Shown: one piece after another, positions 1-64,000 of the stretch
Layout: the number at the start of each line of letters is the position of its first letter
Numbering within the stretch: the first letter of the stretch is position 1
Translations under genes and position numbers: made by a program
Notes under the pieces: generated by a model
Seen by the model: only the letters and a program-made list of their open reading frames with translations
Told to the model about the DNA's origin: nothing
Database searches by the model: none
NCBI RefSeq assembly: GCF_028728065.1
Contig: NZ_CP117811.1
Span: forward strand, 2,728,001 to 2,792,000
Origin: Lentisphaera profundi
Lineage (GTDB): Bacteria > Verrucomicrobiota > Lentisphaeria > Lentisphaerales > Lentisphaeraceae
Direction: 5' to 3'
DNA: 64,000 nucleotides

Positions 1-84
1 GGCATAATTTTTATCTAGGTAAGCATAATCACTTGACCAAAGTGAACCAACAAATAAAAAGCTGTATATAATAAACTTATTCAA
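1..84 (-). CDS. Secreted protein, N-terminal fragment (runs off left edge)
   Basis: Reading leftwards from a TTG at 84-82, the frame stays open to the window edge and encodes a typical signal peptide (Lys at position 3, then the hydrophobic run FIIYSFLFVGSL, then a polar SSDYA region). A GGAAG ribosome-binding site lies nine bases before the TTG. The start overlaps the stop region of the gene to its right, which suggests translational coupling. Only 28 residues are visible, so no function can be assigned. Confidence 0.5.
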   Translation of the reverse strand, partial: MNKFIIYSFLFVGSLWSSDYAYLDKNYA

Positions 85-1438
85 AACCAAGTGCTTCCAT
101 TTTTTCTTTAAGTAAAATCTGTTGAGGCTCACTTAATTTTGCGAAAATCTCACGATAAATAATAAAGCATTCGATGTATGCTAGAGTTTCGTTTTTATTA
201 ATTCTATCATAGCATTCATAAAAATCACTCAAAGCAAGGTTCTCAATACTCAAGTCCTTTAATAAGGGTGTCTTGACTAAGTTTTCATCAATGAGTAGGC
301 TTTGCTGATTCAGTCGCGTAGAAAGGCTTTTATAAGGACTTTCATCTTCATCTACACTTACATCCAAGAGGATTTTCAGCTTATCTTTTAATAGGTCTAA
401 TTCTTTATTAGCAATGAAAAGTTCTTCATCAGCATTGATCAGTAAATAAGCTTTTCGAAATTCATTAACTAGAATTAAGTTTATCGTTTTATAATAAATG
501 AAATCGCCAATGAACTCGGGATCATTTTCTTCTTCAGGCAATATTTCATCAAATTCTTTATCGTGTTCGTATACTGTTTTTATGATTAGGTATCTCAGGT
601 CCTTTAATCTTTCATCCTCTACTTTCTTAGAGAGTAAATCATAATCACTTTGCTTAATTTCTGTGGCCTTCAAAGATATAATTTTTTCAATGAGCTTATA
701 ATTTTTTTGCTGGCTAAGGATTAAATCTATTTCTGCTAACATAGAAAAATAATGCTCTTCTTTCTCATATAAATCTAAAAGTTTATAGGAGTACTCAATT
801 TCATATTCTAATTCATTGCGTTGTTCGATAAGCTTAATTAATTCAGAATTATTTATTTTTAAATCACTATTAATGAGTAAATCCATGAGCAATTTTTTTT
901 CATTTTTATCTGATTGGGAAATCATTCTTTTTAGATAGACATAATTAGCTTTTTCATAATTATATTTGATGAATAACTTCTTTTGATTATCGCTAGTTTT
1001 AAGCGCTAAAATAAGTGAATCCATATAGGGTCGATAATGATTAAAAGCTTGGTAAATGAAGTATTCGTAGACGTATTTATCGTTAAGTTTATCTTTTAAT
1101 AAGAGTGCCACTTCATCATCATTTTCAATATTTATAGACAGGTCTTTTAAGCTTTTTAGATCCTCATCAACATAATATTGTTTTTTAAAATCTGATTTAT
1201 TTTCTAATAAGTTTATGTACTGATAGTAATCAAGTGCATCGATTAGTTTCTGTTTTCTAAGCTTATTAATTTGTTTAATAATTGCTGATTTATCTTTATC
1301 ATAGATAAAAGCAGATATGACCTCTTCCTTTAGACTATGACTCTCGGTACTCTGTAACTTAACGTCACTAAGTTGATGGATTTTTGCATAGCCAGTAAGG
1401 CTAGTAAGAGTAATGAATATAATATTTTTTAAATGCAT
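77..1438 (-). CDS. Secreted alpha-helical protein of unknown function
   Basis: This 453-residue protein starts with a short signal peptide (MHLKNIIFITLTSLTGYA) and is otherwise rich in Lys, Leu, Glu and Asp. The predicted character is all-helical and could be a TPR-like or solenoid fold, but I see no repeat clear enough to name. It is the last complete gene on the left. Its start is separated from the TubZ-like gene by a strong terminator, so it is probably not part of that operon. It appears to be followed by a second secreted protein whose TTG start overlaps its end. I do not recognise the family. Confidence 0.75.
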   Translation of the reverse strand: MHLKNIIFITLTSLTGYAKIHQLSDVKLQSTESHSLKEEVISAFIYDKDKSAIIKQINKLRKQKLIDALDYYQYINLLENKSDFKKQYYVDEDLKSLKDLSINIENDDEVALLLKDKLNDKYVYEYFIYQAFNHYRPYMDSLILALKTSDNQKKLFIKYNYEKANYVYLKRMISQSDKNEKKLLMDLLINSDLKINNSELIKLIEQRNELEYEIEYSYKLLDLYEKEEHYFSMLAEIDLILSQQKNYKLIEKIISLKATEIKQSDYDLLSKKVEDERLKDLRYLIIKTVYEHDKEFDEILPEEENDPEFIGDFIYYKTINLILVNEFRKAYLLINADEELFIANKELDLLKDKLKILLDVSVDEDESPYKSLSTRLNQQSLLIDENLVKTPLLKDLSIENLALSDFYECYDRINKNETLAYIECFIIYREIFAKLSEPQQILLKEKMEALGFE

Positions 1439-1475
1439 TTTATAAAGATAATTTTTATACTATTACATCATATAA

Positions 1476-1516
1476 AAAGGACTTAAACCTCATTGGTTTA
1501 AGTCCTTTCATTTTTT
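1476..1516 (-). terminator. Intrinsic terminator (probably bidirectional)
   Basis: A perfect 14-bp inverted repeat (AAAGGACTTAAACC and its complement) with a TCATT loop lies at 1476-1508. It is flanked by a T-run on the plus strand (1508-1516) and an A-run on the left (T-run on the minus strand). It lies just after the stop codon of the TubZ-like gene. Confidence 0.85.
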
Positions 1517-1541
1517 CTTGCTTTTGAGTAAAGTTTGTCGA

Positions 1542-2639
1542 CTAAATTTTACCTAAGCGTTTGAGGATATTTCTAATTTCACTGGTTTCAGTTCCCTCTT
1601 CACGAGCCACTTCTTCAGCTCTAGTTTCCATATTGACTGCAACCTTTTCCATTTTTGTATTATGGTCGATTGATTTTTTGATTTTTTCTCGTGTAGTTTC
1701 TTCTGCAACACGATTGTAATCATCGACCAAGTCAGCGGGCTTTCTAGAGTATAAAAGCGACACTGTGATATGTGGCTTATCGATATTAGGGTTTCTTACA
1801 ACACTGTATATAGGAGTTACTTTTTGAGCATCGAAATGGTCGAGAATATTATAAAAAACAGTGTGATCATAGTTTTCTGGTACTTCCAATAAGAAGAGTG
1901 CTTCAATGGGGACATCTGGTCTTAGCATCAGTTCATTGTAATTTTCTTCCATCTGTTCATCAAAGTAACGGTCAGGGTTATATTCAAAATCGGTAAAATA
2001 ATTAAAGAATGATTTTGATTTATAGGCTTCAAAATCTTCTCTATCAATATGACCCTCTAAAAGCTCATATTGGTCCCCTTTTTCTGGGATACTATTTAAA
2101 GTTGCAAGACTATTACAAATCATTTCATTGAAGGCTTTTTCAGCCATTCGTCCTTCAAACTTACACTTATTACTAAATAAGAAGGTGTTGCCTGTGTTGG
2201 TGCTATCAACACCTTTCCATAAGGGACCCTGTAAAAATTCTATAGTGTTGTTTACGTACTCACTCGGCTCTTTCTTTGCATAGGGTAGGATAATGATAAA
2301 CTGTGTTCTGTTGATATCACTAACTTTCTCTAGGGATGATACATAATTGAGTACTTGTGAAGTAATGCCATTACCTGTGCCTCCACCAGAGGATGTAATG
2401 ATGGCATTGCCCTTGATAATGTCGAGTAATTGTCCTCGAACACTATTAAAAGCTGTTTTGCCGATATTAGGGTCCTTTTTTGAACCAACTAATTGTCCTT
2501 TTTCGTTGTTTGTATAAGCCAAAATACTGTTGGCTAATCCAAGCTTATGCATCTCAACTTCGGACACATTAATTACTGTTGCTTCTTTACTTAAGCCTGA
2601 GGCAAGTTTGCCGCCGGCTCCGCCGATTCCTATTATCAT
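1542..2639 (-). CDS. tubZ: TubZ-like tubulin/FtsZ-family GTPase
   Basis: The 365-residue protein begins with the FtsZ/TubZ nucleotide-binding loop (IGIGGAGGKLASGL, residues 3-16). At 85-91 it carries the tubulin signature GGGTGNG, preceded by SS; the usual small residue before the last Gly is Asn here. It lacks the length and C-terminal tail pattern of cell-division FtsZ. It ends in a charged, Glu/Arg-rich helix (about residues 310-365), as polymerising plasmid and phage tubulins do. The start overlaps the stop of the winged-helix gene by 4 bp (ATGA), so the two are one operon. By analogy with TubZRC it would form GTP-dependent filaments that move DNA bound by TubR. That role is inference; the GTPase fold is well supported. 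A T7-loop candidate is the TDFEYNPD region, which I am not sure of. Confidence 0.8.
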   Translation of the reverse strand: MIIGIGGAGGKLASGLSKEATVINVSEVEMHKLGLANSILAYTNNEKGQLVGSKKDPNIGKTAFNSVRGQLLDIIKGNAIITSSGGGTGNGITSQVLNYVSSLEKVSDINRTQFIIILPYAKKEPSEYVNNTIEFLQGPLWKGVDSTNTGNTFLFSNKCKFEGRMAEKAFNEMICNSLATLNSIPEKGDQYELLEGHIDREDFEAYKSKSFFNYFTDFEYNPDRYFDEQMEENYNELMLRPDVPIEALFLLEVPENYDHTVFYNILDHFDAQKVTPIYSVVRNPNIDKPHITVSLLYSRKPADLVDDYNRVAEETTREKIKKSIDHNTKMEKVAVNMETRAEEVAREEGTETSEIRNILKRLGKI

Positions 2640-2962
2640 TTCACTGTCTCCAGGTAGTTGGATTTTAAAATATCAAATTTTTCGCCTAAACGCATAAGTG
2701 CTTTGGCACCATGTTCTGTTAAATATAGGCTCTTTCTATTACGTTGTTCTCTTAGTTCTATGAACTGTAAGTACTTGAGTGTCTCTACATATGATACAGC
2801 GCTCTGCTTCGTCCTTGTGACTCCCGACATTTTGAGGTCATCAAAGACATTAGTTATATTGTAGCCCTCGCGTTTATCTTCAGCCACCATGGTCCAATAG
2901 AGTACCAAGAAGTGTTGGTAATCAAGACCTTCTATCTGTTTTCTGTAGAGTTCATCATTCAT
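2636..2962 (-). CDS. tubR: TubR-like winged-helix DNA-binding protein
   Basis: This 108-residue protein has the look of a winged helix. A helix-turn-helix sits around residues 35-65 (NVFDDLKMSGVTRTKQSAVS) and is followed by a beta-wing rich in Arg/Lys (FIELREQRNRKSLYLTEHG, residues 68-87) and a C-terminal helix. It directly precedes the TubZ-like gene with a 4-bp overlap. It is itself preceded by an AT-rich region of repeated motifs. In known type III partition systems the adaptor is encoded exactly here, binds the centromere and represses its own operon. The family call rests mainly on fold and context; a MarR/ArsR-type regulator of other function cannot be excluded. Confidence 0.65.
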   Translation of the reverse strand: MNDELYRKQIEGLDYQHFLVLYWTMVAEDKREGYNITNVFDDLKMSGVTRTKQSAVSYVETLKYLQFIELREQRNRKSLYLTEHGAKALMRLGEKFDILKSNYLETVK

Positions 2963-3002
2963 AATAGCTTTAATCTAATCATTCTTATTTATAAGTCAAT
3001 TT

Positions 3003-3283
3003 GTACTGTGATATAATATACTGTAGTTGAGTATAGTGTAATATAGTGTGGTTTACTATAGTTATGTATACTTTTATATTGATTTATCTGTAGGTATAAG
3101 TATATAAGAAGTTTATGTCCTTGGTTTGTTTTTGATCTATTTCTGTGTGTTTGTTATTGCTCTATTTGTAGTGTACTACTTTTGTGTTCTTGTTTTATCT
3201 ATAAATATTTAACTATTAAGTTCTTATGGTTTGTTTTATTCGTCATGGTGTATACTACGGGTTATAGTGTAGTATACTACTAT
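3003..3283. promoter_or_regulatory. tubC-like iteron and inverted-repeat region
   Basis: Upstream of the tubR-like gene lies AT-rich DNA with recurring TATAGTGT/ACACTATA motifs. Two tandem 10-bp units, (G/A)TATAGTGT(A/G), stand at 3031-3050, and an inverted ACTATAG follows at 3055-3061. Two near-identical 12-bp palindromes, GTAGTGTACTAC (3168-3179) and GTAGTATACTAC (3269-3280), lie 101 bp apart. A further TATACTAC is at 3251-3258. Repeats in this position are expected for the adaptor-binding centromere of a TubZRC locus and would also cover the operon promoter. Binding is inference. Confidence 0.55.
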
Positions 3284-3718
3284 CAATTATAAAGGTTTAT
3301 ATATCCTCCAATTAAGGCTTCTAGAAACAGCCTTTAAACCGAAAAAGGTATCGCCCCTGAGTAATCTATCTGAAAAACCCATTTTTATCGATTTTATGAT
3401 GGTTTCTGGCTTAAATTCAGTGTTTTAAGCGAGTTTTGCCAAAGCTCCCACCTTGGGATCTAGTAAAGACGGAGATTGGGCTAAGAAGTCTGTTTTATAA
3501 ATTAACGCGATTGCCTATATGATGGGCAGGGTCTTGCTTAATGATAGGGAACTTAAGAAATCTTAACTTCGAGATGAAGTCTAAGAACCTGAGCCACGAA
3601 CTTAGGTCCATGGCTCCGAGGACTCCTCTAATGGGTGGGAACTTAAGCTTATTTTATTAAATTATGTATGGGGCTCTGCCCCAAACCCTGCAAGGAGCTG
3701 CCACTCCTTGACCAGGCG

Positions 3719-3830
3719 GGTGGATTAAGTATGAATTGAATATAGTAAGGTACTCATTTCTGCTAAGATTTAAGTGTAGGAGTGTAGCGACAAGCGTTGG
3801 GATTCTTAAGGATGCGAAGCACCCTTGATA
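3719..3830 (+). repeat. Dispersed repeat module B, copy 1
   Basis: About 110 bp, beginning with GGATTAAGTATGAATTGAAT and running through GTAGGAGTGTAGCGACAAGC to a GAAGCACCCTT hairpin. It is about 90% identical by eye to the reverse complement of 49738-49853. No coding potential is seen. Confidence 0.75.
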
Positions 3831-3949
3831 ATCCCAACACTCGGAGTTTCGCTTCAGCGCTTACCTGAACAATCACATAATGTGTATTGAGCATGAGTTA
3901 CATCTTAGATTCCCTTAAGTTCCCACTCATTAGGGCCAAGCCCCTAATC

Positions 3950-4046
3950 GCCCGGTCAAGGAAAGGAATTCCCCTACTGGGGAGCTCGAGGGGGACAGCG
4001 TCCCTATCGTACGGGTCACATCATGCCCTCTATTCTGGCTAATCGT
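3950..4046 (+). repeat. Dispersed repeat module A, copy 1
   Basis: The shared block reads GGTCAAGG, then GGGGAGCTCGAGGGGGACAG, GTCCCT, TACGGGTC and CATCATGCCCT. Copies with the same order of blocks occur at 18973-19095 and 49836-49935. It contains several small nested hairpins, such as GAGGGGGACAGCGTCCCT. It looks non-coding. Confidence 0.8.
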
Positions 4047-4404
4047 TTTTTGTTTTGAGTCATATCACTTTTAAATCGTATTTCAGATGAAGAGTTAAAG
4101 CTCCCCAAAAGAAGTATCAAAATTGTGAGCCTGGAAGAATTAATGGAAATATTGTATGGTATAAAGACGACATTTTTAGAATGATAAAAATTAAGTAAAT
4201 AATGAGTGAAAATATTAAAAAGTATCTCGATTTCGAATTTTATCTTAGCAAAATAAAACCAGTAGATCTACTTAATTTTAGAGTCTAAGAAAGTTATATT
4301 AACGATAAAAATATATTTCGTGATACTGCTTCAGGCTTGGATCAATCTCCTGTGTATAGCGCGACTGTATTTCACAGGAAAATCGAGAAAATTAGAGTCG
4401 CAAA

Positions 4405-5838
4405 TTATTTTTTAAAATCTCCTGCAATTAAATTAAACTTACGCATTTTTCCCTGAAGAGTACTGGCGTGTAAACCGAGTAATGAAGCGGCGCCATCAGA
4501 GCCATAAACCTTGCCTTTACATTTCCTTAGAGCTTTGATAATTTGTTGCTGAACCGAACTGTCTAAATTGGCCGGTGGACGCCCTGCTTTGCTCTGGTTC
4601 TCTCCTTCGTTAAGGCTGGGAACTTTGAGGGTTCTACCGCGACTTGAGATAAGTGACTTTGTTAAAAATTCGCGGATTTCGCTAAAGTCATCAGACCAAT
4701 TTTGTTGCATGATATACTGAGTAAAACTCGGAGTTATTTCAAGGATGGCCACGCCGATGTTATTTGCTATTTCAGCAACGAGTTCTCTAAGCAACCATAG
4801 CCAGTCATCACGTCGATCATTAAAGTTAGGAAAAGTGATGGCTGCATTTTCAAAATGTTTTTTGAGTGGGTTATTCAAGTTTTCTGATTGAGATGAAATA
4901 ATAATATTTTTAGCTTCAGTATTTAGGCGGATATCGGTCTTGATTTTTTCTATTATTTTAGCGTTTACTTTGGGGTCTAATAATTCGATATTTTTAATGT
5001 ATAAGCTGCCTCCATTAAGTTTGTACCAAAGCCCAGAATTATCCTCTCCAAAGATTTCTGAATAATGAATATCAATAGGGATACTCGCACAGTCAAAAAC
5101 CTCTAAACGTTTGCTTACGCTACCCGACCTAGCGTGTATGTGTCGAGCGCATAGTTCGCGACCGCTTCCTGGTGTACCTATTATCCAAAATTCGGATAAA
5201 CGAGGAGCTAAGATGCAAACCTGAGTCCAGAGTTCATTCATGGCGCTACTTTCGCGAATAAAGGGTTTTGCTCCCCTGATTGAATTTTCGTTTTGCAGGT
5301 CGCGAAGTTCGCTCCATGCACGCCTAGATGCCGTTGCCGTTTTGTTTAATTTTTTACTGAAAGTGAGGCTGGCAGAGGCGAGGGGACAGAGTTGTGAAAA
5401 TAGCGTTTCCCAATAGGCGGCTTCTGTTTTATCAGAGAGGTATAAATTCAGGAAACCGTTGACGCCTAGTCTATCAAATAGTGGTAAGACAATGAGTTGT
5501 TCAGCACCCATTAAATAAGCTTTTCTAACCTCTATCATCTCGTCGTTTTCTTCTGTGAAATCTTCGATTACAAAGGCGGCTTCATCATCAATTAATTCTT
5601 TGGCCAGAGAGTTTTTTGTCTGCCTATCAAAAAGGCTCGAGCTGCCCTGCCCGTCTAATTTTTGATAGCAGTAAACAGGGAAGTTTTCACCATCTCGAAG
5701 GCCCCAACTGATCTCCATGAGCGGCATCGCAAAAAGTTTATTCAGGGCCTCACCGACACTCAAAGCAAAGGATTGTGGTTGCAAGTTGAATTGCAGATTC
5801 TGCAATATTTCCATGGGGATTGTTTGGTTTTTACGCAC
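4405..5838 (-). CDS. Degenerate sigma-54-activator-like protein (GAF + AAA-like + Fis HTH)
   Basis: The 477 residues fit an enhancer-binding-protein layout: an N-terminal GAF-like domain (about 20-165), a central AAA+-like region (about 190-400) and a C-terminal Fis-type helix-turn-helix (AASLLGLHASTLQGKMRKF, about 448-466). The AAA+ region keeps a Walker-A-like loop (GTPGSGRELCARHIHARSG) and the EIFGE segment. The GAFTGA loop that contacts sigma-54 is absent: only about 11 residues separate EIFGE from GGSLYI. The Walker B acidic pair is replaced (IKNIELL). It probably binds DNA without remodelling sigma-54 holoenzyme. The GTG start is preceded by GAGG eight bases upstream; an ATG eight codons later is the alternative. 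Confidence 0.8.
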   Translation of the reverse strand: MRKNQTIPMEILQNLQFNLQPQSFALSVGEALNKLFAMPLMEISWGLRDGENFPVYCYQKLDGQGSSSLFDRQTKNSLAKELIDDEAAFVIEDFTEENDEMIEVRKAYLMGAEQLIVLPLFDRLGVNGFLNLYLSDKTEAAYWETLFSQLCPLASASLTFSKKLNKTATASRRAWSELRDLQNENSIRGAKPFIRESSAMNELWTQVCILAPRLSEFWIIGTPGSGRELCARHIHARSGSVSKRLEVFDCASIPIDIHYSEIFGEDNSGLWYKLNGGSLYIKNIELLDPKVNAKIIEKIKTDIRLNTEAKNIIISSQSENLNNPLKKHFENAAITFPNFNDRRDDWLWLLRELVAEIANNIGVAILEITPSFTQYIMQQNWSDDFSEIREFLTKSLISSRGRTLKVPSLNEGENQSKAGRPPANLDSSVQQQIIKALRKCKGKVYGSDGAASLLGLHASTLQGKMRKFNLIAGDFKK

Positions 5839-6095
5839 TGATTTAACCTCTAATAATAATTTAATACTTATCTATTATAAGTTAAAAACACTTAAATACA
5901 AGTGTTTAGTTAATGGTAAATGTTTTAGTTTTGACTTTAAATATGATGTTATTTTGATAAATATAGTTTTTTTAAATTATATTTTTAATTAATTAAATAA
6001 TTAAGTGTTTTTTAAATTCATTCTAGAAGTTCAGTTTATTCTTGAGTAAGGGGAAATAAGCTTTAAATTTCCATAAATAAATTGAGAGAGATAAG

Positions 6096-7202
6096 ATGAA
6101 AATAGTCGCAGACGATAGAATACCTTACCTACAGGGAGCTTTAGAAAATTTTGCAGAAGTCAAGTATATAGCAGGGGCAAAAATCAATACCCAAGATATG
6201 CTTGATGCAGATGTGTTAATTACGAGGACAAGGACTCAAGTCAATCGTGAACTACTCGAGAATTCATCCATTAAATTAGTTGTCACTGCTACAATTGGTC
6301 ACGATCATATAGATAAAAAATACTTAGAGGAAAGAGGGGTGATTTGGAAAAATTGTCCAGGTTGTAATTCAGGTTCAGTAGCTACTTATATAGCATCTTT
6401 ATTGGCAACAATGATGAGTGATCATGGCTTTCAAAGCAAAGGTAAAACTTTTGGTTTGGTGGGTTGTGGCAATGTTGGGAAGAGAGTTAAAAAAGTAGCT
6501 GAAGCACTCGGTATGAAAGTTCTTATTAATGATCCGCCAAGAGCTCTAGCAGAGGGCAAAGAAAATTTTTGTAATTTAGAGACGGTACTTAATCAATCAG
6601 ATATTATATCTATTCACGTCCCCTATATAAGAAGTGGAGAGTACAAGACTTCGGCTTTATTTGATGATTCAAAACTCTCTCAAATGAAAGAGGGCGCATG
6701 GTTAGTAAACTCCTCACGAGGAGGAATCATCGTAGAGAATGATCTAGAAAAATACCTAGATGATAATTCTATAAATGCGGTCTTAGATGTGTGGGAAAAT
6801 GAACCCAATCTAGATTTAGAATTAATGAAAAAATGTAAAGTTATTAGTTCACATATAGCGGGTTATTCTGTTGATGGAAAAGCTAATGGAACTTCCATGT
6901 CAGTAAGGCATATTGCAGAATTTTTTGACTTGAATTTAAAAGAGTGGCAGGCGACAAATTTGCCATTAGAAGACAAAAAAATACAAGTTAAAGAAGGCGA
7001 ATTAGGATTAGTGAAAGCTATAAAAGAGGCCTATGATATTATGGATGATGATAAAAAATTGCGTTGCACCGCAGAAAATTTTGAAATAAATCGCGGCCAA
7101 TATGAAGCCCATAGAGACTTGGCAAATTATCAATTCATTGGTGATGAAGAGAACTGCAAAAAGCTAGTAGCGATGATGCCTGAGCCTGTGATAAAGAAAT
7201 GA
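6096..7202 (+). CDS. pdxB: Erythronate-4-phosphate dehydrogenase
   Basis: PdxB oxidises 4-phosphoerythronate with NAD in DXP-independent pyridoxal-5'-phosphate synthesis. The 368 residues show the family N-terminus (MKIVADDRIPYLQGALENF), the GHDHID and CPGCNSGSVATY segments and a Rossmann NAD-binding loop (GLVGCGNVGKRV, about 124-135). They also show the catalytic Arg region NSSRGGI, the downstream Glu (WENEP) and the catalytic His in SSHIAGYSVDGK. The C-terminal PdxB dimerisation region is present, and the length is usual. The stop overlaps the next gene's start by 4 bp. Confidence 0.95.
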   Translation: MKIVADDRIPYLQGALENFAEVKYIAGAKINTQDMLDADVLITRTRTQVNRELLENSSIKLVVTATIGHDHIDKKYLEERGVIWKNCPGCNSGSVATYIASLLATMMSDHGFQSKGKTFGLVGCGNVGKRVKKVAEALGMKVLINDPPRALAEGKENFCNLETVLNQSDIISIHVPYIRSGEYKTSALFDDSKLSQMKEGAWLVNSSRGGIIVENDLEKYLDDNSINAVLDVWENEPNLDLELMKKCKVISSHIAGYSVDGKANGTSMSVRHIAEFFDLNLKEWQATNLPLEDKKIQVKEGELGLVKAIKEAYDIMDDDKKLRCTAENFEINRGQYEAHRDLANYQFIGDEENCKKLVAMMPEPVIKK

Positions 7203-7678
7203 AATTTAGAAAGCTGTATTTATATATTTCACTTATTAGTTTGCTTGTTATAAGCTCGTCATGCATCCTCATTTCTGTTGGCGCCGCTGGTGGTGGTTCA
7301 TATGCTTGGTATAATGGACGAATAGAAAAAAAGTTGTACCACGATAAAGAACATGCCTACGAGATTGCCAAAGTATTTTTGGAAGGACAGGGAGCAGAAA
7401 AGCTAGTTTTCGAAGATGATAAATACCGGCTTGAAGCTAAGCTAATAGTAGAGGATGAAAAAACTAAAAAAAACACCTATTCAATAAGTTTTATATTCAT
7501 TGATTATACTCCTTATAAAGTAGAAGAGGGTACTAATGTAAGTGAATCTCAGAGAAAGCGGATGACTAGAGAAAAAGGTTTAAAAACTAAATTAAGCTTT
7601 CAGTTCTCAGATGGTATCACACCGAATCAAGAAAAGGCCCGAGAGTATTTGAGTGCCTACCTAAACTTGCTTAACTAA
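7199..7678 (+). CDS. Small lipoprotein, DUF3568-like
   Basis: A 159-residue protein with a lipoprotein signal (LLVISSSC, so the lipidated Cys is at about residue 22). A Gly/Ala-rich stretch (VGAAGGGSYAWYNGRIEK) and a compact alpha/beta domain follow. The Gly-rich start followed by a short alpha/beta domain resembles DUF3568 lipoproteins common in PVC bacteria. The start codon overlaps the pdxB stop (ATGA), so it is translationally coupled to pdxB, although no functional link is evident. Confidence 0.7.
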   Translation: MKFRKLYLYISLISLLVISSSCILISVGAAGGGSYAWYNGRIEKKLYHDKEHAYEIAKVFLEGQGAEKLVFEDDKYRLEAKLIVEDEKTKKNTYSISFIFIDYTPYKVEEGTNVSESQRKRMTREKGLKTKLSFQFSDGITPNQEKAREYLSAYLNLLN

Positions 7679-7721
7679 GTAATAGAAGTTAAAATATAAG
7701 AAATTATAAAGTGAAAAAGAT

Positions 7722-9317
7722 ATGAATAAATTATTAATTATAGTACTTCTAGTATCTTCCACGATATTAAGTGCCGCGAGTAGCCGCGACTTACAAATTA
7801 GTAGAAAGACGACAGATATACTGATTCACGGAATAAAGTTTAGAAACTTTTACAAGGCCGAAGCACAAACTAAAAAGCCTCTTAAAATTAATACATTTAC
7901 ACGTACATCTAGTAATCCAGATATCCCCGTTAAGAGAATAGAAGCCTTTAACTTAAATGAATTATGGCTAGATGAACAATGGATCGCTACCTATAAAAAT
8001 AATGGAATTGATATAAGTATTTACTCCATCAAATCTGTAAAGCCTAGTACCGAAAATGCTTTTAATGTTAATGGTGAATATTTCATTACAAAAGATATAT
8101 ATGAAGATATGACAAAAGCCCAAAAGCGGGATGAAAATTTTCTTAAGCAATGGTTTGAAGATTTAGAAAATAAAGAGGTTGCACTCTTTGGAAAGTTTAA
8201 TAGAAGTAACCTGCCAACAGGTGTTCAATATGATTTATCTGAAAAGGTCATTGGGAAATATAGTTTTGTTTTTACCAGCAAGGATAAGCGTCAGTATTAT
8301 TTAAGCATAAAGTCTACTTACGAAGATCAACGCAAATTGATGTCGGCAATTCAGAGCTTTGTTCGCTACTTCAAAATAGGAGAATCAAAAGAACTAAAGG
8401 CCATAAATCAAAACTTTTCCAGTAAGCCAAAAGGCAATAAATCGGCACAATATATGGAAACAGTTAATAGAGTTAAAAAGGAAGTGAGTGGCATGCAGAA
8501 TTGGTGGTTTGCTGAAACGGAAAACTATATATTAAAATCTAACCTCAGTTCACGCAATCGCATATTAGCAAAGAAAATTCAGGTTCAAGTTGAGCAAATG
8601 CGTCATTCCTACGAGCTCTTTTTACCCGCAAATAAAGAAATAGAAGAAGTGAGTGTAATAACTATTCCCGCAACGAGAGAAGGCTACAAAGACTACGTAG
8701 GGGCCGACATGGAATGGTCCGGAGGCTTGTGGAGCCCCTCGCGCCGTGAATTGATTCTTTCGACAATGAGTAAAGAGGCGAAGTCATCTGCTAACAAAGA
8801 TTGGATCTTAGATGTTTTAAATCACGAGGCCTTTCATCAGTACTTATTTTATGCCTTGGGAAAAGTGAGGGCACCGATGTGGTTTAATGAAGGCCATGCC
8901 GAAATATTTGCCCATTCAAAGATATCTTCTGGAAAACTTTACTTGGAAGAAAATAAAAGAGGTCTCACGAAATTGAGTTCTTTGCTAAAATCAGGAAAGA
9001 TAGATTTCCAGGCTCATATATATGCTAACCACGAGATCTATTACGCTGACAAAGACCTTAACTACCCTCTAGGTTGGGCTTTATGCTACTACCTTCGCAA
9101 AGCGGCGCCACTTTATAAAAACCGTAATTATGTGGAAATTCTTCCTAGAACAATCAAGGCTTTACGAGAAGGTAAAAGTGCAGACGAAGCCACGAAATTG
9201 GGTTTCTATGGTATTGATATGGATATTTTCACAAAAGATTTTTGTACTTTTTGGTTCAGTAAATCAATGCGCTCCAAGGCGAGTCGAACAAAAATCCTAC
9301 CAAAGAAAGTTAAATAA
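7722..9317 (+). CDS. Secreted DUF1570-like putative metallopeptidase
   Basis: The 531-residue protein has a signal peptide (cleavage near residue 20, SAASS). It carries a zincin motif NHEAFHQYL (HExxH at 368-372) followed by APMWFNEGHAEIFA (third-ligand Glu at 390 or 394), the arrangement seen in DUF1570/gluzincin-like peptidases. The N-terminal ~220 residues are a separate domain with no recognised motif. It follows the lipoprotein gene by 43 bp and probably shares its transcript. Its TAA stop is immediately followed by the interrupted YdjM-like gene. Confidence 0.7.
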   Translation: MNKLLIIVLLVSSTILSAASSRDLQISRKTTDILIHGIKFRNFYKAEAQTKKPLKINTFTRTSSNPDIPVKRIEAFNLNELWLDEQWIATYKNNGIDISIYSIKSVKPSTENAFNVNGEYFITKDIYEDMTKAQKRDENFLKQWFEDLENKEVALFGKFNRSNLPTGVQYDLSEKVIGKYSFVFTSKDKRQYYLSIKSTYEDQRKLMSAIQSFVRYFKIGESKELKAINQNFSSKPKGNKSAQYMETVNRVKKEVSGMQNWWFAETENYILKSNLSSRNRILAKKIQVQVEQMRHSYELFLPANKEIEEVSVITIPATREGYKDYVGADMEWSGGLWSPSRRELILSTMSKEAKSSANKDWILDVLNHEAFHQYLFYALGKVRAPMWFNEGHAEIFAHSKISSGKLYLEENKRGLTKLSSLLKSGKIDFQAHIYANHEIYYADKDLNYPLGWALCYYLRKAAPLYKNRNYVEILPRTIKALREGKSADEATKLGFYGIDMDIFTKDFCTFWFSKSMRSKASRTKILPKKVK

Positions 9318-9587
9318 GGACACCACATTTATAGCGAGGTACATGGTGTTATTGGCTGGTCTTTAGCTGAGCTCAGTGGGGGAGATAAGCAATTAAGAAA
9401 ATGGATTTTTCTATCGGCATTTCTTCCCGATTTAGATGCGATTAGTTATTTTTGGGGACACGATGCCTACGTGACATATCATCACGCGATTAGCCACGGC
9501 TTATTATTTTCTTTATTGTGCAGTGCTTGGGCGATTTATAGCTGTAAAAACTGTAAATGGCATAAGGTTTTTATATGGACGCAGCTA

Positions 9588-11181
9588 GATGCACTCCGAC
9601 ATTCTATGCGGCGACCTCAATCTCTATTTGACATAATAACTGGCAGATCCTTTCCAAGTTGAATCCTATGGCGCTTATGAGAGTTTCTTGACGAACCCTC
9701 TTTAAGCCACAAACGGTAAATCGCTCAAGGTTGTGATAGTTCTTCAGCTTTGAAATACCTGCTTCGGAAATTGATCGGATATTTCTCGCAAGTTGGTAGT
9801 TTTCACTCTCATAAATATCTTCTCCTAAGAGCTTCTTTCCCTTTGAGCCACTAACACTGACTAATGTCGCCCCTTTTTCGATGGCATCATCTAAATTGGC
9901 GGCAGAGCTATATCCGTCATCCACACTGATCATCATTGCGGTCTCGCCCGTCATCTTTTTATTTTCATCAAGGCAATTACTGAAGGCCTTGCTGTCACTA
10001 GTATTTCCAGATTCTAGGGTGAATGATGTCAGAAAACCATTGGCACTAAAGGCGAAATTTGGTCGGTAGCCAAATACGGTTTCTCGACCACCCTTTTTAA
10101 TAAATGCTGCATCATTATCACTCATGCTGTAAATTTTCCGTGCCGTCTTCGTATCGTAGTCCTTAGGAGCCATGTTGAAGCGATGTTCAACCATCAAAAC
10201 TTTATCTATGAAGCGAGATAGACATTCGTCAATCATCAGAACTTTGGCACTTTCACAGTGTTGTTTAATTTGAGGAAGAGTCTTCTCCAGGCGAATAATA
10301 AATTTTCGGCACCTCGGTAAAAGTTCTTGCGTATAAAACTTTTGCCTCATTTTTCTTGCTCCTTTTTTTCCTTTAAGCATAGAGATCTCGAAATCCAGTT
10401 TACTCATATAATCACAGTAATTTTGCAGGCGTTTGAGAGGGATCTTTCTGCGCTCAACACAGGGAAGCTGATCATGAACGTCACTGATATTTTTCATCAT
10501 TTTACAACTAAGGTTCTTTAGTAATTGACTATCGACAGGCCACGCTGAATCGGCCTTAATGGCTGTAGAATCAATAATCACTGCTGAAAAATCATCCAGG
10601 CCACACTCCTTAACGCAGTTCAAAATAGCTTGATGAAAAAGATTAAGGGTCTTCTCAGAAAGAGCAGAGACTTGTTCATGAATCGTATTGCGTGAAGGGA
10701 AGCTTCCTATGCCCAAGCGCCCAATAAACTGCTGCAAGGAACTATTCTCACATAGCATACTATAGCCTCGTTCACCGTAACAATTATCATAAAAGTGACG
10801 GGCTATGAACAACGCCACCACCAATTCAGCTGGGGGGTGTTTTTGGGTAGAGCTGTTTTTAAACTCGCGGTTTCTAGTGGCGGCTCTATCTTTACTCAAC
10901 TGAAGTTGATCATCTTCAATTGCCTTTTTGATCTCTTGAAATTCAGGACGAAGTATGATTTGCCCCGCAATCTTCAATGGTCCGCATAAAATTCCTATAG
11001 TTTGCCGTAATTCCTCGATGAAATATTCGGGAAAAAGAGTATCGTACATTGAAAGTCCCACTTGCTGTTATTGTCGGTGTAAGCTACTACAATATAGGCG
11101 ATTAAGTGGGATTTTTTATTGGAAATTATAACTTTAAGCTATTTTTTAATAGCACTTGAGAATGATCTGTCGGAGTGCATC
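9588..11181 (-). mobile_element. Insertion sequence, 1.59 kb, DDE transposase
   Basis: The element is bounded by perfect 14-bp terminal inverted repeats GATGCACTCCGACA (9588-9601 and, inverted, 11168-11181). It is flanked by a CAGCTA duplication (9582-9587 and 11182-11187). It holds one transposase gene and lies in the YdjM-like gene. The family is uncertain (IS4/IS5/IS1182-like superfamily). Confidence 0.85.
9604..11049 (-). CDS. DDE transposase of the 9.6-kb IS
   Basis: This transposase of about 481 residues carries the catalytic acidic residues in VIIDSTAIKAD (first Asp), SVDDGYSSAANL (second Asp) and RSISEAGISKLKNY (Glu). An N-terminal helical DNA-binding region includes GERGYSMLCENSSLQQFIGR. 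The stop lies three bases inside the left inverted repeat, so the gene fills the element. The ATG at 11049 is taken as the start; a GTG four codons upstream is possible. There is no frameshift, so the enzyme may be active. It resembles IS5/IS1182-type proteins, but I cannot fix the family. Confidence 0.85.
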   Translation of the reverse strand: MYDTLFPEYFIEELRQTIGILCGPLKIAGQIILRPEFQEIKKAIEDDQLQLSKDRAATRNREFKNSSTQKHPPAELVVALFIARHFYDNCYGERGYSMLCENSSLQQFIGRLGIGSFPSRNTIHEQVSALSEKTLNLFHQAILNCVKECGLDDFSAVIIDSTAIKADSAWPVDSQLLKNLSCKMMKNISDVHDQLPCVERRKIPLKRLQNYCDYMSKLDFEISMLKGKKGARKMRQKFYTQELLPRCRKFIIRLEKTLPQIKQHCESAKVLMIDECLSRFIDKVLMVEHRFNMAPKDYDTKTARKIYSMSDNDAAFIKKGGRETVFGYRPNFAFSANGFLTSFTLESGNTSDSKAFSNCLDENKKMTGETAMMISVDDGYSSAANLDDAIEKGATLVSVSGSKGKKLLGEDIYESENYQLARNIRSISEAGISKLKNYHNLERFTVCGLKRVRQETLISAIGFNLERICQLLCQIEIEVAA

Positions 11182-11529
11182 CAGCTAGGCTTTTTAAGCC
11201 ATTATTTTGGGGACTATTTTTTCACCCAATTTCCGCTATATTATTTTTGGCCATTGAGTGATCAAGGGTTTTTATTTGATGCAGCACTACCACTGTGGCA
11301 CCCCATTAATAAAGTTTTTCAGTGGTTTTCGGTATTAGCACTCATGTATTTTTCCTATAAAAATAAGAGAACGCCCATAGAAATGATCTCAGAAAAGTGG
11401 GACAAGAAAGTAATCAGTTCCTTTCAATCCTTAAAATCTCAATTTATAAAGGGTCCGAAGAAATAAAATTTCTATATTCGAAGCTGAGCATGTAATTTAA
11501 TTACAAATAAACAGAAAAGGAATATAAAA

Positions 11530-11739
11530 ATGAGCGACCACACCTATAAAAAAGTAGAAATTGTTGGGACTTCTCCAAGTAGTATAGAAGATGCCGTTAA
11601 TACAGCGATAAAAAAAGCTTCAGAATCCATCCATAATATGCGCTGGTTTGAAGTGAAGGAAGTTCGTGGGAATATTGATAAAGATCATGTGGATCATTGG
11701 CAGGTGACTATGCTAGTCGGCTTTACACTAGATGATTAA
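11530..11739 (+). CDS. Dodecin flavin-binding protein
   Basis: This 69-residue protein matches dodecin: KKVEIVGTSPSSIEDAVNTAI, a single helix, then MRWFEVKEVRG, whose Trp stacks on the flavin in known dodecins, then the closing strands WQVTMLVGFTLDD. The family forms a hollow dodecamer that stores riboflavin or FMN in the cytoplasm. It stands alone and is preceded by AGAAAAGGAATA, a ribosome-binding site. Confidence 0.93.
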   Translation: MSDHTYKKVEIVGTSPSSIEDAVNTAIKKASESIHNMRWFEVKEVRGNIDKDHVDHWQVTMLVGFTLDD

Positions 11740-11750
11740 GTAGATTTAGT

Positions 11751-12011
11751 TTATCTCTCGAGAAGGCCATCTAAGCCATTTTTTCGTAAGATACTTTTTA
11801 TCCATAATTGCCATAAGAAGTAAAAGAGGAAGCCGCCAATGAAAAATGCGATATTCGCCATGATGATATAAGTATTGGCAAAAGCATCAGCAATATCATG
11901 GTGAACGGCTATATCGGCACTTATATAGATGAAAAAAGCCGATAGCGCAAACCATAGGAGGCTTAGGTTCAAACCTAAGCGCTTCAGTTTCTTTATGGTC
12001 TTTAATTTCAT
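11751..12011 (-). CDS. Small two-helix membrane protein
   Basis: An 86-residue protein with two hydrophobic segments (about 15-35 and 45-70), a basic N-terminus (KLKTIKKLKRLG) and a basic C-terminal tail. It is convergent with the dodecin gene, with 11 bp between them. The start ATG has AGGACTTAAT upstream. I do not recognise a family. Confidence 0.6.
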   Translation of the reverse strand: MKLKTIKKLKRLGLNLSLLWFALSAFFIYISADIAVHHDIADAFANTYIIMANIAFFIGGFLFYFLWQLWIKSILRKNGLDGLLER

Positions 12012-12094
12012 ATTAAGTCCTCCAACTTCTTTAGATAAAATATATTTCAGCTAAAGATTGTCAAAAAACTAATCATGAAAAATCAATTAAATTT

Positions 12095-13606
12095 TTACTT
12101 GCTTAGGCCATGTAAAAATTTATCTGCTTGATTAGAGACAATAACGCCATAATTAGCAGCACCTAACCACCCAGACATGATGATACCGACAGATCCAGCA
12201 TGATAGAGACCTTTAATTTCCTGAGGCATTTGTGAACTAATTTCTAAGCCTTCAAATTTAGTACCAAAAGAAGTACCCTTCTCACTAAGAGTGTAAAACT
12301 CAACTGTTCTGGGAGTTCCGGCTTCTGCATAATCAATTTTTTCACGAATACCAGGTACATATTTATCTAAAACAGTGATGGTATCATCAATCATTTTGTC
12401 TTTTGCCTTTTGGTACTCTTCGTCACTTAAATCATTCCAGTCGTCAAAGCGAGCATTCATAGAAGCGACAATCGTGTAGCGATTGTCACGATCTGGACGA
12501 ATTTCAGGATAATAGACAGAGAAGGTACGACTGGTGATGTTCATATCAACTAAGGCATCGGCATCATATTCGGGGTGAGTAGAAGTAAAAACTAAATCAC
12601 CGAAGAAAGGTATCGACTCTCCCTTGCGAATCCCCAAATAAACTTGTGTTGATGAAGTATTAACTTTAACATCATCAAGTTGCTGAACAAATTCTGGACT
12701 AAAATTTTCTCTACCGACAAGGCGGTTGATAGTGGGGTGAATTCCTGCATTTGAGATAACACAATCACAGCTAAAAGTTTTGCCATTGACTGTAACGCCA
12801 GTGACTTTACCGTCTTCAGTTGTGATTTTTTGTACTAGTGCAGAAGTACAAATATCAATGCCATTATCATTCATAATGACTTCCATTTTATCAATCATAT
12901 CATCCGTGCCACCATGATAGATATAAACACCTTTGCTCATGAAATTGGAAAAAACAATTCCGTAAGAGATAGCGGGTTCATCTAAAGTAGAGCCATTGGC
13001 GTAGGTAATGGGTTCCATAAGTAAGCGCCAAACATCGCTTCTATCAGGAAAGTATTTCTGAAACAAGTCACGAGTGGTAGAGTTATCTTGGTCATAGTAA
13101 TTCATACGAGCCAAATGATCGTAAAAAGCAATGACTTGTTCGCGTTCAATATTAAATTCTTCTACAAGAATTCGCGTAAAGTCATCACGAGTAAAAGTGG
13201 TGTCAATGGTAAATTGAGGGTTATCAAAACGAACAGATTTTACTTGGTGAATATTATCGGCAAGTTCTTTGCTCCAATACTTTCGAAGAGTTTTTTTCAT
13301 GCCTATAGGAAAACCATGAAGAGAGATGTCAAAAACATGTCCTGCACGTTTAAAGTACTGAGCTAAACCACCCAAGATATAATGTTGCTCTAAAAGTAAT
13401 ACTGAGCGCCCTTGACGTGCCATACAGTTGGCTGAAGTCATGCCACCGAGGCCGGATCCAATGACAATGACATCATAATGATCTTTAGTCGCCTTTTTGA
13501 GGTGAGTTTCTCGACCAACTTTAGCTTCTCTATGAGAACGATCACGACGAAATTTATGAGGTTTAGCGCGACGAATACTTTGTGATTTCTCTTTATCTTC
13601 AGACAT
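12095..13606 (-). CDS. CrtI/CrtISO-like FAD-dependent oxidoreductase
   Basis: After a basic N-terminal extension the protein has the dinucleotide-binding motif DVIVIGSGLGGMTSANCMARQGRSVLLLEQ and then GGLAQYFKRAG, typical of phytoene desaturases, carotenoid isomerases and retinol saturases. The C-terminal FAD motif is GLYHAGSVGIIMSGWLGAANYGVIVSNQ. The substrate is probably a carotenoid or other polyprenoid, but no carotenoid genes are near. The frame is open to a TTG at 13648; I chose the ATG at 13606 (MSEDKEK), with the ATG at 13621 as alternative, because neither upstream start has a clear ribosome-binding site. Confidence 0.8.
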   Translation of the reverse strand: MSEDKEKSQSIRRAKPHKFRRDRSHREAKVGRETHLKKATKDHYDVIVIGSGLGGMTSANCMARQGRSVLLLEQHYILGGLAQYFKRAGHVFDISLHGFPIGMKKTLRKYWSKELADNIHQVKSVRFDNPQFTIDTTFTRDDFTRILVEEFNIEREQVIAFYDHLARMNYYDQDNSTTRDLFQKYFPDRSDVWRLLMEPITYANGSTLDEPAISYGIVFSNFMSKGVYIYHGGTDDMIDKMEVIMNDNGIDICTSALVQKITTEDGKVTGVTVNGKTFSCDCVISNAGIHPTINRLVGRENFSPEFVQQLDDVKVNTSSTQVYLGIRKGESIPFFGDLVFTSTHPEYDADALVDMNITSRTFSVYYPEIRPDRDNRYTIVASMNARFDDWNDLSDEEYQKAKDKMIDDTITVLDKYVPGIREKIDYAEAGTPRTVEFYTLSEKGTSFGTKFEGLEISSQMPQEIKGLYHAGSVGIIMSGWLGAANYGVIVSNQADKFLHGLSK

Positions 13607-13892
13607 TAAGTTTAGACCCATTAACTTTTTTTGCTGAAGATAGGGCAATTTTACAAGTTTTCTACGGCGTCTTTAAAACAAGCTGAAGCGAAGACTTAGC
13701 CTTAAGTGAATAGCCCAGAACGTTTGTGCACAGAATTTTATGATTCTCAAAAGGATTAAGTGTTGATATTGTGAGAAAATAATAAGCAGAAATTAAAGTG
13801 ATTGAAGTCATCAGCTAGACAAAAAAGCGAAAGCTACTTAAATCTCCCAAAACGCTTCTTTTATTTAATATCCATGTACTTACAAAAAGCTA

Positions 13893-15065
13893 TCAAGTAT
13901 TTTTTCCTTCAGAAAAAATATCTTTGAGTGCTTGCCATTCTTGCAGTGATTTATTAAAAATCAGATCTTCTAATGAAACTTGTTGTTGATCTAGGTAGTC
14001 AGCTAATAATGGAGCAGGGTAGGGCCCATGATTTTGTCCGTCTCGATAAATATAGAAATCTTCCTGTCCCCAAGAACGAATATTATCGCTAATGGAAGGC
14101 CCAGCTTCAGGAGCATGGCTAACAACTGGACTTACAGGGACAGTGGGCTCAATTTTTGTTATTGTCTTGCCTTGTTTTTTATGTTGTTCTACCTCTTGAT
14201 GTAAATAACGAGAGAGTCCCATCCATTGATCTTGAAGGCGATCATAAATTAAATCAGTCCCCTTAACTTGCTTGATCTGCATCATGCGTACTAACATATC
14301 TGCAGGTATAGGCTGCTCATCCAAATCATTGATTTTGACTTTAAATTCTTTTGATCCTAAAGAAGCGCAGTAATCTTGCATTTCTTTGGTGATATCATCA
14401 ATGACAAAACTACCAAAGAACCTTTGAAAGAGATGATTATTATCTGCTCTTTGAAATTCTACGAGCTTAAACTTAAGAAATAGAAAGGCAAGACCCATAC
14501 CACCAATAAAGCCTCCTAAATGAGCTCCATAAGCAATTCCTGCACCACCAGTGAGGGCACCAAAAATATCCCCTAATAACCAAAAAAGTATAATCCAGTA
14601 ACCATCGACCTGAAATGTTCCTGGGCGTAGTAATAGCCAATAAAACATTTTGATTTGATTGACGGGATAAAGTGCAAAATAAAAGCCAATTACACCATTT
14701 ATGGCACCGCTTGCTCCAATAGCACCGCCATCCGCCATCAAGAGGTGAAAGCAAGCAGCCGTTAAAGTGAAAAACAAGTACAAACCCAAATAGCGCCAGC
14801 TACCAATTTTGGAGCAAATGGCATTGCCAAAAACCCACAAAAACATCATATTAAAAAACCAGTGAAAGATATCTCCGTGCACTAAGACTGAAGCAAACCA
14901 GCCCAGTGGTTCTGACCACGAGCGCATAATAAATAATTCTTTTACATTTTCCGGCATATAAAGCCACCAAGTAAAAGTCACAATTGTGGTAATTGCGATT
15001 ATCGCATAATTCATCCACGGGACACGTGGGAAAAGCACATCTAAGCGCACGGGAACTAATAACAT
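13893..15065 (-). CDS. Rhomboid intramembrane protease with C-terminal GYF domain
   Basis: The 390 residues begin with a six-helix rhomboid core: HWFFNMMFLWVFGN, the catalytic GASGAINGVIG (Ser about 119) and GAHLGGFIGG (His about 182). After a cytoplasmic linker, the C-terminal 50 residues (YIYRDGQNHGPYPAPLLADYL) form a GYF_2-type domain, a fusion common in PVC bacteria and Bdellovibrio-like genomes. It cleaves single-pass membrane proteins; its substrate here is unknown. The gene is monocistronic, with GAGG before the ATG. Confidence 0.88.
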   Translation of the reverse strand: MLLVPVRLDVLFPRVPWMNYAIIAITTIVTFTWWLYMPENVKELFIMRSWSEPLGWFASVLVHGDIFHWFFNMMFLWVFGNAICSKIGSWRYLGLYLFFTLTAACFHLLMADGGAIGASGAINGVIGFYFALYPVNQIKMFYWLLLRPGTFQVDGYWIILFWLLGDIFGALTGGAGIAYGAHLGGFIGGMGLAFLFLKFKLVEFQRADNNHLFQRFFGSFVIDDITKEMQDYCASLGSKEFKVKINDLDEQPIPADMLVRMMQIKQVKGTDLIYDRLQDQWMGLSRYLHQEVEQHKKQGKTITKIEPTVPVSPVVSHAPEAGPSISDNIRSWGQEDFYIYRDGQNHGPYPAPLLADYLDQQQVSLEDLIFNKSLQEWQALKDIFSEGKNT

Positions 15066-15187
15066 CTCAACCTCCTCATAATTGAGCTATTAAGATGCAT
15101 TAAAAAATCAAAAAGTACAAGTGACTAAAAATGAAGTTTTTATGAAAGCTAGTTTGTGACTAGAACAAATAAGAGGATTCACAATTC

Positions 15188-15209
15188 AGCTCACGGATTC
15201 AGGATAAAG
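15188..15209 (+). repeat. 22-bp dispersed repeat, copy 1
   Basis: The block starting AGCTCACGGATTCAGG and ending ATAAAG is identical to 39829-39850, which stands just upstream of the IS4-type element. It may be a shared mobile-element or regulatory remnant. Confidence 0.6.
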
Positions 15210-15340
15210 TGAAGCGGGAAAAATATTTTCTTAATTGAAACTTAAAGAAGAAAAATTAAGGAAGTCATGTCAATTAATGCATCTGATGGGCGATTAATAG
15301 AGATGAGCGCAGGAAGGGGAATTATAAATTAAGGATTGCT

Positions 15341-16858
15341 ATGTACCGCTTTATACTTTTAAGTTTAATAACATATACAAGTTTGGCTCTTGAGAGACCG
15401 AACATACTCATGATTGCAGTAGATGACCTCAAGCCGATACTAGGTGCCTATGGTGATCCATTGATTCAGTCACCGACAATTGATAAGCTCGCTCAGAAAT
15501 CAGCTTTTTATGAAAGTGCTTATTGCCAGCAGGCGGTATGTGGCGCTTCTCGAGCGAGTATAATGACAGGCTTACGACCAGATAGCTCTCGTGTATGGGA
15601 GTTCCGTCAATTGATGCGAGAACGCAATCCCAATGCCATTACGATTCCTGAATACTTTAAATCACAGGGTTACATGACTTGCTTCACGGGTAAAATATTT
15701 GATTACCGTTGTGTGGCTGATGGCAAAAAGCAGGACTTACCCTCTTGGTCGAGAAAAGAACAGCCCAGAAATTCCGAGGCAATGAAAAATCTTGGTTTTG
15801 CGGATCCCGCATTTCACGAGAAAATTCGATTGAAGACGATAGAACTAAAGCAGCAGGTGAAAAAAGCAAGCTATGATGAAGTCAAAAAAGCGATGGGTGG
15901 AAGCCCTTGTTTCGAAGGTTCAGTAGATGGCCCAGATGAAATTTATGAAGATGGAATGATTGCAAAAGAAGGTGTGCGACTCATTAAAGAATTGGGTCAA
16001 AAAGAAAAACCTTTTTTCATTGCCGTGGGCTTCAAGAAACCTCATTTACCTTTTGTGGCGCCGAAAAAATATTGGGACATGTATAAAGAGAGTGACTTTG
16101 CTTTAGAAAGCTATCAAAGTGCGGCCCAAGGAGCGCCTTCTTATGCCTATCAGGATTCCTGGGAATTTTCAGGTTATAATGTACCTCGAGTGAACGGTAA
16201 AGTACCAGAGGATTTTCAAAGGAAGTTAAAGCATGGTTACGCGGCCTGCATTTCTTATGTGGATGCTCAGATAGCTAAATTACTGAGTACTTTAAAGCAA
16301 GAGGGCCTAGAAGAAAACACGATAATCATTTTTTGGTCAGATCATGGTTTTCATTTAGGTGATCATGGAATGTGGTGTAAACATAGTAATTACGAACAAG
16401 CCACGCGGGTTCCTTTCTTTCTTTATGATCCCCGCCAGCAATTGAAATCAGGAGTCTATAAGCAACCCGTTGAACTGATTGATATGTTTCCTACTTTGTG
16501 TGAACTCAGTGCTTTAGAAATCCCGGAAATTCTCGATGGTAAAAGCCTGCTCAGTGAAGAGGCTCAGCAGGCGACTTTTGCCCTCAGTCAATTTCCGCGC
16601 AATGCAGGAAAAAATAAAAAGATCATGGGGTATGGCTTCCGTTTTGAACGCTACCGCTATATCGAATGGGTGGACAATAATTATCAAAATGATAATACTC
16701 AATTTGGCCCTCTGAAAGAGATTGAGTTATACGATTATGAAAAAGATCCTCTAGAGACAGTCAATTTAGCGAATAACCCTGAGTACCGTGAAATTCTTAA
16801 GAAATTACAAAAGCAAGCAAAAGCAAGTGGCCTGAGTCGCGCCATTTATAGTAATTAA
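15341..16858 (+). CDS. Secreted sulfatase, iduronate-2-sulfatase-like
   Basis: The 505 residues start with a signal peptide (cleaved near LALERP). The sulfatase metal site is RPNILMIAVDDLKP, and the formylglycine signature is CGASRASIMTGLRP with Cys 67. This is the Cys type, with Ala where Pro is usual. The second metal site is IIFWSDHGFHLGDHGMWCKHS. The order of motifs and the SSRVWEF segment after the signature resemble iduronate-2-sulfatase-like (S1_7) enzymes that desulfate algal or animal polysaccharides. Activation needs a formylglycine-generating enzyme encoded elsewhere. It precedes a beta-glucosidase by 100 bp. Confidence 0.9.
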   Translation: MYRFILLSLITYTSLALERPNILMIAVDDLKPILGAYGDPLIQSPTIDKLAQKSAFYESAYCQQAVCGASRASIMTGLRPDSSRVWEFRQLMRERNPNAITIPEYFKSQGYMTCFTGKIFDYRCVADGKKQDLPSWSRKEQPRNSEAMKNLGFADPAFHEKIRLKTIELKQQVKKASYDEVKKAMGGSPCFEGSVDGPDEIYEDGMIAKEGVRLIKELGQKEKPFFIAVGFKKPHLPFVAPKKYWDMYKESDFALESYQSAAQGAPSYAYQDSWEFSGYNVPRVNGKVPEDFQRKLKHGYAACISYVDAQIAKLLSTLKQEGLEENTIIIFWSDHGFHLGDHGMWCKHSNYEQATRVPFFLYDPRQQLKSGVYKQPVELIDMFPTLCELSALEIPEILDGKSLLSEEAQQATFALSQFPRNAGKNKKIMGYGFRFERYRYIEWVDNNYQNDNTQFGPLKEIELYDYEKDPLETVNLANNPEYREILKKLQKQAKASGLSRAIYSN

Positions 16859-16958
16859 CTATAAAAACTTACAAATAAGCCATACATTTTTGTCAATTAT
16901 TATCAAATGTAGGCTATTAAAAGCGTATTAAAGATAAAATTAAAGCCAAGGAAAAATT

Positions 16959-18347
16959 ATGAGCAAAGCATTTCCAGAAAATTTTGTATGGGGTTCAGCA
17001 ACAGCGAGCTACCAGATCGAAGGTGCAGCAAAAGAATATGGTAGAGGAATGAGCATTTGGGATGCTTTTTGCGATACTCCAGGCAAAGTAGAAAGCGGTC
17101 ACAATGGCGATGTTGCCTGCGACCACTATCATCGCTTTGAAGAAGATGTGAAAATGATGAAGGAACTGGGTTTACAGGCTTATCGTTTCTCTATCGCATG
17201 GTCACGTATTCAGCCAGATGGAAAAGGTGAAGTTAATCAGCAGGGCATCGACTTTTATAATCGTTTGATTGATTGCTTATTAGAACATGGAATTGAACCA
17301 TGGGTAACTCTTTATCACTGGGATCTTCCATTAGCACTACAAATCGAGCATGATGGCTGGCTTAACAAAGAGATTGTCGGACACTTTGAAAAATATTCAC
17401 GTATTTGCTTTGAAAACTTTGGTGATCGCGTGAAGAATTGGATCACACTCAACGAACCTTGGTGTGCAGCTGTACTTGGTTATGGTATTGGCGCACATGC
17501 TCCAGGACGTATTTCTCAATCAGAGCCCTACATCTCGGCCCATAATTTAATTTTGAGTCATGCACGCGCTTACCGCGTTTATAAAAATGAATTCGCTCAC
17601 CAGAATGGTACGATTGGCATCACCAACAATTGCGATTTCCGCTACCCTCTAACAGATAAACCAGAAGATGTGGCAGCCGCAGAACGCAGTATGGAGTTTT
17701 TCTTAGCCTGGTTTGCCGATCCGATTTGGAAAGGTGATTATCCAGAAGTCATGAAAGAACGAGTTGGCGAGCGCCTTCCCAAATTCACAGAAGCAGAAAA
17801 AGCCGAGGTTTTTGGTTCGAGTGACTTCTTTGGCCTCAATCATTATACATCAATGATGGCTTCTGAGCCCAATGAAAATGATACTTTAGTGAGTGACATA
17901 GCCGGCAACGGTGGAATGATTGATGATCAGCAAGTTTTCCTCTCCAATGATCCATCATGGAATAAAACCCATATGCAATGGAATATCGTTCCCGAAGGCT
18001 GCCGCGATCTACTCAAATGGATTGATGCTCGTTACGATCATCCCATTATTTACATAACTGAAAATGGCTGTGCTTGTGATGAGCCTGATACTGATGCCGC
18101 GCTTAATGATGTAATGCGCAAAGAATTTTATGAGTCATATTTGCGTGAATCACGCAATGCTATTGAAGCAGGTGTCGACCTACGTGGTTATTTTGCTTGG
18201 TCATTAATGGATAATTTTGAGTGGTCATTTGGCTATAACCGTCGTTTCGGAATGTGCCGTGTCGATTACGAGACACTTGAACGTACACCTAAATTATCTG
18301 CGCGTTGGTTGAGTGATTCCATTGCTCAAAATGGCGCCAATATTTAA
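16959..18347 (+). CDS. GH1 beta-glucosidase
   Basis: Family GH1: the N-terminus FVWGSATASYQIEGA, the acid/base Glu in TLNEPWC (E166) and the nucleophile in YITENGC (E368). The QIEGA and W(S)LMDNFEWSFGYNRRFG segments line the glucose subsite. No signal peptide is present, so it acts in the cytoplasm on imported oligosaccharides. At 462 residues it has the normal length. Ribosome-binding site AAGGA. Codon use is somewhat more C-rich than its neighbours, as in a well-expressed gene. Confidence 0.95.
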   Translation: MSKAFPENFVWGSATASYQIEGAAKEYGRGMSIWDAFCDTPGKVESGHNGDVACDHYHRFEEDVKMMKELGLQAYRFSIAWSRIQPDGKGEVNQQGIDFYNRLIDCLLEHGIEPWVTLYHWDLPLALQIEHDGWLNKEIVGHFEKYSRICFENFGDRVKNWITLNEPWCAAVLGYGIGAHAPGRISQSEPYISAHNLILSHARAYRVYKNEFAHQNGTIGITNNCDFRYPLTDKPEDVAAAERSMEFFLAWFADPIWKGDYPEVMKERVGERLPKFTEAEKAEVFGSSDFFGLNHYTSMMASEPNENDTLVSDIAGNGGMIDDQQVFLSNDPSWNKTHMQWNIVPEGCRDLLKWIDARYDHPIIYITENGCACDEPDTDAALNDVMRKEFYESYLRESRNAIEAGVDLRGYFAWSLMDNFEWSFGYNRRFGMCRVDYETLERTPKLSARWLSDSIAQNGANI

Positions 18348-18358
18348 TTAAAATTGCT

Positions 18359-18383
18359 GGCCTCGCAATGAGGCCTCGTTTTG
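18359..18383 (+). terminator. Intrinsic terminator after the GH1 gene
   Basis: Hairpin GGCCTC-GCAAT-GAGGCC (18359-18375) followed by TCGTTTTG, 11 bp after the stop codon. Confidence 0.7.
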
Positions 18384-18391
18384 TTATCATC

Positions 18392-18426
18392 AAAAAATCC
18401 TAAGCTTTGAAGCTTAGGATTTTTTA
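18392..18426. terminator. Bidirectional terminator between convergent genes
   Basis: AAAAAATCCTAAGCT, loop, AGCTTAGGATTTTTT: a near-perfect 15-bp inverted repeat with A- and T-tracts, between the GH1 gene and the convergent small secreted protein. Confidence 0.85.
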
Positions 18427-18486
18427 TGTTCGTCTATGAGTAATGAAAAAAAAGATCAAGCAAGCCTGATCTTTCTCAAATAAATA

Positions 18487-18939
18487 TTATTTCAGTTTAA
18501 AGCTATCAACTGAATCTTTAAGAATATCTCCTTGGTACTGCCAAGTACGCTTAGGAGCCGTTCCCGTAACGAGATAGATAAGCTCACCCTTTTTAAATGC
18601 TTTTGCATACCATTGAAATTCGCGTTTTTGCATGATGCCAGTGTACTCAATAGTGAACACACCATTGACAAGGCTTTCGCTAATTAGAGTAAATTTCATT
18701 TTTTGAAATTGACCGAGAGAGATATTTTTATACGCTTCCATCGAGCCTTTAAAAGCTTGTTTTTGAACATTTACATTAGCTTGAAAATTATCCATTGGCG
18801 GAAGAAAAAACATGGTGACCTGTGGGCCAGGAGCATTCTTTTTCTCAGTTATTGGTGCCGTGATTTGAAAATCAGTATGACTAAATTCGGCCTGCATGCT
18901 GAAGCTTAAAGCGATGAGTGTAAATAAGATTTTTTTCAT
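18487..18939 (-). CDS. Small secreted protein, DcrB/PsbP-like fold suspected
   Basis: A 150-residue protein with a signal peptide ending SMQAEF. The mature part has alternating strands and ends with GELIYLVTGTAPKRTWQYQG and DSVDSFKLK. This terminal pattern (a hydrophobic strand, then a helix ending in SFKL) recalls DcrB/DUF1795 periplasmic proteins. That is a fold-level guess from pattern only. The ribosome-binding site is AGGAACTAAA. It is monocistronic, and dispersed repeat module A lies between it and the next gene. Confidence 0.65.
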   Translation of the reverse strand: MKKILFTLIALSFSMQAEFSHTDFQITAPITEKKNAPGPQVTMFFLPPMDNFQANVNVQKQAFKGSMEAYKNISLGQFQKMKFTLISESLVNGVFTIEYTGIMQKREFQWYAKAFKKGELIYLVTGTAPKRTWQYQGDILKDSVDSFKLK

Positions 18940-18972
18940 TTTAGTTCCTTTATATTTTTAATAAGATTATCG

Positions 18973-19095
18973 ATTAAGCGGGGCAAGGCCCCTTGGTTGC
19001 CTGGTCAAGGATTGGCAAATCCTTGCTGGGGGAGCTCGAGGGGGACAGAGTCCCTCTAGTACGGGTCGCATCATGCCCTTTATTATGCTTAATCA
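18973..19095 (+). repeat. Dispersed repeat module A, copy 2
   Basis: It contains GGGGCAAGGCCCC and the hairpin CAAGGATTGGCAAATCCTTG, then GGGGGAGCTCGAGGGGGACA, GTCCCTC, TACGGGTCGCATCATGCCCT. The order matches 3950-4046 and 49836-49935. Its right end (GCTTAATCA) overlaps the stop codon of the methyltransferase gene. Confidence 0.8.
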
Positions 19096-19697
19096 TTTAT
19101 TTTTTTGAGTCTAATAAAGAGTTCTCGTTGTGTACGGCGACCATGAGAACGTTTAGGGATAAAATTTTCTTCAAGGGTGAATAGGCCATCAAAAGCTTGC
19201 TCAAGCTCTTCCATGGATAGAGAATAAGGAGGACCATCTTGATCTGGAGGATCAAAGCGATAGAAAAGTCCGAAGATTTGACCATTTTCCTTGAGTATGC
19301 GGTGAGCACTTTCCATATAATCACGGCGCTGCTCTCGAGGAATGGCACAGAAGCAAGTATGCTCTAAGACATAATCGTAAAAGCCATCCTGCTCCGAAGA
19401 TAATTCGAGAATATTTTTTTGAATGAGTTTTAAATCAGGGTAGTTATTTTTGGCGAGCTTAATGGCTTCAGAGGAAAAATCTAAGGCAGTAACTGTATAT
19501 CCTTCTTGAGAGAAGTAATTGGCATCATGACCACCACCACAACCAAAACTAATGAGGGTTCCGGGTGTTAGCCAATCGGGATTTTGTTTTACGAGGTCTA
19601 CAAAGGGCGGGGCGGGTTTGGCAATATCCCAACCTGGTTTTCCTTCGCGGTAAATTTTATCCCAGCTTTCAGCTTTTTCATTGCCTTTTGTACGCAT
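19089..19697 (-). CDS. SAM-dependent methyltransferase, TPMT-like
   Basis: The 202 residues include the TPMT-type opening WDKIYREGKPGWDIAKPAPP, the SAM loop GTLISFGCGGGHDANYFSQEG (about 46-66), the acidic TALDFSSEAI, and EHTCFCAIP in place of the catalytic motif. Thiopurine-methyltransferase-fold enzymes methylate sulfur, selenium, tellurium or small acceptors; the substrate is unknown. The start is ATG. The stop lies in the right end of repeat module A. Confidence 0.85.
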   Translation of the reverse strand: MRTKGNEKAESWDKIYREGKPGWDIAKPAPPFVDLVKQNPDWLTPGTLISFGCGGGHDANYFSQEGYTVTALDFSSEAIKLAKNNYPDLKLIQKNILELSSEQDGFYDYVLEHTCFCAIPREQRRDYMESAHRILKENGQIFGLFYRFDPPDQDGPPYSLSMEELEQAFDGLFTLEENFIPKRSHGRRTQRELFIRLKKIND

Positions 19698-19786
19698 GAT
19701 TTTTCGTCTCCCAATTTATATCTACTTAAGTGAACTTAGCTTGAAGCTTTCATCCACTAAGAAAAGACTAATTTAGAAGTTTTTTA

Positions 19787-20602
19787 TTAAAGAAACTCGA
19801 GTTCCGCTCGCACAGCTAGATGATCACTAACTAAATCATCCCAAAGTTCATAAGAGTTGAAACGCATTTCTTTGGATATGAGTATCCAGTCTAAGCGCAA
19901 GCCTAACTTTGGAAAACTAATGATTTTTTCTAGGGGATTCCACAACTGTAAATCCAATTCGAGAGCGAGTTTTTCAAGTACGCCATTTTTGCGGTATTGG
20001 CAATTAAAGTCTCCCATAATAATAAGAGGCATAGCTTTCTGCTTTTGAATGTAGTGACAAAGCATTTGAATTTGCCGCTGGCGAGTTTTTTCATGTAGGA
20101 AATCTAAATGAAGTGAGATCACACGAAAGTGTTTTTGGCAATGACTAATAACTTCAGCGGAAACAAAACCCTTGGGGAAAGTTAGTTTTGAACGTGGGAA
20201 CACGTGGGATTCAGAATGTACGATTTTTAGTTTAGATAAAACCGCAGTTCCATAGGAGTAACGCTTTCCATAAACGTGCTCACCTTGTGCAACGTGAGAA
20301 AACCCCGCATGTTCAGCTAAAAACTGACTTTGATGAAGGTTTTTATGCCAAGTCATTTCAGCTTCTGATTCTTGGAGGGCAAGTAGATCAACGGGTGAAC
20401 GCTGAATCTGTTTGGCCGTAGAAATGAGATTGGCTTCGATATTTTTACGACGCATGGTGAAGTGGCTCATGGATCGCCCGCGGCCATGAGCGAGATTAAA
20501 AGTACTTAAGCGTAAAATATCTTTACGTTGATCGCAAAAATTATGACTGGTACTGAGGGGAGAAATACGTTTGGCTTCTCCTGATTGGGGCCATTTGGGC
20601 AT
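19787..20602 (-). CDS. Endonuclease/exonuclease/phosphatase family protein
   Basis: The 271-residue EEP domain shows LRLSTFNLAHGRG (metal Asn), LLALQES (metal Glu), VISLHLDFLHEKTRQRQIQ (catalytic His), IIMGDFNCQ (Asp-Asn) and SDHLAVRAELEF (C-terminal Asp-His). Members cleave phosphodiesters in DNA, nucleotides or lipids. No signal peptide or lipid-specific feature is seen, so the substrate is open. It is divergent from rpoN. Confidence 0.85.
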   Translation of the reverse strand: MPKWPQSGEAKRISPLSTSHNFCDQRKDILRLSTFNLAHGRGRSMSHFTMRRKNIEANLISTAKQIQRSPVDLLALQESEAEMTWHKNLHQSQFLAEHAGFSHVAQGEHVYGKRYSYGTAVLSKLKIVHSESHVFPRSKLTFPKGFVSAEVISHCQKHFRVISLHLDFLHEKTRQRQIQMLCHYIQKQKAMPLIIMGDFNCQYRKNGVLEKLALELDLQLWNPLEKIISFPKLGLRLDWILISKEMRFNSYELWDDLVSDHLAVRAELEFL

Positions 20603-20765
20603 GAGTTTTGTCCTTGCTAATAAAGCTTATCTAAGTTAAAGAATTTGTTTTACTTAAAAAAACCAAATTTTTCAGCGAGAAAAGTCAAAAGAATTATCTT
20701 GGCTCATTACTTGATTTAGCTCCGTTAGTGTTCATTTTATAATAAGATAAATTAAGGTTAAGTCA

Positions 20766-22178
20766 ATGGAGCACGCATTTTTTCAAAGTCAGTCAATGAG
20801 GCAGGAGCAACACCTCGCGCCCCATCAATTACTTTCCTTAGAAATCCTGAGCCTTCCAGTTATGGAGCTTCAGCAAAAAATTAATGAAGAGTTATCCTTA
20901 AATCCGACCTTAGAATTAGATAAAGCATCGGGTGAAAATTTAGCCGGAGACCCCTTAAGCGAGAATACAGAGATGTCGACTGAGGCAATGGCTGCGGTTG
21001 ATAAGGATGAATCACTGATCGGCATGGTCCAGCTTGAGTCGTATTATGGCGATAGTGCTTTTAATCCAGATCAAGATAAAACGCGCCAACATTTTTTTGA
21101 CTCTCTAAGTAATGAACAGGACTTAGCTAGTTTTCTTCTATCGCAAATTCATCAAGGAGAGATTACTGAAGCAGATATTGAGATTGCTAATGTGTTAATT
21201 GCCTTACTCAATGATCGTGGTTACTTAAATGCGAGTATAGAGGAAGTCGCTTTTAACGCCATGTGTTCCATAGAAAATGCTGAACGTGTATTAGCTTTAT
21301 TACAGACCTTTGATCCCCCAGGCATCGCCGCCAGAGATTTACGTGAATGCCTTTTGATTCAATTAAAAAAAACGAAGGGATCTTTACTTTATAAACTCGT
21401 GGATAAGCATTTAGCCGATTTAGAGAAAAATAAAATTAAAGAAATTGCGAAAGCTTTAAAAATTAGTCCTATGGAAGTTCAAGATTTGATTGAAGAGCTT
21501 CAAAAATTAAATCCATCACCGGGTTTAGCTTACAGCAACCGTCGCCCAGATTTTATTTCTCCTGATGTAATTTTCGAGTTAAAAGATGGTGAGATAGAAG
21601 TCACAAGTTCGAAAGATTTTGTTCCTCGTTTACGACTCTCAGATAAATTCATGAAGATGTTAGAGGACCCCAAAACCGATACTGAAACAAAAAATTATTT
21701 GCGAGAGAAACTCGCAGAGAGTCGTTCACTACTGACGAGTTTGGATTTGCGTGAGAGTACTCTATTGCGCATAAGTCGCTTAGTGGCTCGTGACCAAAAA
21801 GACTTTTTTACGAATCAATCAAGTAGTTTAAATCCTGTCACAATGCGCGAAATCTCAGGCGAATTAGATTTGCACGAAACGACTATTTCACGTGCAGTAG
21901 CAGGTAAATATCTCGATAGTCCCAAAGGTATTTATACTTTGCGATCTTTCTTTAATCATGCCGTGAAAGTAAATGAAGGCGAAGAAATGACTGCGGAAAG
22001 AATCCAAGAAATGATTCGAGAAATCATCAATGATGAAGATCCCGAAAAACCCATTAGCGATGGCAAGATTTTATTAGCCCTAGAAGAATTAGGAGTGAAT
22101 ATTGCACGCCGCACAGTCGCTAAATATCGTGAAATAGCAGGCTTTAGTGCAGCCTCAAAAAGAAAGATGATTTTTTAA
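20766..22178 (+). CDS. rpoN: RNA polymerase sigma-54 factor
   Basis: The 470 residues have the Gln/Leu-rich region I (QSMRQEQHLAPHQLLSLEILSLPVMELQQKINEEL), an acidic region II, the core-binding domain and the C-terminal RpoN box ARRTVAKYRE. The box is preceded by the helix-turn-helix segment DLHETTISRAVAGKY. It directs transcription from -24/-12 promoters together with AAA+ activators. The activator-like protein at 4405-5838 lacks the sigma-54 contact loop, so its true partners must lie elsewhere. It is followed 1 bp later by a methyltransferase gene, so the two are co-transcribed. Confidence 0.95.
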   Translation: MEHAFFQSQSMRQEQHLAPHQLLSLEILSLPVMELQQKINEELSLNPTLELDKASGENLAGDPLSENTEMSTEAMAAVDKDESLIGMVQLESYYGDSAFNPDQDKTRQHFFDSLSNEQDLASFLLSQIHQGEITEADIEIANVLIALLNDRGYLNASIEEVAFNAMCSIENAERVLALLQTFDPPGIAARDLRECLLIQLKKTKGSLLYKLVDKHLADLEKNKIKEIAKALKISPMEVQDLIEELQKLNPSPGLAYSNRRPDFISPDVIFELKDGEIEVTSSKDFVPRLRLSDKFMKMLEDPKTDTETKNYLREKLAESRSLLTSLDLRESTLLRISRLVARDQKDFFTNQSSSLNPVTMREISGELDLHETTISRAVAGKYLDSPKGIYTLRSFFNHAVKVNEGEEMTAERIQEMIREIINDEDPEKPISDGKILLALEELGVNIARRTVAKYREIAGFSAASKRKMIF

Positions 22179-22179
22179 G

Positions 22180-22686
22180 ATGCCGACGATTATAACAGGA
22201 GACCGAGAACAAGAACTTCATGAAAAAATTGATGTGATTGTAGTTTTGGACCGTTTGCGTTCAGCGCATAATGTGGGAAATATTTTTCGCTTAGCAGATG
22301 CGGTTAATATCAAGGCAGTGTATACCTGTGGTTATACCGCGACCCCACCTCACCCCAAGCTAGAGAAAACGGCAATGGGTACAGATCAGTTTGTTAATTG
22401 TACACACTTTGATCATTCGCTAGAGGCTGTTGAGCAATTGAAAAAGGAAGGCTATCGAGTTTATGCAGTGGATACAATAGAGAGTGCCATCGATGTCTAT
22501 AAAGCTAACTTTACTGGTCCCAGTGCTTTTGTTTTTGGAAACGAAGCATTGGGAATGCAGCAGGAAACGTTAGAGGCCTGCGACGAGTTTATTTCCTTAT
22601 CTGCGCGTGGACTTAAGAACTCAATCAATGTGTCTAATTGTGCTGCAGTGGTACTTTTTCAAGCGGCTCATCAATTAGCTAAGTAA
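22180..22686 (+). CDS. SpoU/TrmH family RNA 2'-O-methyltransferase
   Basis: The 168 residues form a single SPOUT domain: LDRLRSAHNVGNIFRLADA (motif 1 with the catalytic Arg and Asn), FVFGNEALGMQQETLEACDE (motif 2) and SLSARGLKNSINVSNCAAVVLFQ (motif 3, knot). With no N-terminal RNA-binding extension it resembles short TrmH/TrmL-like enzymes that methylate ribose in tRNA. The exact nucleotide is not predictable here. Its ATG follows the rpoN stop by 1 bp. Confidence 0.9.
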   Translation: MPTIITGDREQELHEKIDVIVVLDRLRSAHNVGNIFRLADAVNIKAVYTCGYTATPPHPKLEKTAMGTDQFVNCTHFDHSLEAVEQLKKEGYRVYAVDTIESAIDVYKANFTGPSAFVFGNEALGMQQETLEACDEFISLSARGLKNSINVSNCAAVVLFQAAHQLAK

Positions 22687-22715
22687 GTTTATAATTTAAA
22701 AACAGGAGCACTCAG

Positions 22716-23624
22716 GTGCCTATTTATATTCGATTTATTATCTTAGTAACGCTTTGTTTTTTGACTGTGTTTACCAAAGTGAAAGCAGCTGATTCAGATA
22801 AAGTACAGGTTTTAATTGTAGATGGCTTTAGCAATCACGATTGGAAAAAAACAACGGAACTCATAAAGACTTTATTGAAAGAAGAAAAAGAGTTCGAAAT
22901 TTCTGTTGCTACGGTACCAATAAAAGGGGATCCAGTCTGGTCTGGGTTCTTACCTGATTTTAAAAAATATAAGCTTGTGATACAAAATACCAATGATATC
23001 AACAACGGTAATTCATGGCCATTAGCAGCCCAAAAAGCTTTTGAAAAATATATCTACGAAGGCGGAAATATGTTAGTATTTCATTCAGCTAATAATGCAT
23101 TTCCGGCTTGGAAAGAATACAATAAAATGATTGGCTTAGGCTGGCGAAACAAAGATTTTGGAAAAGCTATTCATATAGAGAATGATCAGCTAGTACTTGT
23201 CCCCGCAGGTCAGGGTGAGAATACGGGACACGGCAAAAGGCGTGATCTTATCGTTCATAAATTGGACGAGCATGCAATTACTAAAGACTATCCTAAGCAA
23301 TGGATGGCAGCAGATTTAGAAGTCTACCGCTACGCACGTGGGCCCGCAGAAAACATGACGGTACTTTCCTATGCAAAAGATTTAAAAACGGAAAAAAACT
23401 TTCCTATTGAATGGATAGTGAAATACGGCAAGGGAGAAATTTATAATTCGACCTATGGCCATTATTGGAAAGGTCAAAAAACTTTACCTGCAGGAGTGCG
23501 TTGTGTAGCCTTTAGAACGTCATTTACACGAGCTACGCGCTATTTATCGGACGTGCCAGCTAAAGCTCTCCCCAATAACTTTCCATCGAGTCAAGCAGTA
23601 GAGTTAATTCCTCTAGAAACATAA
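22716..23624 (+). CDS. Secreted ThuA-domain protein
   Basis: The 302 residues have a signal peptide (cleavage after KVKAA) and a ThuA (class I glutamine-amidotransferase-like) fold. VQVLIVDGFSNHDWKKT opens the domain, and GGNMLVFHSANNAFPAWKEY and WIVKYGKGEIYNSTYGHYW are the later landmarks. ThuA proteins of PVC bacteria are linked with carbohydrate use, but their reaction is poorly defined. The GTG start is preceded by AGGAG at seven bases. A second ThuA gene lies 1.9 kb downstream on the other strand. Confidence 0.85.
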   Translation: MPIYIRFIILVTLCFLTVFTKVKAADSDKVQVLIVDGFSNHDWKKTTELIKTLLKEEKEFEISVATVPIKGDPVWSGFLPDFKKYKLVIQNTNDINNGNSWPLAAQKAFEKYIYEGGNMLVFHSANNAFPAWKEYNKMIGLGWRNKDFGKAIHIENDQLVLVPAGQGENTGHGKRRDLIVHKLDEHAITKDYPKQWMAADLEVYRYARGPAENMTVLSYAKDLKTEKNFPIEWIVKYGKGEIYNSTYGHYWKGQKTLPAGVRCVAFRTSFTRATRYLSDVPAKALPNNFPSSQAVELIPLET

Positions 23625-23650
23625 ACTTCAGCAGGCATTTAAAATTAATA

Positions 23651-24556
23651 TTAGGGAAGTTTGAGTTTTTGAAGCCAAGCTTCGCAGCTTTCTTGAAAGG
23701 GCGTTCCAACTAAGCCTACACCGTGGCCGATACCATCGTAAACATGATGCTCTACGGGATAATTTTTTTCTAATAAGAGATCCATATATTTTTGTAAGCC
23801 AGGAAGAAAGCTTTTATCGCGCTTACCAATAGCCGAATAAATAGGTGTCTTGTGAGTCTTTAAAAGTAAAGGATCGAGAGCCTTGCTTTTATTATCCATT
23901 GTATAAGCCGCATAGATAAGAACGCCAAAATTGGGTGTGCATTTAGCAGTATCAATTTCATCGATTGCTCGATAGGTGCGAGGATTAAAAAGTGTGAGCG
24001 CCGATAAATGACCACCAGCAGAAAAACCTAAAATACCGATTTGGTTTTGATTGACACCAAAAGTTTTTGCGTGATGTCGAATCAGGCTCATGGCCCTTTG
24101 AGAGTCTTCTAATGCGACAGCGTGCTTGGCAAGTCCTTTTCGACGAGGTACACGGTACTTAAGGATAAAGGGAGTGATTCCTTGCTTAGCTAACCATCCG
24201 GCGACATCTGAGCCTTCATGGGTGGCGGCTAGAATGTTATAGGCGCCACCAGGACAGATAAGGATAGCACGACCATCTGGTTTTGCTGGTTTGACCCAAG
24301 TGAGAGTGGGGCGAGCAACATTTTTTATGCGAAGAATACCTTTGACTTCGCCCAGTTCTTTAAGATCCTTAGCGGGGTCATTGATACGCTTGCCATCTCC
24401 TGGCCAGACTTGATAGATTTTTTTATCTTCTTTGACTTTTTCAAGCATGATGTTTTCAGCATTGCTATACTCACTTACGGCAAGCTCGTTGAGTTGATGC
24501 TCTGCAAACGATGTAATACTAAGTAATGAAGTCAGAATGACAAGTAAATTTTTCAT
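23651..24556 (-). CDS. Secreted alpha/beta-hydrolase (BD-FAE/acetylesterase-like)
   Basis: The 301 residues have a signal peptide (ITSFAEH), the oxyanion segment ILICPGGAYNILAATHEG, the nucleophile elbow GFSAGGH and a C-terminal DGIGHGVG with the catalytic His. The PGGAY/GFSAGG pair is typical of BD-FAE or AXE-like carbohydrate esterases that remove acetyl or feruloyl groups from polysaccharides. Its ATG overlaps the stop of the paralogous hydrolase upstream by 4 bp, so the two are co-translated. Confidence 0.88.
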   Translation of the reverse strand: MKNLLVILTSLLSITSFAEHQLNELAVSEYSNAENIMLEKVKEDKKIYQVWPGDGKRINDPAKDLKELGEVKGILRIKNVARPTLTWVKPAKPDGRAILICPGGAYNILAATHEGSDVAGWLAKQGITPFILKYRVPRRKGLAKHAVALEDSQRAMSLIRHHAKTFGVNQNQIGILGFSAGGHLSALTLFNPRTYRAIDEIDTAKCTPNFGVLIYAAYTMDNKSKALDPLLLKTHKTPIYSAIGKRDKSFLPGLQKYMDLLLEKNYPVEHHVYDGIGHGVGLVGTPFQESCEAWLQKLKLP

Positions 24557-25404
24557 TTAAGGTATCCATTTTTTTTGAGGAAAGCATCCATTTTAGTGAT
24601 AATTTCTTGGTAAGTTTTACCACCATCTTTTTCTTTAGCTTTATAGTTAAAGAAGCCATGTTTTTGACCTTCCGAAATGTGGTATTCAGAATCTTTTCCT
24701 TGAGCCTTAATTTTCGCATCCCAATCTTTAGCAACAGAAACGGGGATTAAGGAATCATTTGAACCTAAAAAGAAAATGCTTGCTGGAGTTTCTTTATGGA
24801 TGTTATGAAGCGGTGAAAAATCTTGCCAGTAATCTTTAACACGACTATAGCCATAACCCTTTTCACTATTATCGACAACGGGATTGAAGAGAACTAATAA
24901 ATTGGGTTGAGAACTGATACTTAGCTTTTCAGATTCTTCCTCAAATTTTGTTGTAGTCGCAGTTGCAGCAGCCACATGCCCCCCGGCTGAACCGCCCCCG
25001 GCGGCAATTTTATTCGGATCAATACCATAGACGGCTGCATTTTCACGGACCCAACGAATGGCTGAATTACCATCTTTCACACAAGAGGAAGGATTCACCT
25101 TATGGCTTTTTTTGGTGCGGTACTGTGCGGAGATCGCAACCATGCCTTGCTTAGCTAAATGGTCAGCAAAGGCAAAAAACTGTTTAGGGCTCCCGCCGCT
25201 CCAACCACCACCGAAAAAGAAAACGATTGCAGGGCGCTTTTGCCCGTCGTTTTTCTTGAAACCTGGGGGAAGGAAAAAATGGAGTTGCAAGAAATCTTTA
25301 TCACCCACTTCTTTGAAATTGACAACTTCGGAGGGCTTAAAACTTTGGGCCTGTATGCTAAAAGAAATTATGAGGCTAGAGAATAGTAAAATCAGTTTAT
25401 TCAT
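24553..25404 (-). CDS. Secreted alpha/beta-hydrolase, paralogue of the next gene
   Basis: The 283 residues have a signal peptide (cut near SIQAQS), the oxyanion motif FFFGGGWSGGSPKQF (HGGG-type), the nucleophile elbow GGSAGGHVAAATAT and a C-terminal SEGQKHGF with the catalytic His. It is related to, but clearly diverged from, the hydrolase with which it overlaps by 4 bp. The pair could act on different ester positions of one polysaccharide, which is inference. Confidence 0.87.
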   Translation of the reverse strand: MNKLILLFSSLIISFSIQAQSFKPSEVVNFKEVGDKDFLQLHFFLPPGFKKNDGQKRPAIVFFFGGGWSGGSPKQFFAFADHLAKQGMVAISAQYRTKKSHKVNPSSCVKDGNSAIRWVRENAAVYGIDPNKIAAGGGSAGGHVAAATATTTKFEEESEKLSISSQPNLLVLFNPVVDNSEKGYGYSRVKDYWQDFSPLHNIHKETPASIFFLGSNDSLIPVSVAKDWDAKIKAQGKDSEYHISEGQKHGFFNYKAKEKDGGKTYQEIITKMDAFLKKNGYLK

Positions 25405-25502
25405 AGGTTTTTACATGTGGGATTATGATTACTTATTATGATAAAAGTAATACGTGAATAAACCATGTGCTATTACAGCTTATAGAAAGATATTTACCTT
25501 TA

Positions 25503-26420
25503 TTACTTGCCTATGGGAGTATCATCACACTTCAAGTCACCGAGAACGTATTGTAAACCATCGAGATAAAACTGTAGAAAATCGGCGCGTTCATAGGTTT
25601 TTTCACTGTGACCTGGAGAGCTAAAGAAGACACGTCCTTTGCCGTGTTTTTTAATCCATGCCATATAACGAGGCATTTCTTTCACCGAGTCTTTAATTTT
25701 GACCAGTTTGCTCGTGTCCATTTCGAGGAGAGGTTTAAAATTGAAATCACTATAGGCATTTTTGAGAATATAGGGTTCGTCATCGTAAACGACTTCTTTT
25801 CCGCCAAAAGCTTTAAGCATAGGGTGATCTGTTTCAAGAGGAGTGAGGTGAACAGTTTGGAACTTGGGATGATAATGAAAGCTACCACCAGTCATTTTAC
25901 TGATTCGTTGCGAATTGTTTAGCATATTAATCGCGCCATGAAGTACCATGAGTCCTTTGCCGTCGTCAACAAAATCTAGAAGGTTTTGTTCTAATTGGAG
26001 TGCCATGGCATCTCTTTCTTCATCACTGAGTTTAGTGAATTTATTTCCATATTGATTTTTCTTATTAATTAGGACATCGCGAAAAAGGTTTCGCTCTTTG
26101 GATACGGAGCAATTATTATTGAGGACGATGGCATCAAAATCTTTTAGAGAATCCTTTTTAAAGACGGATATATCGGAACTAATAGTGAGATCAAAGGCGG
26201 CTGTTTTATCTGCCATCGATTGCATCATCACATTGACATAAGGAATGACAGAGTGCTTATAACCAGTGGCTAAAGCGAAGAGTAAAACTTTTCGTTTTGG
26301 AGCGTCAATGCTAGCCTTCTGTGGTATCAATGGCTCGACTTTCGTGAGCCATTTTTGATATTTATCTGGAGCAGAAAATAAACTGAACGAAATGAAGCAG
26401 AGGGTGATTAATTTTTTCAT
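25503..26420 (-). CDS. Secreted ThuA-domain protein
   Basis: The 305 residues have a signal peptide (SFSLFSA). The ThuA-like core is RKVLLFALATGYKHSVIPY, GKGLMVLHGAINMLNNSQ, HPKFQTVHLTPLETDHPMLKAFGG and KKHGKGRVFFSSPGH, the last being the usual ThuA closing motif. It lies 82 bp downstream of neither partner on one clear operon, but shares strand and direction with the PhoD-like gene (9 bp away) and the two esterases. Confidence 0.87.
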   Translation of the reverse strand: MKKLITLCFISFSLFSAPDKYQKWLTKVEPLIPQKASIDAPKRKVLLFALATGYKHSVIPYVNVMMQSMADKTAAFDLTISSDISVFKKDSLKDFDAIVLNNNCSVSKERNLFRDVLINKKNQYGNKFTKLSDEERDAMALQLEQNLLDFVDDGKGLMVLHGAINMLNNSQRISKMTGGSFHYHPKFQTVHLTPLETDHPMLKAFGGKEVVYDDEPYILKNAYSDFNFKPLLEMDTSKLVKIKDSVKEMPRYMAWIKKHGKGRVFFSSPGHSEKTYERADFLQFYLDGLQYVLGDLKCDDTPIGK

Positions 26421-26429
26421 AGGGCCTCT

Positions 26430-27797
26430 TTAAGGTATGTATTGAAGGTTTATTTGATTATTGATTTTTTGTTTACCAGACTTATCATCTTTTAATTCGG
26501 CATCATACCAACTTAAAATGGCTTGAGGGGTATTATTTTTACGTTCAACTTTCACACTTAAAAAGCCTCCACGTGCATTCAAAAACTCATGCCATTCTGG
26601 ATCCATTTTTGGATGGCCACCAAACATGTGTTGGCCATTGATTGGACCACAACCAAATTCACGAATTTTGTATTTTGGATGAGTAGATGCGTATTGCCAA
26701 TGACGATCACCACAAATGACGTAGAGATTTTTTTGGCTAGCAATAAATTTTCGTAGTTCTTCACCCTCGTGAAAAAATCCTGGGTTTGCGTGATTATCAT
26801 TTTTTCCTTTTTTATCGGGGCCGATAATAGGCCCAGGAGTGACGATAAATTTAAAACTAGCATCGGATTCAGCAATAGTTTTTTTGAGCCACGATTTTTG
26901 TTTTTCACCGAGAATAGTTTTGCTCGGACCATCAGGCATTTTATTAATTGAGCGATAATCGCGATTTTCAGTAATCCAAATTTCAATGTCTTTCCCCCAA
27001 CGAACACGACGATAAGTATGCTCATCAACGGGGACTTGTTCTTTGAAGATTTCGATACCTTGAGTGAAAGTAAGGTTGCCATAGACGGTGTTGGGATCAG
27101 AATCATTAGCTACAGTATCATGATCATCTTTCATAAAAAACGAAGGGACTTGCATAGAGAAATCACGGTTGAGTGGCAGTGCAAAAGTATGATTCCACTT
27201 ACGTCGAGCATCTTCCCTATTTTTGGCGAGGTAGCCTTTATCATAATAAAGGATGTCACCCGTATGGATGAAAAAGTCAAAATTGTGCTGGAGCATTTGT
27301 TTATAAACAGAGTGACCTTGGCGATGATCTTCAGCCGAGCGAACTGCTTGGCAAGTGACGATAGCACATTCTACAGATTGAATTTTATCTGCTTTTGGAG
27401 CCGTAGTGAAACTACCTTTAATTTTAACTCCATTCTTAGCTTCAATAAGAATATTATAATGAGTACGAGCTTCTAAATCTTGGAGTTTGAACTGGTGAGT
27501 GAAGTCGCGTTTTGTATCGACTTCCACCCATGAGGATTGATAAACTTGTTGCTGGTTATTATAGAGTGTGAGGCGAACTTCACCAGCTATCCCCGGAGCC
27601 ACTTGTGGCGGGCGCATTTTATTTTGTCTAGTGCTATCCTGTGCAGCAGTAGTGGTGAAGCGTGCGGGGCCATCCGTGAGACGAGTCCAAATAATTGCGG
27701 AAGCATCACTTACTTCACCAATTTTCATGCCATTTGCGAAATCAGCATCAGCTAATAAACTTTGAGTAAAAAGTACTATAAGGAAAACTATACGCAT
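26430..27797 (-). CDS. PhoD-like secreted phosphatase/metallophosphoesterase
   Basis: The 455 residues have a signal peptide (cut near LLADAD). The N-terminal fibronectin-like PhoD domain includes GEVSDASAIIWTRL. The metallophosphatase centre shows FFIHTGDILYYDKGY, PSFFMKDDHDTVAND and YVICGDRHWQYAS. PhoD enzymes are Ca/Fe-dependent phosphodiesterases or alkaline phosphatases exported to the periplasm; lipid or nucleic-acid phosphodiesters are usual substrates. It is the first gene of a minus-strand group with the ThuA gene 9 bp downstream. Confidence 0.88.
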   Translation of the reverse strand: MRIVFLIVLFTQSLLADADFANGMKIGEVSDASAIIWTRLTDGPARFTTTAAQDSTRQNKMRPPQVAPGIAGEVRLTLYNNQQQVYQSSWVEVDTKRDFTHQFKLQDLEARTHYNILIEAKNGVKIKGSFTTAPKADKIQSVECAIVTCQAVRSAEDHRQGHSVYKQMLQHNFDFFIHTGDILYYDKGYLAKNREDARRKWNHTFALPLNRDFSMQVPSFFMKDDHDTVANDSDPNTVYGNLTFTQGIEIFKEQVPVDEHTYRRVRWGKDIEIWITENRDYRSINKMPDGPSKTILGEKQKSWLKKTIAESDASFKFIVTPGPIIGPDKKGKNDNHANPGFFHEGEELRKFIASQKNLYVICGDRHWQYASTHPKYKIREFGCGPINGQHMFGGHPKMDPEWHEFLNARGGFLSVKVERKNNTPQAILSWYDAELKDDKSGKQKINNQINLQYIP

Positions 27798-27891
27798 ATA
27801 AAAGCCTTTTTTATAATGAAAAATATTTTTTAAAAAGATAAAAATGAATACTACCTTAAGTAATAATTCTCAATAATAGATGAGAAGGGTA

Positions 27892-29382
27892 TTAGCAATA
27901 TATTTGATCAATTTGCCTAATTAATAACCTTGTTTTTAACTTCATTGATGAGTCTATTTTTTCTTTCGCTATACGGAAATAGGCGCTTGATGCCGTGTAA
28001 GCTTTATGTATGTTCGAAACATAACAAACAGGCTCAAGTCCAGTTTTTTGCAATGCAACATGCTCAACATGACCAAACCAAATATCGGGATTGTAACCTA
28101 GTGATCTTGCTTCTTTACGCCAATTTTGTACATTCCTGAACCCTGCATTGTATGAGGCCAAATAAAAATAGAGGCGATTTTTATCATCGAGATCTTTAAA
28201 GTAATTATTACGAATCCAAGCCATATATTTTGCTCCACCCATAATGTTTTGATAAGGATCATAAAGGTCATCAACGCCCATATCTTTGGCGGTGCTAGGT
28301 AAGAGTTGCATAATGCCTATAGCTCCGGCGTGACTCTTAGCTTTCGGGTTTAGACTTGATTCTTGGAAGGCTTGCATAGCAAGAAATAACCAATTGAAAT
28401 CATACTTTTCACCAGCTTCAATAAAGTAGGGTTTGTACTTTTCTAGTTTACCGAGGTTTGAAAGTAAGCTATAGTCAATCCAGTAGGGTCTTTGATAATA
28501 ACGTTTAAAGAAAATATTCCCTAGTAGGCTACCCTTTCGGTTTTTATTAGCAAAAGTATCTAAATGTTTTTTAAGTTGTGGAGAGTCTTTGCGCATGGCC
28601 CAAGCAATATTTTTATCTCTACCAATAAAAATTTGCTTGTGGACTCGGATGTCGGGTAAAACACTTTTCCATAAATCGACAAAAGTATGATCAGCAAAGC
28701 TATATTGAAATAAACCAGTGTTAAGCAATTCAAGGACATCATCGGTATTGAGTCCTTTCAGCGGGACAAGCTTAATGGGTTTTAAATTTTGTTTTTTTAA
28801 ATGATTATTGACTTTAATTAAAGAACTTAGATAACTTGAGCCATCAGCAATAAAAACTTTTTTTCCAGATAGATCCTCTAAAGTTTTGATTTGAGGGGCG
28901 GACTTGTGTCGGATAAGTACTTCTGAAATATTACTTAAGTAGGGAGAGCTAAAATCTACAATTTTTTCACGCTCAGGGGTAATGGTTAGCATAGCAGCTG
29001 CTATATCGCCATAGCCTTGCATTAGAGACGGAAGGAGATCATTGTGCGCAACAGGAACGTAGACAATTTTAAATTGTGGATTGTTTAGTGATTTGCGTAA
29101 ACCCTTTTCAAATTCTTCAAACATATCGTGTTCGAAGCCACGTGATTTTCCTTGGGCAAGAAAATAATTAGTACGACTTGGGGTCACTAAAACTCGTAGA
29201 ATTTCTTGTTCTTTTATATGAGACCATTTATTTAACTGAGGATTCACATGTGCAATAATTTCATGACTAAAATGGTCTTCAGGCAAAGCATTTTTCTCGG
29301 ATCCATTAAAAAAAGCAAAGAGTGGAATGATAATTAAAGATATTAGGAAAATTTTAAAGATATTTTTTTTCAAGGCAGGCAT
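27892..29382 (-). CDS. mltF: MltF-like lytic transglycosylase
   Basis: The 496 residues hold an N-terminal membrane anchor (IFLISLIIIPLFAFF). An SBP_bac_3-type regulatory domain follows (about 60-280, SRGFEHDMFEEFEKGLRK and AAMLTITPEREKIVDFSSPY). A C-terminal SLT domain (about 320-470) has the catalytic Glu in AMQAFQESSLNPKAKS, then GAIGIMQLLPSTA and LASYNAGFRNVQNW. The enzyme cleaves peptidoglycan to anhydromuropeptides in the periplasm. The domain order is exactly that of MltF. Confidence 0.92.
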   Translation of the reverse strand: MPALKKNIFKIFLISLIIIPLFAFFNGSEKNALPEDHFSHEIIAHVNPQLNKWSHIKEQEILRVLVTPSRTNYFLAQGKSRGFEHDMFEEFEKGLRKSLNNPQFKIVYVPVAHNDLLPSLMQGYGDIAAAMLTITPEREKIVDFSSPYLSNISEVLIRHKSAPQIKTLEDLSGKKVFIADGSSYLSSLIKVNNHLKKQNLKPIKLVPLKGLNTDDVLELLNTGLFQYSFADHTFVDLWKSVLPDIRVHKQIFIGRDKNIAWAMRKDSPQLKKHLDTFANKNRKGSLLGNIFFKRYYQRPYWIDYSLLSNLGKLEKYKPYFIEAGEKYDFNWLFLAMQAFQESSLNPKAKSHAGAIGIMQLLPSTAKDMGVDDLYDPYQNIMGGAKYMAWIRNNYFKDLDDKNRLYFYLASYNAGFRNVQNWRKEARSLGYNPDIWFGHVEHVALQKTGLEPVCYVSNIHKAYTASSAYFRIAKEKIDSSMKLKTRLLIRQIDQIYC

Positions 29383-29448
29383 CCTAAAGGATTTTATATA
29401 AAGTTAAATTTACCTTAAGGAATTTTTTATGAAAGACATAAATGGTAA

Positions 29449-30132
29449 TTAATCAGAAAAAGTAAATTCTTCAGCAAAGCTTATTTGTCCTGCGGGGTTT
29501 GGAGTAATCCACTGAGCATTATTATAAAATGAGCTCCAAATCATTGTGTTGGCATGACCATCTAACCATAAGTGATTGAGTTTTTTTCCGCTATGACGAA
29601 CTTCAACTCTTGAACCACGGTCCGTTTTCAGCCAACCTGATTCGGTGTCGGTTGTGAGCATAAATGAAGTGGGTTCGTGAATATCACCGGGTTCAATATC
29701 ACCATAAGATACGCCATCTACTGTTGTTTGAGCATCGCGTACCAGTTCCGTATTAAAGGCATGATCACCTTTAAATGAATTTCCGGGTTCGGCTTCTTTA
29801 GTCTCAGGGCAGATAAAGGCTTTTTTGTTATGTACATAGAGGCTATCAATAATGACTTGGCTATGAAGAGGAGAACCGGTATCAGAGTAGCCCGTTATTA
29901 CGACTTCATCAGTATCATAATATCGGGTGCCACCATAATTATTCCGATTAAATTTATCATTATTATCTTCTAAGTACATGTAATAAGAGAGACCATATTG
30001 ACGGATTTCACTGAGACAATCGGTGGTTCTAGCCGAACCCCTAGCTTTACCTAAGGCAGGAAGAATCATTGAGACAAGAATACCAATAATGGCGATCACT
30101 ACCAAAAGTTCTATGAGGGTAAATTTTTTCAT
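29449..30132 (-). CDS. Type II secretion-like prepilin/pseudopilin (PVC family)
   Basis: The 227 residues open with a class III signal: [31 protein letters not shown], where the prepilin peptidase cuts before Phe and Glu sits at +5. The remainder ([12 protein letters not shown] and, near the end, [15 protein letters not shown]) is the H-X-G-DGHA type found in great number in Lentisphaerae and Planctomycetes. These may be surface or secreted pseudopilin-like proteins. A true pilus subunit role is not shown. Confidence 0.85.
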
Positions 30133-30345
30133 TGTTGATTCCTAGTCTCTTTAAATATATATCTCAAACTCTTAAACAAAGAATAGGAGCAGACAGATGT
30201 TTTTGACAGCAGTCAAAGTAAAACATTAGCAATCAGTATTTTAGCTTTATTTATAAGAATCATAAAAAAGTGCTTTTTTGAAGTTAGAAGGGAGCCATAG
30301 TAAACGTATTGAGGGCAATAGCATAATAAATGAATCGGAGAAAAT

Positions 30346-32040
30346 ATGAAAAAATTAGCTTTTAGTTTTTTAGCCTTAGCGGGTATTTCTATGAATGCTG
30401 ATGTCAGAATGACAACTTTATTTAGCGATAATATGATTTTACAGCAGGAGACATCTAATGCAGTATGGGGTTTTGCTGATGCAGGCGAAAAAGTTTCCGT
30501 TAAAGCCAGTTGGGGAGCGAAAGCAAACACGGAAGCCAATGCAGAAGGAAAGTGGAAAGTTATCTTAGCCACACCTTCCTATGGAACGGGGCATAGCTTG
30601 AGCATTTCAGGCAATAATAAAATTGAAATAAAAAATGTGGCTATTGGAGAAGTTTGGCTTTGTGCCGGGCAGTCGAATATGGGCTGGTCTGTGGGCTCGA
30701 GCTTTGGCGGAGAAGAAGAAGCCGCATCAGCAGATTTATCTAATTATAGAATTTTTAAATCAGCAAGGGAGCATTGGCACGAGCCTTTAGATGAAGCGAG
30801 AGATAAAATGGCGAGCTGGAAACCATGTAACACGGAATCGGCATTCGAGACCTCTGCAGTCTCCTACTATTTTGGGAAAAAACTTCATCAAGAACTCGGT
30901 ATTCCCGTGGGTATTATTGTTCAGGCTTTTGCAGGAACACCAATAGAAGGCTGGATGCCAAAAGAGATCCAAATGAATGACTCCCGCACGATTGAGGGAA
31001 TGAAGCAAATGGAGGAGATGGAAGAGAAACTCAAGAAGAAAGGGATTAGTAGAGAAAAATCATTAATGACCTTCAATAAAGATTTAGCCGTATACAACAA
31101 GCGTGTTGCCGCAGGTGACTTGATGAAGAATAATGTTAAAAAAATATCTCCCCCGATTATTACGAAGCCATCAGTATTGGGGCATCAATATCCTGCACAT
31201 ATTTTTAATGCCATGATTAATCCTATTCGTCCCTACGGAATTAAAGGGGCGATTTGGTATCAAGGAGAACGAAACTCCAAAGATGCGGCTCAGGCCATTA
31301 ACTATCGCAAGCAGCTGGCGCAGATGATACGTTACTATCGCTCAAGTTGGCACGAAATGAGTGAAGGCAACACCAATGCTGATTTTCCTTTTCAAATCAC
31401 TCAATTACCAAGTTGGAACCCTGCGCAAACACTCGCAGTGGAGGGCCCTGAAGCCGTTTGGTCAATCAATCGCGAAATGATGCGTTTAGTGAGTCAGGAT
31501 GTAAAAAATACTTATATGGCCGTGTCCATTGATACCGGCGATGCGGTTCAATTACACCCCAAAAATAAGAAACCGATTGGTATTCGACATGCCTATTTAG
31601 CACTGAAAAATACTTACAAAAAGGATTTTGTTGATTACGGACCACGCTATAAAAGCCTCACAATAGATGGCGATAAAATTAAGCTTTCTTTTGATTCAGT
31701 AGGCAGTGGCCTGATGGCAGCCAAATCAGGTAAGTTAAATGCGTTTGCCATTGCAGGTGATGATAAGCAGTGGCATTTTGCGGATGCTAAAATAGTCGGC
31801 GAACAAATAGTGCTCAAGTCTGCGAAAGTCGCAAAACCCGTAGCGGTACGTTATGCATGGGCAATGAATCCTTCTGAACGCAATTTACTTTATAATAAAG
31901 AGGGAATTCCCGCATCTCCTTTCAGAACAGATAATTGGCCTCTATATGATCCAGCGGCGGATGTTATTACCGTATTCAAACCAGGGAAAGCAAAAGAGAA
32001 AGCGACTAAAGATTGGGATCGCCCACAAATGACGCAGTAA
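30346..32040 (+). CDS. Sialate O-acetylesterase-like (SASA) enzyme
   Basis: The 564 residues have a signal peptide (cut near SMNADV) and an Ig-like N-terminal domain (FSDNMILQQ to about 105). The SGNH-type SASA core has CAGQSNMGWSV (Ser about 110), IVQAFAGTPIEGWMP, AIWYQGERNS and the C-terminal VQLHPKNKKPIG (Asp/His region). It removes acetyl esters from sialic acid or polysaccharides in the periplasm or outside the cell. It fits with the sulfatase, GH1 and esterases nearby. A run of A and a weak GGAG precede the ATG. Confidence 0.9.
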   Translation: MKKLAFSFLALAGISMNADVRMTTLFSDNMILQQETSNAVWGFADAGEKVSVKASWGAKANTEANAEGKWKVILATPSYGTGHSLSISGNNKIEIKNVAIGEVWLCAGQSNMGWSVGSSFGGEEEAASADLSNYRIFKSAREHWHEPLDEARDKMASWKPCNTESAFETSAVSYYFGKKLHQELGIPVGIIVQAFAGTPIEGWMPKEIQMNDSRTIEGMKQMEEMEEKLKKKGISREKSLMTFNKDLAVYNKRVAAGDLMKNNVKKISPPIITKPSVLGHQYPAHIFNAMINPIRPYGIKGAIWYQGERNSKDAAQAINYRKQLAQMIRYYRSSWHEMSEGNTNADFPFQITQLPSWNPAQTLAVEGPEAVWSINREMMRLVSQDVKNTYMAVSIDTGDAVQLHPKNKKPIGIRHAYLALKNTYKKDFVDYGPRYKSLTIDGDKIKLSFDSVGSGLMAAKSGKLNAFAIAGDDKQWHFADAKIVGEQIVLKSAKVAKPVAVRYAWAMNPSERNLLYNKEGIPASPFRTDNWPLYDPAADVITVFKPGKAKEKATKDWDRPQMTQ

Positions 32041-32103
32041 AAATGCCGTTTTTTCTAATTGTACTCATCACCAGCCATTAAGTCTAGAGAGGAATATTGA
32101 CAA

Positions 32104-32727
32104 GTGTTTTGCCAAGGCATAGATTCACCCATGAATGAAAAAAATGAAACATATGGTACACGAGCAACTTTGTTGCAGCGGATGATTCATGAAAAAGATG
32201 AAAAGAGCTGGGAAGATTTTGTACAATATTATCGAGATTTCATTTACTTGATCTGTCGAAAAATGGATATGTCTCACCACGATGCAGATGAAGTGGTTCA
32301 GCAGGTTTTAATTAAGCTATGGAACCATTTCCCCAATTTCGAATATGATGAATCCAAACGCTTTCGTAGTTGGTTATGCCGAGTCATTCAAAATACTGGA
32401 CGTGATTTTTTCCGTAAGCTCAATAGCCAAAGCCGCTTAAAGGGTAAAGTTCTTGATGAAGAAATGGATAAGCTATCTCTACCAGAAGTGGAAAATATTG
32501 CAGAACACGAATGGAATGATTATTTAGCCTCACTTGCGCTAGAAAATATTAAGCCGCATTTTTCTGATCGTTTGATCGAAATATTTTTGCGTTTAGTTGA
32601 AGGCGAAAGCCCGCAAGATTTGGAGCTCGAATACAAACTAAAACCCAAAGTTATTTACGTTTATAGCAAGCGAATTCGCGACCGTTTGAAAGATGAGCTT
32701 CGTCGCTTAAAAGCTGAGTTGGCTTAA
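32104..32727 (+). CDS. ECF-type RNA polymerase sigma factor
   Basis: The 207 residues show sigma region 2 (WEDFVQYYRDFIYLICRKMDMSHHDADEVVQQVLIKLWNHFPNFEYD, including the RFRSWLCRVIQN end) and region 4 (LVEGESPQDLELEYKLKPKVIYVYSKRIRDRLKDELRRL). The GTG start has GAGAGGA upstream; an ATG nine codons later (MNEKNE) is an alternative. The TAA stop overlaps the start of a Ser/Thr kinase gene (TAATG), so the kinase probably controls or works with this sigma factor, as in other PVC ECF-kinase pairs. Confidence 0.88.
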   Translation: MFCQGIDSPMNEKNETYGTRATLLQRMIHEKDEKSWEDFVQYYRDFIYLICRKMDMSHHDADEVVQQVLIKLWNHFPNFEYDESKRFRSWLCRVIQNTGRDFFRKLNSQSRLKGKVLDEEMDKLSLPEVENIAEHEWNDYLASLALENIKPHFSDRLIEIFLRLVEGESPQDLELEYKLKPKVIYVYSKRIRDRLKDELRRLKAELA

Positions 32728-34685
32728 TGCCTGAGACATCAAAAAACTATGTGAAAGTTACATCTGGACTAAGTCAGATACTGGACCAAGATGATCCAGA
32801 GTTTGAATTCCCGATTAGTACAGAAATGCATTTGCGCGAGGGGCGCTATACGGCCGGAGATGAAATTGGTCGCGGGGCCATGAAAAAAGTCTTGCTGAGT
32901 GATGATAAATTAACGGCAAGAAAAGTCGCTCAAGCTAAGTTATTAGATTCTGATAATCAAAGTAAAACCGAATCATTTTTTCGTGAGGCGCGCATAACTG
33001 CGCAATTACAGCACCCCAACATTGTTCCCGTTTATGATGCGGGTTATGATCGAGAAGGTAAAGCTTTTTTCACCATGAAACCGGTGGGTAAAACTACTTT
33101 AAAGAGCTATCTCAAAAACCGAGATGTCAACAAAAATAATTATCAGCAAGATATTGATTTATTTATTAAAATATGTCATGCCATTGCCTATGCGCATTCC
33201 AAAGACATTGTTCATTTAGATTTAAAACCTGAGAATATTTACTTGGGAGAATTTGCGGAAGTCTTAGTAGGAGATTGGGGCTTAGCTCGTTCTTCGAATG
33301 ATGATTGTCTAAGTGAAGAATTAATTCTCGCAGATATCCATAGTGAGCATACTCAGCATGATGTATTGAAAGGCACCCCCGGATATATGGCGCCGGAGCA
33401 AATTGAAAAGAAACGCGGCAAACGAGATCACTTATGCGATGTTTATTCCTTGGGAGCTATATTATATGAAATAGTTTGTGGTCGTGGAGCGAATACTTCT
33501 GGTAACGTGAAAGGGCTTCTTCAAGGTACATTATCCGGAGACAGAAAAGCTCCTAGAGAGATTAATGAAAGTCTGCCCTTGAGTTTAGAGTCAGTCGTTC
33601 TAAAAGCATTAGAAACAGAAAGAGAGAAACGCTACCCAAGTGTACAGTGTTTAATTGAAGACCTTAAGAAATTCCAAGGGGGCTATATAACTTCTGCAGA
33701 AGAGAGAAATGTAATAAAATCATTTGTTTATCTCCTTAAAAGACATCAATCACTCAGTGTTCTGATTTTTTTACTGTTAAGCTCATCAATCATTTTTTCT
33801 TGTTTTTTGTATTGGGAAAAACAAAAAGCAGAAGCACAGAGTCTTATAGCGATAGAGCAAAAAAATCGAGCTGAAAAAGCTTTTGAAAAACAAGCGATGG
33901 AGCAAGCTCAACGCGAAGCAATAAGTAAAGCGGCGAGTCCTCGCTTGGTGAATGTGGCGCGTACCGATTTGGTGAAATACGATTATGATTCCGCATTAGC
34001 CAATGCTCGCCTTGCAGTCCTTTGGGACCCTGATAACAATGATGCAAAGCGTTATTTAGCGAGAATATTGCTAATCACGCAAGGCTTCAATGAAGCTAAT
34101 GCGCTCTTTAAAAAAATTGACTACAAATCAATTCAGAGAAAAAAAACAATAGCTATTAGCGCCCGCTATGCGGCGATAAACAAAGCGGATGATACGGCCT
34201 TAACTGTATCAGAACTCAAAAAATACCTCAAGGATTCAAGTAGTATGTTTGTTATTCCAATCAAGGCTAACGAAGCTTTGAGATTTTTGGTTCACATAGC
34301 GAATTACGCTTACGGCTTACCTCAGTATTCCCTTGATGAGAAAATGGAAATCGCAAGTTTAGCCCTAGAACTAACAAACCCAGTAAAGGGTGAAATTAAA
34401 TACAGCATATTTGAATCACAAGTAGATTTAGATTTTTCAGGTAATAAGAAAATATATGGCTTAGAGGCACTTCATAATTTACCCATTCGCAGACTTAACA
34501 TATCCAATAGCTCAATAAAAAGTCTCGATTCTTTAATGGATTCCTCTGTCAAAGAATTGGATATGCGTGGCTGCTCTATTCAAGGTTATTCGATCCGTCT
34601 TTTAAATAATTTAGAAAAAGTTTTCTTAAGTCCTAAGCAGAATATAAACTTGAGTGCTAATGGCGTACAAATTATTAGAAAATAA
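32727..34685 (+). CDS. Membrane Ser/Thr protein kinase with C-terminal repeat region
   Basis: The 652 residues contain a kinase domain (about 40-310): GRGAMKKV glycine loop, KVAQAKLL lysine, IVHLDLKPENIYL catalytic loop (Leu for the Arg of HRD), VGDWGLAR (DWG for DFG) and GYMAPEQ. One transmembrane helix follows (LSVLIFLLLSSSIIFSCFLYW, about 343-363), then a coiled-coil-like charged stretch, a TPR-like part (about 405-460) and a leucine-rich end (LHNLPIRRLNISNSSIKSLDSL). The kinase is cytoplasmic and the C-terminal sensor extracytoplasmic. It overlaps the ECF sigma gene. Confidence 0.9.
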   Translation: MPETSKNYVKVTSGLSQILDQDDPEFEFPISTEMHLREGRYTAGDEIGRGAMKKVLLSDDKLTARKVAQAKLLDSDNQSKTESFFREARITAQLQHPNIVPVYDAGYDREGKAFFTMKPVGKTTLKSYLKNRDVNKNNYQQDIDLFIKICHAIAYAHSKDIVHLDLKPENIYLGEFAEVLVGDWGLARSSNDDCLSEELILADIHSEHTQHDVLKGTPGYMAPEQIEKKRGKRDHLCDVYSLGAILYEIVCGRGANTSGNVKGLLQGTLSGDRKAPREINESLPLSLESVVLKALETEREKRYPSVQCLIEDLKKFQGGYITSAEERNVIKSFVYLLKRHQSLSVLIFLLLSSSIIFSCFLYWEKQKAEAQSLIAIEQKNRAEKAFEKQAMEQAQREAISKAASPRLVNVARTDLVKYDYDSALANARLAVLWDPDNNDAKRYLARILLITQGFNEANALFKKIDYKSIQRKKTIAISARYAAINKADDTALTVSELKKYLKDSSSMFVIPIKANEALRFLVHIANYAYGLPQYSLDEKMEIASLALELTNPVKGEIKYSIFESQVDLDFSGNKKIYGLEALHNLPIRRLNISNSSIKSLDSLMDSSVKELDMRGCSIQGYSIRLLNNLEKVFLSPKQNINLSANGVQIIRK

Positions 34686-34752
34686 GTGAGAGTCTTGTTG
34701 CAGTGTAATTCAGAATGGCATAAGTTCTTGATTAAATTAACTTGAGATTTGA

Positions 34753-35391
34753 ATGAAAATTGATCTACGTAACTTAAGCTTTGAACCCAAGAATAAGTCT
34801 GTCTTTACAGGCTTGAATTATTGTTTTGAATCAGGAATAAAATATTTGATTCAAGGGGCTTCGGGCTGCGGAAAATCATCTCTTCTACGTTTTATCTCAT
34901 CATTAGATGATGCATCCTCAGGAGAAATTCTTATTAATGATCATAAAATTGATGATTATTGCGAATATCGCAAAAACTGCCAATGGCTTAGCCAGACGCC
35001 CCATATTTATAATTTATCGGTAAAAGAAAATTTAGAAATGGCACTCAATTATCACCAAATGGATCCCCCAAATACTGAAGACTTAACTTGCTTAATTAAA
35101 CAACTCTTTCCAGAAGGCCTCGACTTAGATACGAATGCGATGGCATTATCTGGTGGCCAGAAGCATCGTCTTGCTCTATTAAGAGCTATTTTGCTACAAC
35201 CGCAAGCACTTTTATGCGATGAAATCAGTGCGGGTTTAGATGAATTAAGTCGAAAGCTTAGTGAAGAATTTATTTTTAGGTACTGTGAAAAAATGACTGT
35301 GATTTTTGTGAGTCATATCAAGGAAAGTTTTGCGGGAAAAATGAACATCACGACACTGAATATGACTTCAAAGGAGCTGCGAGAAATATGA
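34753..35391 (+). CDS. fetA: ABC transporter ATP-binding protein, FetA-like
   Basis: The 212 residues carry Walker A (GASGCGKSS), Q-loop (CQWLSQTP), signature (LSGGQKHRLALLRA), Walker B (ALLCDEISAGLDE) and a switch His (IFVSHI). The gene overlaps the FetB-type permease by 4 bp, so it is the ATPase of that exporter. FetAB (YbbLM) exports iron and helps against oxidative stress in Escherichia coli; the metal here is inferred from that family. Confidence 0.85.
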   Translation: MKIDLRNLSFEPKNKSVFTGLNYCFESGIKYLIQGASGCGKSSLLRFISSLDDASSGEILINDHKIDDYCEYRKNCQWLSQTPHIYNLSVKENLEMALNYHQMDPPNTEDLTCLIKQLFPEGLDLDTNAMALSGGQKHRLALLRAILLQPQALLCDEISAGLDELSRKLSEEFIFRYCEKMTVIFVSHIKESFAGKMNITTLNMTSKELREI

Positions 35392-36170
35392 TTTTATTCA
35401 GTTCGATGCAGATTTCAAATCTTCAACTTGCAGGCTTTGGTATTTTTGTTTTGCTTACGGCCTTTATTTCCTTTCGCTTAAAATTAGGCTTAGCAAAGAG
35501 CTTAATTATTGGGAGTTTAAGAACTTACGCTCAGCTTTTGATTATGGGTTTTGCACTCATTTATATATTCCAATACCCCAATCCTTATGTGAGTTTAGCG
35601 GTGTATGTGTGGATGATTTTCTGGGCAGCTCGAATCATTTCTGGGCGCGTAGAAAATCCACCATTCCCTTTATTTAAAGTTATTTTTGTAACCATGTTAT
35701 TGACCTACCTAATCCTGAATATTTCTTGTCTAGGACTATTTTTACAGGCAGAACCTTGGTATGCACCACAATTCTTTATCACTATAGGTGGCATGATTGT
35801 GGGCAATTCGATGAATGCTATGGCCATTTCATTGGAACGCTTTTTTTCTGACCTCAAGAATAGAAGAATGGAAATAGAGCAAAATTTACTTATGGGGATG
35901 AATACTAAAGATGCGATCTCACCTTTAGTACGCGAAGCCATTAAGGCAGGCATGACTCCTTCGATCAATAATTTAGCGGGCGTCGGTTTAGTCTTTATTC
36001 CAGGAATGATGACGGGTCAGATTTTGGGTGGTGAAGACCCCATGAATGCAGCGAAGTACCAAATTATGATCATGTTGATTATCTGTGTATCAACTGCCTT
36101 GGGATCTATATTGGTCATTAGTCAAATAGCCAAAAAGTGCTTTAATGAGCGTCATCAATTGAAAGTTTAG
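35388..36170 (+). CDS. fetB: ABC transporter permease, FetB-like (UPF0014)
   Basis: The 260-residue inner-membrane protein has about six helices and the UPF0014/YbbM landmarks SLIIGSLRTYAQLLIMGFAL, GGMIVGNSMNAMAISLERF and PGMMTGQILGGEDPMNAAKYQIMIMLI. Its ATG overlaps the ATPase stop. It forms the membrane channel of the FetAB exporter. Confidence 0.9.
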   Translation: MILFSSMQISNLQLAGFGIFVLLTAFISFRLKLGLAKSLIIGSLRTYAQLLIMGFALIYIFQYPNPYVSLAVYVWMIFWAARIISGRVENPPFPLFKVIFVTMLLTYLILNISCLGLFLQAEPWYAPQFFITIGGMIVGNSMNAMAISLERFFSDLKNRRMEIEQNLLMGMNTKDAISPLVREAIKAGMTPSINNLAGVGLVFIPGMMTGQILGGEDPMNAAKYQIMIMLIICVSTALGSILVISQIAKKCFNERHQLKV

Positions 36171-36305
36171 AAGTTCATTTTATCAGTAAATCACTGAAAT
36201 AGAGAATCTATTTTTCATCAAGTATTCTTCGCTTTTTCACAGAAGAAAATTGAGAAAGGTCTTGTTCTAGAATAAGTTAAACTTATCAAAACGAGGTTTA
36301 ATTAT

Positions 36306-36938
36306 ATGAAAAAGAATAAGATACGCAAAAAGTATTATCAATATGTGATGGAGCATATGGCTCCACCGACAAAACTAAAAACTTTTTTGGATTTTGCAGA
36401 TTTACAGAAAGAGGATTTTTATGAGAAATATAATTCCCTCAGGCAAGTAGAATTAGATATATGGAAAAAATCCTTAAAAGACGTCTTGAGTCATTTGGCG
36501 AATACAGAAGATTTCTTGGCCTATAATCAACGTAACAAAGGTCTAGCATTTATGTTTTCCTGGTTTGAGTTCATGAATTCAAATCAAGACTTTTTCAGGA
36601 ACTGTAAAACTTTGCGAAGTCCGCATTTTATCTATGGCTCAAATGATTTTAAAAAAGTGCTAAAAGCTTTCATTAAGAAAATAATTAAAACTGGAGTGGC
36701 TTCTCAAGAGTTTAAAGAAAGAGGTTTAGATCCTAAATATATGTGTGAGATGTTCATGGGCTTGTTCTTCATGAATTTGCGTAAGTGGCAAACTTGCTCC
36801 AAAAAGAAATCAAAAAAACAAGATGATTTTATGGATGCACTCACCGAAAAAAGTATGATCTTTTTTTTCGATAGTCTAGCGCCCAATCTCTTTGATACAT
36901 TTATCGATTTAATGAAGCATCAACGGTCGCGTAAGTGA
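36306..36938 (+). CDS. TetR-like regulator (degenerate N-terminus), partner of the ABC1 kinase
   Basis: This all-helical 210-residue protein has a segment FYEKYNSLRQVELDIWKK (about 38-55) that resembles the end of a TetR helix-turn-helix (FYKYFSSLEELEKAIW). A helical C-terminal region like TetR ligand domains follows. The first DNA-binding helices are basic (MKKNKIRKKYYQYVMEHM) but atypical. The stop overlaps the start of the ABC1 kinase (4 bp), so they are co-translated. In Bacteroidetes a similar TetR-ABC1 pair is common. DNA binding is inference. Confidence 0.6.
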   Translation: MKKNKIRKKYYQYVMEHMAPPTKLKTFLDFADLQKEDFYEKYNSLRQVELDIWKKSLKDVLSHLANTEDFLAYNQRNKGLAFMFSWFEFMNSNQDFFRNCKTLRSPHFIYGSNDFKKVLKAFIKKIIKTGVASQEFKERGLDPKYMCEMFMGLFFMNLRKWQTCSKKKSKKQDDFMDALTEKSMIFFFDSLAPNLFDTFIDLMKHQRSRK

Positions 36939-38230
36939 AGTCACTTAAATCAATTCCATCGGGCAAAGTGAGTCGGGCGGGAAAAGTAGCAGTGGCAGGC
37001 CTGAAAATTGGTGGCAATTATTTAAAGCATTACGGCAAAAAAGTAAGTAATCAAAATCCAAGCAAAGAAGATCTGGATAAAGATAATGCCGCCGATGTCT
37101 ACAATTGCTTAAGCCAAATGAAAGGTAGTGCATTGAAAGTAGCGCAAATGCTCAGTATGGATAGAGGAGCTTTACCTAAAGCCTATACAGATCAATTTGC
37201 CATGGCTCAGTATCAATCACCACCTTTATCAGCACCCCTAGTGACTAAGTTGATCAAACGTGAGTTGGGAAAAGAAGCGTCAAAGGTATTTGATGAATTT
37301 AGTCCTATCGCTATGCGGGCAGCCTCTATTGGTCAAGTTCACAAAGCTAAATATAAAGGAGAGGAAGTAGCGATTAAATTGCAGTACCCTGGCGTAGCAG
37401 AAAGTATTTCCTCCGATTTAAAATTAGTGAAGCCCTTTGCACTGAAGTTGTTGAAACTCAAATCTAAAGACGTGAAAATGTACTTTAAAGAAGTTGAGAA
37501 AAAAATGTTAGAGGAGACTAATTACAAACAGGAGATGCAGCAAGGCATAAGTATTGCCGAGAGTTGTAAAAGCCTTAAAGGAATTCGCTTTCCTAAATAC
37601 TATTCAAAATTAAGTACGGATCGTTTATTAGTGATGGAATGGTTACATGGTTTTCATTTAGATCATTTTTTTGATTCAGATATTACTCAAGAAGAAAGGA
37701 ATGATATTGGTCAGAAATTATGGGATTTTTATCAGTATCAAATGCATGAACTCAAATGGTTACATGCGGACCCTCATCCAGGAAACTTTTTGATTAATGA
37801 TAAAAAAGAATTAGCTGTGATTGATTTTGGTTGTATGAAAAAAGTTCCCCATGATTTTTATTTGAATTACTTTATGGGAGCAGATAAATCCCTCTTTGAT
37901 GATGAAGCCCGTTTTTATCAAAACCTGTTAGATTTAGAGATATTGAGGAAGGATGATAGCCCTAAAGCAGTAGATTTTTTCACTCAAAATTTCAGCAAAC
38001 TGATGCAAGTAGCCATGAAGCCTTTTCATTATACGGAGTTTGATTTTGCTGATGAAAGTTTTTTTATGGAGCTCTATGAACTAGGAGATCAAATTAAGCG
38101 TGCACAGGATAAAGCGGGACATTCACACAATCGAGGATCAAAGCATTTTATCTATACCAATAGAACTTATTATGGGGTCTATAACATATTATCATTGTTG
38201 AAAGCAAAAGTAAAAATAGTTAATACCTGA
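36935..38230 (+). CDS. ABC1/AarF/UbiB-family kinase-like protein
   Basis: The 431 residues show the ABC1 pattern: an N-terminal KxGQ-type segment (LSQMKGSALKVAQMLSMD), the Ala-rich loop AASIGQVHKAKYKGEEVAIKLQYPGV with the nucleotide Lys, LEETNYKQEMQQ, catalytic WLHADPHPGNFLIN and VIDFGCMKK. No membrane helix is visible at the C-terminus, unlike UbiB of E. coli. It may be an atypical ATPase or kinase acting on lipid or quinone metabolism. It overlaps the TetR-like gene upstream. Confidence 0.88.
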   Translation: MKSLKSIPSGKVSRAGKVAVAGLKIGGNYLKHYGKKVSNQNPSKEDLDKDNAADVYNCLSQMKGSALKVAQMLSMDRGALPKAYTDQFAMAQYQSPPLSAPLVTKLIKRELGKEASKVFDEFSPIAMRAASIGQVHKAKYKGEEVAIKLQYPGVAESISSDLKLVKPFALKLLKLKSKDVKMYFKEVEKKMLEETNYKQEMQQGISIAESCKSLKGIRFPKYYSKLSTDRLLVMEWLHGFHLDHFFDSDITQEERNDIGQKLWDFYQYQMHELKWLHADPHPGNFLINDKKELAVIDFGCMKKVPHDFYLNYFMGADKSLFDDEARFYQNLLDLEILRKDDSPKAVDFFTQNFSKLMQVAMKPFHYTEFDFADESFFMELYELGDQIKRAQDKAGHSHNRGSKHFIYTNRTYYGVYNILSLLKAKVKIVNT

Positions 38231-38257
38231 ATCACGGGTTCAGACAATACCTAGACA

Positions 38258-38284
38258 TAAAAAAGGCCGGCCATGAGCCGGGCA
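38258..38284. terminator. Terminator between convergent ABC1 and porin genes
   Basis: On the minus strand CCGGC-TCATG-GCCGG is followed by CCTTTTTTAT. On the plus strand the mirror stem has a weaker T-rich tail. It lies between two convergent stops. Confidence 0.7.
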
Positions 38285-38307
38285 TTAATAAAACTTAATA
38301 ACTTGAG

Positions 38308-39591
38308 TTAAAAAACGTAATTGATCCAAGTTTCGAAGTAATTGGCATCTTGGTCGCTAACACCACCTCGTTCGTCGGCAGTGAGGTTCACTAAGCGCCC
38401 CCCGAAATTCAAGTGCTCCGTTAAATTGTAACTTCCGCCAAACTGAAATTCCCAAATATTATGATAAGTATCATTCTCTTCAGGGGTATAAAGTCCTGCG
38501 GTAAAACCTAGGGTCCATTTTTCCTCGTGAAAACCAACTCGGCCAAAATAGATATCCGTTCCCTTTGTTCCATAAAGCGGGTTGTAGTCAATAATTTCGA
38601 TATCTCCAAGTCCACCATCATGATAGAGTACATTAGTGAAATAGCGGTAACCCCAAGAAGGGCTGTTGTTTTTAGAGTTATCACCAAATTTTGAGTAACC
38701 TAAGTCAAATTTCCATTTTTCACGATGGTAGAAAGGGTTGATACTGTAGTTAAAGCTACCTTTACCTTCATCATCATTTTCGGAATCTTCTTGGGCGTCT
38801 AGGTAGTAGGCAAATACTTTTGTCCCGTACTCGTAGGTATCCGTTTTATGGAATTGGATTGTTGTATCTAAACCATACCAACCAACATATTGATCTTGGT
38901 AGTAGGCATAAGGATTCATTTTGATTTTATCCGTAACTTGGATGGTGGTCTCTGCAAAATAAATTGTACTATCCACATCATCGTTATAGCCCCATTGACT
39001 TTGATCATCAGCAGAAGTGTAATCAACAACGTAATCATTATAGTAGTAAGCTAATTTATCGATCGCACCAATATCTACAGAGAATTTTTCATTTTTATAA
39101 TGCAAGTAAAGACCTTGACCATAGTTAGGATCAAAGCGCTGAGCAATATTGCGAACATTAAATCGACCGCCTTGGAGGAATAAGTCCTCAGTGAAGTTGT
39201 AGCGTAGAAATGAATCTGTGAAATAGATGTCTTGAGAATCGGGATACTTTTCATCATAAGTATCCTGTAAATCCCATGTTTTGGCATGAGCATGTACCCC
39301 AACGCCAAATTGCCATTTACTAATTTCTGGAGATATATAATTACCTTCTATATAAGTACTGGAATAGCCTACGGTTTTACCACCATCCACACGATTAAAA
39401 ATAAGTCGATCGTTATCTTTTGCTTGACCCACACTAGTGAAGTTCCCGAGAGCCACACGTGATTCTCCAGATTCTAACCATGAGATAAAATTATCAACGT
39501 CGGTCTCAGGTTTCGAGCTAAATTCTTCGGCCATAGTACTGAGGCTTAAGCAAGCACATAAGAATGCCATACTATAATTTACAAACTTCAC
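38308..39591 (-). CDS. Outer-membrane beta-barrel porin-like protein
   Basis: The protein has a signal peptide (KFVNYSMAFLCACLSLSTMA) and then about 400 residues of alternating aromatic beta-strands with Asp/Asn/Gly-rich loops. It ends on a strand closed by Phe (ETWINYVF), the typical C-terminal OMP signal. The OprD or alginate-porin class is suggested by the FNVRNIAQRFDPNYGQGLYLHYKN strand order, but this is not certain. The GTG at 39591 is taken as start (AGGAG eight bases upstream); an in-frame GTG at 39618 lacks a good site. It is monocistronic. Confidence 0.75.
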   Translation of the reverse strand: MKFVNYSMAFLCACLSLSTMAEEFSSKPETDVDNFISWLESGESRVALGNFTSVGQAKDNDRLIFNRVDGGKTVGYSSTYIEGNYISPEISKWQFGVGVHAHAKTWDLQDTYDEKYPDSQDIYFTDSFLRYNFTEDLFLQGGRFNVRNIAQRFDPNYGQGLYLHYKNEKFSVDIGAIDKLAYYYNDYVVDYTSADDQSQWGYNDDVDSTIYFAETTIQVTDKIKMNPYAYYQDQYVGWYGLDTTIQFHKTDTYEYGTKVFAYYLDAQEDSENDDEGKGSFNYSINPFYHREKWKFDLGYSKFGDNSKNNSPSWGYRYFTNVLYHDGGLGDIEIIDYNPLYGTKGTDIYFGRVGFHEEKWTLGFTAGLYTPEENDTYHNIWEFQFGGSYNLTEHLNFGGRLVNLTADERGGVSDQDANYFETWINYVF

Positions 39592-39828
39592 AATAATCAC
39601 TCCTGGTTTTTCTGACACATAATTACTAGACCTATAAGTATATATTTATAAAATAATGGCTTAGGAATAGTGATGCCAAATTTTTTGCAGATAAAGTTAT
39701 ATATTTACACAGACAAAGCGGTATTTTTATGAGCTCTATTTTTTCCATTGCACATGAAATAGGTTAAGATTTGATTTCCGCTTTTCTTTCTTATCGAAAT
39801 TTTAAGACCAAGAATATTAACTTAAAGA

Positions 39829-39850
39829 AGCTCACGGATTCAGGATAAAG
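39829..39850 (+). repeat. 22-bp dispersed repeat, copy 2
   Basis: Identical to 15188-15209. It lies 27 bp before the left end of the IS4-type element, so it is probably not part of the element. Confidence 0.6.
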
Positions 39851-39876
39851 ACGCTCTTTAATCAGTAAAGAAATTT

Positions 39877-41197
39877 CACAGCCATCCCATAAAAATAACT
39901 AAGCTATGAAAAATCTAGCTTCAGATGTTTCTTTTAATAACGACAAAAAAAGGAGTCCATCATGAAGCCAGACAAAAGTAATGTATGTAGTCTCAAACAA
40001 ATCTGCCAATTAATTCCAGGACATTTAGTTCAAAAACTTGCAGATAAGCACGGAATCAAAACTCGTAAGTTTAGTCCTTGGAGCCATGTTCTAACCTTAC
40101 TTTATGCTCAGTTATCTCATTCTCTGAGCTTAAATGATATTTGCGATAGCCTTCAAAATCATAGTGGAAGCCTTGAGCCTATACGAGGCGCGACAGTCCC
40201 GAAACGAAATACCTTATCTAACGCAAATAGAACTCGTAATGCCGACATGGCAGAAGAACTTTTCTGGAGTGTTCTTAATCACTTACAGAATAAGTATGCG
40301 GGCTTTGGTATTCAGCAAAAATATACTGGTTTTCCTAGACGTTTCAAAAAAGCAATTCACGCGGTGGATTCTACAACTATCCAGCTTGTTGCTAATTGTA
40401 TGCCATGGGCAAAACATCGTCGTCGTAAAGCTGCGGCTAAATGTCACATGAAGCTTAACTTACAAAATTTCTTACCTTCTTTCGCTATTGTAAAAGCTGC
40501 GAACACTCATGATTCAACGGAAGCAAAGGAATTATGTGCAGGAATGTTACCTGGAGAAATAGTGGTTTTTGATAAGGCTTACGTGGATTATAAACATCTC
40601 TTTCACCTCAATGAACGTAAAGTATTTTGGGTTACTCGGGCAAAAGATAATATGAGCTACGAGATTATTGAAAATATCTCTGAAGCCAAAGGTTCTATCA
40701 TCCGTGATCAGCGTATTCGTCTCAAAGGTACGAAAACTCAACTGCATTACCCGACAGAATTACGACTTGTCGAAGCTGAAGTAGAAATTGACGGAAAACT
40801 TAAGAAAATGGTTTTCATTACTAACAACTTTAAATGGGCTCCCAGTTCAGTCGCACAAATCTATAAATCACGTTGGGGAATCGAAGTGTTTTTCAAACAG
40901 ATCAAACAAACATTGCAAATATCTGATTTCCTTGGCCATAACGAAAATGCCATTCGGTGGCAAGTTTGGACAGCATTATTGACTTACGTGCTTTTGCGAT
41001 TTTTAGCATTTCAAAGTAAGTGGAAATATTCTTTCTCAAGAATATTCACCGTTATCCGTGGCGTACTATGGTCAAGGCTTGAATTGTACTCAGTCCTCAA
41101 ATCCTGTGGGACAGCCAGTGACCCACCAAGGCTATACTCAACTCCTCCTCAGCAGTATTTGCCGGGATTTACATAAATCTATGGGACAGCCAATGAC
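39877..41197 (+). mobile_element. IS4-family insertion sequence (approximate ends)
   Basis: One transposase gene is flanked by imperfect inverted ends: left CACAGCCATCCCATA (39877-39891) and right TATGGGACAGCCAATG (41180-41195). The right-end motif TGGGACAGCCAATGAC (41182-41197) recurs with one mismatch (TGGGACAGCCAGTGAC) at 41106-41121, inside the 3' end of the gene. No target duplication could be identified, so the true ends are uncertain. Confidence 0.65.
39962..41176 (+). CDS. IS4-family transposase (DUF4372-type N-terminus)
   Basis: The 404-residue DDE transposase opens with an N-terminal domain of the DUF4372 type (LIPGHLVQKLADKHGIKTRKFSPWSHVLTLL). The first Asp is in HAVDSTTIQL and the second in VVFDKAYVDYKHL. 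The IS4 signature YKSRWGIEVFFKQIKQTL is the Y-2-R-3-E-6-K motif with the catalytic Glu. The full frame is open, so the enzyme may be functional. A strong AGGAG precedes the ATG. Confidence 0.92.
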   Translation: MKPDKSNVCSLKQICQLIPGHLVQKLADKHGIKTRKFSPWSHVLTLLYAQLSHSLSLNDICDSLQNHSGSLEPIRGATVPKRNTLSNANRTRNADMAEELFWSVLNHLQNKYAGFGIQQKYTGFPRRFKKAIHAVDSTTIQLVANCMPWAKHRRRKAAAKCHMKLNLQNFLPSFAIVKAANTHDSTEAKELCAGMLPGEIVVFDKAYVDYKHLFHLNERKVFWVTRAKDNMSYEIIENISEAKGSIIRDQRIRLKGTKTQLHYPTELRLVEAEVEIDGKLKKMVFITNNFKWAPSSVAQIYKSRWGIEVFFKQIKQTLQISDFLGHNENAIRWQVWTALLTYVLLRFLAFQSKWKYSFSRIFTVIRGVLWSRLELYSVLKSCGTASDPPRLYSTPPQQYLPGFT

Positions 41198-41474
41198 TGA
41201 GCCTTAATCAAAACCAAAACATCCATCTAATAAATAGAAGGTATTTACACAGGGAAATGTATTAAAGAGTCAGTTTTTCCTGCTCTATGGGATGACTGTA
41301 AAGAACTTTTTATAAAAAAAACAAAAAAATCAATGAAGGATAAAAATTTAACTTAAAATCAAAGAATTTTTATTAATGCGTCTTCCGAAGGCTTTGAGTG
41401 AGGTACTTAGCTCTTGCGAGAGCGAACTTACACTTCTATAATTCATAATGATTTTGTGAAACTAAGGAAAATTT

Positions 41475-42908
41475 ATGATCAATGAAGTAGAATGGTTCTG
41501 TTATCTTGGAGCAGAAAATCAATTTTTTGATAAAGCTACGATTATTCAATTAATGGAAATTAGCCAAGAAGATGTAGATTTAATGAGCTTTGCTCAAGCG
41601 GTCTTGGATAATGAATTAGCGAGTCTCGAGAGTGTGCAACAACTGCTAGAGCATTCGACCTATTACGCGAATGAACAAGGTCCTTGCCCGAATAGTCTAT
41701 TGGCCGGAGGAGGAGCAGAAGCAGCCGCTCCAAGTCAAGCGCCTGCCCCGGCGCGAGATCCCAATAGTGGCTACCCTTTTTCAACAGTAGGTTTTCCCGA
41801 TTTAAGTCAGGCAGCTGATTTGAGTATGGAAGAATGTAAAGAATTGATGATTCAATTTTTACAGGCAGCTCGTCGCAACGGCTCTTCAGATGCACATTTA
41901 TCAGCAGAAGCCTACCCTTTTGTACGTCATTTTGGTCTTAATTATCTTTTGAAGGATCAGGTAATAATGACTCCAGAGATGGCCAAGAAACTCAATCTTT
42001 CTTTATTAACAGAAGCTCAGCTCAAAGATTTTGAAGAGACAAGTGATTTAGATTATTGTTATTCATTCTCTAGAACTGAACGTTATCGAACGAATGTCAT
42101 GGTCCATAATGACGGAATAGAAGGAAGTTACCGAATTGTAAGTGAGGGGATAAAAACCCTTTCAGAACTCGGTTTTCAAGATCCGTCAGTCTTAGAGAAA
42201 TTAACGACTTATCATCAGGGCTTGATTTTGATTACAGGGCCTGCCAGTAGTGGAAAGACCACAACATTAGCCGCCATGGTAGATTTGATTAATAAAGCGA
42301 GAAAAGATCATATCATCACTGTTGAAGATCCGATAGAAATTTTGATCCCCTCAAAAGATTGTAACGTGAGTCAGCGTGAGTTATATACGGGAACCAAAAG
42401 TTTTGCGAATGCCTTGAAAGCAGCCTTACGTGAAGATCCAGACATTATTGTCCTTGGTGAAATGCGAGATTTAGAAACTATTGAAATGGGGCTTTCAGCA
42501 GCTGAAACAGGTCACTTGGTGATTGGTACGCTACACACGAATAGTGCAGCGGCTACTTTAGATCGTATTTTGGATGTATTCCCACCGGATCAACAGCCAC
42601 AAATTAGAGCCATGGTAGCAGAAAGTTTACGCGGAGTCATTTGTCAATATTTAGTACCAAATATAGATGAGACGGGCCTGCTGATGGCACCAGAAATTTT
42701 GATTGGTAATATAGCTGTAGCCAACCTGATTAAAGATAATAAAACTTCGCAACTGACTTCCGTTATTGAAGTGGGAAAAAAGCAGGGCATGGTTTTGAAA
42801 GAAGATTCGTTTTTACGCCTTTATAAAGAAGGAAAAATTTCAGCTGAAATAGCTTTGCCACATATTGTTTCAGATGCAAAGCGCCGCGAAATAGACGGCG
42901 GAAAATAG
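41475..42908 (+). CDS. PilT/PilU-type secretion ATPase with N-terminal extension
   Basis: The 477 residues have a poorly conserved N-terminal ~110-residue part, including an Ala/Pro linker (AGGGAEAAAPSQAPAPARDP). A PilT-type ATPase core follows: Walker A GPASSGKTTTLAAM, ASP box ITVEDPIEIL, Walker B IIVLGEMRDLETIEM and His box GHLVIGTLHTNSAA. It powers pilus retraction or a related secretion motor at the inner membrane. The extension is not in standard PilT and may tune its partner contacts. A second PilT gene follows 9 bp later. Confidence 0.88.
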   Translation: MINEVEWFCYLGAENQFFDKATIIQLMEISQEDVDLMSFAQAVLDNELASLESVQQLLEHSTYYANEQGPCPNSLLAGGGAEAAAPSQAPAPARDPNSGYPFSTVGFPDLSQAADLSMEECKELMIQFLQAARRNGSSDAHLSAEAYPFVRHFGLNYLLKDQVIMTPEMAKKLNLSLLTEAQLKDFEETSDLDYCYSFSRTERYRTNVMVHNDGIEGSYRIVSEGIKTLSELGFQDPSVLEKLTTYHQGLILITGPASSGKTTTLAAMVDLINKARKDHIITVEDPIEILIPSKDCNVSQRELYTGTKSFANALKAALREDPDIIVLGEMRDLETIEMGLSAAETGHLVIGTLHTNSAAATLDRILDVFPPDQQPQIRAMVAESLRGVICQYLVPNIDETGLLMAPEILIGNIAVANLIKDNKTSQLTSVIEVGKKQGMVLKEDSFLRLYKEGKISAEIALPHIVSDAKRREIDGGK

Positions 42909-42917
42909 GAGAATATT

Positions 42918-44000
42918 ATGGCAGCAAGAATGGATGGTTTTTTGCACTACCTCTTTGATAAGGGTGGATCAGATTTACACTTATTGAGTAATCACGTACC
43001 TAAAATCCGCAAAAGTGGTAACCTGGTGGCAATGGAAGGAGAAGGTGTCATTGGTGCAGACGAAATGGAAGGGATTTTAAAAGAAATCTGCCCCGATGCA
43101 AAATGGAAGCAATATGTTGAGAATTTTGACCTGGATTTTGCCTATGAAATCCCGGGAGTTGCTCGTTTTCGTGTGAACTATATGCGTACCGTAGATGGTA
43201 TGGCATCGGTGATGCGTACGATTCCGACAGAAATTTTAACTATGGAACAATTAAACCTACCAGATACCTTTAAAGATGTGGTTGAACAGGGACCTGGTCT
43301 GATTTTAGTGACAGGACCTACGGGTTCGGGTAAATCGACGACTTTGGCGGCAATGATTAATCATATTAATGAGACCCAAAGTAAACATATCATTACGATT
43401 GAAGATCCACTAGAATTCGTTCACCCTAATAAAAAAAGTATTATTGTGCAGCGAGAAGTTCACGATCATACGACTTCATTTAATATGGCTCTAAAAGGGG
43501 CGATGCGTGCCGACCCTGATATTGTCCTTGTTGGTGAAATGCGAGATCCGGAAACGATTGGTTTGGCACTCTCTTGTGCGGCCATGGGGCTGATGGTATT
43601 TGGAACCTTGCACACCAATAATGCGCCTAAAACGATTGACCGTATTATCGGTGCTTTCCCAGCAAAGCAACAACCTCAGGTTCGTGCGATGTTAGCAAGT
43701 AGTCTGCGTACTATTATTTCGCAGTTGCTCTGTAAGACGACTGATGGTAAACGCTGTGCCTCTCATGAAATTCTACTGTTTCACCCGGCATTACCTGGTT
43801 TGATCCGCGAGGGTAAATTAAGTAGTATTCGTGGCCTCATTGAGGGTGGCGTTAAGAAGGGTATGAAAACAATGGATATGGATTTATTACGCCTCTATAA
43901 AGAGGGACGTATTTCTGGTGAAGAAGCCTATATGAAAGCTGCTGAAAAAGTGACTTTTCAAGATTTCTTACCACCAGGGTACTTCGGTGATAAAACATAG
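42918..44000 (+). CDS. pilT: Twitching-motility retraction ATPase PilT
   Basis: The 360 residues are of ordinary PilT length. They show GGSDLHLLSNHVPKIRKSGNL, the arginine-rich N-domain, Walker A GPTGSGKSTTLAAM, ITIEDPLEFVH, Walker B IVLVGEMRDPETI, the His box FGTLHTNNAPKTIDRII and FPAKQQPQVRAMLASSLR. PilT hexamers depolymerise type IV pili. It forms an operon with the extended PilT-type ATPase before it; no other pilus gene is adjacent. It is followed by a terminator. Confidence 0.92.
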   Translation: MAARMDGFLHYLFDKGGSDLHLLSNHVPKIRKSGNLVAMEGEGVIGADEMEGILKEICPDAKWKQYVENFDLDFAYEIPGVARFRVNYMRTVDGMASVMRTIPTEILTMEQLNLPDTFKDVVEQGPGLILVTGPTGSGKSTTLAAMINHINETQSKHIITIEDPLEFVHPNKKSIIVQREVHDHTTSFNMALKGAMRADPDIVLVGEMRDPETIGLALSCAAMGLMVFGTLHTNNAPKTIDRIIGAFPAKQQPQVRAMLASSLRTIISQLLCKTTDGKRCASHEILLFHPALPGLIREGKLSSIRGLIEGGVKKGMKTMDMDLLRLYKEGRISGEEAYMKAAEKVTFQDFLPPGYFGDKT

Positions 44001-44021
44001 ATTGAAAGTATAATTTTTCAT

Positions 44022-44051
44022 AAAAAGCGCCTCATCATGCGGCGCTTTTTT
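44022..44051. terminator. Bidirectional terminator after pilT
   Basis: AAAAAGCGCC, loop TCATCATGC, GGCGCTTTTTT: a strong stem with A- and T-tracts between the convergent pilT and MBL-hydrolase genes. Confidence 0.9.
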
Positions 44052-44126
44052 ATTGGATAGAGAAGAAGTGAAATAGGCGTTCGTCGTCCCCAAAAACACG
44101 ACATGTCTATAGCTCTATAAAGTTAA

Positions 44127-44795
44127 TTACGAGACAGGGCCGTAAGGCATGGAGCGATAGTGCTTGTTCATGCGGTAATCGACGAATCCATGAAGAGTTT
44201 TTATATTGAAAAAAGGATTGCCATTGAGTTGCTGGCCAATCGTACTACTAGGACAAGTCGCGTAATCATGGCCAGGTAAAACTGTCATTTCTGGGGCAAA
44301 GCTTTTACCAATTTTATTGAGCGTATGATACATCGCTTCAGGATCGCCTCCTCGTAAATTACAGCGACCGCAACCATAGACAAAAACCGTGTCTCCAGTA
44401 AATAAATTACCATCGAGTTCGTAGCATACCGATCCAGGTGTGTGACCCGGTGTATGATGAATTTTAAGCTCAGTCGAACCTAACTTCAAATGATCGCCTC
44501 CGGAGTGAAGAGTGGCATTGCGGCCAGCACCACCCCAAAAACGATCTTCAATTTTGTGGACGTGAAGCTGGGCATCAGTACGATGCAGAACTTCATCAAC
44601 GCCATTGACATGATCATAATGACTATGAGTAAGAAAAATCTGTGTTATCACACCTTCCATCTTATCGGCCGCATTAAAAATAGCATCCACATCCCAAGCG
44701 GGATCAATAACGGCAATCTCATTCGTCTTTTTATCTTTAATTAGATAAATCAAATTATCCATGTGACCTAATTTGAGGCTTTTAATTTCATACAT
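44127..44795 (-). CDS. MBL-fold hydrolase, glyoxalase-II-like
   Basis: The protein has the metallo-beta-lactamase motif THSHYDHVNG (HxHxDH), then HTPGHTPGSVCYEL, LFTGDTVFVYGCGRCNLRGGDP and VLPGHDYATCP, which bind two metals. The LRGGDPEAMYHTLNKI region resembles hydroxyacylglutathione-hydrolase-like and persulfide-dioxygenase-like enzymes. The ATG at 44795 is chosen because GGAGGA sits before it; the frame is open further. The start overlaps the ABC exporter stop by 8 bp, so translation is coupled. Confidence 0.85.
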   Translation of the reverse strand: MYEIKSLKLGHMDNLIYLIKDKKTNEIAVIDPAWDVDAIFNAADKMEGVITQIFLTHSHYDHVNGVDEVLHRTDAQLHVHKIEDRFWGGAGRNATLHSGGDHLKLGSTELKIHHTPGHTPGSVCYELDGNLFTGDTVFVYGCGRCNLRGGDPEAMYHTLNKIGKSFAPEMTVLPGHDYATCPSSTIGQQLNGNPFFNIKTLHGFVDYRMNKHYRSMPYGPVS

Positions 44796-46515
44796 TGTTA
44801 ATGTCCTCCAATTCGTGTAAGCAGCGATAGTAGTAGCAATCATTGATCAGCTCTGTGTGAGTGCCGAGGCCATTGAGTTCACCTTTAAGTAAAACAGCAA
44901 TTTGATCTGAATCACGTATCGTAGAGAGGCGATGAGCCACAATAATGACAGTTTTTTTAGTCATGGCAAAATTGATGGTGGATTGAATAAGGCGTTCAGT
45001 TTCGGTATCAATGTTAGCGGTCGCTTCGTCAAAAATAAGTATATTCGCAGGAGAAACGAGGGCACGCATAAGTGCTACTAATTGGCGTTGCCCTGCAGAT
45101 AGACTTTCGCCACCCTCATCGAGTATAGAATCATAGGAGTTTTCAAGAGAATCAACAAAGTGCTGAAGACCGGATCTTTTAACCACGTCTTCAATCATTT
45201 CGAGGGTAATATCTTGTCGGCCAAGAGTAATATTAAACAATAAGCTTTCATGAAAAATGGCAGGTTCTTGCGGGACCATGACGACATGATATTTCAGCAC
45301 ATCTCTTTGGATAGAGCAAAGTGTATTTTTGCCTATTAGGATTTCTCCCTGAGTGGGCTCATAGAGCCGGGCTAATAGTTTAAGTAATGTACTTTTTCCA
45401 GACCCAGTTGGTCCGACAAGAGCTAAACTTGAACCCTGAGCAATGTGTAAATTTATATTTTTGAGTACGGGTTCGGATTCGATATAGTGAAAACCTAAGT
45501 TCTTAATACTGATAGAGGAGTCTTCTATCTCATTTTCACCCTTATCCGCAGGAAGAGGAATAACCAAGATATCACCAATTTTTCCCATGGCGGCAAAAGC
45601 AGCCTGAAGAACGGCAAAACGTGAACCCATCTCTTTTATAGGTTCAAATAATTGGTGAAGGAGGGGGATCCAAGCAATCAGTAAACCAGTACTTATACCG
45701 GGGTTAAAGTTAATCAAAAAGATGGGTAAAAAGGCAAACATGGCAAAAGTCAAATACTGTAAGCCCTCTAGGAATGAGTAGAGGAAGGCATCCATACTAA
45801 TGGCTTTGATTGATTTATCTCTATATTCCTGGCTTTGGCTAGAGAACTGCTTGCGCTGTACTTCATCAAGATTGAATAGCTCAATCTCTTTACGCATGGC
45901 GACAGATTCGTTGATAGAGGCGCTTAAATGGCCGTTCACGGTGCGAATACCATCATAGAGCCTGCGCAGCTTGATGCGAAAACTATTAACCATGAGGACA
46001 ACGGGAGGTAGAACTAATAGTGTAATCCAACCGAGGCTAGAATCTTGTGAGAAAATATACCAAATAACCGCAATGATTTTTAGTGAATCAGTGATGAGGT
46101 AAGACACACCCTGTAGAAAAGTTTCGCCAATACTTTCAATATCAGAGGTGGCGCGACTGACCAAAACTCCTGAAGGTCTTTTTTCATAATCCCAACGGCC
46201 CATAAAGGAGATATGCTCAACAACCTTTTTGCGGAGTTCGCTAAGGCTTCGTATCCCTCCTGATTGTAAGAGCAGGTTTTGCACTGCGCTGACGACGGTG
46301 TCACCAAGAACAACAAAAATATAGAGAGTGGCAAAGTGAATGAGGACATCAGCTTTACCTAGTTTGAGACCATCATCAATCGCATGTTGTATAAAGGCGG
46401 GCCCCTGTACAGCTAACCACGCAGAGATGGGCATAAGGAAAAAAGATAAAATAAAACGAGTTTTATATTTCTTCGCAGCATCAACAAAGGTTCTTAAGTT
46501 TCTATAATCACTCAT
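44788..46515 (-). CDS. ABC exporter, fused TMD-NBD half transporter (catalytic partner)
   Basis: The 575 residues have an N-terminal six-helix domain (1-310) and an NBD with Walker A GPTGSGKSTLLKLL, signature LSAGQRQLVALMRAL (Ala for the second Gly), Walker B NILIFDEATANID and switch VIIVAHRLST. Its Walker B Glu is canonical. It is the second gene of a pair with a 4-bp overlap, so the two form a heterodimeric exporter. Substrates may be drugs or lipids. The pair resembles YheH/YheI-like or MdlAB-like exporters. Confidence 0.9.
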   Translation of the reverse strand: MSDYRNLRTFVDAAKKYKTRFILSFFLMPISAWLAVQGPAFIQHAIDDGLKLGKADVLIHFATLYIFVVLGDTVVSAVQNLLLQSGGIRSLSELRKKVVEHISFMGRWDYEKRPSGVLVSRATSDIESIGETFLQGVSYLITDSLKIIAVIWYIFSQDSSLGWITLLVLPPVVLMVNSFRIKLRRLYDGIRTVNGHLSASINESVAMRKEIELFNLDEVQRKQFSSQSQEYRDKSIKAISMDAFLYSFLEGLQYLTFAMFAFLPIFLINFNPGISTGLLIAWIPLLHQLFEPIKEMGSRFAVLQAAFAAMGKIGDILVIPLPADKGENEIEDSSISIKNLGFHYIESEPVLKNINLHIAQGSSLALVGPTGSGKSTLLKLLARLYEPTQGEILIGKNTLCSIQRDVLKYHVVMVPQEPAIFHESLLFNITLGRQDITLEMIEDVVKRSGLQHFVDSLENSYDSILDEGGESLSAGQRQLVALMRALVSPANILIFDEATANIDTETERLIQSTINFAMTKKTVIIVAHRLSTIRDSDQIAVLLKGELNGLGTHTELINDCYYYRCLHELEDINNV

Positions 46516-48371
46516 GGTTGAGCACTCTCCATGGTGGCTAAAATATCACTTTTTTCTTGATACTCACTGATAGTTCCGTAATTTTCATTACTGACCAGAA
46601 GTTCTTCGTGACTTCCTGAATCAATGATACGTCCTTTATCCATGATGAAGATTTTATCACAGGCTTTTAAGGCGGAAATTCGATGAGAAATGAGTAACAT
46701 TGTGCGGTTTTGGGTGGCTTTATAGAGCTTTTTAATAATTTTTACTTCAGTAGCGTGATCTACCGCGGAAATAAAATCATCCATGACAATGACTTCAGAT
46801 TTACGAACTAAGGAACGCAAAATGGAAAGCCTTTGTTTTTGTCCTCCAGAAAGGTTGATGCCATGTTCACCTAGCAGAGTATTGAGTCCTTGGGAAAGTT
46901 TGTCCAAGTCAGGACTTAAGCAACTCACCGCTAAGGCATCTTCAAATGATAAGCGAATGCCTTGTTTTGGAGAGTTTTCTTCGACCATGGCAATATTTTC
47001 GCGAATGGTTTTACCAAAGTGGCGACACTCTTGAGTCACTTGAGAAAAAAGTTCAGTAATGAGTTTTTGTTGAATATCGCAACGATCAACTCCGTGGATT
47101 TTGAGTGTATTTCTCTCCACTTCAATGAGGCCAGAAATTATATTTATAAGGCTGGTTTTACCTGATCCCGTCGTACCAAAGAAGCCATACTTCTTACCAG
47201 ATTCAATTGTTAAGGAGTCAATTTTAAGTTGAAAAGCATGTTTATTTTCATTTTGAGACCGATAGCAGAAATCAATATTATTTAATTGAATCAAGGGCGC
47301 GTTGCTATCAGTATGACGTATTAAGTCCTGATCAGTCTTTATAGGTCGAGCTTCTTCAGTGGCAGAGGCCACATCTGCTGCATCTTGAACTTTATAAAGA
47401 CGTTCAAGAGAGATTTCTCCGCGCTGTAAGAGAGGAAGCAGAAAACCAAGTGCTCTCAGAGGTGGCTGGATCATCAAGAGGTAGAGCATAAAAGCAACGA
47501 TGGTAGAAAGACTTGTGCCATCATCAATAGCACCATTTTTTATCATGCCATAACGCAGTAAGACATAGATGCCAATCCCCGTAACCATATGAATCATGAT
47601 CATGATAATAACACGTAGAGTCATGAACTTTTCTGCGGTGTTCGCATAATCCTCGTTGGCATCATCAACACGCTTAATGATAGAATTGTAGACGGGAAAA
47701 ACCGCCATCAAAGCATGGGCGCGGAAGTGCTCGCGGATGGCTTCAGTGAGGTTCCCAAGTAATTTTTGGTTTTTTCGTCCTGTGGCCATCATTTTTTTAG
47801 AAATCATTTTTGTGACTGGCACCACTAAAATGAGGGGGATAAGTGAATACATACTTAATCTAATACTAATATTGAGCATGTGATAAAGGCAGAACGCAAT
47901 CATGCCAAAGCTATTAACAGTATGAAGCACCCCCATAGAAATCATGACTCGAACGGAGGTGACATCATTGGTACCGGTACTAATGAGGTCGCCAGAGCTC
48001 CAACCACTATTTTGCGGAAGCCGCAGAAGAGAATCGTACATACTCTCTCGAACTTCCGATTCAATTTGCCGACCAGGGATGAAAATCAGCACTCGGGAGA
48101 GGGTACGGAAAACAATTAAGCCTAGGGCTGCTATCAGCAAATAGCCAGCAATGGGGCTAAGCTCTTGTTTAATCGCATTGTCTAATGGAAAGGCTTGATC
48201 CTCCAAGACACTGATTAAGCGGCCTATGATCAATGGTATTGAACTATGAATGACAATTGTAATAATCAGACAGAGAATTCCCCAAAAATAGATTTTGAGT
48301 TTCTTTGGTGGATATTCTTTTAGGAATCGTCTGACATGGGGATAATTATTCATGCAAGCAATATAGGCCAA
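46512..48371 (-). CDS. ABC exporter, fused TMD-NBD half transporter (degenerate site)
   Basis: The 619 residues have six membrane helices and an NBD with Walker A GTTGSGKTSLINII, signature LSGGQKQRLSILRSL and Walker B EVIVMDDFISAVD. Asp replaces the catalytic Glu after Walker B, so this NBD would form the degenerate ATP site, as in TM287/288-type exporters. It pairs with the partner's altered LSAGQ. It is the first gene of the operon ABC-ABC-MBL. Confidence 0.9.
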   Translation of the reverse strand: MAYIACMNNYPHVRRFLKEYPPKKLKIYFWGILCLIITIVIHSSIPLIIGRLISVLEDQAFPLDNAIKQELSPIAGYLLIAALGLIVFRTLSRVLIFIPGRQIESEVRESMYDSLLRLPQNSGWSSGDLISTGTNDVTSVRVMISMGVLHTVNSFGMIAFCLYHMLNISIRLSMYSLIPLILVVPVTKMISKKMMATGRKNQKLLGNLTEAIREHFRAHALMAVFPVYNSIIKRVDDANEDYANTAEKFMTLRVIIMIMIHMVTGIGIYVLLRYGMIKNGAIDDGTSLSTIVAFMLYLLMIQPPLRALGFLLPLLQRGEISLERLYKVQDAADVASATEEARPIKTDQDLIRHTDSNAPLIQLNNIDFCYRSQNENKHAFQLKIDSLTIESGKKYGFFGTTGSGKTSLINIISGLIEVERNTLKIHGVDRCDIQQKLITELFSQVTQECRHFGKTIRENIAMVEENSPKQGIRLSFEDALAVSCLSPDLDKLSQGLNTLLGEHGINLSGGQKQRLSILRSLVRKSEVIVMDDFISAVDHATEVKIIKKLYKATQNRTMLLISHRISALKACDKIFIMDKGRIIDSGSHEELLVSNENYGTISEYQEKSDILATMESAQP

Positions 48372-48474
48372 TGTATTTAATTGAAAATCTAATGATAAAA
48401 ATGAGCATCAACTATTCTAGATTTTGCTTACGATTTCCCTCAATTAGTAAGGATAAAAAGGTGGAGTAAGACAC

Positions 48475-48505
48475 AAAAAAACCCCCGGGGTACCGAGGGT
48501 TTTTT
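48475..48505 (-). terminator. Intrinsic terminator of the COX24-like gene
   Basis: AAAAAACCC, C mismatch, CGG-GGTA-CCG, A mismatch, GGGTTTTTT: an interrupted hairpin with a T-tract on each strand. It lies 34 bp past the stop of the small basic gene. Confidence 0.8.
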
Positions 48506-48538
48506 GATAAACTGTAAGTTTACGTCACCTATAAAAGA

Positions 48539-48631
48539 CTACTTCTTAGTCTTATGGCGGTTATTTTTACTCTGCTTGCGACGTTTATGCTTAGCTATTT
48601 TAGCGCGTCTTTTTTTACGGAGGTTACCCAT
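48539..48631 (-). CDS. AURKAIP1/COX24-domain small basic protein
   Basis: A 30-residue protein, MGNLRKKRRAKIAKHKRRKQ followed by SKNNRHKTKK, with 16 Lys or Arg. The pattern MGN-KKRR-KI-KHK-RK is that of the AURKAIP1/COX24 domain, short ribosome-associated proteins in Bacteroidetes and PVC genomes. A purine-rich AAAAAGAG precedes the ATG, and a terminator follows the stop, so it is its own transcription unit. The ribosomal role is known only for the family. Confidence 0.75.
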   Translation of the reverse strand: MGNLRKKRRAKIAKHKRRKQSKNNRHKTKK

Positions 48632-48759
48632 GTTGAAACTCTTTTTTTTTAGTTAAATCAATGTACGGCGCTTAAGGTAGCAGGAAGTTATTATTAGTCA
48701 AAGTCATTTTTTTAATTTTTGAGAGTTGCGTACTAGCGAGCCTGTGGCACTTTAAAACT

Positions 48760-49578
48760 ATGAAAAAAACAAAACAGCTTGGTATTATAGCAGGAAGGGG
48801 ACATTACCCCTTTCTAATGTTGCGCTCTGCGCGTAAAAACGAAGTCGAAAAAATCGCTGTTGCTGCGATACAAGGTGATGCCTCTGAAGAACTTGAGAAA
48901 GAATCAGATGCCTTGTCTTGGGTCTATCCAGGGCAAATTAATCGAACCATAAAATTTTTTCAAAAGCAGGGCATTAGTGAAGCAGTCATGGTGGGACAGG
49001 TCAAGCCATCACGCCTTTTTACCGGTTTAAGACCTGATTTGCGAACCATGCTAATGTTAGGAAAACTGAAAGAACGCAATGCCGACTCGCTATTTAGTGC
49101 AGTTTGTAATGAATTTCAGAAATCGGGAATTACGATTCTTTCCGCAATTTCTTACCTAGATGAGCATTTGGCAGGTGAGGGTCAGCTCAATAATATAAAA
49201 GCCGATAAATCACGCTTACAAGATGCTGACTATGCTTTCTCGGTAGCAAAAGAAGTGAGTCGTATGGATATTGGTCAATCCGTGGTGGTGAAGCGTGGTA
49301 CGATTTTGGCTGTGGAAGGTTTTGAAGGCACGGATAAAGCTATCTTACGTGGCGGAGAACTTGGTCGTGGCGGTGTCACGGTCTGTAAAGTAACGAAGCC
49401 CGATCATGACATGCGTTTTGATGTACCGTGTATTGGTATGCGAACAGTTGATTCGCTAATTCAGGCAAAGGCAAGAACCTTAGTGGTGGAAAGCAAGAGA
49501 ACGCTCTTTATAGAAAAAGAACGAGTCTTAGAAGCTTTAGATAAAGCCAAGATAGCAGTGATAGGGAAAGTAATTTAG
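48760..49578 (+). CDS. lpxI: UDP-2,3-diacylglucosamine pyrophosphatase LpxI
   Basis: The 272 residues match LpxI (DUF1009): LGIIAGRGHYPFLMLRSAR, MVGQVKPSRLFTGLRPDLR, VVVKRGTILAVEGFEGTDKAI and DMRFDVPCIGMRTVDSL. It makes lipid X in the Raetz lipid A pathway, in place of LpxH. This supports a Gram-negative outer membrane. No other lpx gene is beside it. Confidence 0.93.
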   Translation: MKKTKQLGIIAGRGHYPFLMLRSARKNEVEKIAVAAIQGDASEELEKESDALSWVYPGQINRTIKFFQKQGISEAVMVGQVKPSRLFTGLRPDLRTMLMLGKLKERNADSLFSAVCNEFQKSGITILSAISYLDEHLAGEGQLNNIKADKSRLQDADYAFSVAKEVSRMDIGQSVVVKRGTILAVEGFEGTDKAILRGGELGRGGVTVCKVTKPDHDMRFDVPCIGMRTVDSLIQAKARTLVVESKRTLFIEKERVLEALDKAKIAVIGKVI

Positions 49579-49737
49579 TCAGTAGTTCTTTGGAGGAGAA
49601 GGGGGGAATGGATGGGGACTTAAGTTTTTTTACTTGGGTTTTTGCTAAGCAAGTCCGCCCGCGGAGGCTCTCCGCCCGCCGGAGGCATTTATCGCTTTTA
49701 ATATACTGGGACTCTGTCCCAAACCCCGTTTAAGGGT

Positions 49738-49853
49738 CGAAGCACCCTTAAGAATCCCAGCGCCTGTCGCTACGCTCCTACATTTAATCTTAGCAGAAAT
49801 GAGTACCGTACCATATTCAATTCATACTTAATCCATCCGCCTGCTTAAGGATT
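49738..49853 (-). repeat. Dispersed repeat module B, copy 2 (inverted)
   Basis: The reverse complement reads GGATTAAGTATGAATTGAAT and onward, and aligns with 3719-3830 at about 90% by eye. The two copies lie 46 kb apart in opposite orientation. Confidence 0.75.
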
Positions 49854-49935
49854 GGCAAATCCTTACAGGGAGAGCTCGAGAGGGACAGCGTCCTTCTCGT
49901 ACGAGTCACATCATGCCCTCTCATCTGCTTCATCT
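49836..49935 (+). repeat. Dispersed repeat module A, copy 3
   Basis: It reads CTTAAGGATTGGCAAATCCT, then GAGAGCTCGAGAGGGACAGC, GTCCTTCTCGTACGAGTCAC and CATCATGCCCTC. It is close to the copies at 3950 and 18973, with compensating changes in the small stems. Confidence 0.8.
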
Positions 49936-49950
49936 GTTTATGAGTAGAAG

Positions 49951-49986
49951 GGAGAGAAGGGAGAGAAGGGAGAGAAGGGAGAGAAA
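49951..49986 (+). repeat. Tandem repeat, 9 bp x 4
   Basis: Four units of GGAGAGAAG, the last one ending AAA. A purine-only strand of about 40 bases. Confidence 0.9.
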
Positions 49987-50122
49987 TCCGACAGGCTACT
50001 AGATAAAGTACTCATAATAGGGGCAGTTTTCACCTCTATATTTACCATCTGGAGATTTGTGAGCGGAGAGAAAATGATTGAAGAATTATCCCACTTATGG
50101 GAAAGATACATGGGGAGCTAAT

Positions 50123-51517
50123 CTAGTCGCGAAGGAGAAAAGCTTGAAGAGTACGTCCCTTCCATTTTTCTTCTTCTAGCTTTTTGAGTGCTAAGCGTAC
50201 TTTTTCACGATTGACACTAACAAAAGCATGATGATCAAAGATATGGATTTTACCCACTTGCTCACCCGTTAAGCCACCTTCACCTGTAAGAGCACCAAGA
50301 ATATTTCCCGGACGAAGTTTTTGTTTTTTTCCTGATTTGATTTTTAGTGTCGACATAGGAGCTTGCCAACGCTTTTGGTCTAAGACGTCCTCATTAGGTA
50401 ATTTGTCATTAGTGATTTCAATATCCAAATATTTTTCTAAGAGTGACATTTTGTGACTTTCTTTAGAACTGTACAAGGAACAGGCTATACCAGATTTTCC
50501 CGCACGCCCTGTTCGACCAACACGATGCACATGAACTTCAAAATCTCGTGATACATGGTAATTGAAAACGGCATCAATGGAATCAATATCGAGCCCACGA
50601 GCCGCAACATCTGTAGCGACTAAAATGGCAATACTCTTGTTGGCAAAGCGAACTAAAGTTTCATCGCGATCGCGCTGCTCAAGATCTCCGTGTAAAGCCA
50701 TGGCTTGAAAACCTTCATCTATTAAGTCATCACGTAATTCTTGAGCTTCTAATTTTGTAGCACAAAAAACGACTGCGGACTCAGGTTTATGTTCGAGTAA
50801 TAATAAAAACAAAGCGTGGAGGCGTTGATCTTCATCCTTAACTTTATAAAAGCTTTGTTTAATGCTCGAACTATCGTGTTTTTGCTCGAGCTGAATCATG
50901 AGTGGATCATTCATGATTTTTTGACTAATAGACTCAATCCTCTTGGGATAAGTCGCACTGAATAAAAGTGTTTGACGGCTTTTTGGAGCCGCATCAAAGA
51001 CCGCATCCAATTCTTCTTGAAAACCCATTTCGAGCATGCGATCAGCTTCGTCGAGTACCAAGATAGATAGATTCGCTAAGTCGAGGTTTTCTTTGCGTAA
51101 ATGTTTATTGATTCGCCCAGGTGTTCCCACCACAATATGAGCACCATAGCTTAGGGATTTCACCTGAGGCTTATAAAGGGCACCACCACAAAGAGTGAGT
51201 AACTTTATATTTGGCATCATGCGCGCCAATTGACGAATGGCTTTGGATACTTGATCGGCTAATTCACGTGTTGGGCATAAGATCAAAGCTTGGACATCGG
51301 ATTTTTGTAGGTCGAGGCCCGCTAAAATACCCAAGCCAAACGCTGCCGTTTTTCCCGAACCAGTCATCGCCTGAGCAATGAGGTCTTTGCCTTCTAGAAT
51401 TGAGGGTAAACTTTGCGCCTGAATAGGCGTCATTTTCTCGTAGCCGAGAGAATCAATATTATCGAGTAATTCACTTGCTAGGGGTAGTGTTGAAAATTTA
51501 AGATCAGTCAAAATCAT
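50123..51517 (-). CDS. dbpA: ATP-dependent RNA helicase DbpA
   Basis: The protein shows the Q motif YEKMTPIQAQSLP, motif I AMTGSGKTAAF, GTPGR, DEAD in LVLDEADRML, SAT in LFSATYP, and HRVGRTGRAGKSG. The C-terminal DbpA RRM (RPGNILGALTGEGGLTGEQVGKIHIFDHHAFVSV) binds 23S rRNA hairpin 92 in known DbpA, so it acts in 50S assembly. The ATG at 51517 is preceded by AAGGA; the open frame continues 24 codons upstream without support. It is the last chromosomal gene before the cassette array. Confidence 0.93.
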   Translation of the reverse strand: MILTDLKFSTLPLASELLDNIDSLGYEKMTPIQAQSLPSILEGKDLIAQAMTGSGKTAAFGLGILAGLDLQKSDVQALILCPTRELADQVSKAIRQLARMMPNIKLLTLCGGALYKPQVKSLSYGAHIVVGTPGRINKHLRKENLDLANLSILVLDEADRMLEMGFQEELDAVFDAAPKSRQTLLFSATYPKRIESISQKIMNDPLMIQLEQKHDSSSIKQSFYKVKDEDQRLHALFLLLLEHKPESAVVFCATKLEAQELRDDLIDEGFQAMALHGDLEQRDRDETLVRFANKSIAILVATDVAARGLDIDSIDAVFNYHVSRDFEVHVHRVGRTGRAGKSGIACSLYSSKESHKMSLLEKYLDIEITNDKLPNEDVLDQKRWQAPMSTLKIKSGKKQKLRPGNILGALTGEGGLTGEQVGKIHIFDHHAFVSVNREKVRLALKKLEEEKWKGRTLQAFLLRD

Positions 51518-51737
51518 TATCCTTGTATTGTCTATCAAGAATATTGACTGATTGATACAGCGCCAAACCCTTAAAGAATTGAAAGGCACAGTAAAGCAAA
51601 ATTATTTTGTTACGAGCCTTGAGCAAGAGAAATTTTAAAGTGATGAATTTTGATCAAGGATGATATACCTGAATCCTATGTTTTTGCTTTTGATGCCAAA
51701 AAAGTTTCATAATGAGCATTCTTTCTTTCACTATTAC

Positions 51738-51797
51738 CCCTAACGACTGCGTTCACGCGCGCGGTTTACCGCGTCGCTGTGCAACGCTTTGTTGGCA
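51738..51797 (-). other. attC site, distal end of the array, foreign type
   Basis: On the minus strand it starts TGCCAACAAAGCGTTG and ends GAACGCAGTCGTTAGG, with a GC-rich palindromic centre (GACGCGGTAAACCGCGCGCG). The cores fit RYYYAAC and GTTRRRY. It serves the beta-helix gene and shares only the cores with the other sites. Confidence 0.85.
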
Positions 51798-51802
51798 TAT
51801 TA

Positions 51803-54007
51803 CTACTCCTTGTCCACCTTAACAAAGGCAATGGAATCTGCGACAATTGCGCCATCGGCACCGTCAGTTGATATTTGTACTTTGGCAGGTTTGCCGACTT
51901 TGAACGGGTATTTGCCTATGGAAACGGCAAAGCCGTGTATGCTGCCCTTCTTCATGTTCCACTCAATATTAGCGACACCTTCGGCGTGGTGAATGGCGAT
52001 CTTTGCATTGGACGCATTATCCTTGGCCGGCTTGTACAGAAGGGCGACCTGATAAGTTCCATCCTCTTCGATGGGTAAGGTGTAGCTTATCTCGGCACGA
52101 TCCCTGGGTACGGCTTTCAGTAGGTTGTATGTGAAGAGGTCCACCAGGCCAGTGAGTTTCTGCTGCTTCCAATTTCCCGTGCGGGTAACCAATTCACTGT
52201 TGCTGTAATGGATTACGTGGCCGATCAGGTGGTTGCTCTCCAGGTCGATTCCGCTGGTTGCGGTTCCTTCCGGGCCAAGTTCATCCACAAACGGCGGCAC
52301 AATGCGGGTTTCTGACGACTTGTTTCCCACCTTCTTCACGTTCCAGTTTTCCCCCCAGATGACTTTGATTGGAGCGCCGCCTGCATTGTATACGTAGTTG
52401 TCCTTGATCGTGGTGTTGCTGCTACTCCAGTCTAGAAAGATACCATTAGCCAAGTGACGCTTGGGTTTACCGTTGGGCTTCTGTTCATACCCCCAGATGT
52501 CATAGAGCCAGTTATTAAGGATGTAGTTCGGTGCATTGAGGTGATTCATAGTGGCAAAATGGATGCAGGCTCCGTCGATGGTCGTCTGCATGGCATCGTG
52601 AATGTGATTGTATTCCACGATGTTGCCGCCTTGGTTACGGAAGGCAAAGATGCCGTTGCGCGAGAGGTCCGTAAAGTAGTTGTGTGCAATATAGTTGCCC
52701 GGTTTCATCGCCATGCCGGCTGGCCGCGAGTCAAGGTGTATACCGCCGCCATAGTAGCGCAACTGTCCGCAGTGCTTGACCGTGTTGCGAGTGACATGGT
52801 TCAGGATCGGAAACACCGTAGCCGCCACTTTTCCGGGAGTGTAGAGCTTGCTGTCATCCATGTAGGAGAGCCGTGCTCCCGTGAAGAGCACACCGCCGCC
52901 GCCAGTGTTAAGCACGGTATTGCGGTCAATCATGTTGTACCGGCTATCCAAGTGCAGCCAGAAGGCATAGCCGCCGACATTCTCAATGTGGCAGTTCTCA
53001 ATACGGCAGTGATTGGCATTTTCAAGCTGGACGGCGGCGTCGGTATGAACCCGCGCCTCGATATGCCCCAGGGTGAAGGTGGTGTGATGGAACTCGAGGC
53101 CGCTGAAGTTCACATATTCCACGTGCGTCTTCTTCTCCACCTCGCCCTTGGCGTTGACAATGACATTGAGCCGGGGCGCAACAAACGACATGGTGTGGGG
53201 ATCGACGCCCGGATCCGGCATGTAGTAGAGTCGGCCTTCCGCACAGTCGAGATACCACTCCCCGGGTTGGTCGAGTTCCTCTTTCACGCCTTCAATCCAA
53301 AACCAATTGCCTGGAATGATCTTGCCGTGCCTTTCGCTGTCGGCAATATCGATTCGTCCGTTCAGGGGATCTACGCTGGTTACTGTGTTCCATTGGTTAA
53401 AGAACCGCCAGTTGGGCACGATGTTAACTTGGGCGTCTCGGGCTCTCCCCCAGCTGGCCTTCACTAACGTCGGGTCAATCATGATGTGATCCATTCCACC
53501 GCCGATGGCATAGAGGAAGGGGTTTGATTCGGCTATATTCGGGAACCGGGCGCGGATTGCGCGCTTACCATCCACGAAAAGTTGGCGAAAGTTCCAGTCG
53601 CTGTTCTTCACCTCAGGAAGATCAATGAACCAGAGTTTACCGTCATCCGTTTGCCATGTTCCTTCGATGGGCTGGCCGCCACTGAGAATCACTCTCTTCT
53701 TTTCTTCGGCGCGCCACGTTACAGGTGCATGCGCCGTTCCGCTATCCCGCGGTTCGAGAACAAGGGGCTCGGAAAGATAATAGGTCCCTTCGCGAATGAT
53801 AATATCAATGGGCCCTGCCTTCTTCAGTTCGCGTGCCGCGTTGCGAGCGCCAATGAGAGTGGCGAAGGGCTTCGTCTTTGTTCCGGGGTTTGTGTCATTA
53901 CCATCGGCCGCGACGTAGAGTACGCCTGCCTGCGACTGATTCGCCAGCGCGAGGACACATGCCGAAAGAAGAATGGCCATAAGGCTATACCTGCGATTGT
54001 TAATCAT
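51803..54007 (-). CDS. Secreted right-handed beta-helix protein with golvesin-like C-terminus
   Basis: The protein has a signal peptide (MAILLSACVLALANQSQA). A Pel-type right-handed beta-helix follows (about 35-560), opening with YVAADGNDTNPGTKTKPFATL and carrying Asn-rich turns such as NHCRIENCHIENVGG and NMIDRNTVLNTGGGG. A C-terminal beta-sandwich (about 600-735) resembles the golvesin/Xly carbohydrate-binding domain (ADSIAFVKV end). It may be a polysaccharide lyase or hydrolase; no catalytic residues are certain. GC content is clearly higher than in its neighbours, so it is recently acquired, with its own attC behind it. The ATG at 54007 follows GGAG; length and GC are unusual for a cassette. 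Confidence 0.75.
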   Translation of the reverse strand: MINNRRYSLMAILLSACVLALANQSQAGVLYVAADGNDTNPGTKTKPFATLIGARNAARELKKAGPIDIIIREGTYYLSEPLVLEPRDSGTAHAPVTWRAEEKKRVILSGGQPIEGTWQTDDGKLWFIDLPEVKNSDWNFRQLFVDGKRAIRARFPNIAESNPFLYAIGGGMDHIMIDPTLVKASWGRARDAQVNIVPNWRFFNQWNTVTSVDPLNGRIDIADSERHGKIIPGNWFWIEGVKEELDQPGEWYLDCAEGRLYYMPDPGVDPHTMSFVAPRLNVIVNAKGEVEKKTHVEYVNFSGLEFHHTTFTLGHIEARVHTDAAVQLENANHCRIENCHIENVGGYAFWLHLDSRYNMIDRNTVLNTGGGGVLFTGARLSYMDDSKLYTPGKVAATVFPILNHVTRNTVKHCGQLRYYGGGIHLDSRPAGMAMKPGNYIAHNYFTDLSRNGIFAFRNQGGNIVEYNHIHDAMQTTIDGACIHFATMNHLNAPNYILNNWLYDIWGYEQKPNGKPKRHLANGIFLDWSSSNTTIKDNYVYNAGGAPIKVIWGENWNVKKVGNKSSETRIVPPFVDELGPEGTATSGIDLESNHLIGHVIHYSNSELVTRTGNWKQQKLTGLVDLFTYNLLKAVPRDRAEISYTLPIEEDGTYQVALLYKPAKDNASNAKIAIHHAEGVANIEWNMKKGSIHGFAVSIGKYPFKVGKPAKVQISTDGADGAIVADSIAFVKVDKE

Positions 54008-54030
54008 GTCATTTATCTCCGGTTCCACCC

Positions 54031-54041
54031 CATGGTTAGAG
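54031..54041 (-). other. Truncated attC remnant
   Basis: The minus-strand CTCTAACCATG is the left end of the common attC. The next bases (GGGTGGAACC) do not continue it. The stop codon of the 70-residue gene lies in the CTAAC, as for other cassettes. Confidence 0.6.
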
Positions 54042-54248
54042 TTTTTGATTTAATTTCGTTTTTAATTCTGTGATTCTTTTTCTACTATCTGAAATATGTT
54101 GAAAGCCTGAAGTTAAAATCATAAGACTTCCGAAAAGAAGTAACCAACCACCAATTTTAATGGGAGAAAGAAGAAACCCTAATATAAATAAAATGACTCC
54201 CCATTTATGTCGTTTTACATATTCGTTTATAAATTCTTGTTTATTCAT
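54036..54248 (-). CDS. Small membrane protein, cassette gene
   Basis: A 70-residue protein with two hydrophobic segments (WGVILFILGFLLSPI and GWLLLFGSLMIL) and a basic C-terminal helix. It looks like the first gene of a cassette whose attC was cut short, which leaves it fused to the beta-helix cassette. Function unknown. Confidence 0.6.
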   Translation of the reverse strand: MNKQEFINEYVKRHKWGVILFILGFLLSPIKIGGWLLLFGSLMILTSGFQHISDSRKRITELKTKLNQKL

Positions 54249-54264
54249 TGTTTTATTATTGTTA

Positions 54265-54331
54265 CTCTAACGACCGAGATTAGTGAGATTTGAGCCTAAG
54301 CGAAAATCTTCACTGCAGCTCATGGTTAGGT
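54265..54331 (-). other. attC site, subtype A
   Basis: Outer arms CTAACCATGAGCTGCAG and CTCGGTCGTTAG (minus strand), with the centre GTGAAGATTTTCGCTTAGGC and CAAATCTCAC. It belongs to the 76-residue gene at 54410. Confidence 0.9.
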
Positions 54332-54409
54332 GTTTTTTTCTTTTTTCATAAAGTGTTTCAATAGTAGCAAAATTTCAGTCCATAATAGTAAAGTTACGAG
54401 GTAACAAAA

Positions 54410-54640
54410 TCAAGAGAAAATCATAATATGATTATAGTTTTTATTATGTTCGTTACTAGTGAGAGATCGGATGAAATCTTTTATTGGCATTTGGAAAACC
54501 AATGTTCCTATGAAAGTTAAGCATAATAGACAAAATATAATTGATCTTATTTTAGACTTTTCTTTATAGAAAATCTTGCATATTAAAACCAAAATTATGA
54601 TTAATGGGGTGTAATATAATGTTTGAAATAATTCTATCAT
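54410..54640 (-). CDS. Small membrane protein, cassette gene
   Basis: A 76-residue protein with hydrophobic helices at about 1-24 and 34-50 (IRSIIFCLLCLTFIGTLVF) and a short polar tail. There is no family I recognise. It is a single-gene cassette between attC sites 54265 and 54652. Confidence 0.55.
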   Translation of the reverse strand: MIELFQTLYYTPLIIILVLICKIFYKEKSKIRSIIFCLLCLTFIGTLVFQMPIKDFIRSLTSNEHNKNYNHIMIFS

Positions 54641-54651
54641 TTTTTTTTCTC

Positions 54652-54717
54652 ACCTAACGACCGAGATTAGGGATTTCGAGCGAAGCGAAGAAATTCCTCT
54701 GCAGCTCATGGTTAGAT
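54652..54717 (-). other. attC site, subtype B
   Basis: Same outer arms as subtype A, but the centre is AGGAATTTCTTCGCTTCGCT and CGAAATCCCT. The stop codon of the next gene lies in its CTAAC. Confidence 0.9.
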
Positions 54718-55086
54718 ATTGTTTTTAATCTTTATAAAACCGTCTTGAATAAACAAGTCATTTTCTTTTATCATATTGTATAAAACAGCACAGGTTGGTG
54801 CTTCGTCACAGTATGTGTAAACTGATTTATATTTTTCATAAAATTCTTTGACAGTAACATTTTTATTTTCAGATAAGATACTGAATATTTTTATTTTTGT
54901 ATGTTTTTCAGAATCAGGAGATTTCAAATATTTGGGTCCAATGATTAAAGCGGTAGAAACTATAATGGATAATCCAAGAATTATATGCCAAGAGTCTCCA
55001 AGGCGATGTGAGTCATTGACATTACAAATACAGATAAATAGTATTAAGAAGGATATTATTGTGATGGTTATGTGTATTGCTTTCAT
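54712..55086 (-). CDS. Two-helix membrane protein with a soluble C-terminal domain
   Basis: A 124-residue protein with membrane segments at 1-22 and 34-50 and a soluble C-terminal part. The latter (KIFSILSENKNVTVKEFYEKY, then NMIKENDLFIQDGFIKI) has a winged-helix-like pattern of helices and a short hairpin. Its TAA stop is inside the attC core. No name is supported. Confidence 0.6.
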   Translation of the reverse strand: MKAIHITITIISFLILFICICNVNDSHRLGDSWHIILGLSIIVSTALIIGPKYLKSPDSEKHTKIKIFSILSENKNVTVKEFYEKYKSVYTYCDEAPTCAVLYNMIKENDLFIQDGFIKIKNNI

Positions 55087-55115
55087 GTTTTTGTTTCTTT
55101 TCGTTTATTTTATTA

Positions 55116-55180
55116 TCTAACGACCGAGATTAGGGATTTCGAGCGAAGCGAAGAAATTCCTCTGCAGCTCATGGTTCGGT
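55116..55180 (-). other. attC site, subtype B
   Basis: Arms as in the other sites; the centre is subtype B. The cassette body to its right (55181-55339) has no supportable gene. Confidence 0.88.
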
Positions 55181-55339
55181 TTATTAAATATTTGTATTAG
55201 ATTTTGCGGCATGGTTTTCTACACTTGTAGGCAACCTTTTGCGTGATCTTCAAAATTCAGATTTGTTTCTTAATCGTTGATTCAAGTTCAATAGTTCTCG
55301 TGAGGTAGATAGGGCGTATGATTAGAGATTTTTTATTCT

Positions 55340-55407
55340 ACCGAACGACCGAGATTAGTGAGATTTGAGCCTAAGCGAAAATCTTCACTGCAGCTCATGG
55401 TTAGGAT
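55340..55407 (-). other. attC site, subtype A
   Basis: Subtype A centre with the common outer arms, directly after the ParE-like toxin gene stop (55410). Confidence 0.88.
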
Positions 55408-55409
55408 TT

Positions 55410-55706
55410 TCAGTCTTCCAACCTGTGTTTAATAAATGTTGGGTTTTGCCTTACATCTAATACAGAATGAATATAAATAATTTCCTCATCATGAGAATAA
55501 TAAATTGCGTATGGGAAAGTTCTTGATAACATTCTAAAGTACTTTCCATAAAATTTTTGTTGAATGCCGTAATAAATTATCAAAGAGTCAATAGAAGAAA
55601 AGAGAGAGTCTAAAAAATACTCTCCAACTCCTGGTTCTTGTTCCTCGTAAAAGTTATACCCGTTAATTAAATCTTGTGATGCATCTTCAGCGATTTTCAC
55701 TTTCAT
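55410..55706 (-). CDS. RelE/ParE-family toxin
   Basis: A 98-residue protein with the ParE/RelE pattern: an N-terminal MKVKIAEDASQDLINGYNFYEEQEPGVGEYFLDSL, the central GKYFRMLSRTFPYAIYY, and the end IIYIHSVLDVRQNPTFIKHRL with the typical R-X-P near the C-terminus. It overlaps the antitoxin by 4 bp. The family inhibits gyrase or cleaves mRNA; which of these applies is not predictable. The pair is one cassette. Confidence 0.85.
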   Translation of the reverse strand: MKVKIAEDASQDLINGYNFYEEQEPGVGEYFLDSLFSSIDSLIIYYGIQQKFYGKYFRMLSRTFPYAIYYSHDEEIIYIHSVLDVRQNPTFIKHRLED

Positions 55707-55906
55707 TTACAGGAATTCCTGATAGCTTTTTTTGCATCACTCCAATCAATAAATTTTTCATTTCCTTCTCGTGCTTTTAAAACTTCTTTATGCCATGGTG
55801 GAGATTGAACTCCCTCTTGAGAATTTTGCAGTTCATTCCAAAGTTGTTCCATAGTCATAAGTTTTTCACTTAAAGACATTTGCTTTATTTCTGCTAGTAC
55901 ATTCAT
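55703..55906 (-). CDS. Antitoxin, addiction-module component family
   Basis: A 67-residue protein: MNVLAEIKQMSLSEKLMTME and QLWNELQ, then PPWHKEVLKAREGNEKFIDWSDAKKAIR. This matches the putative addiction-module component (TIGR02574-type) antitoxins. It precedes and overlaps the toxin gene. Confidence 0.82.
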   Translation of the reverse strand: MNVLAEIKQMSLSEKLMTMEQLWNELQNSQEGVQSPPWHKEVLKAREGNEKFIDWSDAKKAIRNSCK

Positions 55907-55979
55907 GATTTAACCCGTTTTAATTATTTCTAATTTAATAGCTTTTTGAATATATAACAATTGATTCCTATTTATTATA

Positions 55980-56047
55980 TCCTAACGACCGAGATTAGTG
56001 AGATTTGAGCCTAAGCGAGAATCTTCACTGCAGCTCATGGTTCTGTA
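55980..56047 (-). other. attC site, subtype A
   Basis: Common arms with subtype A centre (AATCTTCAC), here with GCGAGAATC instead of GCGAAAATC. Confidence 0.9.
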
Positions 56048-56211
56048 TTTGTTTCTTTTCATTTTTTTATTTCTATAAGACTATTGCTGACTTCGCATAA
56101 TTCTAAATTGAGGATTCTACTTTTGCTCTAGAATCTCTAGGTTCCGATAAGATTAAATTCGTGCATCCGCGATTTATTGGATCGTCGTTTCTTCCATTAT
56201 TATTTATTCCT
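56048..56211 (-). repeat. ORF-less cassette body, copy 1
   Basis: About 160 bp beginning CTGTATTTGTTTCTTTTCAT. Near-identical bodies are at 61797-61953 and 62021-62184. No ORF longer than a few codons starts within it. Confidence 0.85.
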
Positions 56212-56277
56212 ACAGAACGACCGAGATTAGGGATTTCGAGCGAAGCGAAGAAATTCCTCTGCAGCTCATGGTTAGGG
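56212..56277 (-). other. attC site, subtype B
   Basis: Subtype B centre (AGAAATTCCTCTGCAGC on the plus strand). It belongs to the cassette carrying the 124-residue protein. Confidence 0.9.
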
Positions 56278-56316
56278 TTCCCCCATCTTAGATCTAAGTT
56301 TTTTGTTGATGTTTGG

Positions 56317-56691
56317 TCAAGTATCAAAGACACCTTCCCATGAATCCCCAATTAATTTTTGGTTGAGATATACGTCGACTTCATCATAGCCTGGTTCTGG
56401 ATATACAACTACATTTTGGTCTTCTAATGTTTCTATATCCCAGTAAAAGTCTGATCCCACATTTTTTGCAATAAGTGTAAATGTTTCACCTGTTTTTAGA
56501 GGGAATATATGTGAAATAGGTTCGATGCTTACAATAATTTCTTTTAGATTATCAGGGCAGGTTATCTTTGTTTGTTGATCAGATAATGGTAAAGGTCTTT
56601 TATACTCTTGATTAGAGTCTCTTTTACCTTGTATGAATAACAGCAATATTGGTATGCCTATGACGATTATGAGTACTAATATTATATTCAT
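56317..56691 (-). CDS. Membrane-anchored cassette protein
   Basis: A 124-residue protein with an N-terminal hydrophobic segment (IILVLIIVIGIPILLLFI), then a beta-rich domain (EIIVSIEPISHIFPLKTGETFTLIAKN and the acidic end DEVDVYLNQKLIGDSWEG). It is probably periplasmic or at the membrane surface. Family not recognised. Confidence 0.6.
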   Translation of the reverse strand: MNIILVLIIVIGIPILLLFIQGKRDSNQEYKRPLPLSDQQTKITCPDNLKEIIVSIEPISHIFPLKTGETFTLIAKNVGSDFYWDIETLEDQNVVVYPEPGYDEVDVYLNQKLIGDSWEGVFDT

Positions 56692-56713
56692 GTTTATGCT
56701 TTTTATTTTTATA

Positions 56714-56772
56714 CCCTAACGTCTAGCTCTCGGACGGCGTACCCGCCGTTCGCGAGCAGCTAATGGTTGGTG
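56714..56772 (-). other. attC site, divergent type
   Basis: The plus strand reads CCCTAACGTCTAGCTCTCGG, ACGGCGTACCCGCCGT and GAGCAGCTAATGGTTGG. Arms and stems differ from subtypes A and B. It serves the GC-richer gene 56833-57357. Confidence 0.8.
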
Positions 56773-56832
56773 TTGTCATTTGCGTCTTGTCAGGGATACA
56801 ATTCTTGCCTCAACCAGCGACCTGTTTCGCGT

Positions 56833-57357
56833 TCACGGACCGGCCGGTCGCTGCCGTACCTTCATTCCGACGGCAAAGCACACCCCCAAAAGCCCTGCCA
56901 GCAATGGTAGCGACGATAAGCACAGGAAGATCCACTTAAAGAGTGTTGACTTGTCGTCGCCAGTATCGAAGGCGGGTATGACATAGACCCCATCGATAGG
57001 ATATACCTGGATGCTCTGACCTTCGGAGATCCTCTCATAGACGATGCCTGTAACTCCCCTGGTAACAGGACCGATCGTAGCGACTTCCATATCTACCCAG
57101 TAGTCACGGTCTATCTTGGTTCGTTTCTTCACCCCAATTCCCGTGGTACGTTTGGTTTTCTCATATCGCTTGCGAACGACTTTGGCCTCCAGCGGGTCAA
57201 TCTGGCCGGTTGCTACAATCTTTTTTCGCGACGCCCATTTTTCCTGGTCCTCGGAGACGGTATTGAAGAAATCATATACCATGTATGCAATGAGTGACCC
57301 CACGCAAATGAAAACGAGCGAGCCGAAAAGAAGAAAGTTACTCAGGTAATTCTTCAT
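56833..57357 (-). CDS. DUF3592-like two-helix membrane protein, GC-rich cassette
   Basis: A 174-residue protein with a hydrophobic helix at about 5-25, a basic middle (KVVRKRYEKTKRTTGIGVKKR), a beta-rich region and a second helix near the C-terminus (WIFLCLSSLPLLAGLLGVCFAVGM). The layout recalls DUF3592. Codon use is GC-richer than in neighbouring cassettes, which fits a separate origin together with its unlike attC. Confidence 0.6.
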   Translation of the reverse strand: MKNYLSNFLLFGSLVFICVGSLIAYMVYDFFNTVSEDQEKWASRKKIVATGQIDPLEAKVVRKRYEKTKRTTGIGVKKRTKIDRDYWVDMEVATIGPVTRGVTGIVYERISEGQSIQVYPIDGVYVIPAFDTGDDKSTLFKWIFLCLSSLPLLAGLLGVCFAVGMKVRQRPAGP

Positions 57358-57476
57358 TCTTTATCTAATCTTCTCGTTTTCTTGGTCAGTCCTGCACGCC
57401 AGCCCAATCGTTGCAGCACGTTTACCCTCCGACTTCCCCATTTAAGCTTCGCTTGGTCTACAGTGGGCATATTTTC

Positions 57477-57588
57477 GTCCAACGTTCGAGTTGAGCTGTG
57501 TTCGAGCCTAAGCGAGAAGATCAGTTCAACGTTCGAGTTGAGCTGTGTTCGAGCCTAAGCGAGAAGATCAGTTCCAACGATTGGTTGT
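57477..57588 (-). other. attC-like site with a 47-bp tandem duplication
   Basis: The unit CAACGTTCGAGTTGAGCTGT to GATCAGTT occurs twice (57480-57526 and 57527-57573), followed by CCAACGATTGGTTGTAC. It looks like a subtype-A-related site whose left arm was doubled. Confidence 0.7.
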
Positions 57589-57840
57589 ACTTGGTTTCAA
57601 TTATTGATGGGTCCATATTTTCTATGGTGCTAAACTAAGTGTTTTTGTCTTGTTAAACAAGGTAACATTAGCGATGTAGTCACCGTGATTAGGCGCTTTT
57701 TATAGAGTTCAAAAGTTTTGAGAAGCAGTAGTCTTACATTTCTATGGATTTGAGTGCTTGTTGTCTTATAAAAAGAGCTAAATAGCCACTTTTGATATAA
57801 GTGCTTTTTGTCAGGGAGCCTGAACGCTCTGATTGGACTC

Positions 57841-59010
57841 TTATGCATGTAATTTCCCCCTTCTATAATGAAAGAGTATTGGTGGAGGTCTTTCATTTTG
57901 AAGGTCATTTCCACGTTTAAAATCACTATTACCACAGCAATCACAGACTTTGGGTTGCCAAGCTTCATCTTTGAATCTTTCGTTAGCTTTGAATTCTTTT
58001 AGTAGTTCAGCAAAGAGTATCTTACAGTATTCCTTACTGGTAGTTCGTTGAGCTCCTGCAAAAAGGCCATAAAATCTTGATCTCCGAAATCCTTTAGGAA
58101 GTACATGCTGCATAAATCTTCTGATGAATTCCTGGGGTTTCATTCTGATATCTTTATGTCGAGCAATTCCTTTCTCGTCCAAATCTTTATAATCTTTGAT
58201 ATCAAAACTTATGAATGAATTTTCAACTGCCGTAATTCTACTGTTCGCTATTGCACTTCGATAAACATAACGACTCAAGTACTCGACCACTACTTCAGCT
58301 CCTGAGAATGGTTTTTGGATATTGACGACCCAAGATTTTCCTTCGATGATTTTATATATTTCAGTGAAATCTTGTGTGTTAACTAACTTCTTATGTTTAT
58401 AGAGACTCTTGAGTTTTCGGAGAAATCGTTTTTTGAATTCTGCGGAGGCTTCAAAAATGTCAAATAAATAATCTTCTCTTCCTGCTTTCCATGTTCCATC
58501 TTTTTTCATTCCTCCACTTGTGACCAATATATGTACGTGAGGATGGAGGCATAAATCTTGGCCCCAGGTATGAAGTGTCGCTATAATTACAGGTATTGAA
58601 TCATGATATTTTTTACTCAGGTGAAGTAAGCTATCTGCAGCAGTTCTGAACAGTAAATTATAAATTTCTCGTTGGTTAAATCTTGCGATAGGATTCAGTT
58701 CATGGGGCAGAGTGAAAATGCTGTGAAAATAAGATACAGGGAGTAATTCATCGAGTCGTTCATTTAACCATCTTCTTCGACGTATTCCCTGACACATTGG
58801 ACAATTGGTATTCCCGCATGAATTATAGACGGGTCGTTCACTTCCGCATTTACAACATACTTCATTATGTCCTCCAAGATAGGCTGTCCGGCACATAGCT
58901 ATATCTTGTAGTGTTTTTCGTTGTTCTTTTAATAAAGAATGATTGCCTTCATAAGTTTGACCAAAACGTCTGAAGATTTCTCCCACACTATGTTCTGTTC
59001 TCGTTTCCAT
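57841..59010 (-). CDS. IS91-family transposase
   Basis: About 389 residues. The N-terminal zinc-binding domain shows CCKCGSERPVYNSCGNTNCPMCQG. The Y-type rolling-circle core has the histidine motif CLHPHVHILVTSGG and the tyrosine motif VVEYLSRYVYRSAIANSRI. The enzyme moves by rolling-circle replication without inverted ends. The ATG at 59010 has AGAGG upstream. It lies in one interval between two attC sites, so it either entered the array or was captured with it. Confidence 0.9.
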   Translation of the reverse strand: METRTEHSVGEIFRRFGQTYEGNHSLLKEQRKTLQDIAMCRTAYLGGHNEVCCKCGSERPVYNSCGNTNCPMCQGIRRRRWLNERLDELLPVSYFHSIFTLPHELNPIARFNQREIYNLLFRTAADSLLHLSKKYHDSIPVIIATLHTWGQDLCLHPHVHILVTSGGMKKDGTWKAGREDYLFDIFEASAEFKKRFLRKLKSLYKHKKLVNTQDFTEIYKIIEGKSWVVNIQKPFSGAEVVVEYLSRYVYRSAIANSRITAVENSFISFDIKDYKDLDEKGIARHKDIRMKPQEFIRRFMQHVLPKGFRRSRFYGLFAGAQRTTSKEYCKILFAELLKEFKANERFKDEAWQPKVCDCCGNSDFKRGNDLQNERPPPILFHYRRGKLHA

Positions 59011-59099
59011 CTTTCTTACCTCTGTATAGATAAGAAATAACATCAATCTTTATATGTCAAATTAGTGTTTAAATTAGGTTCATTTTTTCCATTATTTTA

Positions 59100-59167
59100 G
59101 TACAACGACCGAGATCAGGGATTTCTGAGCGAAGCGAAGAAATTCCTCTGCAGCTCATGGTTCGATT
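59100..59167 (-). other. attC site, subtype B
   Basis: Common arms and subtype B centre with two substitutions (GATCAGGG, TTTCTGAGC). It serves the YefM-YoeB cassette. Confidence 0.88.
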
Positions 59168-59421
59168 TAGTAATGATGCCTAGCCTGTATTAGAATTAAA
59201 TTGTTGTCTAATATTTTATAAACTAATCTGTGTTCATCTGTAATTCTTCTAGAGCAGTAACCAGATAGTGTATTTCTCAAAATCTCAGGCTTTCCTAATC
59301 CATCATTTGGGTTTCGTTCAATATCTTTGATCAAAAGATTGATTCGTTTTAAGATTTTTTTATCTTGCTTTTGCCAATATAAATAATCTTCCCATGCTTT
59401 AGTCGAGAATGTTATTTTCAT
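59167..59421 (-). CDS. YoeB/Txe-family toxin
   Basis: An 84-residue protein with the YoeB pattern: FSTKAWEDYLYWQKQDKKILKRINLLIKDIERNP, GLGKPEILR, GYCSRRITDEHRLVY and the end ARHHY. The terminal His-His-Tyr is typical. It overlaps the antitoxin by 4 bp and is a ribosome-dependent mRNA interferase by family knowledge. Confidence 0.93.
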   Translation of the reverse strand: MKITFSTKAWEDYLYWQKQDKKILKRINLLIKDIERNPNDGLGKPEILRNTLSGYCSRRITDEHRLVYKILDNNLILIQARHHY

Positions 59422-59669
59422 TCAATTAAATCTCGTTCTACACCACCGCCATTTTCAATTTCATAAATTGATTCAAGTAGTCTTTTAGCATTTTTAGGAC
59501 TACGCAGTAAGTAACTTGTTTCTTCCATTGCACTGTAATCTTCGAGAGAAATCATAACAACAGATCTTTCTCTTTTGCTAGTGATGATTACTGGATCATG
59601 GTTGTTACATACAGTCTCCATAGTTTTAGCTAGATTTTGTCTAGCTTCTGTATATGTCATTGCATTCAT
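59418..59669 (-). CDS. YefM/Phd-family antitoxin
   Basis: About 83 residues: MNAMTYTEARQNLAKTMETV, DPVIITSKRERSVVMISLED, matching YefM/Phd. The ATG at 59669 has GGAG six bases upstream; a frame extends four codons further. The antitoxin comes first, then the toxin, as usual. Confidence 0.9.
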   Translation of the reverse strand: MNAMTYTEARQNLAKTMETVCNNHDPVIITSKRERSVVMISLEDYSAMEETSYLLRSPKNAKRLLESIYEIENGGGVERDLIE

Positions 59670-59751
59670 TTTGAACTCCACTTAGTTAAGTACATGATAA
59701 CGTACACCTAATTGTTGTTTATAGCAATGGTGCATTGATTTTTATTTTCTA

Positions 59752-59818
59752 TCGAACGACCGAGATTAGTGAGATTTGAGCCTAGGCGAGAATCTTCACT
59801 GCAGCTCATGGTTAGGTC
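59752..59818 (-). other. attC site, subtype A
   Basis: Subtype A centre, here with CTAGGCGAGAATC. It serves the 123-residue protein beginning at 60191. Confidence 0.9.
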
Positions 59819-59819
59819 T

Positions 59820-60191
59820 TTACCAGTTTTCTGATTCAGATACAATTTGAAATTCGTCTTCATAATAAATAATTCCTGGTTCATCTGTAGTTAGAATTCT
59901 AACATGTTTACCATAGTCTTCTAGTAAGGATTTAATTTCCCAGAATTTATCAATAAAGACTTTTGAAGAATCTTTGAACCAACTTATTGCATCATTGTTT
60001 AATTCATGTGTTTCATATGGGGGACATGGTAAATTATCGTTCAACCATTCAAATGTTTCTTCAATAAAATCTATTTCGAATTGATGTAGTTCAGACTCTT
60101 CTTTCAAAAACCTTAATTCAGTAATTAAGCCAGTTTGAATAGTTGGACTCTCTTGATTGGTCCCGACAACAAATCGTATGTAATTGTTCAT
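59820..60191 (-). CDS. Acidic soluble cassette protein
   Basis: A 123-residue acidic protein (EEETFEWLNDNLPCPPYETHEL and a C-terminal TTDEPGIIYYEDEFQIVSESENW), probably cytoplasmic, with no membrane helix. The stop lies one base beyond the attC end. No family recognised. Confidence 0.6.
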   Translation of the reverse strand: MNNYIRFVVGTNQESPTIQTGLITELRFLKEESELHQFEIDFIEETFEWLNDNLPCPPYETHELNNDAISWFKDSSKVFIDKFWEIKSLLEDYGKHVRILTTDEPGIIYYEDEFQIVSESENW

Positions 60192-60201
60192 TTTAATATC
60201 T

Positions 60202-60268
60202 GACCTAACGTCTAAGCTGAGGGAGATTGAGCCTTAGCGAAAATCTTCCTTCCGGCTTTTTGTTAGGT
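60202..60268 (-). other. attC site, divergent outer arms
   Basis: Plus strand CCTAACGTCTAAGC, AGGGAGATTGAGCCTTAGCG, AAAATCTTCC and GGCTTTTTGTTAGG. The centre resembles subtype A, but the arms match neither subtype. Confidence 0.85.
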
Positions 60269-60535
60269 GTTTTCTATTTCTTTTCTGATGTTCGTTTTTA
60301 ACTTCTTAGCAAGATCATTATCTATGTCTAATTTCAAAATTCTGTTGATTAGATCCATAGATTCAATATAATTCTGATTTTTGTACTCAGTGACTAGTTT
60401 CATTTCTAGTTCGTTTATGGGATTTTTACTTTTTTGTCTTTCTATTTTATTCTTTCTTCTCTTTAGAGATCTGAAAAAATACATGACTATGAGTAGTCCG
60501 ATAAATAGAATTGGTATGATGAGTATAAAATTCAT
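60263..60535 (-). CDS. Single-helix membrane protein, cassette gene
   Basis: A 90-residue protein with one hydrophobic N-terminal segment (FILIIPILFIGLLIVMYFF) and a basic cytoplasmic helix (RSLKRRKNKIERQKSKNP). The rest is a helical repeat-like region (NYIESMDLINRILKLDIDND). Its stop is inside the attC. Confidence 0.55.
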   Translation of the reverse strand: MNFILIIPILFIGLLIVMYFFRSLKRRKNKIERQKSKNPINELEMKLVTEYKNQNYIESMDLINRILKLDIDNDLAKKLKTNIRKEIENT

Positions 60536-60545
60536 TATTAATGTT

Positions 60546-60612
60546 CACCTAACGACCGAGATTAGTGAGATTCGAGCCTTGGCGAGAATCTTCACTGCAG
60601 CTCATGGTTAGT
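60546..60612 (-). other. attC site, subtype A
   Basis: Subtype A centre with GCCTTGGCGAGAATC. The stop of the 83-residue gene lies in its CTAAC. Confidence 0.9.
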
Positions 60613-60859
60613 CTTTGTTTGATTTTGTGTTGTTTGACTCTAAATGTTCTTTTTTGTTGTCTATCTTTCGTTCAATTAATTTCATGCATTTTAGGAATAA
60701 AAAAATTGATATAATTATAGAAATAATAAAAGCTATAGAAGAATTGTTTTTAAATCCGATGAGTTCAAAAAACCTTTGTACTAGGCTCGTAATTCCTTTC
60801 ATTATTGGTAATGATAAAACAATAAGAATTAGGTATAAGATGTCTTTATTTAATTTCAT
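60608..60859 (-). CDS. Small membrane protein, cassette gene
   Basis: An 83-residue protein with two hydrophobic segments (LYLILIVLSLPIMKGI and SIAFIISIIISIFLFLKCM) and a charged tail (EHLESNNTKSNKD). The stop is within the attC core. Function unknown. Confidence 0.55.
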   Translation of the reverse strand: MKLNKDILYLILIVLSLPIMKGITSLVQRFFELIGFKNNSSIAFIISIIISIFLFLKCMKLIERKIDNKKEHLESNNTKSNKD

Positions 60860-60868
60860 TTTTATTAT

Positions 60869-60935
60869 TGACTAACGACCGAGATTAGGGATTTCGAGCG
60901 AAGCGAAGAAATTCCTCTGCAGCTCATGGTTAGTC
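60869..60935 (-). other. attC site, subtype B
   Basis: Common arms, with subtype B centre GGGATTTCGAGCGAAGCGAA. Confidence 0.9.
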
Positions 60936-60942
60936 TTGTTTT

Positions 60943-61302
60943 TTATTTTATACCCCAAAACCATATTTTTTGATTGTCATCCGTTTCTATCGAATAGTCA
61001 CCAATATCATTTTGGATTATTTTTATAGCTTTGGTTAACTCATTTTTGAGTTTATCATTGATATGAATTTCAATCGTTTCATTTATGATTTTTATCTTTG
61101 AATCTTCTGATTGCACTATATTTAAATATTTATAACGGCTGATTTCTGTGCCATTATTGGGTACGGATAATTCATCATCTGTAATAGATTCGATATTTAT
61201 CGTTTTATTAGAGGTCAATTCTCTCATGAATTTTTCATTTGCATACATATGAAAACCATTGAATGATTTACCACTATTTTTATATTTCCAGATTTTGATC
61301 AT
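60943..61302 (-). CDS. Soluble cassette protein
   Basis: A 119-residue protein with an Asn/Ile/Lys-rich composition and no membrane helix (MIKIWKYKNSGKSFNGFHMY, then IKIINETIEIHINDKLKNEL, ending KIWFWGIK). It appears cytoplasmic. No family recognised. Confidence 0.55.
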   Translation of the reverse strand: MIKIWKYKNSGKSFNGFHMYANEKFMRELTSNKTINIESITDDELSVPNNGTEISRYKYLNIVQSEDSKIKIINETIEIHINDKLKNELTKAIKIIQNDIGDYSIETDDNQKIWFWGIK

Positions 61303-61315
61303 ATTTTTTATTATT

Positions 61316-61382
61316 GACTAACGACCGAGATTAGTGAGATTTGAGCCTAAGCGAAAATCTTCACTGCAGCTCATGGTTAGTC
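61316..61382 (-). other. attC site, subtype A
   Basis: Perfect subtype A site between the 119- and 107-residue genes. Confidence 0.92.
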
Positions 61383-61394
61383 TTTTGTTCATTT

Positions 61395-61718
61395 CTACAT
61401 ACTCCATGTGATTTTGGTAAGAGGCATGAAATATGTGAACCCAATTACGGATAAATATAATATCTCTAAACTTGTTATTATTTCATAAATCAAATCTTTC
61501 TTTTTGTCGTCAAATTTAAAATGGGAAATAAGAGTAATAATAGAAAATAATATTGGTAATATAAAACCATATTTTGTTCCAACTATCGTGATATCTGGAA
61601 GAGGCTCACCTTCTAAGACTTTACTCCAAAGGAATAACATTGTTCTTCCCGTACCAAATGTGCATATAGCAGCTATGAGACTTAGAATTGATAATGGTAT
61701 GAGTTTTTTCGATTTCAT
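61395..61718 (-). CDS. Multi-helix membrane protein, cassette gene
   Basis: A 107-residue protein with three or four hydrophobic segments (IPLSILSLIAAICTFGTG, YGFILPILFSIITLI and IITSLEILYLSVIGFTYF). Not recognised. Confidence 0.55.
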   Translation of the reverse strand: MKSKKLIPLSILSLIAAICTFGTGRTMLFLWSKVLEGEPLPDITIVGTKYGFILPILFSIITLISHFKFDDKKKDLIYEIITSLEILYLSVIGFTYFMPLTKITWSM

Positions 61719-61729
61719 TTTTTTATTTG

Positions 61730-61796
61730 ACTAACGACCGAGATTAGTGAGATTTGAGCCTAGGCGAAAATCTTCACTGCAGCTCATGGTTCTGTT
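61730..61796 (-). other. attC site, subtype A
   Basis: Subtype A with CTAGGCGAAAATC. It serves ORF-less cassette copy 2. Confidence 0.9.
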
Positions 61797-61953
61797 TCTT
61801 TTCATTTTTTTATTTCTATAAGATTATTGCTGAATTCGCATAATTCTAAATTGAGGATTCGACTTTTGCTCTAGAATTTCTAGGTTCAGATAAGATTAAA
61901 TGTGTGCATCTGCGATTCTTTGGACTCTCGTTTCTTACCCTATAATTTATTAT
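61797..61953 (-). repeat. ORF-less cassette body, copy 2
   Basis: About 157 bp, roughly 90% identical to copies 1 and 3 by eye. Confidence 0.85.
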
Positions 61954-62020
61954 ACAGAACGACCGAGATTAGTGAGATTTGAGCCTAAGCGAAAATCTTC
62001 ACTGCAGCTCATGGTTCTGT
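61954..62020 (-). other. attC site, subtype A
   Basis: Subtype A, serving ORF-less cassette copy 3. Confidence 0.9.
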
Positions 62021-62184
62021 ATTTGTTTCTTTTCATTTTTTCATTTCTATAAGACTATTGCTGACTTCGCATAATTCTAAATTGAGGATTCAACTTTTAC
62101 TCTAGAATTTCTAGGTTCAGATAAGATTAAATGTGTGCATCCGCGATTTATTGGACTCTCGTTTCTTACCCTATAATTTATTCT
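62021..62184 (-). repeat. ORF-less cassette body, copy 3
   Basis: About 164 bp, adjacent in tandem to copy 2. It shares the CTAGAATTTCTAGGTTCAGA segment, which contains a short palindrome. Confidence 0.85.
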
Positions 62185-62251
62185 ACAGAACGACCGAGAT
62201 TAGTGAGATTTGAGCCTAAGCGAAAATCTTCACTGCCGCTCATGGTTCTGC
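62185..62251 (-). other. attC site, subtype A
   Basis: Subtype A with GCCGCTC instead of GCAGCTC. It serves the acyl-carrier-like gene at 62270. Confidence 0.88.
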
Positions 62252-62269
62252 TTTTTCTTTATTTGGGTT

Positions 62270-62530
62270 CTAATCGAAGTCTAAATCGTATATAAAATTC
62301 GATTCTAATTTTATTTCTTCTTCTTTAATACTGACAAATTTATGAATCATGTTTTTTAGTTTTTTAAATACTGCATCATGAAATTCATCTGTCTGTTGAG
62401 GATGCTTTTTCTTTAAAATATAATCTACAACATCTTTAACAATTCTGAATTTCTCCGCATCACCATCATCGATAATGATGTCAAATTCTTCTTCAACTTG
62501 GAGAATGAATTCTACGGAGTCTAATCCCAT
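62270..62530 (-). CDS. Acyl-carrier-protein-like, apparently circularly permuted
   Basis: An 86-residue protein whose parts appear in reversed ACP order. Residues 2-39 match the second half of an ACP (GLDSVEFILQVEEEFDIIID, then AEKFRIVKDVVDYI). After a linker, residues 50-86 match the first half (AVFKKLKNMIHKFVSIKEEE and IKLESNFIYDLDFD). The join falls at the DSL attachment region, and the phosphopantetheine Ser itself is not visible: Gly precedes LDSVEF. It may be a double ACP trimmed at both ends. The gene starts right behind an attC remnant (62535-62543). Confidence 0.6.
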   Translation of the reverse strand: MGLDSVEFILQVEEEFDIIIDDGDAEKFRIVKDVVDYILKKKHPQQTDEFHDAVFKKLKNMIHKFVSIKEEEIKLESNFIYDLDFD

Positions 62531-62534
62531 TTTT

Positions 62535-62543
62535 TGGTTCTGC
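62535..62543 (-). other. Probable attC remnant (9 bp)
   Basis: TGGTTCTGC on the plus strand equals the right end of the attC at 62185, without the rest. It stands between the 88-residue gene and the acyl-carrier-like gene, so an attC seems to have been deleted here. It is short, so coincidence is possible. Confidence 0.35.
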
Positions 62544-62553
62544 CTTTTCGTTT

Positions 62554-62820
62554 TTATATGCTTCTATGATTGTTATACCAAACATTTCTTAATTTTTGGT
62601 GAATATTCTGTGGTATACCGAGAAGTTTTAATTTCTTTTTACTTTTGCAATAAAGTATGCATCCATATTTAACATTACTTGTTTGGATGACCTCTCTTAA
62701 TTCTCTGAGAGTGTTATTTCCTGCTTTGCCTTTTTTCGTGTTTAATTTATTGTTTTCAATTTCAACAATCACGGTGGTGTATGAGATGAGAATTCTAAAT
62801 TTGATGAGTAATTTATTCAT
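62554..62820 (-). CDS. Basic soluble cassette protein
   Basis: An 88-residue Lys/Asn-rich protein (VIVEIENNKLNTKKGKAGNN, then YGCILYCKSKKKLKLLGIPQ) of unknown family. Cassette gene, probably formerly followed by its own attC. Confidence 0.5.
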   Translation of the reverse strand: MNKLLIKFRILISYTTVIVEIENNKLNTKKGKAGNNTLRELREVIQTSNVKYGCILYCKSKKKLKLLGIPQNIHQKLRNVWYNNHRSI

Positions 62821-62831
62821 ATTATGTTTAT

Positions 62832-62897
62832 GCAGAACGACCGAGATTAGTGAGATTTGAGCCTAAGCGAAAATCTTCACTGTGCTCATGATTATAC
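62832..62897 (-). other. attC site, subtype A, right arm altered
   Basis: Subtype A centre, but the right arm is CACTGTGCTCATGATTATAC, so the simple core is weak. Confidence 0.75.
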
Positions 62898-62908
62898 CCT
62901 TCTTTGAT

Positions 62909-63247
62909 TTACATGTACGGTTTCTTAATAATGAAGATAATGCTACCAATTATTGCAGAAATAGAAATAATAGAAGCATATACAATACAGATTTTTTTAT
63001 GTGTTTCGGTTTTAATCTCGTTTAAGATAACTTTATTGAATTGATAAAGTAAAAAGGAGATGATGACACTTGCTGTTAAACAAATAATTAATCTTTTTAA
63101 TCCAATAATTATCCATCCTAATGTAGTTAATTCGAATGCGAGTGAATCATCTATCATCCATATACAAATTAGGTAGGCCATTAGAGTCAGATACCCTAAA
63201 AAGGCTAATTCAAATCCGTATAATATTGGAGCGATTGCTTTATTCAT
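62909..63247 (-). CDS. Multi-helix membrane protein, cassette gene
   Basis: A 112-residue protein with three or four hydrophobic helices (YGFELAFLGYLTLMAYLICIW, LGWIIIGLKRLIICLTASVI and IVYASIISISAIIGSIIFII). Not recognised. Confidence 0.55.
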   Translation of the reverse strand: MNKAIAPILYGFELAFLGYLTLMAYLICIWMIDDSLAFELTTLGWIIIGLKRLIICLTASVIISFLLYQFNKVILNEIKTETHKKICIVYASIISISAIIGSIIFIIKKPYM

Positions 63248-63259
63248 ATTTTATATCTA

Positions 63260-63316
63260 GTATAACGACGGAGATTTGAGCCTAAGCGAAAATATTCACT
63301 GCCGCTCATGGTAATA
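63260..63316 (-). other. Degenerate attC (deleted centre)
   Basis: TATAACGACGGAGATTTGAG, AGCGAAAATATTCACTGCCG and CTCATGGTAATAC: the ATTAGTGA block of subtype A is missing and the cores are altered. Confidence 0.65.
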
Positions 63317-63704
63317 CTTTGTTTTTTTTGATTATGTCAGATACGATTTCAAGAATTTGATTGGTTGAAATATCTTTGATTTCCATCTCTTTTTTTGTTT
63401 TATCGAATTCACCAAAAAACTGATTGTCGTCAATAGTTATTTCATATTCATTTTCTATTTCCATAATTACTTCAACCATATCAAGATCATCGGCACCATA
63501 TGTTTTATTAAGAGGTGCATCTAGATCAAAATTGCCTGGTAAGCTTAGTTTTGTTTGAATGATAAATGCAATTTTTTTATCAAGTGAATGATTATTTTTA
63601 TAGTTATTTAATGTGGTTTTCCCACTGTTTATTTTTGTGTTATCACAGGAAATATAAAGAGAAATATTTATGATTAGTATGAATCTTATAAAGATGGTTT
63701 TCAT
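63306..63704 (-). CDS. Lipoprotein with an acyl-carrier-like domain lacking Ser
   Basis: A 132-residue protein with a lipobox-like end of the signal (LYISC; Cys about 20) and then an ACP-like domain (about 55-125). It reads GADDLDMVEVIMEIENEYEI, TIDD and then the final helix EIVSDIIKKN. The Ser of DSL is Asp (DDL), so no phosphopantetheine could be attached there. The ACP fold is the inference. It is the second acyl-carrier-like gene within 1.5 kb. Confidence 0.65.
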   Translation of the reverse strand: MKTIFIRFILIINISLYISCDNTKINSGKTTLNNYKNNHSLDKKIAFIIQTKLSLPGNFDLDAPLNKTYGADDLDMVEVIMEIENEYEITIDDNQFFGEFDKTKKEMEIKDISTNQILEIVSDIIKKNKVLP

Positions 63705-63716
63705 TTTCTTATTCCT

Positions 63717-63754
63717 GTAGAATGACTGAGGTCTTTACTGTAGCTCATGATTAA
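63717..63754 (-). other. Heavily shortened attC remnant
   Basis: GAATGACTGAGGTCTTTACTG, then TAGCTCATGATTAATA: arms like subtype A around a deleted centre. Confidence 0.5.
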
Positions 63755-63999
63755 TATTTATTTTTCAAGTATAGTTTGCGACCATTGAAATCGCTCATAG
63801 ACAATGTCTCACTGGATTGACATTGTGTACATATTGATTTGTAATAGGCTGGTTGTCTATAAAATAATTGATATATTTTATCTGATAACCATTTTTTATC
63901 TGCTCGTACACTAGTTGTTTCTCCTAGATGGCAACATGACTTACAAATAGATTGTCTAAAAAATGATTTAGGTAAATCTATATGAATTAATTGAATAAA
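63751..63999 (-). CDS. Zinc-ribbon-like cassette protein, C-terminal part (runs off right edge)
   Basis: The frame is open from the window edge to the TAA at 63753-63751, 82 residues. It has CKSC and CTQC pairs 46 residues apart, a zinc-ribbon-like arrangement, then SETLSMSDFNGRKLYLKNKY at the C-terminus. It fits the position after a shortened attC. The N-terminal part is outside the window. Confidence 0.5.
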   Translation of the reverse strand, partial: FIQLIHIDLPKSFFRQSICKSCCHLGETTSVRADKKWLSDKIYQLFYRQPAYYKSICTQCQSSETLSMSDFNGRKLYLKNKY

Positions 64000-64000
64000 T

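Follow-up and report, generated by a model that had tools for sequence, protein, structure and literature searches.

The window, i.e. the whole 64,000-nucleotide stretch of Lentisphaera profundi DNA that was analysed, contains two overlapping genes, here called Z and R, and a set of regularly spaced repeats in front of them. Their parts, in window coordinates, are as follows:

1476-1508, no strand assigned: probable intrinsic terminator downstream of Z, a 14-pair stem with A/T runs on both flanks
1542-2639, minus strand: Z, a TubZ/FtsZ-like GTPase of 365 amino acids (ORF call)
2636-2962, minus strand: R, a TubR-like winged-helix protein of 108 amino acids (ORF call)
2972-2999, minus strand: possible promoter of the RZ operon, TTGACT-16-TAGATT, a consensus match only, between the array and R
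3005-3072, no strand assigned: putative centromere/operator (tubC-like), about 14 units of A(C/G)T, one every 5 bp
3166-3181, no strand assigned: minor block whose A residues at 3170 and 3175 keep to the 5-bp register of the main array
3263-3281, no strand assigned: minor block TATAGTGTAGTATACTA, 88% like 3042-3058

R is the first gene and Z the second, and the main array lies 43 bp upstream of the start codon of R. Because A/T runs are present on both flanks of the stem, the terminator is possibly shared with the converging strand. The preliminary description of this DNA had placed the two ORFs with a 4-bp overlap, which the ORF coordinates bear out. It had also pointed to a GIGGAGG loop and a GGGTGNG motif, and both are present in Z, which starts with MIIGIGGAGG. 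The AT-rich repeats that it had noticed upstream are likewise real: GC content is 26% in the 300 bp upstream of R, and A(C/G)T is phased there at 5 bp, which is not random AT-richness. The wider surroundings, from 2.708 to 2.808 Mb of contig C1, are an AT-richer stretch with many blocks of 33-37% GC, compared to about 40% in most sampled blocks of the genome. An ISNCY/IS1182-like transposase is encoded at 9604-11061 of the window (minus strand), about 7 kb from the operon.

The phase of the array recurs in related loci. In 28 genomes, pairs of A(C/G)T at distances of 5, 10, 15 and 20 bp were counted 180, 147, 115 and 93 times, compared to about 15 after dinucleotide shuffling; no excess was found at other distances. 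The corresponding counts in 59 upstream regions are 376, 303, 226 and 190, against 16-43 off-phase, with (T/A/C)-A-(C/G)-T-A as consensus unit. When 843 kb were scanned, the array score was 31.4 at the L. profundi tub site and 8.5 at the next best place. A 7-unit pattern with at most three mismatches occurs at three places in the 5.46-Mb genome, and this whole-genome search found a multi-register array at the tub site and no second one, the other large replicon included. A candidate second array near 2.615 Mb was rejected, as it lies within coding sequence and has no extended phase. In 15 of 16 neighbourhoods tested, from genomes of about 32-66% GC, the best array site is situated 68-416 bp upstream of R, often together with a second, weaker block, also in GC-rich genomes; in the remaining genome, G114, the array was not detectable. 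Five base pairs correspond to half a helical turn of DNA, so that adjacent units lie on opposite faces, and it is natural to infer that a filament of R would wrap both of them. Three plasmid tubC regions lack the 5-bp phase. The strict array is best read as a putative new centromere design, which would carry an easily recognised signature.

Z possesses the loops of a tubulin-family GTPase: T1 GIGGAG, T4 GGGTGNG and likely T7 HIDxEDF. Residues G6, G7, G9, G85-G89 and G91 are invariant in 48 Z sequences, as are the likely T7 acids D199/D202. The C-terminus is conserved and basic, LKR(I/L)GK, with L359 and R361 invariant and K364 nearly so; in place of an FtsA/ZipA-binding peptide, which was not found on Z, the protein ends in LKRxGK. 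Scans of both proteins against NCBIfam, PHROGs and Pfam gave nothing above curated cut-offs and nothing convincing for R, and the tubulin match of the single Z sequence reached 17.6 bits, below the cut-off of 33. The Z family profile matched FtsZ 9v7v with an E-value of 4e-7 over residues 2-106 and TubZ/RepX 4ei7 with 7e-7 over the longer span 18-205, and in a profile comparison the distances of Z to TubZ (E 4.2e-7) and to FtsZ (E 1.9e-6) are much alike. The AlphaFold model of Z (pLDDT 88.9) was matched by Foldseek to FtsZ, TubZ and CetZ with E-values of about 1e-15 each. FtsZ structures lead this fold list when it is ranked by E-value, and the highest TMq among the matches listed, 0.71, belongs to Bacillus TubZ 2xka. 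In a mixture-model tree, with TubZ from plasmids of Priestia, Bacillus velezensis, B. pumilus and Pontibacillus as yardsticks, the Z sequences form a separate clade (99/99). Nine FtsZ from the phylum lie outside it in another (100/99), and Z groups with the four plasmid TubZ (91/84). As long branches meet at this point of the tree, a closer relationship of Z to TubZ than to FtsZ is likely, not proven.

The family profile of R gave one convincing match among 177,635 PDB sequences: TubR of plasmid pBM400 (4asn), with an E-value of 9.6e-4 and nearly full length. The AlphaFold model of R (pLDDT 95.1) has the topology a1-a2-a3-a4-b2-b3-a5, and the published order of elements in TubR is likewise four helices, two strands and a helix (PMC5016525). 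Superposition of the model on 4asn gave TMt 0.79 and rmsd 2.4 over 91 columns, the top TM-scores among the matches listed, with Foldseek E-values slightly better for several winged-helix regulators than for 4asn.

The near-equal profile distances of Z to FtsZ and TubZ, and the FtsZ structures at the top of its fold list by E-value, would also suit a divergent FtsZ paralogue accompanied by a MarR-like autorepressor, with no tie to DNA movement. The usual MarR operator is much smaller and less regular than such an array. Together with the size and regularity of the array, the position of Z in the tree, away from the FtsZ of its phylum and next to plasmid TubZ, and the specifically TubR-like character of R make this explanation quite improbable in our judgement. 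The strongest argument for the affiliation to TubZRC systems is a joint one, composed of a TubZ-like and a TubR-like protein, the order of the operon and the upstream array. The preliminary description had read the locus in the order tubC-tubR-tubZ, and this reading gains support from the placement of the 365-residue protein outside the FtsZ clade of the phylum, from the TubR-like nature of R and from the recurrence of the pair in Lentisphaeria. Its prediction of a winged helix in the small protein also holds, TubR being the closest relative by both profile and fold, and so does that of a charged tail instead of the FtsZ peptide: the tail is conserved, and the peptide sits on a separate FtsZ encoded in the dcw cluster. 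That description made no mention of the 5-bp phase, the closeness to the probable origin, the lack of ParB/SMC or the decay of FtsZ.

Comparison with TubZRC of pBM400 (Priestia megaterium) and of Bacillus plasmids reveals a common tubC-tubR-tubZ order with repeats upstream of R, the fold and topology of TubR, and a tubulin-fold GTPase with a basic C-terminal tail, which in plasmid systems contacts TubR-tubC (PMC7762940, PMC5016525). The 4-bp overlap of tubR and tubZ in pBM400 is also frequent in Lentisphaeria RZ loci. Identity between the Lentisphaeria and plasmid proteins is too low for BLASTP. Of the defining features of type III systems, those present in the sequence are a GTPase with intact loops, an adaptor of TubR fold, the gene order and an upstream cluster of putative binding sites. 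Carriage by a plasmid or phage was not found, and it is typical of the best-studied members rather than of the mechanism. Unlike plasmid TubZRC, the Lentisphaeria module is chromosomal, near the probable origin, and has the 5-bp phase. Some Clostridia also have TubZ/TubY on the chromosome; in the account given of them, however, TubZ occurs without TubR in a host using Soj/Spo0J (PMC7762940), whereas in Lentisphaeria R and the array nearly always accompany Z and canonical ParB is mostly absent.

In all loci having upstream sequence, 28 of 28 and 58 of 58, the gene just before Z is R. The junction is an overlap or a short gap, with one exception of 146 bp among the 58, and in the neighbourhoods compared neither a third widely conserved gene nor a TubY-like partner was seen beside the pair. 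The pair is present in 29 of 289 genomes of the phylum. Since PF00091 failed on the Z of L. profundi itself, lack of a Pfam match was not taken as absence, and presence was scored with our own profile (A1), which matched 60 of 198 genomes of the class; one of these, G016, is a weak FtsZ cross-match, leaving about 59. The distribution is nearly all-or-none per family: all six genomes of the own family (f1) and 27 of 28 of another (f6) carry the pair, and four families (f2, f3, f9 and f13) have no convincing match among the matches listed. Two of the named carriers are Lentisphaera marina IMCC11369 and Oligosphaera ethanolica DSM 24202. In the neighbourhood of the L. profundi operon, genes for PcnB, HolB, AsnS, AlaS, BCCP and IspD are located on one side and one for a PdxB-like dehydrogenase on the other, and the pair is a single-copy one. 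Compared with their L. marina counterparts, Z and R of L. profundi have dN/dS values of 0.016 and 0.021, respectively, at high dS; both genes are under strong purifying selection.

These data bear on the explanation that the operon is a TubZRC of a plasmid or integrated element, selfishly retained or left as a remnant, and without function for the host. Plasmids and phages carry all of the well-studied TubZRC systems (PMC7762940, PMC5016525), a few carriers outside the class show a patchy pattern (genome G081 has the pair and the sampled relatives in its genus do not), and the transposase is encoded about 7 kb away. Against this stand the core-gene neighbours, the single copy, the occurrence in nearly all members of several families (the 6/6 and 27/28 above), dN/dS of about 0.02 and searches of phage, plasmid and IMG/VR collections in which no relatives of the pair were found; we regard such an origin as very improbable. 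The preliminary description had left the choice between a chromosomal or integrated locus, a phage-like system and the trace of a plasmid. Of these, the chromosomal alternative, a locus that appears to be vertically kept, is favoured, and the phage-like and plasmid-trace alternatives are disfavoured by the gene context, copy number, family-wise spread and lack of relatives in the phage, plasmid and IMG/VR collections.

We propose that the locus is probably an operon for DNA partition of type III (TubZRC-like), carried on the chromosome. From its sequence we infer binding of the array by R, polymerisation of Z and movement of the origin. Bound along the 5-bp-phased array, dimers of R would build up a nucleoprotein filament that would also repress the RZ operon; the coated array would capture a GTP-driven filament of Z, probably via the basic C-terminal tail of the latter, and the dynamics of Z would then draw the origin region of the replicon along or set its position.

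The main rival of this proposal arises from the state of FtsZ. The only other tubulin-family ORF of L. profundi is the dcw FtsZ (C2:394570-395184). FtsZ of this type belongs to the same superfamily as Z and has similar T1/T4 loops; in this genome it is a separate ORF, and Z is placed outside the FtsZ clade and lacks the FtsA-binding peptide. In L. profundi its T1 loop is altered (GLGERAG) and the GGGTG of T4 is gone, while the FtsA-binding C-terminal peptide is kept; FtsZ of L. marina is in the same state, and several relatives in the Oligosphaera family have lost the C-terminal GTPase half. Lentisphaera FtsZ could possibly be an FtsA-bound pseudo-FtsZ, judging from these motifs. Lentisphaera is listed among FtsZ-encoding bacteria, in passages that make no mention of FtsZ decay (PMC5147048, PMC12283558). 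As FtsZ has lost its GTP-binding motifs and Z is the only tubulin-family protein found in this genome with such motifs intact, Z may have taken over cell division, with R and the array serving only autoregulation or coupling division to the origin. Z, however, lacks a C-terminal peptide of the FtsZ type and has two strict partners, a TubR-like protein and a phased array. We know of no division FtsZ that needs partners of this kind. Moreover, divergence of the T4 and T7 loops of FtsZ is class-wide, found also in genomes without Z (the extreme forms were seen only in lineages with Z), and some genomes with Z, G233 among them, have a full-length FtsZ with the GGGTG loop kept. A strict rule that presence of Z means a dead FtsZ was rejected because of this class-wide divergence. 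Taken together, we consider a division role for Z unlikely.

A partition operon would be expected close to a replication origin, the place typical of an origin-proximal segregation module such as ParABS. GC skew was read in 20-kb sample blocks, so that proximity to the origin is good to a few percent of replicon length. On C1 of L. profundi, skew stays below zero between 1.65 and at least 2.62 Mb and is above zero from 2.708 Mb onwards; the locus is at 2.7295-2.7311 Mb. On C1 of L. marina, the flip occurs between 0.54 and about 0.60 Mb and the locus is at 0.608 Mb; on the single 5.73-Mb contig of Oligosphaera, it occurs between 1.82 and about 2.25 Mb and the locus is at 2.10 Mb. An uncultured member of the class (G046) has weak skew, with a flip at 1.2-1.4 Mb, the lowest sampled point near 1.2-1.3 Mb and the locus at 1.31 Mb. 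Since each single coincidence has a chance of about 5-10%, the set is suggestive, not final. In L. profundi, L. marina and Oligosphaera, the GC-skew minimum, which marks the probable origin, is close to the locus. dnaA is not near the locus in any of these four genomes. Both contigs of L. profundi, C1 (2808341 bp) and C2 (2649562 bp), comprise complete plus and minus halves of skew, which points to two large replicons; the RZ locus is on C1 only, and dnaA is on C2. C1 of L. marina is a mosaic of the two in which the block around the locus matches C1 of L. profundi, so that the locus seems to remain beside the skew minimum even as the arms are rearranged.

ParABS differs from the RZ module in motor, adaptor and site. 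The canonical ParB model found nothing in L. profundi or L. marina and scored above the curated cut-off in two of 57 genomes of the class searched (G126 and G028), with ParB present in all eight sampled genomes of two families of other classes. Bacterial SMC (TIGR02168) was not found in ten of ten genomes of the class, with or without Z (G000, G209, G083, G046, G055, G079, G230, G006, G150 and G117), and the same model was positive in G081 and most control genomes. A strict replacement of ParABS by Z was rejected: members of the class without Z also lack ParB and SMC, and Z is therefore no simple replacement.

A wider proposal, which we put forward tentatively and at somewhat less than even chance, is that in a large part of Lentisphaeria the origin is moved by a tubulin homologue via a TubR-coated 5-bp centromere, in a lineage which lost ParABS and SMC and in which FtsZ is decaying. 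Tubulin-type partition has so far been known from plasmids and phages, and where the cited literature mentions TubZ on a chromosome, TubR is lacking. If the proposal is true, this complete and vertically inherited module, close to the origin in genomes without detectable ParB/SMC, would show that bacterial chromosomes can be segregated by a homologue of tubulin, and would be the counterpart in bacteria of chromosome segregation by tubulin. Because L. marina and O. ethanolica are culturable, the question is directly testable.

Outside the class, G081 carries the RZ pair at C1:1429886, 44 kb from dnaA at C1:1385867; ParB and SMC are both present in this genome, more than 1 Mb away. As sampled relatives in its genus are without the pair, it was probably acquired in G081.
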